IMG/VR virus record: IMGVR_UViG_3300042861_000488
Coordinates: 1-25,281 of that record
DNA length: 25,281 bases
DNA from: a virus
Direction: 5' to 3' (one strand)
Shown: piece after piece, positions 1 through 25,281 of the stretch
Numbering within the stretch: position 1 is the first letter of the stretch
Layout: the number at the start of each line of letters is the position of its first letter
Made by a program: the position numbers and the translations under genes
Notes under the pieces: generated by a model
Seen by the model: the letters and a program-made list of their open reading frames with translations, nothing else
Told to the model about the DNA's origin: nothing
Database searches by the model: none

Positions 1-9
1 TAAATAAAA

Positions 10-933
10 ATGAGAAATAAATTTGCATTTAGCGGTCCAACAATCAACCCAAATACTTATGCGGGTTTATTTGCGAACAAATACATCGCAGCCGCCCTTT
101 TGTCGGGTGATACCCTTGCAAAAGAATTGATTACCGTTCACCCCAATGTAGCCTACAAAGAGGTGATTCGTAACTACCAAAATTCCATCGTTATTGCCGA
201 TGCAACTTGTGATTTCACAGATTCATCAAGCGTAACTTTGGGCGAATACGTGTTGACCACCGTAGAAAAGCAAGTGAACTTACAATTGTGTAAGAACCAA
301 TTGCGTACTACATGGGAAGCAGCACAAGCAGGATTCTCCGCATTTGAGAAATTACCCGCTACTTTTGAAGAGTTCGCATTAGCACAAACTGCCGCAGAGG
401 TTGCACAAGCCGTTGAATTAGGTATTTGGAAAACTACTTTATTCTACAATGGTACTGCCGATGAGGGTATGGTTGGTTATTTGTTAGATAACTCTGCTAT
501 CACCGTAACTGCTACGGGTGTAACAACTGGTGCTAACGTAGTTGCTCGTTTACAAGCAATGTTGGATGCATCTCCATCCGCTTTGTATGGTAAAGAGGGA
601 TATCAGTTCTATGTAGGGCCTACTACAATGAAAGCTTACCAAGCCGCATTGTCAGCAGGTAACTATAACTTCCAGTTCTATGTTGGTGAAAAACCAATGA
701 ACTTCCAAGGTATTCCTGTTACTATGTGCCCAGGACTTAACGATTCTGATTGCGTATTGGGATTGAAGAGTGATTTACACTTTGGTACAGGTTTATTGAG
801 CGATTACAACGAAGTGAAATTTATCGACATGAGCGATATCGATGGTTCACAGAACGTGCGTATCATCATGCGTTTCACAGGTGGTTTGATTGCTACTAAC
901 CCAACTCAACAAGTTGTTTTAAATATTTCTTAA
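10..933 (+). CDS. Major capsid protein (HK97-fold type)
   Basis: 307-residue protein that I take to be the major capsid protein building the phage head. The length, the acidic and aromatic composition, the absence of a signal peptide or membrane segment, and the ending in a beta-rich segment (residues about 225-305) fit a processed or unprocessed HK97-fold capsid subunit. It is followed immediately by a strong terminator, as expected for a very highly expressed gene that must be insulated. Its A-rich leader (AAATAAAAATG) is nearly the same as that of the next structural gene. No separate scaffold or protease gene is visible; these may lie upstream of the window. The assignment rests on overall resemblance and on the neighbouring tail-tube, portal and adaptor genes, not on a catalytic motif. 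Confidence 0.8.
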   Translation: MRNKFAFSGPTINPNTYAGLFANKYIAAALLSGDTLAKELITVHPNVAYKEVIRNYQNSIVIADATCDFTDSSSVTLGEYVLTTVEKQVNLQLCKNQLRTTWEAAQAGFSAFEKLPATFEEFALAQTAAEVAQAVELGIWKTTLFYNGTADEGMVGYLLDNSAITVTATGVTTGANVVARLQAMLDASPSALYGKEGYQFYVGPTTMKAYQAALSAGNYNFQFYVGEKPMNFQGIPVTMCPGLNDSDCVLGLKSDLHFGTGLLSDYNEVKFIDMSDIDGSQNVRIIMRFTGGLIATNPTQQVVLNIS

Positions 934-960
934 TTCATTAGGAAATAGAGATGAATAATG

Positions 961-994
961 GGGGAGGGAAACACAAGCCCCTCCCCTTTTTTTT
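961..994 (+). terminator. Intrinsic terminator after the capsid gene
   Basis: GGGGAGGG (961-968) pairs perfectly with CCCTCCCC (979-986), with a 10-nt loop, and is followed by eight T residues (987-994). It lies in the 85-nt gap between the capsid gene and the tail-tube-like gene, so it probably caps a short abundant capsid mRNA or lets only part of the transcription continue. Confidence 0.9.
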
Positions 995-1018
995 AAACAC
1001 AAATAAATAAAAATAGAA

Positions 1019-1582
1019 ATGTCTTGTAATACATTAGCAAATAGATACGAACCATGTAAACAATTCGTGGGTGGTATTCGTGGTGCATTTTTTGTACCCT
1101 ATGTTTTTAGTAACGTAGTAACCAAAGATGCAAGTGGATTGGTAACATCAATCAACAATGGTGCGAGTCCTACCCCTGTAAATGTTACAGGTTGGTTTTG
1201 GGAATTAAAAGGTTTATCAACCTTGGAAGTTGCCCCAACCGTTTCTCGTGATAACGGAAACACTATGTACACACAAACCTTTACCCTATCTTTTAAACCA
1301 AGTGGAGTAACTCCCAATGCAGGTGATTTGGATATGGACACCATCCAAACATTGAACCAAGGCCGTTGGAGAATTATCCTATGGGATAGAAATGACCAAT
1401 TTTGGTTATTAGGTGAAGATGAGGGATGTGATTCAACTGGTGGTTCTTTATCTTGGGGAACACAGATGGGTGATGCCCGATTAAATACCCTTACCTTTGT
1501 TGGTAGCGAAAAGGCAGCCCCTACACCCGTAGATGCTGAAACCTATGCAGAGGTATTAACAGTAATCACCGTACCCGCTTAA
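1019..1582 (+). CDS. Tail-tube-like structural protein
   Basis: 187-residue soluble protein with alternating beta-strand-like segments and an N-terminal MSCNTLANRYEPC stretch followed by a GGIRG motif. This pattern of an early cysteine, a CxxxxGGI-like segment and a beta-rich body recalls tail-tube proteins of Bacteroidota phages. It is flanked on both sides by intrinsic terminators, so it may be its own transcription unit, consistent with high expression. Start chosen at the ATG following an A-rich leader almost identical to that of the capsid gene. It could instead be a capsid decoration protein. Structure prediction would separate a tube beta-sandwich from a decoration fold. Confidence 0.6.
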   Translation: MSCNTLANRYEPCKQFVGGIRGAFFVPYVFSNVVTKDASGLVTSINNGASPTPVNVTGWFWELKGLSTLEVAPTVSRDNGNTMYTQTFTLSFKPSGVTPNAGDLDMDTIQTLNQGRWRIILWDRNDQFWLLGEDEGCDSTGGSLSWGTQMGDARLNTLTFVGSEKAAPTPVDAETYAEVLTVITVPA

Positions 1583-1615
1583 TCTCAATTAAGGTTTTCA
1601 TATTTGAATGGTTAG

Positions 1616-1640
1616 ACCCTCACCAATGGTGGGGGTTTTT
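1616..1640 (+). terminator. Intrinsic terminator after the tube-like gene
   Basis: ACCCTCACC (1616-1624) pairs with GGTGGGGGT (1628-1636) around a 3-nt AAT loop, 9 bp with one G-U pair, followed by TTTTT. This closes the second highly insulated structural transcript. Confidence 0.9.
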
Positions 1641-1661
1641 CTTTATAATGGAACGATAATT

Positions 1662-1669
1662 TAATTTTG
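1662..1669 (+). promoter_or_regulatory. Bacteroidota -7 element (TAATTTTG)
   Basis: TAATTTTG matches TAnnTTTG exactly and lies 15 nt before the ATG at 1684, just after a terminator, where a new promoter is needed for the portal operon. No clear TTG is seen 19 nt upstream, so the -33 part is weak. Confidence 0.55.
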
Positions 1670-1683
1670 CGTTTATTATTTAG

Positions 1684-2031
1684 ATGGTTATCAATTTACA
1701 AAGTACCATAATTGAATTTTACCCATTCATTGAATTCAATGGGATAGCAAGTGTATCTGTGCAGGTATGGCATAAGAATACCAAAATTATGGTATCAGGT
1801 ACAAGCAATGTATTAATTGAAGGCACACGGGTTACATTAGATTTACCATCATTGACGGATATTGCAGATGTTGCACAGAATTTGGATAATTGTTTAATTC
1901 GTGTATATTATCAAGATGCAATAATGTGGGAGTATTTGGCAACGTGGTCGGATGAATCCACAAACATCAACAAGACATTTAAGAACTGGGATACAACAAG
2001 TAATATTAGCCCCGAATGGATAACCCTATAA
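1684..2031 (+). CDS. Hypothetical beta-rich head/neck-operon protein
   Basis: 115-residue protein of unknown function. It looks like an all-beta domain (repeated short strands such as SVSVQVWHKNT and NVLIEGTRVTLDL) with no signal peptide or membrane segment. It is the first gene after a promoter-like element and overlaps the portal gene by 16 nt, so the two are translationally coupled. Position suggests a minor structural or decoration role, but nothing in the sequence proves it. Confidence 0.6.
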   Translation: MVINLQSTIIEFYPFIEFNGIASVSVQVWHKNTKIMVSGTSNVLIEGTRVTLDLPSLTDIADVAQNLDNCLIRVYYQDAIMWEYLATWSDESTNINKTFKNWDTTSNISPEWITL

Positions 2032-4292
2032 AAGACAATAAGAATTTCCAATTTATGGCGTTGGCGTCATATACTGCCCCCGCAATTGTGGAGCATAAAA
2101 ATAAGAATTGGGTGGAATATGGTGAGGACAACGATTATTACCAATACCTAATAGATTTATATCACGGAAGCCCTACAAATAACGCAGCGATTAAAGGCAT
2201 TGCGGATATGGTGTATGGATTGGGATTGGAGGTAGTAAAAGGAGATAGACATTTACAAGGGTATATTGAATTCAAAAAACTATTTAGCCCCGATTGTATT
2301 CGTGCCGTTACCTTGGATTTGAAAATGTTGGGGCAATATGCATTGCACATCGTTAAATCAAAGGACAAGAAAAAGTATGTTAAAGTAAGCCATTGGGCAA
2401 TACAAACACTCCGCCCCGAACGTGCCAACGAACATGGGGAAGTTGAGGGATATTACTTTTGTGCGGATTGGTCTAAATTAAAGCGTGGACAACAACCCAA
2501 GCGATTTGCTGCCTTTGGATTTGACGAAACCGAGAACGAATGTATTTTGGTGGTTAAACCCTATTCTACGGGATCGTACTACTTTGCCCCAGTGGATTAT
2601 CAAGGTGGAACCCAATGGGCGGATTTAGAATGCGAGATTGGTAATTACCATATTAACAATATCAAGAATGGGTTAGCCCCATCCATGTTAATCAATTTTA
2701 ACAATGGGCAACCACCCGAAGAGGTACGGAATGCAATTGAGGGACAAATTACTGCCAAATGGGGTGGTTCTTCCAATGCAGGTCGTGCCATTATAAGTTT
2801 TAATGATTCAAAAGATACGGCAACGGAAATAACCCCCGTTCAATTAAGCGATGCTCATAATCAGTACGAATTCCTATCAAGGGAATCCACCCAGAAGATA
2901 ATGTTAGCCCATCGTATTGTTTCCCCGATGTTGTTGGGTATTAAAGACAATACAGGACTTGGGAATAATGCGGATGAATTAAAGAGTGCCTCCATCCTAT
3001 TTGACAATATTGTAATACGCCCATTCCAACGATTGATTATTGAGGGTGTTGAAAAGGTATTACATGCCAATGGTATTTCATTGGAGTTGTATTTTAGGAC
3101 CTTGCAACCATTGGAATTTACCGATTTATCAGGTAAGATGGTTACGGAGGAAGTAAAGGAACAAGAGATGGGATTTTCATCCCAAAAAAAAAAGATTGAT
3201 TTAGTGAAACCCAATGCGGGTGAATCCAAAGACGATTTCATTGGTCGTTGTATTTCCGTGGTAGTTGGTGAGGGTAAAAACCAAGATCAAGCAGCAGCAA
3301 TATGTTACAATTATTGGGAGGGTTCAAAAGTAGAATTAGAATCTTATACCGATTATCCCGAGGGTGCAACCAACAACGCTAAAAGGGCATTGGAATGGGT
3401 TGAAAAACACGGATGGGGTGATTGCGGAACTGCGGTAGGTAAGCAACGTGCCAACCAATTAGCAAAGGGCGAACCTATTAGCCGTGATACCATTGCCCGA
3501 ATGGCAGCATTTAGAAGACACCAACAACATAAAGATGTACCTTATTCCGAAGGATGTGGTGGCTTAATGTGGGATGCTTGGGGTGGTGATGCTGGAATCC
3601 GTTGGGCAGAAAGCAAGTTAAAGGAAATTGACGCTAAATTATCCGCAGATAAAGCCCCAGAGTTTACCCATGAAGATGAACATATGTGGTTGGAATACCT
3701 CAAAGATAAAGGTGAGGTTATAAATGAAGATTTGTGGGAGTTGGTAGACGAATCCCCCGTGGACGATCCCGATAACGAAATGCAATTAAATCGTCACGAA
3801 TTTTTCAAACGATTTGCAAACCCCGATGAAAAATCCAAAGACGATAAAGGTATTTATTTAATGCGTTACAGATATAGCCCATTACGTACCCAAGAGAATA
3901 GCCGAATATTCTGTAAAGACATGGTGGCGAATGCCAAATTGGGGGTAGTTTATAGGCGTGAGGATATTGACAATATGGGATTTGATGGAATCAATGGACA
4001 ATTTGCCCCACAAGGTAAATCCACATATTCCATTTGGAAATACAAGGGAGGGGTATATTGTAAGCACCAATGGTTTAGATTGACTTACAGACGGAAGAAA
4101 ATCAATGGTAAAATAATACCATTAACGCCCGAGGAAAAGGCATCCAACATGCGTGATATTCAAGATAACTATGATAGAGTATCTTCCCAAAGTGCAGATA
4201 GGGCGGGAGTTCCTTTTGCCCCACCGAATTGGGATATTGCATCCGTAAAAACAAATGATTTACCAAATAGAGGTTCACTTAAAAATAGATAA
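2016..4292 (+). CDS. Portal protein with long C-terminal extension
   Basis: 758 residues, far longer than a usual 380-500-residue portal. Residues about 1-390 look like a portal: an N-terminal NKNWVEYGEDNDYYQYL segment, then a core ending with a helical stem and a TGLGNNADELKSASILF motif typical of Bacteroidota phage portals. The rest holds three further blocks. About 395-430 (KPNAGESKDDFIGRC to AAICYNYWE) is a short motif I know from other phage head proteins. About 445-545 contains KQRANQLAKGEPISRDTIA and a GGDAGIRWA segment. About 615-705 is rich in aromatic and basic residues, with YCKHQWFRLTYRRKK. The extension may carry internal-head, scaffold or maturation roles; this is inference. A run of ten A's falls exactly at the boundary between core and extension. 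The gene begins inside the preceding gene (16-nt overlap). Confidence 0.8.
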   Translation: MDNPIKDNKNFQFMALASYTAPAIVEHKNKNWVEYGEDNDYYQYLIDLYHGSPTNNAAIKGIADMVYGLGLEVVKGDRHLQGYIEFKKLFSPDCIRAVTLDLKMLGQYALHIVKSKDKKKYVKVSHWAIQTLRPERANEHGEVEGYYFCADWSKLKRGQQPKRFAAFGFDETENECILVVKPYSTGSYYFAPVDYQGGTQWADLECEIGNYHINNIKNGLAPSMLINFNNGQPPEEVRNAIEGQITAKWGGSSNAGRAIISFNDSKDTATEITPVQLSDAHNQYEFLSRESTQKIMLAHRIVSPMLLGIKDNTGLGNNADELKSASILFDNIVIRPFQRLIIEGVEKVLHANGISLELYFRTLQPLEFTDLSGKMVTEEVKEQEMGFSSQKKKIDLVKPNAGESKDDFIGRCISVVVGEGKNQDQAAAICYNYWEGSKVELESYTDYPEGATNNAKRALEWVEKHGWGDCGTAVGKQRANQLAKGEPISRDTIARMAAFRRHQQHKDVPYSEGCGGLMWDAWGGDAGIRWAESKLKEIDAKLSADKAPEFTHEDEHMWLEYLKDKGEVINEDLWELVDESPVDDPDNEMQLNRHEFFKRFANPDEKSKDDKGIYLMRYRYSPLRTQENSRIFCKDMVANAKLGVVYRREDIDNMGFDGINGQFAPQGKSTYSIWKYKGGVYCKHQWFRLTYRRKKINGKIIPLTPEEKASNMRDIQDNYDRVSSQSADRAGVPFAPPNWDIASVKTNDLPNRGSLKNR
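3184..3193 (+). other. A10 slippage tract at the portal core/extension boundary
   Basis: Ten consecutive A residues encode the end of Q390 and K391-K393. Slippage by one base in either direction meets a stop almost at once: in the -1 frame TGA at 3197-3199, in the +1 frame TAG at 3202-3204. Transcriptional slippage or ribosomal frameshifting here would give a portal of about 393-395 residues without the extension. Confidence 0.5.
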
Positions 4293-4297
4293 ATACA

Positions 4298-4813
4298 ATG
4301 TACGCAAACGATGACGTTTTACTAATTACCAAGGATGACTTATTTAAGTACACCCAATTGAGTGGTAATTTTGATATTGATAAAATTACGCCATTCATCA
4401 AGGTGGCACAAGATATTGAGGTACAACAATTATTGGGTACCGTACTTTATCGTAAAATCCTAACCGATGTTCAAAATAGCACTTTAACAGGTAATTATTT
4501 AACATTGGTGAGCGAATACGTGCAACCCATGCTTATTCATTATTCCATGGCGGATTTATTGTTATTCCATGGATATGAGGTAAGCAATGCGGGAATCGTT
4601 CGTAATACCCCAGAGGGTACACAATTACCAACGGAGAATGAAATCAATACGTTGGTGGAACGCACCCGAGCCACTGCCGATACATACCGAAGAAGATTGG
4701 TAGATTATTTATCGTACTATCCTCAATTATTCCCCGAGTACACGGCAAACCAAAACAACGGGCAATATCCAACATCATACCCAACAAACTACACTGGATG
4801 GAATCTAATGTAA
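4298..4813 (+). CDS. Head-tail adaptor (DUF6712/gp6-like)
   Basis: 171-residue mostly helical protein beginning with a KDDLFKYTQLSGNFD segment and the DxxxxTPFIKVAQDIEVQQLLG pattern that I associate with DUF6712-type head-tail connector proteins. Helices run to about residue 140, followed by a Gln/Asn/Tyr/Pro-rich tail. It directly follows the portal gene with a 5-nt gap, where the first adaptor ring protein is expected. The role would be to dock under the portal and connect head to tail. The family assignment is from memory of the sequence pattern. Confidence 0.65.
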   Translation: MYANDDVLLITKDDLFKYTQLSGNFDIDKITPFIKVAQDIEVQQLLGTVLYRKILTDVQNSTLTGNYLTLVSEYVQPMLIHYSMADLLLFHGYEVSNAGIVRNTPEGTQLPTENEINTLVERTRATADTYRRRLVDYLSYYPQLFPEYTANQNNGQYPTSYPTNYTGWNLM

Positions 4814-5316
4814 AAAAAACGTATCAACCCAAACCCGCCAAGGTTGAAAAGTTGAAAACGTACATGGAGGCGATTAAAGGCAATACAAGCATCAAGTGCG
4901 AACTATTTGTCAAGACGATAAAGATAATCGCCCTAATGGTCTTATTTCAATCGTGTGGGGCAGAATACCACCTAAAACAAGCGTGTAAAAAGAAACCAAG
5001 CCTTTGCGAACAGAAAGTGAAGATAGATACATTCATTGTACACGATTCAATTTACTTTTATGATACGTTTACGACCAAAGAGATTGACACTATCACCATT
5101 GACACGGGTTCTATTAGGGTTAAGGTTGTTAGGCATTACAATAAAATCAAGGTCCTAATTAAACAAAAACCCGATACCATTCGCATAACCAAAACCATAA
5201 CCCTACCACCCAAGTACGTTGAAAAAGAAAAAGTTGTGTGGGGCAATGCCCATTGGGTGTTTTTTGGCATAGGGTTATTATTGGCATTAATAGGAATGTA
5301 TAAGGTAACTAAATAG
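4798..5316 (+). CDS. Unimolecular-spanin-like lipoprotein
   Basis: Up to 172 residues. From an internal ATG at 4864 (residue 23) the protein has a basic N-region, a hydrophobic stretch (IKIIALMVLF) and a Bacteroidota-style lipobox ending LFQSC (Cys53 from the first ATG), then a periplasmic part rich in Asp, Thr and Lys, and a C-terminal membrane segment WVFFGIGLLLALIGMY. A lipoprotein signal at the N end and one transmembrane helix at the C end is the architecture of u-spanins, which link and fuse inner and outer membranes at the last step of lysis. It lies outside the main lysis cassette (7397-8504). The first ATG overlaps the upstream gene by 16 nt; the start at 4864 gives a more normal signal peptide. 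The function is inferred from topology only. Confidence 0.6.
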   Translation: MESNVKKTYQPKPAKVEKLKTYMEAIKGNTSIKCELFVKTIKIIALMVLFQSCGAEYHLKQACKKKPSLCEQKVKIDTFIVHDSIYFYDTFTTKEIDTITIDTGSIRVKVVRHYNKIKVLIKQKPDTIRITKTITLPPKYVEKEKVVWGNAHWVFFGIGLLLALIGMYKVTK

Positions 5317-5346
5317 AACAATTAGTTTAAAAAGCGTTTTATAGAT

Positions 5347-5508
5347 ATGACAAAAGCGTGGGTTACACCATCACGAAGTTCGCCAAAGCCTGGGGGGAAT
5401 AGAGCTTGTCTATGTAAGAATGGCAAGTATTCCCGTAAGTGTTGCGATGGTAGTTTACAAGCACAAGGTGTGGGCAATGTTACAGGGGTACAAGTTCAAC
5501 AAAATTAA
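5347..5508 (+). CDS. SEC-C-like zinc-knuckle mini-protein
   Basis: 53-residue ORF. Its centre (ACLCKNGKYSRKCCDG, residues 21-36) resembles the SEC-C metal-binding motif (CxC, a Gly-Lys-Tyr turn, then CC) found at the C end of SecA and in many small proteins. A basic, Pro/Ser-rich N-terminal half and a Gly/Val/Gln-rich tail flank it. It sits between the spanin-like gene and the tail genes with normal spacing. The zinc-binding call follows from the four cysteines; the biological role is unknown. Confidence 0.6.
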   Translation: MTKAWVTPSRSSPKPGGNRACLCKNGKYSRKCCDGSLQAQGVGNVTGVQVQQN

Positions 5509-5519
5509 ATATTAAAAAT

Positions 5520-5792
5520 ATGTCAATAGCATCATCTTCTTTTAGTGCAGGATACACAGGATGTAGAGTAGTATCAACAACGGCAGCCGTAACGGGTCGT
5601 TTCCGTGGATTCGTTGTTAATGCGGATTGTGTAGTATCTGCATTATTGGATAGAACATCAACATCAATGATGACATCCATGGGATTAACGGGCGTAACAT
5701 TGCGTCAAGGAATGTTTATTAGTTTGCCCGATGATAATTGGATATCATCCATTACGTTAACAAGCGGCTCAATCATTCTATACAACGAATAA
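5520..5792 (+). CDS. Hypothetical small structural protein
   Basis: 90-residue, Ser/Thr/Gly-rich protein of unknown function without signal peptide or membrane segment. Its stop codon overlaps the start of the large tail-fibre-like gene (TAATG at 5790-5794), so the two are translationally coupled. Composition and position suggest a small virion or fibre-associated protein. Confidence 0.6.
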   Translation: MSIASSSFSAGYTGCRVVSTTAAVTGRFRGFVVNADCVVSALLDRTSTSMMTSMGLTGVTLRQGMFISLPDDNWISSITLTSGSIILYNE

Positions 5793-7153
5793 TGTTTGTT
5801 GGAATTGGCGTTGGTGTAAATCGGCAAAGATTTGCGGGTTCATTTGCAACCTCATATTCATCACGGGTTATTGCCGATGGTGGAACTATTGAGTCGTTGG
5901 AATGCGTAGCGGCTGCATCATCATTATTGCAATCCGCATCATTATTATTAATCCCAAGCGGTTACAAAGCAGGTGTTGTCTATGCTGAATTACCCGCCAA
6001 TGGCAACGGCGATTTAACTTGGTCAAGGAATAGCGTAGCCAATAGGACTCAATCCGATGGTTCAATCGGTAGTGTTGCCGCCAACGTAGCAAGATTATCC
6101 TATATGTACGGCAGTTGCCCTGCATTGTTGTTAGAACCACAGAGAACGAATAGTATCCGTAATTCTACTATGCAAGGTGCGAGTACCTCTCCAAGTACTT
6201 TACCGACTAACTGGACATCTCTTACATCTGGATTAACACAAAGTGTTGTTGGCGTTGGAACTGAAAACGGATTGCCGTATATAGATGTTAGGCTTAATGG
6301 AACTGCGACAGGTACAATTTCAAGAATAGATTTAGAGTCAGGAACACAGATTGTAGCATCCAGCGGTCAAACTTGGTCTAATTCTATGTGGTTAAAATTG
6401 ACTAATTCTTCACCTAATTCTATTCAATTATTTATATTAGAGCGAACATCGGCAGGAAGTTTTGTAGACCAAAGGACACAGAACATTACTGTTACATCTA
6501 CACTTACTAGATTTTCACAAGTAGCAACTCTTGCGGGTGGTGCAACGGTTGCACGAGCACAACCATCTATCGTTTTTAATTTAACCAACGGAGCATCCTA
6601 CGATTTCACAGTCCGCATAGCAGCACCACAAATGGAACTTGGTGCATTTGCAACTACTTGGATAGATACAACCAATGCCGCAGCAACAAGATTGGTAGAT
6701 ACATTCACCCGCAACAACATCTACACCAATGGGTTAATTTCAGCAAGTGGTGGTACTTGGTATGTTGAGTTGAGAAATAATGTGGCGTATGTGAGGGATA
6801 GTTCTGTTAATGCTATTTGGATTGGTGATAATAGTAGTGGTACATTGAATGGTATTTTATTTCGTAATTCCAGCGTAAGTTCATCACGTTTAGTCGTCGC
6901 TATAAGAATTTCTGGTACTTTAACCTCCATATTTACAACAACAACTGATACAGTTAAAATTGCAATCAAATGGAATGGAACCAGTGCGGATGTATTTGCT
7001 AATGGGACAAAGGTTGTATCTGCAACTGCATTTACCACAACAAATATGGAATTTTTAGCAGCAAGTGGTACCCAAGTACCTACATTCATACAAGCAATGG
7101 CACTATATCCAACGCCTTTAAGTGATGGGGATTGTACAACCTTAACAACCTAA
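5792..7153 (+). CDS. Tail-fibre/receptor-binding-like structural protein
   Basis: 453 residues from the ATG at 5792, which overlaps the previous stop as TAATG; an earlier in-frame ATG at 5738 lies deep inside the upstream gene and is less likely. The segment with AELPANGNGDLTWSRNSVA, followed by CPALLLEPQRTNSI (about residue 110), is a pattern I know from phage tail and appendage proteins. The remainder (about 120-450) is Ser/Thr/Asn-rich and beta-stranded, like carbohydrate-binding or LamG-type jelly rolls, with two similar halves likely. It probably contacts the host surface. No catalytic residues for a depolymerase can be identified by eye. Confidence 0.6.
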   Translation: MFVGIGVGVNRQRFAGSFATSYSSRVIADGGTIESLECVAAASSLLQSASLLLIPSGYKAGVVYAELPANGNGDLTWSRNSVANRTQSDGSIGSVAANVARLSYMYGSCPALLLEPQRTNSIRNSTMQGASTSPSTLPTNWTSLTSGLTQSVVGVGTENGLPYIDVRLNGTATGTISRIDLESGTQIVASSGQTWSNSMWLKLTNSSPNSIQLFILERTSAGSFVDQRTQNITVTSTLTRFSQVATLAGGATVARAQPSIVFNLTNGASYDFTVRIAAPQMELGAFATTWIDTTNAAATRLVDTFTRNNIYTNGLISASGGTWYVELRNNVAYVRDSSVNAIWIGDNSSGTLNGILFRNSSVSSSRLVVAIRISGTLTSIFTTTTDTVKIAIKWNGTSADVFANGTKVVSATAFTTTNMEFLAASGTQVPTFIQAMALYPTPLSDGDCTTLTT

Positions 7154-7157
7154 TGAT

Positions 7158-7400
7158 ATGATATTCGCAAAATTTGAACTACCGATTGATAAGTGGGAGG
7201 AAATTAAACCTACTTTGGAAGACTGTCACATCGTTGAATTGGGTATGATTAACGAACTATTTGCCGTTGATATTATGTTCAATGGAGAGGTTACCGATGA
7301 CTTATTGATTTACGAGGTATTTCCTCAACCTTGTGGAGTGCATACATTCTTAGGAATGGAAGATTTATATTTAGAAAGATACAACGATTTTAACCGATGA
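7158..7400 (+). CDS. Conserved hypothetical protein preceding the lysis genes
   Basis: 80-residue protein with IVELGMINELFAVDIMF and a CGVHTFLGMEDLYLERYNDFN C-terminus, a pattern I recognise as recurring beside lysis genes in Bacteroidota phages but without a known function. No membrane segment. It overlaps the next gene by 4 nt (ATGA). Confidence 0.6.
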   Translation: MIFAKFELPIDKWEEIKPTLEDCHIVELGMINELFAVDIMFNGEVTDDLLIYEVFPQPCGVHTFLGMEDLYLERYNDFNR

Positions 7401-7588
7401 AACACATTGATAACGACACCACGGCAACGATAGCAACTGCAGTAAGTGGGAGTGCTACGATTATACATTTCTCACAGCAATGGCAACCCGTAGCCGCATT
7501 TGTTTTGGCTATTGTAGGCATAGTGAGTGGATTATTTGCTATAATCTATTGGCATAAGAAAATTAAAAAGTTAGATGGCAAAGGTTAA
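7397..7588 (+). CDS. Single-span small membrane protein
   Basis: 63 residues with one clear transmembrane helix (WQPVAAFVLAIVGIVSGLF, about 29-47) followed by a basic tail (HKKIKKLDGK), an N-out/C-in topology by the positive-inside rule. First gene of the lysis cassette and just upstream of a second small membrane protein and the amidase, so a holin, antiholin or pinholin role is possible. Confidence 0.6.
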   Translation: MKHIDNDTTATIATAVSGSATIIHFSQQWQPVAAFVLAIVGIVSGLFAIIYWHKKIKKLDGKG

Positions 7589-7694
7589 AGCATCAATAAC
7601 ACTATTTCGTAAAAAACCTAAACGCAAGTTAGGACGGCATACCAAACACATTAATAAACATAAATCGTGGAAACCAAGCAGAGGTCAAGGGTGA
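7575..7694 (+). CDS. Small very basic protein ending RGQG
   Basis: 39-residue ORF overlapping the previous gene by 14 nt and the next by 4 nt. Almost half of its residues are Lys, Arg or His (KKPKRKLGRHTKHINKHKS), and it ends SRGQG. Short proteins of this type (Lys/Arg/His-rich with a final RGQG) recur in Bacteroidota phages, including crAss-like ones, which supports it as a real gene despite its size. Function unknown; nucleic-acid or membrane-surface binding would suit the charge. Confidence 0.6.
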   Translation: MAKVKASITLFRKKPKRKLGRHTKHINKHKSWKPSRGQG

Positions 7695-7885
7695 AGCTTA
7701 AACCATATTTTGCACCTACTCCCAAAAGAATTCGGGTGTTGGGTGATAGCCTTGCGGCTGCATCTATAATGGTGGCAGGATTTAATATGTCTGAACCCTC
7801 CGTAATGATTGGTTGTGCCATTGCTGGTGGCGTGGGTAAGTTCCTATCCAATTTCTTTACCATAGAAAAAGAAAATGAAAACTAA
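7691..7885 (+). CDS. Holin candidate
   Basis: 64 residues from the GTG at 7691, which overlaps the previous stop as GTGA; a GTG at 7667 would add eight residues. It begins MKLKPYFAPTPKRIRVLGD, followed by two hydrophobic segments (LAAASIMVAGF and VMIGCAIAGGVGKFLSNFF) and a charged tail. I recognise this KPYFAPTPK...LGDSLAAAS pattern from putative holins of Bacteroidota phages. It overlaps the amidase gene by 11 nt, the usual holin-endolysin order. A holin would form the inner-membrane lesion releasing or activating the amidase. Confidence 0.65.
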   Translation: MKLKPYFAPTPKRIRVLGDSLAAASIMVAGFNMSEPSVMIGCAIAGGVGKFLSNFFTIEKENEN

Positions 7886-8504
7886 ACAAATTACATTCCG
7901 TGGGTATTTCCACGAAGCCAAGAATAAATCACAGGTATATTTACACCATACCGCAGGGAATGACAATGCACAATCTGTATATGGTTGGTGGGAATCGCAA
8001 GGTAAGAAAATTGCAACCTGTGTGGTGATTAATTCCAAGGGTGAAATAATACAAGGGTTTGGTTCACAATACTGGGGGTATCACCTTGGGTTAACCAATG
8101 ATGTATTCCGCAAGAATGGTTGCACATTTATTCCATTGGATAAATCCTCCATTGGTATTGAGATTTGTTGTTGGGGGCAGTTAACCAAGAAAGGCGATAA
8201 GTTCTATAATTACGTGGGTAAGGAAGTACCAGCCGATGAGGTATGCACATTAGATAAGCCATTTAAGGGGTATAAGTATTTCCATAACTATACCGATGCA
8301 CAGATTGAAGCCGTAGAGGCATTATTAAAGCATTGGGGGCAGAAATACGGCATAGACCTTACCTACCATCAAGATATTTGGGATGTTACGCCACGGGCTT
8401 TAAAAAACGTTAATGGAGTATATACCCATAATTCGGTACGTTACGATAAAATTGATGTATATCCGCACCCAAAATTGGTGGATATGCTGAAAAATCTTAA
8501 ATAA
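7875..8504 (+). CDS. N-acetylmuramoyl-L-alanine amidase (endolysin)
   Basis: 209-residue Amidase_2-type endolysin that would cleave the amide bond between MurNAc and L-alanine in peptidoglycan. Visible signature: VYLHHTAGND (residues 21-30, first Zn-ligand region), QYWGYHLG with H70, SSIGIEICCWG (91-101), and a C-terminal DVYPHPK (H198). No signal peptide or cell-wall-binding domain, as usual for endolysins of Gram-negative hosts that depend on a holin. Last gene of the lysis cassette; followed by a 90-nt gap containing the next promoter. Confidence 0.88.
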   Translation: MKTKQITFRGYFHEAKNKSQVYLHHTAGNDNAQSVYGWWESQGKKIATCVVINSKGEIIQGFGSQYWGYHLGLTNDVFRKNGCTFIPLDKSSIGIEICCWGQLTKKGDKFYNYVGKEVPADEVCTLDKPFKGYKYFHNYTDAQIEAVEALLKHWGQKYGIDLTYHQDIWDVTPRALKNVNGVYTHNSVRYDKIDVYPHPKLVDMLKNLK

Positions 8505-8510
8505 TTCATT

Positions 8511-8542
8511 CGTTTACTAAAGATTTTGATACGTTCACTAAA
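8511..8542 (+). repeat. Two direct repeats CGTTyACTAAA spaced 21 bp
   Basis: CGTTTACTAAA (8511-8521) and CGTTCACTAAA (8532-8542) differ at one base of 11 and start exactly 21 bp apart, two helical turns, just upstream of the promoter at 8561. This is what an activator or repressor site for a dimer on one DNA face looks like. Confidence 0.5.
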
Positions 8543-8560
8543 AAAAGTGTCCTATCTTTT

Positions 8561-8590
8561 TTGTTTTTACAAAATAAAATATGATATTTG
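8561..8590 (+). promoter_or_regulatory. Bacteroidota-type promoter of the accessory operon
   Basis: TTG (8561-8563), exactly 19 nt, then GATATTTG (8583-8590), 7 of 8 bases of TAnnTTTG. Transcription would start about 5-7 nt later, at or within a few bases of the ATG at 8595, so the first gene may be read from a leaderless or nearly leaderless mRNA. Confidence 0.75.
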
Positions 8591-8594
8591 AATC

Positions 8595-8834
8595 ATGGAA
8601 CACGGAATAAAAAACATCAGCGTAAGCAAAACAACAATGTATGGCAGATTTGAAATCATTGGTAATGTCAATGGTGAATGGATTAGTTTTATCACTACCA
8701 ATTCTACTATCTATGATAACAGAAGTGGTGATAATTGCGACACCGAAGAAGAAATGTTAGCACACGAAGAAGCAATGGAGTATTGTGCGGCATTGTTATT
8801 AGAAAAGTACAACACAATTAAAAACAGAATCTAA
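8595..8834 (+). CDS. Hypothetical small protein, first gene of accessory operon
   Basis: 79-residue acidic protein with no recognised domain. The N-terminal half looks beta-rich (MYGRFEIIGNVNGEWISF) and the C-terminal half forms one acidic helix (DTEEEMLAHEEAMEYC). The start lies only 4 nt after the -7 element. Position as the first gene of an operon behind a strong host-type promoter suggests early expression. Confidence 0.65.
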   Translation: MEHGIKNISVSKTTMYGRFEIIGNVNGEWISFITTNSTIYDNRSGDNCDTEEEMLAHEEAMEYCAALLLEKYNTIKNRI

Positions 8835-8835
8835 G

Positions 8836-9057
8836 ATGGAAACAACAATAAAAATATTATGCACAGAGCAGGAAGCTCATGCGTTGTTGGAATTAGTACC
8901 AACAGAACTATTTCTTAAAATGGTAAAGAACGATCCTGATTGGGGATTTGATGGTTCGGGTGAATTTTATGTAGTGTACATAAATAATGATTCTGGATTT
9001 TATTCCGATTCAATCCTATTTAGGTTGGGTATTGATTTGGCTAAAAAAGATTGCTAA
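8836..9057 (+). CDS. Hypothetical small acidic protein
   Basis: 73 residues, acidic, unknown. It begins METTIKILCTEQEAHALLELVP and contains a DPDWGFDGSGEFYVVY segment. No membrane helix. It follows the previous gene with a 1-nt gap in the same operon. Confidence 0.6.
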   Translation: METTIKILCTEQEAHALLELVPTELFLKMVKNDPDWGFDGSGEFYVVYINNDSGFYSDSILFRLGIDLAKKDC

Positions 9058-9074
9058 TAAGTAAAATATTGATT

Positions 9075-9293
9075 ATGTTGCCAATAGAATTTTTAATACT
9101 ATATCCTATGAGCATCCCAGTAGCATTTTTATTGCACAAGTTGTGGGCGAAGTTGACAAGAAAAAGAGTGGTAGATATGCCCGAGGCTAAACCATATCAA
9201 TTTGAATATGATAAGCCCATTAAGAGTTTTAATCAAGTTACAAAACATTGGAAACAAGAAACAAAACGCATGTACAGAGGAGGGCAATTATGA
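9075..9293 (+). CDS. Small membrane-anchored protein ending MYRGGQL
   Basis: 72 residues from ATG 9075; a TTG at 9051 would overlap the preceding stop. One N-terminal hydrophobic segment (FLILYPMSIPVAFLLHKLW) is followed by a basic cytoplasmic tail. The last seven residues, MYRGGQL, are identical to the C-terminus of the next gene. The DNA coding for them (AGAGGAGGGCAATTATGA) also provides the Shine-Dalgarno site for the following ATG, so the conserved end is partly a translation signal. Confidence 0.55.
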   Translation: MLPIEFLILYPMSIPVAFLLHKLWAKLTRKRVVDMPEAKPYQFEYDKPIKSFNQVTKHWKQETKRMYRGGQL

Positions 9294-9919
9294 CAAACGA
9301 AACAAAACAAATAAATAATTATTGGGTAATTGGCTCAAATAAATGGAATGCGTCCATTTACACACAAGAGCAAGCCGAGAAGTATTCAAAAACTTTAATT
9401 AATTGCCAAAACTGTATCAATTGCCGTTCTTGCAGTTCTTGTCGTTCTTGTCGTTCTTGCAGTGATTGCCATTGTTGCAGTGATTGCAGTGATTGCCGTT
9501 CTTGCAGTTCTTGTCGTTCTTGCAGTGATTGCCATTGTTGCAGTGATTGCAGTGATTGCCGTTCTTGCAGTTATTGCCGTTGTTGCAGTGATTGCAGTGA
9601 TTGCAGTGATTGCAGTGATTGCAGTTCTTGCAGTTATTGCAGTTCTTGCAGTTATTGCCGTTCTTGTCGTTCTTGCAGTGATTGCAGTGATTTTAAAACA
9701 AATCCACAACGCATCACATCCTCATTTTTAGGTAGCAGAAATTCACAAACAACTTATTATTGGGATGATAAACGCGAACAAATTATCTGCGGTTGTTTTA
9801 AAGGCACTTTAGAAGAATTTGAGGAACAAGTCAAAATAACTCACGGAGATAATGACTTTTCAAAAGGATATTTTAAATGGATTGAATTAGTTAAAATGTA
9901 CAGAGGGGGGCAGTTATGA
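9290..9919 (+). CDS. Cysteine-triplet repeat protein
   Basis: 209 residues from the ATG at 9290, chosen because it has a strong SD (AGAGGAGGGC) and an ATGA overlap. Residues 1-38 are an N-terminal cap (NNYWVIGSNKWNASIYT). Residues 39-134 are 32 perfect Cys-X-X triplets, mostly CSD, CRS, CSS, CSY and CHC. The rest is a compact domain with YYWDDKREQIICGCFKGTLEEF and a THGDNDFSKGYFKW motif. I know this C-terminal domain type from Bacteroidota phage proteins that carry other regular repeats in front of it (Gly-Asn-Ala beta-helix repeats). The repeat could form a triplet helix with stacked cysteines, bind metal, or form disulfides. No function is known. Confidence 0.7.
   Translation: MTNETKQINNYWVIGSNKWNASIYTQEQAEKYSKTLINCQNCINCRSCSSCRSCRSCSDCHCCSDCSDCRSCSSCRSCSDCHCCSDCSDCRSCSYCRCCSDCSDCSDCSDCSSCSYCSSCSYCRSCRSCSDCSDFKTNPQRITSSFLGSRNSQTTYYWDDKREQIICGCFKGTLEEFEEQVKITHGDNDFSKGYFKWIELVKMYRGGQL
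9404..9691 (+). repeat. 9-bp tandem repeat, 32 units (Cys-X-X codons)
   Basis: 288 bp of 9-bp units, typically TTGCAGTGA or TTGCCGTTC/TTGTCGTTC. A higher-order period of 63 bp (seven units: CRS CSD CHC CSD CSD CRS CSS/CSY) occurs twice in succession, which shows growth by segmental duplication. Because the unit is a multiple of three, copy changes keep the frame. Confidence 0.9.
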
Positions 9920-10185
9920 GCAACAATAAACAACAAACGGCAGTACAAGATTTTTGGGATAAAATAGCATTAAAATTATCTTATGAACAAATCGATGAAT
10001 TTGTACCTTTATTTTATCAAGCCAAAGAAATGGAAAAGGAGGAGCAAAGGGAAGATATGATAGGCTTACTAGAATGGATGAACGAGATAGCGAAGACCGA
10101 CCCAATGCAATTAGAAACAGACAAAGACGATATTGTAGATATGTACTACAACGAAACATACGGAGGTAACAATGATAAAGTTTGA
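9916..10185 (+). CDS. Small helical phage accessory protein (YNETYGGN family)
   Basis: 89 residues, helical, acidic. It starts MSNNKQQTAVQDFWDKIA, has a QAKEMEKEEQREDM helix and ends near YYNETYGGNN. The same framework (start MSNNK, EQAKxMxKEE, end YNETFGGNK) occurs again at 15383-15616, so the two are paralogues of a family common in Bacteroidota phages; function unknown. The codons for YGGN are GGAGGT-containing and serve as the ribosome binding site of the next gene. Confidence 0.7.
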   Translation: MSNNKQQTAVQDFWDKIALKLSYEQIDEFVPLFYQAKEMEKEEQREDMIGLLEWMNEIAKTDPMQLETDKDDIVDMYYNETYGGNNDKV

Positions 10186-10363
10186 ACGAAAACACGGGTT
10201 ATTCTGGAAAGTTGAGTATCTTGAAAACGTGCGAGAGTATGCCTATGTGATAAGCGATGGAGGTTATTCCGATAAATACCTAATTATTGATTGGTCATTA
10301 TTCGGTGCAATTGACAATTTCAAACTTAAATTAAAACAGAAATATGCTATTAAATCTAAATAA
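10172..10363 (+). CDS. Hypothetical small basic protein
   Basis: 63 residues, unknown. Aromatic-rich N-terminal half (ERKHGLFWKVEYLENVREYAY) and a Lys-rich end. Start supported by GGAGGT 6 nt upstream, inside the preceding coding sequence; 14-nt overlap with that gene. Confidence 0.6.
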   Translation: MIKFERKHGLFWKVEYLENVREYAYVISDGGYSDKYLIIDWSLFGAIDNFKLKLKQKYAIKSK

Positions 10364-10367
10364 AGCA

Positions 10368-10550
10368 ATGGAGATGCGTAGAGGTACGCCAGTTATCTAC
10401 ACCAAGTTTGATTCGTTGGAATCGGAGGAAATGAAATGGGTGGAACTACAATTCCATTCATCTGGACAAGTACGATGCATTGTGGAAGATGAGGACGGCA
10501 ATCTATGGTGGGGATACATGGCACAGATTCACACTTTTGATGAATATTAA
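10368..10550 (+). CDS. Conserved small protein MEMRRGTPVIYTKF
   Basis: 60 residues from ATG 10368, 5 nt after the preceding stop; ATG 10344 would add eight residues and overlap. The body (PVIYTKFDSLESEEMKWVEL, then GQVRCIVEDEDGNLWWGYM) looks like a small beta-sheet domain. I have the impression of similar proteins in other Bacteroidota phages, but no function is known. Last gene of the operon before the tRNA promoter. Confidence 0.6.
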   Translation: MEMRRGTPVIYTKFDSLESEEMKWVELQFHSSGQVRCIVEDEDGNLWWGYMAQIHTFDEY

Positions 10551-10574
10551 TTTTTATATTTAGAAAATAAAAAG

Positions 10575-10582
10575 TATATTTG
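10575..10582 (+). promoter_or_regulatory. -7 element TATATTTG before the tRNA-like gene
   Basis: Exact match to TAnnTTTG, 11 nt before the tRNA 5' end at 10594, in an AT-rich gap directly after an operon. The upstream -33 region has T-runs but no clean TTG at 19 nt. Confidence 0.65.
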
Positions 10583-10593
10583 CAACAGAAAAT

Positions 10594-10702
10594 AGTCAGG
10601 TGGCGGAATGGTAGACGCAGACGAGTTTAGAAACTACACTAGGTTAACAGTGAAAATAGACTTTAACATAGTTTCATACAGGTTCGAATCCTGTCCTGAC
10701 TA
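10594..10702 (+). tRNA. Oversized tRNA-Leu-like gene, anticodon uncertain
   Basis: AGTCAGG (10594-10600) pairs perfectly with CCTGACT (10695-10701). A D-arm GCG-GAATGGTAGA-CGC (10603-10618) of the leucine type and a perfect T-arm ACAGG-TTCGAAT-CCTGT are present, with discriminator A at 10702 and no encoded CCA. The part between D-arm and T-arm is 59 nt, about 25-28 nt longer than in a normal class II tRNA. No standard 5-bp anticodon stem with a 7-nt loop is found. Instead GAAACTA (10630-10636) pairs with TAGTTTC (10669-10675), enclosing CACT-AGGTTAAC-AGTG (10637-10652). TAA in GGTTAAC and TAG in TTTAGAA are candidate leucine anticodons. It could be a tRNA with an insertion, a tRNA-like RNA or a decaying gene. 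Confidence 0.7.
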
Positions 10703-10717
10703 CAAAAATAAAATTAT

Positions 10718-10936
10718 ATGATTGACACGGATTCAGCATTGCGGGAGATATTCACCTACTATACCAATACCCAATTGGTAACGATGATGGGTGAGAATTA
10801 TTATACCATTGCAACATGGCGATTCAAGTATAAGAAGAATGAGTTATCAATTGAAAAGAAAATAGAGATCCTTACCAAGCTTAATTACAGGGTATGGACA
10901 AATTTAACCTGGCAAAAACCAATTAATTCAAAATAA
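10718..10936 (+). CDS. Small helix-turn-helix-like DNA-binding candidate
   Basis: 72 residues. The middle (TNTQLVTMMGENYYTIATWRF then KKNELSIEKKIEILTKLNYR) has the spacing of a helix-turn-helix: short helix, glycine turn, recognition helix with YTIATWRFKYKK, then a further helix. It may be a small regulator of the replication block just downstream. No second domain. The call is by pattern only. Confidence 0.5.
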   Translation: MIDTDSALREIFTYYTNTQLVTMMGENYYTIATWRFKYKKNELSIEKKIEILTKLNYRVWTNLTWQKPINSK

Positions 10937-10938
10937 AA

Positions 10939-11412
10939 ATGGAAACAATTAAATCAGCAAAAGTTACCCAAGTAAGTGGTAACGGAGTATGGGAATCACA
11001 ACAGTACGGCAAATTCTACAAATTTGAAGTAATGTTTGAGAATGGTGATTCTGGGCAGTACATGAGTAAGGAAGAAAACCAAACCAAATTTAAGGTGGGT
11101 ATGGATGCAGATTACACCATTACGTCCAAAGATGTTAATGGCAAATTGTATTACACCATTAAAGCAGCACAGGCACAAAAGCAAGGTGGATGGAGTAAAG
11201 CCGCACCCGATCCCGAAAAAGAGGCACGTATTGCCCGTATGAGCGTATTGAAAGTTGCAACCGATATTTACTTGGACAATGAAACAATGCAAATATGGGA
11301 TATCATTCCATTGGCACAATCATTTGAGCATTGGGTAATGACTGGGGAAAATAAGTTAACCGAAGCAACCAACCAAGGCACAACCCAAGGCAACATCGGG
11401 AATAGTAGATAA
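10939..11412 (+). CDS. Single-stranded DNA-binding protein-like, acidic tail out of frame
   Basis: 157 residues in the open frame. Residues 1-78 look like a small OB-fold (VTQVSGNGVWESQQYGKFYK to GKLYYTIKAAQ) of a family I associate with Bacteroidota phage ssDNA-binding proteins. Residues 90-140 are helical. Its reading frame ends NIGNSR. The +1 frame, open from 11360 to 11467, encodes DNFREEAIKQMENDDDSPF, which matches the acidic SSB C-terminal tip (compare DDDIPF of E. coli SSB). The intact protein would be about 175 residues. Either the genome has a one-base change between 11360 and 11409 or a +1 frameshift is used. The protein would coat ssDNA and recruit partners through its tip during replication. 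Confidence 0.65.
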   Translation: METIKSAKVTQVSGNGVWESQQYGKFYKFEVMFENGDSGQYMSKEENQTKFKVGMDADYTITSKDVNGKLYYTIKAAQAQKQGGWSKAAPDPEKEARIARMSVLKVATDIYLDNETMQIWDIIPLAQSFEHWVMTGENKLTEATNQGTTQGNIGNSR

Positions 11413-11467
11413 TTTCCGTGAGGAAGCAATTAAGCAAATGGAAAACGATGACGATTCCCCATTCTAA
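11360..11467 (+). other. SSB acidic C-terminal tail encoded in +1 frame
   Basis: From just after the TAA at 11357-11359, this frame is open to TAA at 11465-11467 and encodes a Pro/Lys/Gln/Thr linker and then NFREEAIKQMENDDDSPF. No start codon with a ribosome site makes it a separate gene. It occupies the 57-nt gap before the next ATG (11470). Confidence 0.6.
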
Positions 11468-11469
11468 TT

Positions 11470-11874
11470 ATGAATAGTATTATTGAACAATTAGACAAGG
11501 CTGTGTACAATGCCGTGAGTGGTAATACCAGTGCCTTTGATTTATACATTAATTTCATTGAGATTCAAGATTCGTTGGAAGAACATATTGCCACTCTAAA
11601 AAGCCATGCAATGGATGAGGCAATGCGATACAACGGTCAAGTTCACATGGGATACGAAGTTAAAGTTGCTGCCGTAGGCGGGAGATACAATTACGATCAT
11701 ATCCCCGAGGTTGTTGAATTAAAGCGTCAATTAAAGAACTTGGAGGCATTGCATCAAACTGCATTTAAGCACCTTGAAAAAGGGGTAAGCATGGTGGATG
11801 AGGATGGTGTACAAGTTGAACCCGCAACGTATAAGCCCAACGGATTAAGTATAATTTTAAAACAAGCCTATTAA
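11470..11874 (+). CDS. Conserved hypothetical replication-block protein
   Basis: 134 residues, largely helical, likely coiled-coil in the middle (LKRQLKNLEALHQTAFKHLE). A central VGGRYNYDHIPEVVELK segment and a C-terminal VEPATYKPNGLSIIL are patterns I recall from Bacteroidota phage proteins next to SSB and recombination genes, with no settled function. It starts 2 nt after the shifted SSB tail stop. Confidence 0.6.
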   Translation: MNSIIEQLDKAVYNAVSGNTSAFDLYINFIEIQDSLEEHIATLKSHAMDEAMRYNGQVHMGYEVKVAAVGGRYNYDHIPEVVELKRQLKNLEALHQTAFKHLEKGVSMVDEDGVQVEPATYKPNGLSIILKQAY

Positions 11875-11875
11875 T

Positions 11876-12280
11876 ATGAATCAAATAGTAAAAATGAGAG
11901 AGTTAATGGAATTTTATAAAGATGAAAATCCATTAGTTACATTACGTTCTTGCGTAGCAAAATGCAACAACGAAATCAACAACTGTGCAAGTAAAATCAA
12001 CACACAAGATTTTAATGAATTGGAATTGACTTTATGGGTATCATTGTACGATTATTTTGCAGACAAGACAACCAACTTTAACAAGTATTTAGACCAATTC
12101 CGAGTGTGGCAAAACTACGATGAGAATATTCGTTATTGTTACATTAAGGATTTTGCACACAATTACAATTTGCAGATTATCAGTAATTCATGCGAATTGC
12201 ATATGCGGTTTGATACTGAGGTTTACACCTTGGATGATGCAGTAAAACACTATAAAGCGGATTCAAGATACAAGGAATAA
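11876..12280 (+). CDS. Hypothetical cysteine-containing protein
   Basis: 134 residues with no recognised domain. It carries cysteines at the N-terminal third (SCVAKCNNEINNC) and two later, but no clear zinc-finger spacing. Predicted mixed helix and strand. It starts within 1-2 nt of the previous stop and is followed by a 9-bp hairpin, so it ends this operon. Confidence 0.55.
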   Translation: MNQIVKMRELMEFYKDENPLVTLRSCVAKCNNEINNCASKINTQDFNELELTLWVSLYDYFADKTTNFNKYLDQFRVWQNYDENIRYCYIKDFAHNYNLQIISNSCELHMRFDTEVYTLDDAVKHYKADSRYKE

Positions 12281-12282
12281 AA

Positions 12283-12308
12283 AATGGGTGGCGTAATAAC
12301 CACCCATT
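12283..12308 (+). terminator. 9-bp hairpin ending the operon
   Basis: AATGGGTGG (12283-12291) pairs perfectly with CCACCCATT (12300-12308) around an 8-nt loop. There is an A-run before it but no T-run after it, so on the + strand it is an incomplete intrinsic terminator. Read from the - strand it would have a T-run. Confidence 0.5.
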
Positions 12309-12336
12309 ACTAAACATGGAAACCAATAATTATACT

Positions 12337-12366
12337 TTGCAAATATAAGAATTATTTGTATATTCG
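12337..12366 (+). promoter_or_regulatory. Promoter of small RNA copy 1
   Basis: TTG (12337-12339), exactly 19 nt, then TATATTCG (12359-12366), 7 of 8 bases of TAnnTTTG. Predicted start about 12370, immediately before hairpin 1 of the RNA. Confidence 0.65.
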
Positions 12367-12369
12367 TGT

Positions 12370-12465
12370 TGTTAACTGGATTGTAAGAGAATCCGATAGT
12401 TAAAAAGATTATTGCCCGTTGGGTTTACGTGTGCTCTTACCACCGTGAATCTGATGGGCTTTTTT
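12370..12465 (+). ncRNA. Structured small RNA copy 1 with kissing-loop hairpins
   Basis: About 96 nt from predicted start to T-run. Hairpin 1: TTAACT (12372-12377) plus GGATT (12378-12382), loop GTAAGAG (12383-12389), AATCC (12390-12394), a 3-nt bulge GAT, then AGTTAA (12398-12403). Hairpin 2: 16 consecutive pairs between 12414-12429 and 12444-12459 (several G-U), a further GTG/CAC, loop CTCTTAC (12434-12440), then six T's (12460-12465). The two loops are exact reverse complements over all 7 nt, so they can kiss. It lies 13 nt before the replication initiator ATG. It resembles the RNA at 21520-21611 in layout and in conserved boxes (GTTAA..GATT..TTGCCCGTT). Confidence 0.8.
12414..12465 (+). 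terminator. Terminator hairpin (hairpin 2) of small RNA copy 1
   Basis: 16-bp stem with a short upper stem and a TTTTTT tail. It stands between the promoter at 12337 and the initiator gene, so transcription of that gene from this promoter requires read-through. Confidence 0.85.
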
Positions 12466-12478
12466 ATTTAACAAAAAA

Positions 12479-13159
12479 ATGCAAAACACGGGACAAATTA
12501 TCAGGAGTAAAAAAACTGCAAAAGATCGGTACACGCCAATTAGTAATGATATATTACAAAGCAACGAATTAACACCAGAGGAAAAGGCAATTTTAATTTA
12601 CTTATTATCATTACCAAGTGATTGGGTAATATTAAAAAAGCAATTAATTGAATGGGCAAATTTCGGTAGAGATAGATTTAATAAGGCTTGGAAATCCTTG
12701 CATGAAAAAGGATATTTATTATCTATTCGTATATTCAATCAAACCACTGGACAATTTGTTGGATGGAATCATATTGTTTATGAAATACCAGTTTTAGAAG
12801 ATAACCGAGATACTGAAAATCCGAAAGTCGGTGAAACCGAAAGTCGGGAAATCCGACAGTCGGAAAATCAGTACATATATAAAGTAATAAATGAACAAAG
12901 TAATAATAGTACAAAAGAAATAGAGAGTGTACGTACACGCACACACACACAATTTGTTCCTCCGACTTTGGAAGAAATACGGTTGCAGTTCCGCGAGTTG
13001 GATGCAGAGCGATTTTTCAACTATTATGAATCCAATGGATGGATGGTTGGTAAAAACAAAATGAAGAATTGGAAAGCAGCGGCGGCGAATTGGATAAATA
13101 AAGATAAAGCCAATAATAATTTTGTAAGTAGAAATATAGCAACTTTGAACGATGATTGA
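12479..13159 (+). CDS. Replication initiator / helicase-loader-like protein
   Basis: 226 residues. Residues about 1-110 look like a winged-helix DNA-binding domain (LTPEEKAILIYLLSLPSDWV, KKQLIEWANFGRDRFNKAW, EKGYLLSIRIF). Residues about 110-160 form a charged linker. The C-terminal 60 residues (FVPPTLEEIRLQFRELDAER, then KMKNWKAAAANWINK) resemble the C-terminal module of phage replication and DnaD-like proteins. It overlaps the DnaB-type helicase gene by 8 nt, the classical initiator-helicase pairing. The linker-coding DNA contains four 16-bp iterons, as lambda O carries its origin. Expression is probably governed by the small RNA unit directly upstream. Confidence 0.75.
   Translation: MQNTGQIIRSKKTAKDRYTPISNDILQSNELTPEEKAILIYLLSLPSDWVILKKQLIEWANFGRDRFNKAWKSLHEKGYLLSIRIFNQTTGQFVGWNHIVYEIPVLEDNRDTENPKVGETESREIRQSENQYIYKVINEQSNNSTKEIESVRTRTHTQFVPPTLEEIRLQFRELDAERFFNYYESNGWMVGKNKMKNWKAAAANWINKDKANNNFVSRNIATLNDD
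12805..12868 (+). repeat. Four 16-bp iterons inside the initiator gene
   Basis: Units start at 12805, 12821, 12837 and 12853: CCGAGATACTGAAAAT, CCGAAAGTCGGTGAAA, CCGAAAGTCGGGAAAT and CCGACAGTCGGAAAAT. The last three share CCGAmAGTCGG, itself a near-palindrome (CCGAC/GTCGG). A 16-bp period is not a multiple of three, so the repeat is conserved as DNA, not as protein. Confidence 0.85.
12805..12925. other. Candidate phage replication origin
   Basis: Iterons (12805-12868) are followed by a strongly AT-rich stretch (about 12871-12925, with ATATATAAAGTAATAAATG), the order of binding sites then unwinding element seen in lambda-type origins within the O gene. The host gene encodes a winged-helix initiator-like protein next to a helicase. 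Confidence 0.6.
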
Positions 13160-14360
13160 AACCAATATACTGGCTTGTTTTTTAATGAGCGACTACGCAA
13201 AGACATTTTTACCACGGGTTAAAACACAATGGTTCACGGGGTGGCATCAAGGATTGGTTAAAACTATGCAAGATATGTACAACCAGAATCAACCTATTGG
13301 ATTGCATACATTATATAGTTATTATCCCGATCGTGCCTATGATATGGCTAAAATTACCAATGGGTTTATGACTGATATTACCATTGAAAAGGAAATAATC
13401 CTCCTTGAAATGCAGTTTAACAAAAACTATTTGTTGGAAGAGATTACAAAAGTTCGTACTGATTGGGATTTAAAGGAGATACAAAACCATTTGGAAAATA
13501 TCAATTTTAATAGCCGTATTCAAACCCGTAACGATATACAGAAAATGTCAACGGTTATGGGTAAAAAGGTAGATGAAATTGAACAACGTATTAAAACGGG
13601 CAACCACATGAAAGGTTTAAACACTGGATGGTTAAGTTTGGACAAATACATTGGCGGTTGGAATAAAGGAAACTTGGTAATTGTGGGAGGTCGCCCAGGG
13701 ATGGGTAAATCTGCATTAGGTTTAAACTTCTGTATTGATGGTAGTAAGTACGCTAAATATGTATTTGTTTCGATTGAAATGAGTTCGGACGAATTAGCCG
13801 AAAGGGTGATTGCAGATATTAGCGGGATTGAAAATTATAAGATACGAAATGCAAAATTATCAATCGAGCAATTGCAAAATATTGCATCAGAAATTTATAA
13901 CCAAAGTGATTTTCATTTGATTGATACCAAAGATAACAACGTATATAACATAATTTCGCTTTTAAAGGTGCATAGAGCGAAGTTTGGGGTGGATGTGGTA
14001 GTAATTGACTACTTACAGAAATTGGATGCGGGAGGAAAGGATTTAAGAACAAATGTAGGTTTAGCATCCACGGCATTAAAAAACTTTGCAAGAGAGTTAG
14101 GAATTACCGTTATTGCGTTGGCACAATTAAATCGTGATGGGAAAAATTCACGACCAGAACTAACCGAATTGAAAGAAAGCGGACAAATAGAACAGGATGC
14201 GGATGTGGTATTATTTCCATTCCGTCCATCGTATTACGAGGAAATCAAACCAGAAGTTGAAGATTCAGTCGTTATAATTGCAAAGAATAGGCACGGAAGA
14301 TTGTGCGATATCCCTTGTAAATTTTACGGAGGATTAACCCGATATAAAGAAAACATTTAA
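13152..14360 (+). CDS. dnaB: Replicative DNA helicase (DnaB-type)
   Basis: 402 residues. A short N-terminal domain (about 1-110) is followed by a RecA-type hexameric helicase core. Walker A is GRPGMGKS (180-187), the Walker B region is DVVVIDYLQ (281-289), and motifs include VFVSIEMSSDELAERV (H1a region), VIALAQLNRDG and ESGQIEQDADVVLFPFRP. These are the hallmarks of DnaB family helicases that unwind DNA at the phage replication fork and recruit primase. No primase domain is fused. It is translationally coupled to the initiator gene and somewhat shorter than cellular DnaB, as usual in phages. Confidence 0.93.
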   Translation: MIETNILACFLMSDYAKTFLPRVKTQWFTGWHQGLVKTMQDMYNQNQPIGLHTLYSYYPDRAYDMAKITNGFMTDITIEKEIILLEMQFNKNYLLEEITKVRTDWDLKEIQNHLENINFNSRIQTRNDIQKMSTVMGKKVDEIEQRIKTGNHMKGLNTGWLSLDKYIGGWNKGNLVIVGGRPGMGKSALGLNFCIDGSKYAKYVFVSIEMSSDELAERVIADISGIENYKIRNAKLSIEQLQNIASEIYNQSDFHLIDTKDNNVYNIISLLKVHRAKFGVDVVVIDYLQKLDAGGKDLRTNVGLASTALKNFARELGITVIALAQLNRDGKNSRPELTELKESGQIEQDADVVLFPFRPSYYEEIKPEVEDSVVIIAKNRHGRLCDIPCKFYGGLTRYKENI

Positions 14361-14372
14361 AACCAAATAATT

Positions 14373-14702
14373 ATGTTACACACAGAAAACATCAAAGATT
14401 ACTTACCACAAAGGTTAAAGGATCAAGTAAAAGAATTGTTGAATTTGTACCCCATTACAAGGGATTCAGATTTACGATTGATTGCCATGTATTATCGTAA
14501 GAACTGCCCCGAGCCAGTTAGTTACATTACTGCGGATGAGTTTTTAAACCATTTAGCACATGGGGAGATGGCATCGCCCGATTCCATTACACGGGCAAGA
14601 CGTAAATTGCAGCAACACCACCCCGAATTAAGAGGGCAAAAATGGAACGAACGTCAAGACCGTGAAACCGAAGTTAGACAAGAAATGAGGGAGGAAATAT
14701 GA
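14373..14702 (+). CDS. Conserved hypothetical, replication-associated
   Basis: 109 residues, helical and charged. It contains LPQRLKDQVKELLNLYP and an SPDSITRARRKLQQHHPELRG segment, which looks like a small recognition-type helix pair. I recognise the SPDSITRARRKLQ pattern from Bacteroidota phage genes placed after replication genes, function unknown. The C-terminal codons (GAGGGAGGAAATATGA) form the ribosome site and overlap the next ATG. Confidence 0.6.
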   Translation: MLHTENIKDYLPQRLKDQVKELLNLYPITRDSDLRLIAMYYRKNCPEPVSYITADEFLNHLAHGEMASPDSITRARRKLQQHHPELRGQKWNERQDRETEVRQEMREEI

Positions 14703-14923
14703 AAAAGACTATTAAAATTAGAGGTAATTATACTGGTGAAAACAAATCACATCTTAAAAAAGGAGACCCAATGTGTATTGAATTGAATAAGGATTATTTA
14801 AAAGCATCTTATACGAATGACGCTTTTAATAGGCATATTCATAATGCTGAAAGTATAAAATTAATCACATATGTGAGGCAAAAAGTTGAAAGAATATTTT
14901 TAACAGATAGGTTATATTTATAG
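14699..14923 (+). CDS. Hypothetical small basic protein
   Basis: 74 residues, Lys/Asn-rich, unknown. No membrane segment or motif. Start defined by GAGGAAATATGA overlap with the previous stop. It ends in TAGGAGGAAATATG, where its own TAG is part of the SD region of the next gene. Confidence 0.55.
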   Translation: MKKTIKIRGNYTGENKSHLKKGDPMCIELNKDYLKASYTNDAFNRHIHNAESIKLITYVRQKVERIFLTDRLYL

Positions 14924-14931
14924 GAGGAAAT

Positions 14932-15171
14932 ATGAAAGCAATAACAACACTAATTGATTGGGTGGAGGAAGTTAAGAATTGTAGCCCAGAATCCCAATGT
15001 TTCATTGATGCCAATGAGATTTTGGAACATGCCCGTAGGTATGAAATGGATGATGAAATACAGGTAATCAAATACATGGATATTTTGTCCGATATTATTA
15101 AAGCCCATCCCGATATCACACGTGAGGAAATATTGTATGAGATAAATAGAATTAAGGAGATTTTATTATGA
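14932..15171 (+). CDS. Hypothetical small acidic helical protein
   Basis: 79 residues, acidic, mostly helix (DWVEEVKNCSPESQCFIDA to EILYEINRIKEILL). Unknown function. Very good ribosome site (AGGAGGAAAT). Overlaps the next gene by 4 nt. Confidence 0.6.
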   Translation: MKAITTLIDWVEEVKNCSPESQCFIDANEILEHARRYEMDDEIQVIKYMDILSDIIKAHPDITREEILYEINRIKEILL

Positions 15172-15386
15172 GCAACAATAAACAAATAAAAAACGGAGAT
15201 GTATTTGACATAGGTCAAACAGTAAATGGCGTAAGCAGGTTTCTTTGGTTCAATAATGCATGGTATTTTTTTGAAGAACAATTTTCTCGTGAATACGAAT
15301 ACGACCAAGATGAATTAACAAAAACTGTACAAAACTGGAATGACCTTGAAGAAATTACATTTATTAAAAACATATTTCAACAATGA
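15168..15386 (+). CDS. Hypothetical protein with MSNNKQ start
   Basis: 72 residues, unknown, with aromatic-rich centre (FLWFNNAWYFFEEQFSREYE). Its first residues MSNNKQ and the DNA around the start (ATGAGCAACAATAAACAA) are the same as those of the gene at 9916, although the rest differs, so the gene ends look exchangeable. Overlaps the next gene by 4 nt. Confidence 0.6.
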   Translation: MSNNKQIKNGDVFDIGQTVNGVSRFLWFNNAWYFFEEQFSREYEYDQDELTKTVQNWNDLEEITFIKNIFQQ

Positions 15387-15616
15387 GCAACAATAAAAAG
15401 TTAAGTAGCATAGAGTGGTTAATTGATAATCTGTATTTAAAGGATTCTTTAAAATGGGAAGAAATTTTGGAACAAGCCAAAGCAATGCACAAAGAGGAAT
15501 GTATTAAATACTATGTAGATACTATTGATTATGGAGATATGGGTCAACATATTAGAGAATCATTTATTCAAATCGCAGAAAAAATGTATAACGAAACATT
15601 TGGAGGTAACAAATGA
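15383..15616 (+). CDS. Small helical phage accessory protein (paralogue of 9916 gene)
   Basis: 77 residues. Starts MSNNKKLSSIEWLIDNLYL, has EEILEQAKAMHKEECIKYY, and ends KMYNETFGGNK. Same family as the protein at 9916-10185: matching start, central EQAKxM helix and YNET(Y/F)GGN end. Unknown function. As there, the GGN codons carry GGAGGT, the ribosome site for the following ATG, with an ATGA overlap. Confidence 0.7.
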   Translation: MSNNKKLSSIEWLIDNLYLKDSLKWEEILEQAKAMHKEECIKYYVDTIDYGDMGQHIRESFIQIAEKMYNETFGGNK

Positions 15617-15738
15617 CAATCCTTAAATTCATGTTGGATTACTTATTGATATTCGTACTGGGTGGGTTTGTAGTATTTATATTCCTGTACTTATTAATTG
15701 ATTTAATTAGAAGCTTAGTTAGATATTACAAAAAATGA
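15613..15738 (+). CDS. 41-residue single-span membrane protein
   Basis: Short ORF with one long hydrophobic helix (LLIFVLGGFVVFIFLYLLI, about 11-29) and a basic tail (RSLVRYYKK), so C-in topology. It is tightly placed with ATGA overlaps on both sides and GGAGGT upstream, which supports its being real. Function unknown. Confidence 0.6.
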   Translation: MTILKFMLDYLLIFVLGGFVVFIFLYLLIDLIRSLVRYYKK

Positions 15739-16076
15739 GGCATTTAGAATCTTCCCTCCAAATTCATTGTGTTAGATGGTTTAGGTATGAGCATCCTGAT
15801 TTGGTTTTATTTTCAATTCCGAATGGGGGTTATCGTACTGCCATCACTGCAAAGATTATGAAAGCCGAGGGGCAATTGTCTGGGGTGGCGGATATCTTCC
15901 TAATGTACCCCAACAATCAATACCATGGATTATGGATTGAGTTAAAGACCGATAAGGGCAGACAAAACGAAAATCAAAAGTTGTTTCAAACCAAGGCAGA
16001 GCAATTCGGGTACAAGTATTGTATCGTGAAATCTTTTGAGGAATTTATTACAACCATAACCGAATATTTGAAATGA
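15735..16076 (+). CDS. VRR-NUC domain nuclease
   Basis: 113 residues, a stand-alone VRR-NUC (restriction-endonuclease-like fold). Motifs in order: E5 in HLESSLQ, IPNGGYRTA (28-36), GVADIFLMYP with D53, and WIELKTDKGR with E69-x-K71, followed by a helix (QNENQKLFQTKAEQFGY). Such proteins in phages act as structure-specific nucleases, with roles proposed in Holliday-junction resolution or branched-DNA removal during replication and packaging. Overlaps both neighbours by 4 nt. Confidence 0.88.
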   Translation: MRHLESSLQIHCVRWFRYEHPDLVLFSIPNGGYRTAITAKIMKAEGQLSGVADIFLMYPNNQYHGLWIELKTDKGRQNENQKLFQTKAEQFGYKYCIVKSFEEFITTITEYLK

Positions 16077-16702
16077 GGGTTTTAATTGCTTGTGAGTATA
16101 GTGGTGCGGTACGAGATGAATTTATCAAACTTGGACATGATGCAATGAGTTGTGATTTATTGCCCACTGATGTACCTGGTCCGCATTATCAAGGAGATGT
16201 TTTTGATATTATTAACGATGGTTGGGATTTAATGATTGCCTTTCCACCATGTACACATTTAGCGTTAAGTGGTTCACAATGGTTTGAGCAAAAAAGAAAA
16301 GACGGCAGACAACAAGAAGCATTGGAATTTGTTAAGCAATTAATGTTAGCCCCGATTGAGAAAATAGCAATTGAAAATCCAATGGGTATTATTCCAACAT
16401 ATATAAGACCATATGACCAAGTAATTCAACCCTATGAATTTGGCGATCCGTTTCAAAAATCTACATGCCTATGGTTGAAGAATCTCCCAAAATTGATTCC
16501 AACAAATATTGTAGACAAAGGGGAGTTTATTGAATGGATATCTAAAAAAGGTAAAAAGAAAAGAATGGCAAAATGGTTTGTGGATGCCTTAAAAGAAAAA
16601 GATTTACGATGGAAAATTCGCAGTCAAACATTCCCTGGCATAGCACGAGCAATGGCAGAACAATGGAGTAAACCAGGAATTATACAAGCAAAATTATTTT
16701 AA
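16073..16702 (+). CDS. DNA cytosine-5 methyltransferase-like protein
   Basis: 209 residues. N-terminal MRVLIACEYSGAVRDEFIKLG is an AdoMet-binding motif I (C/F-x-G type). IAFPPCTHLALSG holds the PPC catalytic motif IV (58-60), IAIENPMGI the ENx motif VI (101-103), and STCLWLKNLPKL is a usual segment in this phage subgroup. It is shorter than typical Dcm enzymes, and a canonical motif VIII and target recognition domain are not evident. The protein could methylate phage DNA against host restriction, or be an enzyme variant with a different substrate. It lies next to the VRR-NUC gene. Confidence 0.7.
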   Translation: MRVLIACEYSGAVRDEFIKLGHDAMSCDLLPTDVPGPHYQGDVFDIINDGWDLMIAFPPCTHLALSGSQWFEQKRKDGRQQEALEFVKQLMLAPIEKIAIENPMGIIPTYIRPYDQVIQPYEFGDPFQKSTCLWLKNLPKLIPTNIVDKGEFIEWISKKGKKKRMAKWFVDALKEKDLRWKIRSQTFPGIARAMAEQWSKPGIIQAKLF

Positions 16703-16722
16703 AAAAATATCAATTAATTTGT

Positions 16723-16730
16723 TTATTTTG
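16723..16730 (+). promoter_or_regulatory. Possible -7 element before the sigma gene
   Basis: TTATTTTG matches TAnnTTTG at 7 of 8 positions in the 41-nt AT-rich gap before the sigma factor gene. No TTG is seen at the right distance upstream, so confidence is low. Confidence 0.35.
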
Positions 16731-16756
16731 CCAATGTAAAAAGGTGCTAACATTGG
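16731..16756 (+). promoter_or_regulatory. Inverted repeat enclosing the sigma-gene start
   Basis: CCAATG (16731-16736) and CATTGG (16751-16756) are exact inverted repeats with 14 nt between, enclosing AAAAAGG and the GTG start at 16744. In RNA this is a hairpin with the ribosome site and start codon in the loop; in DNA it is an operator-like palindrome. Confidence 0.4.
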
Positions 16757-17334
16757 AACACATAGCCCAACACGATGTCAAATGGAGAAAGATGGCAAAT
16801 TATCTTGGTGCGAGGTATGGGGATATTGACGATGTTGTGCAAACGATGTACCTTAAAGTAGCAGAAATTCAAACACGAGATGGCAATTTAAATCGGATTG
16901 AATCCCCAAATGGTGGTGTGAATACCTTTTACATTTTTAAAATCATTCAATCCGAGGTTATAAATTTATATCGGGCGGAAAGTAAAACCATAGACCACGA
17001 ACCACAATTTAACCCCATTGATTTACCCGAGGAAACCGAATACAAGTATCAAGCATTGATGGGGAAGATTAAACAAGTGATTGACACCATGCACGAATAC
17101 GACCAAATGATTTTGGAATTGTATTTTGTTTATGGGCATAGCCTACGCCAAATAGAGAAACGCACAGGTATTACGGTTACATCGGTTTACAATACCCTTA
17201 AAAACGCAAAACAACACATTAAAAATCATTCAATAGAGTTATACAATGAATACATTGAACAGAAAGCAGAAACGGAAACCATCGCAAGGTTTGGGCGATA
17301 CGATAGAGAAAATCACGACATCGACTGGGATTAA
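16744..17334 (+). CDS. Phage RNA polymerase sigma factor (ECF-like)
   Basis: 196 residues. Region 2-like helix GDIDDVVQTMYLKVAEI (about 27-42), with further helices binding core and the -10 region; region 4 HTH GHSLRQIEKRTGITVTSVYN (about 130-150) followed by LKNAKQHIKNH. No region 1 or 3, so ECF-type size. Such phage sigma factors redirect host RNA polymerase to later genes. The best start is GTG 16744 (TTG 16753 is possible), because the only nearby in-frame ATG is followed directly by a stop. The C-terminal 89 nt overlap the next gene in another frame. Confidence 0.8.
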   Translation: MLTLEHIAQHDVKWRKMANYLGARYGDIDDVVQTMYLKVAEIQTRDGNLNRIESPNGGVNTFYIFKIIQSEVINLYRAESKTIDHEPQFNPIDLPEETEYKYQALMGKIKQVIDTMHEYDQMILELYFVYGHSLRQIEKRTGITVTSVYNTLKNAKQHIKNHSIELYNEYIEQKAETETIARFGRYDRENHDIDWD

Positions 17335-17629
17335 ACAAGCGGTTAAGTTTGTGGCGGGGGAAGATTGTGGGTGCGAGGAACGCAAGGTTAAATTAAACGC
17401 ATTATTCCCACGGAGGCAACCCCTATGCATGAGTGAAACCGAATATAATTGGTGGAGTGCATTTAGGGAACGCAACGCCACAACCATCCAACCCGATGAA
17501 CTGGATGTAATATCGGCAATGTATTCACGTATATTTCAAAAGCGTAAAGTGTACCGACCATGTACATGTAATCCAAACGCATGGCAAGAGATAATTAACC
17601 ATTTAAATTACATATACGACACGTATTAA
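17246..17629 (+). CDS. Conserved phage protein with DCGCEERK motif
   Basis: 127 residues. The segment GLGDTIEKITTSTGIKQAVK and then DCGCEERKVKLNALFP form a pattern I know from many Bacteroidota phages near terminase and sigma genes, with no agreed function. CxC plus a later RPCTCNP could bind a metal. It overlaps the sigma gene by 89 nt in a different frame, a long overlap for this compact genome. Ends with overlap to the next ATG. Confidence 0.65.
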   Translation: MNTLNRKQKRKPSQGLGDTIEKITTSTGIKQAVKFVAGEDCGCEERKVKLNALFPRRQPLCMSETEYNWWSAFRERNATTIQPDELDVISAMYSRIFQKRKVYRPCTCNPNAWQEIINHLNYIYDTY

Positions 17630-17811
17630 TGGCAGAGAAAGCAATTGTAACCCGATCGTATAACTACAATAGATGGTATTGGGCGGTGTGGTTTAAAGGG
17701 GTACGCCATGGATTGTACGAAACCAAGTTAGAGGCACAAGAAAAAGCAAAACAATATGAGAAAAGAAATAGTATCAATCAATCGATTGAGCAACAACAAG
17801 GGGCAAATTGA
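17629..17811 (+). CDS. Hypothetical small basic protein
   Basis: 60 residues, aromatic N-terminal half (YNYNRWYWAVWFKGVRHGLY) looking like an AP2/integrase-type three-strand DNA-binding sheet followed by a helix (KLEAQEKAKQYEKRN). The sheet-helix pattern resembles small DNA-binding arm domains, but this is a guess. The last 56 nt overlap the ParB-like gene. Confidence 0.55.
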   Translation: MAEKAIVTRSYNYNRWYWAVWFKGVRHGLYETKLEAQEKAKQYEKRNSINQSIEQQQGAN

Positions 17812-18292
17812 GGGATTACCCAAGAATCCAAGGTTTATTAAGGACCACAAATTCGTACAATTAAAACAATCTATTAAGGAAGACCCCGAGATGCTTGAAT
17901 TGCGTGAGGTTATTGCCGTGGATTACAATGGGGAATTGGTTGTTATTGCGGGGAATATGCGTTTAAATGCGTGTTTGGAATTGGGTATAAAGGAAGTACC
18001 ATGCAAGATATTGCCCCAAGATACGCCCATCGATAAATTGAAAGCCATTACCATCAAAGACAATGTTGGATTTGGTGAGCATGATTGGGATGCATTGGCA
18101 AACGATTGGGATGTGGAAGAGTTAGCCCACTGGGGATTGGATTTGCCCATTGAGGCAGCCGATGAAGATGATTTAGAATCATTTGATGAGGAAGAATCAT
18201 TTATTATTAAACTAACTTGTAATTCCTTGGAAGAACAAGAGAAGATTTATATTGAGTTAATTGAAAAGGGATTTAATCCGAATAAAATATGA
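17756..18292 (+). CDS. ParB-like nuclease-domain protein
   Basis: 178 residues. N-terminal ParB/sulfiredoxin-type domain: SINRL..., LPKNPRFI (21-28), LKQSIKEDPEMLELREVIAV, and VVIAGNMRLNACLELG (62-77), matching the G-N/E-x-R box that binds and hydrolyses nucleotide in ParB-type proteins. The rest is acidic (EAADEDDLESFDEEESF) and has no HTH, so this is a stand-alone phage ParB-like protein, not a partition protein. These occur near terminase genes and methyltransferases in phages; the exact role is unknown. ATGA overlap with the next gene. Confidence 0.8.
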   Translation: MRKEIVSINRLSNNKGQIEGLPKNPRFIKDHKFVQLKQSIKEDPEMLELREVIAVDYNGELVVIAGNMRLNACLELGIKEVPCKILPQDTPIDKLKAITIKDNVGFGEHDWDALANDWDVEELAHWGLDLPIEAADEDDLESFDEEESFIIKLTCNSLEEQEKIYIELIEKGFNPNKI

Positions 18293-18474
18293 AAGCGTAC
18301 AGGCACCCAAGTAAACAATTACCAACCGAGGGATTACACGTATTAATCGTGGATATATACGACAATAAATTTATTGCCTATTATGATGGAGAGGATTGGT
18401 TTGATGCCCATACCGAAGAACATATCCAACACGTTGAATGGTGGATGTATATTCCAATAACTCCGCATGAGTAA
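18289..18474 (+). CDS. DUF551-like small protein
   Basis: 61 residues: KQLPTEGLHVLIVDIYDNKF then AYYDGEDWFDAH and VEWWMYIP. This order (x-LP-x-EG-x-x-VL, YYDGEDW, WWMxIP) is the pattern of DUF551 proteins, frequent in phages and of unknown function. 4-nt overlap upstream, 8-nt overlap with the glycosyltransferase gene. Confidence 0.7.
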   Translation: MKAYRHPSKQLPTEGLHVLIVDIYDNKFIAYYDGEDWFDAHTEEHIQHVEWWMYIPITPHE

Positions 18475-19468
18475 GGTATTAGTCATAATGGATGGAATGA
18501 GTGCCGTTACCTACCATAGGTTAGCAATGCCGTGGGCAATGATTAGATTCCATCAACAATTGGATGTAACCTTTGCCATTACCAAACCCGAAATAGAGGC
18601 AGTAAAGGTACAGGAATACGATGCTATTGTAATATCACGTTACCTACGATTCAATACCAAGATAATATCCGATTGTAAAAAGTATGGTGTTAAATTTATT
18701 GTAGATAATGATGACCATTGGGTAATCCCAAAACATAATCCTGCATATTCTGCATACAAGAAAAAGGCAAAGGATGGGGTAATATCCTGTATCCAAGCAG
18801 CCGATGCGATAATTGTTACTACCCCACAATTGGCAGAGAAAACAAGGGAAATCAACCCAAAGGTTTACATAGCCCCGAACGCATTGGATTTGGAGGAACC
18901 ACAATGGAACGCCAAGGCAGCACATCCCTTTACCATTGGTTATGTTACAGGCTCATCCCACCTGTATGATGTCAAGTTATTAGAGAATCAATTATCCCAT
19001 GTATTAAAACGCAACCAATGTAATTTCCTATTGGCTGGGTATGCACCAATGGAACGAATATCACAGATGATGGAGTATTACATCACGGGCGAAAAGGAAC
19101 GCCCTACATGGTTCTATATCGGTGAGGGGGTAAATGTATTAAATTATGGTAAGTATTATGCATTTATGGATGCCGTTATTGCACCATTGGAGAAGACATC
19201 GTTTAATAAGTACAAATCCGAATTAAAAATAATCGAAGCTGCGGCATATCGGTTGCCTATTTTTGTGAGTGCAGTTGAACCATACACCAACCACAGAGAA
19301 AATAAAGGTGTGATTTTTGTAGAAAATAACGATTGGAGTATTTTGGATAAATATTTACAGGATAAAGCGTTATTAAAGGAGTTAGGTGAAGCCAATTACC
19401 AGTATTGTTTAAAACACCATAATTTATACCAAGTAAATGAACAACGAATTAAAGCGGTTACAGATTGA
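18467..19468 (+). CDS. Glycosyltransferase (GT-B, GT4-like)
   Basis: 333 residues. N-terminal Rossmann-like domain: VLVIMDGMSAVTYHRLAMPW, then VQEYDAIVISRYLRFNTKII, FIVDNDDHWVIP, AADAIIVTTPQLAEKTREI and VYIAPNALDLEE. C-terminal domain: FTIGYVTGSSHLYDV, CNFLLAGYAP, MDAVIAPLEKTSFNKYKSELK, and IIEAAAYRLPIFVSAVEPY. The final E-x7-E-like region (KSELKIIEAAA) and VxPLxxTSFNxYKS are typical of GT4 nucleotide-sugar enzymes. It could glycosylate phage DNA, a virion protein or a host surface structure; the substrate cannot be read from the sequence. It lies just upstream of the terminase genes and overlaps the next gene by 32 nt. Confidence 0.8.
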   Translation: MSKVLVIMDGMSAVTYHRLAMPWAMIRFHQQLDVTFAITKPEIEAVKVQEYDAIVISRYLRFNTKIISDCKKYGVKFIVDNDDHWVIPKHNPAYSAYKKKAKDGVISCIQAADAIIVTTPQLAEKTREINPKVYIAPNALDLEEPQWNAKAAHPFTIGYVTGSSHLYDVKLLENQLSHVLKRNQCNFLLAGYAPMERISQMMEYYITGEKERPTWFYIGEGVNVLNYGKYYAFMDAVIAPLEKTSFNKYKSELKIIEAAAYRLPIFVSAVEPYTNHRENKGVIFVENNDWSILDKYLQDKALLKELGEANYQYCLKHHNLYQVNEQRIKAVTD

Positions 19469-19769
19469 GAGAGCAACCATTGCTGATGATGAACATAAAG
19501 AAATAATTAAAACTATGACACCACAAGAAAAAGCAAACGAGTTAGTAAGTAAATACAAAAATGCACCTTTTAATTGCACCGATTGCGATATGCCTTTTTG
19601 TGATATACCATGCACACGATTAAGTTTAGAGGAATCAAAACAATGTGCGTTAATTGCAGTGGATGAGATATTGCAAAATGTGTACGATGACCGTGCAACT
19701 ATTGGAAGGCAAAACCTAACCGATAAAGAGTATTGGACAGAAGTAAAACAAGAAATAGAAAAACTATAA
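19437..19769 (+). CDS. Conserved phage protein (ALIAVDEIL family)
   Basis: 110 residues. KTMTPQEKANELVSKYKN, then a Cys cluster (FNCTDCDMPFCDIPC), QCALIAVDEILQNV and YWTEVKQEIEKL. I know the TPxEKAxELVxKY ... CALIAVDEI ... YWxEVKxEI pattern from a widespread small protein of Bacteroidota phages, function unknown. The Cys cluster between its helices could bind zinc. It starts inside the glycosyltransferase gene. Confidence 0.65.
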   Translation: MNNELKRLQIERATIADDEHKEIIKTMTPQEKANELVSKYKNAPFNCTDCDMPFCDIPCTRLSLEESKQCALIAVDEILQNVYDDRATIGRQNLTDKEYWTEVKQEIEKL

Positions 19770-19774
19770 CCATA

Positions 19775-19790
19775 TCGTTGACACCAACGA
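19775..19790 (+). other. Small hairpin before the terminase operon
   Basis: TCGTTG (19775-19780) pairs with CAACGA (19785-19790) around ACAC, without a T-run, in the 53-nt gap before the small terminase gene. May be a weak RNA processing or regulatory hairpin. Confidence 0.35.
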
Positions 19791-19822
19791 ATTGGTAAAT
19801 GATTTGAAAATAATTTGATGTT

Positions 19823-20170
19823 ATGCCAAACCCTGAGAATATAATACCACCACAGAAAGGTGAAGTAAGAAACCCTAATGGGAAACCCAAAGGCACAAAG
19901 AATCGTAGCACCATAGCCCGTAAGTGGTTAGAGGCAATGCAAGATTCCAAGAACCCAATTACAGGCGAATTGGAACGATTAACCCAAGAAGATATCATGA
20001 CATTGGCATTGATAAAAAAAGCCCGTGGAGGCGATGTAAATGCCTATAAACAATTGATGGATTCTGGATATGGTTTACCGAAACAAACCATTGAACAAGT
20101 ACAAGAACAACCAATATTTAACGGCATTGATTTGGAAGTAGATGGACAAGATAAACCCGAATCATTATAA
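19823..20170 (+). CDS. terS: Terminase small subunit candidate
   Basis: 115 residues beginning with PPQKGEVRNPNGKPKGTKNR, the NPxGxPKGxxN box found in DUF5681-type small terminase proteins, followed by helices (TIARKWLEAMQDSK, EDIMTLALIKKARGGD) and a C-terminal acidic tail. A small terminase would recognise the packaging site and regulate the large subunit. It lies two genes before the large terminase with only overlaps between, which supports the call; its length is shorter than many TerS proteins. Confidence 0.7.
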   Translation: MPNPENIIPPQKGEVRNPNGKPKGTKNRSTIARKWLEAMQDSKNPITGELERLTQEDIMTLALIKKARGGDVNAYKQLMDSGYGLPKQTIEQVQEQPIFNGIDLEVDGQDKPESL

Positions 20171-20342
20171 ATCAGATATTGAGTGTATTGATGCGATAAA
20201 GGCATCCATGCCCCACGAACAATACATTGGTTATTTGAAAGGTAACGTGATGAAATATACATGGCGTTATGATAAGAAAAATGGGGTGGAAGATTTAAAG
20301 AAAGCCCAATGGTATTTGGATAGATTGGTAAAAGAACTATAA
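20142..20342 (+). CDS. DUF3310 protein inserted between terminase genes
   Basis: 66 residues with INPNHYKSDIECIDAIKA, YIGYLKGNVMKYTWRYDKKN and GVEDLKKAQWYLDRLV, the full DUF3310 signature (HY, EcIdai, FxxGNxxKYxxRxxxK, DLxKAxxYL). DUF3310 proteins are common in phages, sometimes called nucleotide-kinase-like, but their function is unproved. It overlaps the small terminase by 29 nt and the large terminase by 1 nt, so it is embedded in the packaging operon. Confidence 0.85.
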   Translation: MDKINPNHYKSDIECIDAIKASMPHEQYIGYLKGNVMKYTWRYDKKNGVEDLKKAQWYLDRLVKEL

Positions 20343-21499
20343 TGCTACAAGCAACCACAGCACAGAAGAAGATAGCAAAGTTAAAAAAGCGGGTACGCAT
20401 TGTGCGTGGTGGTACATCCTCATCCAAGACATTCTCAATTATTCCAATGCTTATTACCTATGCCGTGCAGAAACCAAGCACGGAGATAAGTATTGTGGCG
20501 GAATCCATCCCACATTTGCGGAGGGGTGCTATTCGTGATTTCCTTAAAATTATGCAGATGGTAGGCATGTACGATGATAACAAATGGAATAAATCATCCT
20601 TGACCTATACATTTAACAACGATTCATTCATTGAGTTTTTTTCTGCCGATCAACCCGACAAATTACGAGGTGCAAGGCGTGATGTGTTATTCGTTAATGA
20701 GTGCAACAACATAGAATGGGAATCATATTACCAAATGGCAATACGTACCCGAAAGTTTATCTATCTTGATTATAACCCAGTTACTGAATTTTGGGTGGAT
20801 ACAGAATTGATTAACGACCCCGATTCCGAAATGGTAGTACTTACCTACAAGGATAACGAGGCATTGGATGCATCCATTGTTAAGGAAATAGAAAAGGCAA
20901 GGGAGAAAGCCGAAACAAGCGACTATTGGCGGAATTGGTGGGCTGTATATGGGTTGGGGCAAATTGGTAATTTAGAAGGCGTTATATTCAGTAACTGGAA
21001 ACAAATTGATACCATCCCCAAGGAGGCACGATTAATTGGGTGTGGATTGGATTTTGGGTATTCGGTAGACCCAACGGCAATTGTGGAAGTATATCAATAC
21101 AACAACCAACGTATTTTGCATGAAGTGTGTTATCGTACAGGGATGATAAATAGCGACATTGCCAAGATATTGCCCAAGAATGTACCTATTTATGCAGATA
21201 GTGCAGAACCAAAGTCAATTGAGGAAATTAGGCGATTCGGTGTACCTATTAAGCCAGTTACCAAAGGTAAGGATTCCATAAACTTTGGAATACAGATAAT
21301 GCAAGGACAAGAGTATTTAGTAACCAAGGATTCCACCAACTTAATAAAAGAATTGCGAGGCTATTGCTGGGATAAGGGCAAAGATGGTAAAACACTACCC
21401 ATTCCAGTAGGTGTACATCACCAAATTGACTCCGTTCGCTACCATGAGATGGAAACTTTGGGATTAAAAAAGAATTTTGGAAATTATGATATAAGATAA
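20342..21499 (+). CDS. terL: Terminase large subunit (PBSX/Terminase_3 type)
   Basis: 385 residues. ATPase domain: Walker A-like GGTSSSKT (23-30), IVAESIPHLRRGAIRDF, Walker B RDVLFVNE (113-120) and YLDYNPVTEFWVD coupling region (141-153). RNase H-like nuclease: GCGLDFGYSVDPTAIVEV (about 233-250), IYADSAEPKSIEEIRRFG (about 283-300) and a C-terminal DSVRYHEMETL. These give the motor and headful or cos nuclease that packages DNA into the prohead through the portal. Slightly shorter than average but with all motifs. It is followed by the promoter and RNA at 21508-21611. Confidence 0.93.
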   Translation: MLQATTAQKKIAKLKKRVRIVRGGTSSSKTFSIIPMLITYAVQKPSTEISIVAESIPHLRRGAIRDFLKIMQMVGMYDDNKWNKSSLTYTFNNDSFIEFFSADQPDKLRGARRDVLFVNECNNIEWESYYQMAIRTRKFIYLDYNPVTEFWVDTELINDPDSEMVVLTYKDNEALDASIVKEIEKAREKAETSDYWRNWWAVYGLGQIGNLEGVIFSNWKQIDTIPKEARLIGCGLDFGYSVDPTAIVEVYQYNNQRILHEVCYRTGMINSDIAKILPKNVPIYADSAEPKSIEEIRRFGVPIKPVTKGKDSINFGIQIMQGQEYLVTKDSTNLIKELRGYCWDKGKDGKTLPIPVGVHHQIDSVRYHEMETLGLKKNFGNYDIR

Positions 21500-21507
21500 T
21501 TTTTTTC

Positions 21508-21515
21508 TATATTTG
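21508..21515 (+). promoter_or_regulatory. Promoter element of small RNA copy 2
   Basis: TATATTTG, an exact TAnnTTTG, 9 nt after the terminase stop. Nineteen nt upstream stands ATG instead of TTG, 2 of 3 bases. Predicted start about 21520. The flanking bases (TATATTTGTGT) match copy 1 (TATATTCGTGT). Confidence 0.65.
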
Positions 21516-21519
21516 TGTA

Positions 21520-21611
21520 TTGAGTTACAGTCGAGAGTAACGTTAAGATTTTTTGCCCGTTTTGATTATGCCACCTCGACCTCTGGCGTAGTTGATTCGG
21601 GCATTTTTTTT
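21520..21611 (+). ncRNA. Structured small RNA copy 2 with kissing-loop hairpins
   Basis: About 92 nt. Hairpin 1: TTGA (21520-21523) and GTTAC (21524-21528), loop AGTCGAGA (21529-21536), GTAAC (21537-21541), a bulged G, then TTAA (21543-21546), the same layout as copy 1 with the bulge on the 3' side. Hairpin 2: TGCCCG (21554-21559) with CGGGCA (21598-21603), two mismatches, then 12 pairs between 21562-21573 and 21584-21595, loop CCTCGACCTC (21574-21583), then eight T's (21604-21611). GTCGAG (21530-21535) in loop 1 is the exact complement of CTCGAC (21575-21580) in loop 2. Loop bases differ from copy 1, but complementarity is kept. Confidence 0.8.
21554..21611 (+). terminator. Terminator hairpin (hairpin 2) of small RNA copy 2
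   Basis: 18 pairs with a two-base mismatch and an eight-T tail. It also separates terminase transcription from the tail genes. Confidence 0.85.
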
Positions 21612-21976
21612 GGCAAAAAGTGACCAATGGAGGTTGTCAGGTCTGAACCTTAACAAAATTAGACGGTAAAAGCCATTGTTTTGCTAAAAAGTTGGGTGAA
21701 ATACTTGTAAAGAAACCTATGCTCTGACCAAAACCCGTCAACATAGTCCGTGAAACCGAGAGGCAAAACACACAAGTAACCTATAACCCCCCACCAAATT
21801 TGGGTGTAAACGCATAAGAATAGGGGTTGCGGGAGGAATTGTTCACCTGGCTATGGGAGTTTTTAACCCATTACCTTTGGGATTCTAAATTCAACAAAGT
21901 CGAGTTTGGGTATTTCACGGGATAGGGGTTGCTATGTTTTATAATTACAAATACAAAATCAATCGTTTTATAATAA
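21612..21976 (+). other. Structured non-coding region of about 365 nt
   Basis: No coding ORF longer than about a dozen codons in this stretch. Several hairpins can be drawn: CTATG (21717-21721)/CATAG (21742-21746) with inner TGAC/GTCA; CACC (21792-21795)/GGTG (21803-21806); ATGGG (21853-21857)/CCCAT (21867-21871). ATAGGGGTTGC occurs twice (21820-21830, 21922-21932), and AACCCC (21785-21790) can pair with GGGGTT of either copy, so two folds are exclusive. GTCGAG, the loop-1 sequence of the small RNA, reappears at 21899-21904. It may be a 5' leader of the tail operon, an independent ncRNA, or a packaging site. Confidence 0.55.
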
Positions 21977-22710
21977 ATGAACAAAACACTTATAGTGCCA
22001 TCGTCATTGAATGATATTCCATTGCAACAAATGTTGGAGTATCAGCAATTGAACCCCGAATTGGATGACCACGAAAAAGCCATCCAAGCGGTTAGTATAT
22101 TTTGCAATATTTCTGTTAAAGAGGTAACCCAAATTCCTTACGAAGCATTGAGCCGAACTGTGGATTTAATAAAAAAGGCATTGGATGAAAAGCCCAAGTT
22201 TGAATCCAAGTTTGAATTGAATGGGGTTAAATATGGGTTTGTGCCTAACTTGGATGAATTGAGTACGGGATCGTTCGTGGATATTGAGAATTACTACAAG
22301 AATAAAGAATTGTATCGTGTATTATCCGTATTGTATCGCCCCATTACCATAGAGGGGCAGAAAGGGCGGTATGATATTGAACCATACAAAGGGAAGATAA
22401 ACGAAGAGTTTAGATTAATCCCCAGCGGCATCGCTTATGGTGCAATGGTTTTTTTTTGGAGTTTAGGAATCGACTTGTTGAATTGTACCCTGAAATTCTT
22501 GGAGGAGAATCCGAAGGTACAAGCGATGAGTACGGTATCAGTAACAAATGGGGATGGTTTAGTTTTATCCACTGGATATGTGACGGAGATATTACAAGAG
22601 TTGACATTGTTACAGAATACCCCATTCATAAAACCCTCCTTTGGGGTTGTTACAAAACCGATATGGCAGAACTTGAAAAGAAAGCAATCCAAAAAGCATA
22701 TAACCGATGA
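21977..22710 (+). CDS. Tail assembly chaperone, -1 frameshift product
   Basis: Same N-terminal 157-160 residues, then the -1 frame from about 22456 to the TGA at 22708-22710. It encodes LEFRNRLVELYPEILGG, KWGWFSFIHWICDGDITRVD and YPIHKTLLWGCYKTDMAELE. The KWGW-xx-xI-x-x-x-DGDI...TxxPIHKxLxxxxxKxDxxELE pattern is the normal C-terminal domain found after these chaperones in Bacteroidota phages. Its stop TGA overlaps the next gene's ATG (ATGA). The fused product would be the gpGT equivalent that recruits the tube protein. Confidence 0.7.
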
Positions 22711-22717
22711 ACAATAA
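21977..22717 (+). CDS. Tail assembly chaperone, 0-frame product
   Basis: 246 residues in the zero frame. Residues about 1-157 (LIVPSSLNDIPLQQMLEYQQ, KAIQAVSIFCNISVKEVTQI, KPKFESKFELNGVKYGFVPN, IENYYKNKELYRVLSVLYRP, RLIPSGIAYGAMVFF) are the N-terminal domain of Bacteroidota phage tail assembly chaperones. After the T9 slip site the zero frame continues for 88 codons (WSLGIDLLNCTLKFLEENPK ...). It would bind the tape measure protein while the tail is assembled. First gene of the tail operon after the non-coding region. The overlap with a long -1 frame gives two products from one gene, like lambda gpG and gpGT. Confidence 0.75.
   Translation: MNKTLIVPSSLNDIPLQQMLEYQQLNPELDDHEKAIQAVSIFCNISVKEVTQIPYEALSRTVDLIKKALDEKPKFESKFELNGVKYGFVPNLDELSTGSFVDIENYYKNKELYRVLSVLYRPITIEGQKGRYDIEPYKGKINEEFRLIPSGIAYGAMVFFWSLGIDLLNCTLKFLEENPKVQAMSTVSVTNGDGLVLSTGYVTEILQELTLLQNTPFIKPSFGVVTKPIWQNLKRKQSKKHITDEQ
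22449..22457 (+). other. Slippery T9 tract for -1 frameshift
   Basis: Nine T's preceded by GG: zero-frame codons GTT TTT TTT TGG. A -1 slip on T TTT TTT lets ribosomes read TTG GAG TTT AGG in the other frame. Confidence 0.75.
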
Positions 22718-23198
22718 TCACATAGGTACTGCATTCCAGATATTCCGTGAGATAGCAGATGAATTAGGGTGGAACTATTCCCACGGCACATTGGATGAAC
22801 ATTCCTTGAAAGCCGTAACCGTGTACCCACTTTTGCACGTAACCATGCAAAACGCATCGTTGACCGATGTAACCGAACAATTTACTTTCAATATTTTAAT
22901 AGCAGATATCACAAACTATTTAAAAGGCGAAAATGAACAACAAGATTTGGTTGACACTTATGAACTTATTGGCTACACTGAAAATCAGAACTATGCACAC
23001 ATTTTGCAGAATCTGTATGTGGAATTTTCCCGCATGATTTATGCCAAGGAAAAGGAGTATTATTCTCAAATTCAGTTTAATAGACCAATTACATTTACCC
23101 CATTCGTTGAGGGAGGTGGGGATGTATTAACAGGGTACAACGTATCCATATCCATTAACCAAATTAACCCTTGGGTTACTGATGGCACTTGTTACTGA
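22707..23198 (+). CDS. Head-tail connector/tail completion-like protein
   Basis: 163 residues. ADELGWNYSHGTLDEHSLKA and then LLHVTMQNASLTDVTEQFTF, YVEFSRMIYAKEKEYYSQIQ, PFVEGGGDVLTGYNVSISI. A helix-then-sheet layout and position after the chaperone suggest a tail terminator or completion protein. No motif gives certainty. ATGA overlap with the chaperone -1 product and TGATG with the next gene. Confidence 0.55.
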   Translation: MNNNHIGTAFQIFREIADELGWNYSHGTLDEHSLKAVTVYPLLHVTMQNASLTDVTEQFTFNILIADITNYLKGENEQQDLVDTYELIGYTENQNYAHILQNLYVEFSRMIYAKEKEYYSQIQFNRPITFTPFVEGGGDVLTGYNVSISINQINPWVTDGTCY

Positions 23199-23773
23199 TG
23201 GCAATTGAATACACCAATACAAAGTTAGTGGCTCAAAAGATGGCGAATTTTTACGCCTCCCAAGCCAAATTGGAATTGGAAGCCAAACACACCCGTGTGG
23301 CTATTCGTGCCAAGTGGAAAAAGATGGGTAACGATTGGCAGCCCGTGAACGTGGTAAAACAAAAGATACGTGCCAATTATGTGGCATCGGGTAATCTGGT
23401 ACGTTCCATTATACCCTTTGTGGATGGTATGGAGTTCGGTATTACCATGGATTGGTATGGTGAGGCAATCCGTAAAGGTAGGCAGCCAATGGGTAAGTTT
23501 AGAGGCGGTAAAGGGATACCACCCACGGCAATGGATGCATGGGTAATGAATAAGCGATTACGCCCAAAAGACCCATCAAGTGGACAATTTTTGTCCAATA
23601 CATCCAAAAACAAAAACGCCATGAAATTCCTAATGAATAGGAAGATTAAGCACTTTGGGATTGAGCCGTTTGATTTCCTATCCAAGGCAACCGTATCCAC
23701 CAATTTTAAATTCAAACAAGAGTTAGAACAAGCAGTTAAACAAGATATTCAAAATTATGTCCGTAACATTTGA
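23198..23773 (+). CDS. HK97 gp10-like minor structural protein
   Basis: 191 residues from ATG 23198, which overlaps the previous stop (TGATG); a TTG at 23189 is less likely. Basic protein with TRVAIRAKWKKMGNDWQPVN, ASGNLVRSIIPFVDGMEFGI, YGEAIRKGRQP, RGGKGIPPTAMDAWVMNKRL, typical of HK97 gp10/tail-completion proteins (SGxLxxS, xGxxxR, IPPxxxxxW). It would help join head and tail. C-terminal helix overlaps the next gene by 17 nt. Confidence 0.65.
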   Translation: MAIEYTNTKLVAQKMANFYASQAKLELEAKHTRVAIRAKWKKMGNDWQPVNVVKQKIRANYVASGNLVRSIIPFVDGMEFGITMDWYGEAIRKGRQPMGKFRGGKGIPPTAMDAWVMNKRLRPKDPSSGQFLSNTSKNKNAMKFLMNRKIKHFGIEPFDFLSKATVSTNFKFKQELEQAVKQDIQNYVRNI

Positions 23774-24863
23774 GCAACAACCATCGGATAATATGGGGGC
23801 ATTATCGCCCATTATTTACCAAGTATATGACACCGATTACACCAAAACAGGGTTTTACTACCTCTTTGATGTATATGTTTGGAATGGGGCGGCATCGTTT
23901 CCAGCATCCCCAAACTATTCCATTACCAAATACCCAGATCAATACGCAAACAATCGGGCATGGATAGACATTCATAAATTGGTGAACCAAGCCTTAACCG
24001 AGGACTTTTTGGAGGTAGGCACATACAAGCCCAATGTAACGGGTGGGGCGTGTTATTTTGGCGTTAAATGCAAAGGGGTATGGGCTACGGGTTCGGGTTC
24101 ATTTACATCCTCAAACATTAAATTAGCGACCAATGGTTGGACATATACCCAAGACGGATTCAATGCAACAATAGCAGCGGATATCTTAACCGAGAAAAGT
24201 ACCTTTTATATCACTACTGATACCCCATCTTATTACGTGTGGTATAATGCAAGTGTAATTACATCCATAACCATTGTAGCGACATCAATAACGCCCGTTG
24301 CGGTTACAAGTTCGGGAAATGCCATCCAAGGGGTTGACATCATTCAGTTATTACAAGCCGCAGGGGTATCGACAAATACAACCATCACGTTCACGTATGC
24401 AAGTGGCACCTATACATTCCCAATAAAATACCAATGTGAGAATAAGTACGGTTCAGTTACCATCCATTACCTTAACAGATTTGGCGTGTATGAAACGATG
24501 GTATTTAATGCGTTAAGCCGTAGGAATTACAATTACACCCGTGAATCGTACGAACGCCCAATATTTAGGCAACAAGATATGTCATTGGCGTGGGATTATG
24601 GTGTGCATCAAACACAGAATTTCTTAACCAATGCCACTACGACATTAATTGTGAACACGGATTACATTCCAGAGGCATACAACGCCCAGATTCAAGAGAT
24701 TTTTGCATCGGATAATTTATTGATTGATGATGGAGGCGATGCATATTCCGCACGGATAACCGACACGGCATTCAATCGCCTAACCCGAATAAACGATAAA
24801 TTGATTCAATACACATTAACCATTGAATACAACCAACCATTAATCAATAAAATTGTAAGGTAA
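23757..24863 (+). CDS. Tail/baseplate structural protein
   Basis: 368 residues, beta-rich, no signal peptide. N-terminal half contains SPIIYQVYDTDYTKTGFYYL and NRAWIDIHKLVNQALTEDFL; the middle is Ser/Thr-rich repeats of short strands; the C-terminal part has YGSVTIHYLNRFGVYETMVF, RRNYNYTRESYERPIF and RINDKLIQYTLTIEYNQPLI. Proteins of this build occur with the next gene in Bacteroidota phage tail clusters. Function within the tail tip or baseplate is likely. TAATG overlap with the following gene. Confidence 0.6.
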   Translation: MSVTFEQQPSDNMGALSPIIYQVYDTDYTKTGFYYLFDVYVWNGAASFPASPNYSITKYPDQYANNRAWIDIHKLVNQALTEDFLEVGTYKPNVTGGACYFGVKCKGVWATGSGSFTSSNIKLATNGWTYTQDGFNATIAADILTEKSTFYITTDTPSYYVWYNASVITSITIVATSITPVAVTSSGNAIQGVDIIQLLQAAGVSTNTTITFTYASGTYTFPIKYQCENKYGSVTIHYLNRFGVYETMVFNALSRRNYNYTRESYERPIFRQQDMSLAWDYGVHQTQNFLTNATTTLIVNTDYIPEAYNAQIQEIFASDNLLIDDGGDAYSARITDTAFNRLTRINDKLIQYTLTIEYNQPLINKIVR

Positions 24864-25281
24864 TGAATGTCAGGTTTTCAATGACCATTGCAGGTCAACC
24901 AATTGATTTATTCCAAGATGAGGTTGTTAAATTAACACGGCAAGTTAAGGATGTTAGCGACCTATCACAGGCACGAACAGATTTTACCCAACAATTTACC
25001 ATCCCCAGTTCCCCAACCAATGATGAGGTATTTAGTAATTATTTTGAAGAGAATATTGTATTAGGAAATTGGAATGCATACCTAAAATTGGATGCCACCA
25101 TTTATGTCCATGGATTGCCTACGTTTGTGGGATGCGTGGAATTAAGCGGGGTAAAATACGCCAATGGATTAGCACGGCAATACGATATTATATTCTATGG
25201 ACAAGCCAAAAACGCAATGGCATTGTTTGGGGAAGATTCCATGATTGATGTGGATTGGACAGATTTAAACCATGAAGTAAC
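24863..25281 (+). CDS. Tail/baseplate protein (partial, cut by window end)
   Basis: 139 codons, open at the window edge. NVRFSMTIAGQPIDLFQDEV, KLTRQVKDVSDLSQARTDFT, QQFTIPSSPTNDEVFSNYF and ATIYVHGLPTFVGCVEL form a pattern well known to me from large tail proteins of Bacteroidota phages (DLFxDExxxLxxQVKDxxDxxxxxxDFxQxFTIPxSxxN). It is probably a baseplate or tail-tip protein; the true length is unknown. It begins by TAATG overlap. Confidence 0.7.
   Translation, partial: MNVRFSMTIAGQPIDLFQDEVVKLTRQVKDVSDLSQARTDFTQQFTIPSSPTNDEVFSNYFEENIVLGNWNAYLKLDATIYVHGLPTFVGCVELSGVKYANGLARQYDIIFYGQAKNAMALFGEDSMIDVDWTDLNHEV

Follow-up and report, generated by a model that had tools for sequence, protein, structure and literature searches.

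A candidate replication origin, with phased iterons and an AT-rich element, inside the initiator gene of a phage probably infecting Bacteroidota

The window, that is, the whole 25,281-nucleotide stretch of DNA analyzed here, is an IMG/VR virus record and may represent a fragment of a genome. Its terminase is 54% identical to terminases of Flavobacterium phages, which suggests a probable Bacteroidota host. The locus under study consists of a replication initiator gene and a DnaB-type helicase gene that overlaps it by 8 bp, in agreement with the original prediction of an adjoining DnaB helicase. The following features were delineated:

12479-13159, plus strand: replication initiator gene, 226 amino acids (HTH_36, PHROG and tblastn matches)
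12479-12799, plus strand: winged-helix DNA-binding domain, residues 1-107 (AlphaFold2, fold alignment)
12803-12818, plus strand: degenerate first iteron, unit AACCGAGATACTGAAA, core CCGAGATACTG
12812-12943, plus strand: predicted disordered linker, residues 112-155 (pLDDT <50), encoded by the putative origin DNA
12819-12834, plus strand: iteron 1, unit ATCCGAAAGTCGGTGA, core CCGAAAGTCGG at 12821-12831
12835-12850, plus strand: iteron 2, unit AACCGAAAGTCGGGAA, core CCGAAAGTCGG at 12837-12847
12851-12866, plus strand: iteron 3, unit ATCCGACAGTCGGAAA, core CCGACAGTCGG at 12853-12863
12867-12882, plus strand: trailing half-site-like unit ATCAGTACATATATAA, half-like part ATCAGTACATA
12876-12925, plus strand: AT-rich element, putative unwinding element, 18% GC, TRF period 16
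12947-13126, plus strand: C-terminal domain, residues 157-216 (pLDDT >90 in the full model), an exchangeable module
13152-14360, plus strand: DnaB-type replicative helicase gene (PF03796, DnaB_C, E=2.8e-62; phrog_19, E=2.1e-73)

Elsewhere in the window, an open reading frame at 9248-9919 encodes a Cys/Ser-rich repeat protein (CRSCSDC...), the repeats being coded by a 9-bp/63-bp tandem array at 9420-9692, and a Sigma-70 region-4-like protein (PF08281, E=7.7e-9) encoded at 16744-17334 is perhaps a phage transcription regulator.

The product of the initiator gene matched replication initiation and DnaD-like helicase loader families among the PHROGs (best E=9.6e-13), and its match to HTH_36 (PF13730, E=3.8e-5) fell just below the curated cut-off (score 23.8 versus 25 bits). 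Searches with tblastn retrieved TP901-1 REP (E=2e-6), the record of which carries an 'experimental' mark, as well as phiC2 DnaD, the LL-H dnaA analog, GBSV1 and others, and an iterated HMM search grouped the protein with TP901-1, GBSV1 and phiC2. The sequence search of the PDB yielded no match for the initiator protein, and the PDB profile search returned only general MarR/SarA-type and other winged helices. The N-terminal domain was mostly modeled with confidence by AlphaFold2 (mean pLDDT 87-96 for residues 21-100). Its fold matches in VIA-align included primosomal DnaB (5wtn, Z 10.0), DnaD (2v79, Z 7.9), the RepA_N-type structures 4pql (Z 8.3) and 4pt7 (Z 7.8), and the N-domain of PLE RepA (4ro3, Z 8.2), all values that exceed the usual winged-helix background only moderately. 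The initiator homology and the modeled winged helix bear out the earlier assignment of the gene to a winged-helix, initiator-like protein. The disordered residues 112-155 are encoded by DNA that includes most of the iterons along with the AT tract; the C-terminal domain alone had no fold match in the PDB.

Direct reading of the initiator gene revealed three exact CCGA[A/C]AGTCGG dyads, at 12821, 12837 and 12853. The core at 12805 is a degenerate yet conserved fourth copy in the same 16-bp phase, identical in the relatives L001-L003 and similar (CCGANNTACTG) in L082, L085, L086 and L104. Thus, of the four 16-bp iterons originally predicted, three stand as exact copies, whereas the first is degenerate and not the equal of the others. 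The spacing is exactly 16 bp, as had been proposed, with units starting at 12803, 12819, 12835 and 12851; the repeat search gave spacings of 16 and 16, and TRF detected two arrays of period 16, one at 12817-12869 and the other at 12881-12915. The near-palindromic core, CCGAmAGTCGG, was likewise correctly described: CCGANNNTCGG occurs exactly at only three sites in the 25-kb window, all of them within the array, and none of 2000 dinucleotide shuffles of the initiator gene contained even two exact occurrences. When two mismatches were allowed, the seven matches in the window, against a mean of 3.8, were not unusual; the iteron signal lies in exactness and phasing, not in the total number of near-matches. 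Because a period of 16 is not divisible by 3, successive copies fall in three codon frames and are read as ENPKVG, ETESRE and IRQSEN, consistent with the claim that they are out of phase with the codons.

The TACTGA of the first unit is mirrored by TCAGTA in the trailing unit, and the two pair in the predicted DNA fold, so that the array at 12803-12882 overall approximates an inverted repeat. The array folds strongly as DNA (z -5.2), as expected of inverted repeats, and this fold is not counted as a separate function; Rfam gave no match in the array region. In the leader of the gene, AATCCGATAGTTAA at 12393-12403 resembles the iteron half CCGANAGT and is found as CCGAAAGTT in L001 despite diverged surroundings; it is a possible autoregulatory site.

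The predicted AT-rich DNA follows the iterons at 12876-12925, starting 14 nt past the last dyad, with 18% GC by direct count versus ~34% locally. The tract has a pattern of its own, TACTAAATACTAAT / TACAAAAGACTAAT, with units placed 16 bp apart (TATAAAGTAATA at 12878, AACAAAGTAATA at 12894 and TACAAAAGAAA at 12910). GC skew displayed no switch at 12.8 kb and is uninformative as an origin test, because all larger genes lie on one strand.

The initiator gene is shared with L001, L002 and L003. In comparison with L003, the closest divergent relative, synonymous changes affect 30 of 83 codons in the N-domain versus 4 of 39 in the linker (Fisher p=0.0025); in comparison with L001, the corresponding numbers are 26 of 99 and 0 of 37. 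The C-domain of L003 is unrelated to that of the window and DNA identity stops just past the AT tract, indicating that the N-domain, iterons and AT tract form one block, whereas the C-domain has been exchanged; unrelated domains replace it in relatives. A protein-independent pattern scan of viral contigs, with two phased cores as the query, recovered six contigs: L001-L003, L082, L085 and L086. The N-domains of L085 and L086 are closely related to that of the window, that of L082 is distant and its sequence GC-rich, and all three have their iterons, like the window, in the linker of the homologous gene. Conservation of the iterons in relatives, a check suggested by the original prediction, is thus seen both in the near-frozen synonymous sites of the linker and in the identical placement of the array. 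These alignments indicate that what is conserved in the iterons and the AT element is the DNA and not the protein. Downstream of the L086 initiator gene, at ~4965-5516 on the minus strand, the end of an open reading frame resembles DnaA domain IV by eye.

We surveyed linker periodicity in 46 non-redundant relatives of the N-domain. An autocorrelation score of 12 (periods 12-20) was reached by 34 of the 46 initiators and by none of 89 control open reading frames from the same loci, which, together with the shuffle test, rules out a chance repeat. Among the relatives scoring >=14, only periods of 15, 16 and 18 were found. When codons were shuffled among synonymous positions only, with protein and codon usage fixed, the periodicity was significant in 41 of 53 genes at p<=0.05 (31 at p<=0.01) and in these genes therefore goes beyond protein sequence and codon usage; it was non-significant in the other 12, including TP901-1 (p=0.15). 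Phage and plasmid relatives from several phyla carry linker iterons of 15-16 bp, and a similar layout, of varying strength, is present in plasmids of Staphylococcus, Exiguobacterium, Brevibacillus, Bacillus, Caldicellulosiruptor and Deinococcus, the Deinococcus gene being the only one of these with non-significant periodicity. Four short initiators of one clade (L111, L114, L116 and L118; open frames of 181-207 codons) seem to have no C-terminal domain after the origin linker. The annotated initiator of L096 (Streptococcus phage Javan37, 2510-3330) ends before the linker, and the gene is probably broken or frameshifted, because iteron-like ACTGAAAATCC repeats sit just past the annotated stop.

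Three classes of iterons were matched by three types of recognition helix. Helices of the GRDRFNxAW type are associated with CCGA-3-TCGG iterons, IWxxMNxGRDRFNxxW helices with CTGA-3-TCAG iterons (except in L115, which has GRGRF and CCGA-3), and helices of the KGTID type with CCGA-2-TCGG iterons. CTGA, the main half-site of the second class, may be compared with the outer TACTGA/TCAGTA of the window array. Mapped onto the N-domain tree, iteron class shows 4 changes, against a mean of 12.5 after shuffling; for the rows in which the C-domain is classified, there are 3 changes in iteron class and 7 in C-domain family. These counts point to linkage, with the iterons following the N-domain and not the C-domain. 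Because the groups are largely clades, the match between iteron and helix represents linkage and not a proven code, and since joint changes of class and helix are few on the tree, independent evidence for a recognition code is limited.

In most relatives the last dyad is followed by TACTAAATACTAAT, TACAAAAGACTAAT or TATAAAGTAATA. Of the 37 genes scored, 27 have an AT element that starts 11-14 nt past the last dyad, and the element is not tied to one codon frame, all three being represented. The script mis-anchored at least two outliers, L003 and L161, for which direct reading gives a distance of 14 nt. With the reservation that the counts are inflated by related clades, TACTAA is present in 16 of the 32 genes from viral contigs, where the codon-order null has a mean of 5.6 and a maximum of 13, and in 12 of the 21 from named phages, plasmids and genomes belonging to other phyla, where the null gives 4.1 and at most 11; the lambda-O-derived motif ACAAAAGAC is present in 9 of 32 (nulls 0.1-0.2) and 1 of 21, respectively. 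In most of the nine lambda-O-family phages examined, a ACACAAAAGACA-like element stands directly past the last iteron, in two codon frames, and the iterons differ among phages. Taken by itself, the match to lambda is weak: scores at least as high came from 8 of 300 shuffles and 1 of 1940 genome windows.

The likeness of the AT element to the B. subtilis oriC element 5'-CTACTATTACTTCTACTA-3', which DnaD binds as a single strand via TnnT pairs and of which DnaA binds the other strand (PMC10201434), is suggestive only. We tentatively raise the possibility, which we rate as somewhat doubtful, that otherwise dissimilar phages and plasmids, with embedded origins belonging to HTH_36-type initiators of several phyla or to lambda-O-type ones, have in common an AT-rich unwinding element close to TACTAAATACTAAT / TACAAAAGACTAAT, located at a near-fixed distance from freely diverging iterons and read as a single strand by a common feature of helicase loading. 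On mobile elements, it would then correspond to the DnaA-trio / DnaD recognition element of chromosomes. The enrichment of the motifs over the codon-order and dinucleotide nulls and their independence of frame speak for this proposal, but the likeness might instead have arisen by convergence, through simple AT-richness and linkers rich in A. The shared element may be the new part of this analysis, as we found no description of it in the literature on iterons, initiators and HTH_36 that we covered, which takes in few of the subscription papers. If true, it would bear on which sequence information, besides AT-richness, unwinding elements carry.

Given the initiator homology, the DNA-level conservation of the array, its identical placement in relatives and the experimental precedents, we consider it highly probable that 12803-12925 is the replication origin of the phage, or its principal one, situated inside its own initiator gene. 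Under a different explanation, the repeats would have no function as DNA and would just reflect a protein linker that is repetitive or of low complexity, and they do sit in a predicted disordered linker, where drift and repeats are tolerated. However, the 16-bp period shifts the frame, so that each copy encodes a different peptide; synonymous change is almost absent across the repeats; synonymous-codon shuffles abolish the periodicity in most genes; and distant relatives retain the spacing with other dyads and other amino acids. We therefore find this explanation barely credible, and a protein-repeat by-product was rejected on the linker synonymous constraint and the synonymous-codon shuffles.

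The remaining alternatives grant the iterons a function as DNA and place initiation elsewhere. Transcriptional regulation through binding to dyads is common among winged-helix proteins, as is autoregulation among initiators, and a weak half-site-like CCGATAGT lies in the leader near 12396; the iterons might accordingly be an operator, bound by the initiator or another regulator. This is very unlikely, considering that the array lies ~325 bp into the gene and is followed at a near-fixed distance by a patterned AT-rich element, which is the layout of an origin, and that the related systems are demonstrated origins. The array could also be one of several initiator-binding loci that serves incompatibility, fork arrest or a concatemer switch and not the main initiation, as the window may hold only part of the genome and the SPP1 initiator gp38 is bound at two distant sites, oriL and oriR (PMC6316719). 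Yet no further exact site is present in the 25 kb, and the AT-rich element expected of an initiating origin is in place, so that such a role appears unlikely.

If 12803-12925 is an active origin, as we infer, initiation might proceed as follows. The winged-helix N-domains would, in all likelihood, bind the CCGA-N3-TCGG dyads on neighboring turns set by the 16-bp spacing, probably as one dimer per dyad. The resulting nucleoprotein complex would plausibly strain and open the AT-rich element, and the C-domain, tethered by the origin-encoded disordered linker, could conceivably bring the phage DnaB helicase and the host primase to the open strand, leading to theta replication. Helicase recruitment is the weakest of these steps, because only 5 of the 45 loci scored have DnaB as a neighbor and the C-domain matches no recognized fold. 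A group of phages probably infecting Bacteroidota thereby gains a precise candidate origin and initiator, and the relatives, with their matched iteron and helix classes, constitute a natural experiment in DNA recognition in which C-domains are swapped while the N-domain and origin stay together.

The location of an origin inside the initiator gene is already known from lambda O, TP901-1 Rep, SPP1 gp38 and pSK41/pPR9 Rep. In lambda O, as in the window, the iterons lie directly past the N-domain (annotated codons 117-145) and precede an AT-rich element, which in lambda contains ACAAAAGA repeats (lambda ori element ACAAAAGACACTATTACAAAAG), and the proposed resemblance to the logic of the lambda origin holds in this respect. 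The accompanying statement that there is no sequence similarity to lambda is upheld for the iterons and probably fails for the AT tract, because ACAAAAGAC-type repeats follow the last iteron in the lambda-O family and are enriched at the same place in the family of the window protein. The lambda iterons are longer and differently spaced, and lambda has P, whereas the window has its own DnaB; an adjacent P-type helicase loader is absent, the next gene being that of the helicase. Pfam gave no match to lambda O (PF04492) in the window protein and only E=0.049 in its relative L003, the hhalign probability was 7%, and the similarity between the two N-domains was not significant. By the tests run, the window system would work like the lambda origin without its initiator being a lambda O protein.

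In SPP1, which encodes a DnaB-type helicase, oriL in gene 38 combines initiator-binding repeats and an unwinding element within the initiator gene (PMC6316719), a layout that, as described, is similar to that of the window. The N-domain of pSK41 Rep binds four Rep boxes within rep and the origin-encoded linker is dispensable, and in pPR9 a PF13730 N-domain was swapped in together with the origin (PMC5703833). These systems share with the window a winged-helix N-domain, Rep boxes inside rep, an origin-encoded linker and an exchangeable C-domain. They differ in being plasmids, and the pSK41 N-domain is of the RepA_N type, which the window protein matches by fold only (Z about 8), with no Pfam match to RepA_N (PF06970).

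TP901-1 Rep and its relatives (GBSV1, phiC2, LL-H and TPELB_ph1) have an N-domain homologous to that of the window, followed by 15/16-bp linker repeats, with the lowest score in TP901-1 and a position far down the linker in LL-H, and by an AT-rich stretch, which in TP901-1 and GBSV1 contains the TACTAA element. The linker repeats of TP901-1 are reportedly required for replication. This group differs from the window in its Bacillota hosts and other repeat sequences, and TP901-1, GBSV1 and phiC2 have a DnaD-type C-domain (PF07261) that the window lacks. Judging from protein homology, TP901-1-type Rep and the PF13730-type Rep of pPR9, the latter by way of the N-domain type described for it, appear to be the nearest known systems, closer than lambda O. 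The window has the features of this type of initiator, with a homologous, HTH_36-like N-domain, DNA-constrained phased repeats in the linker and an AT-rich segment directly after them.
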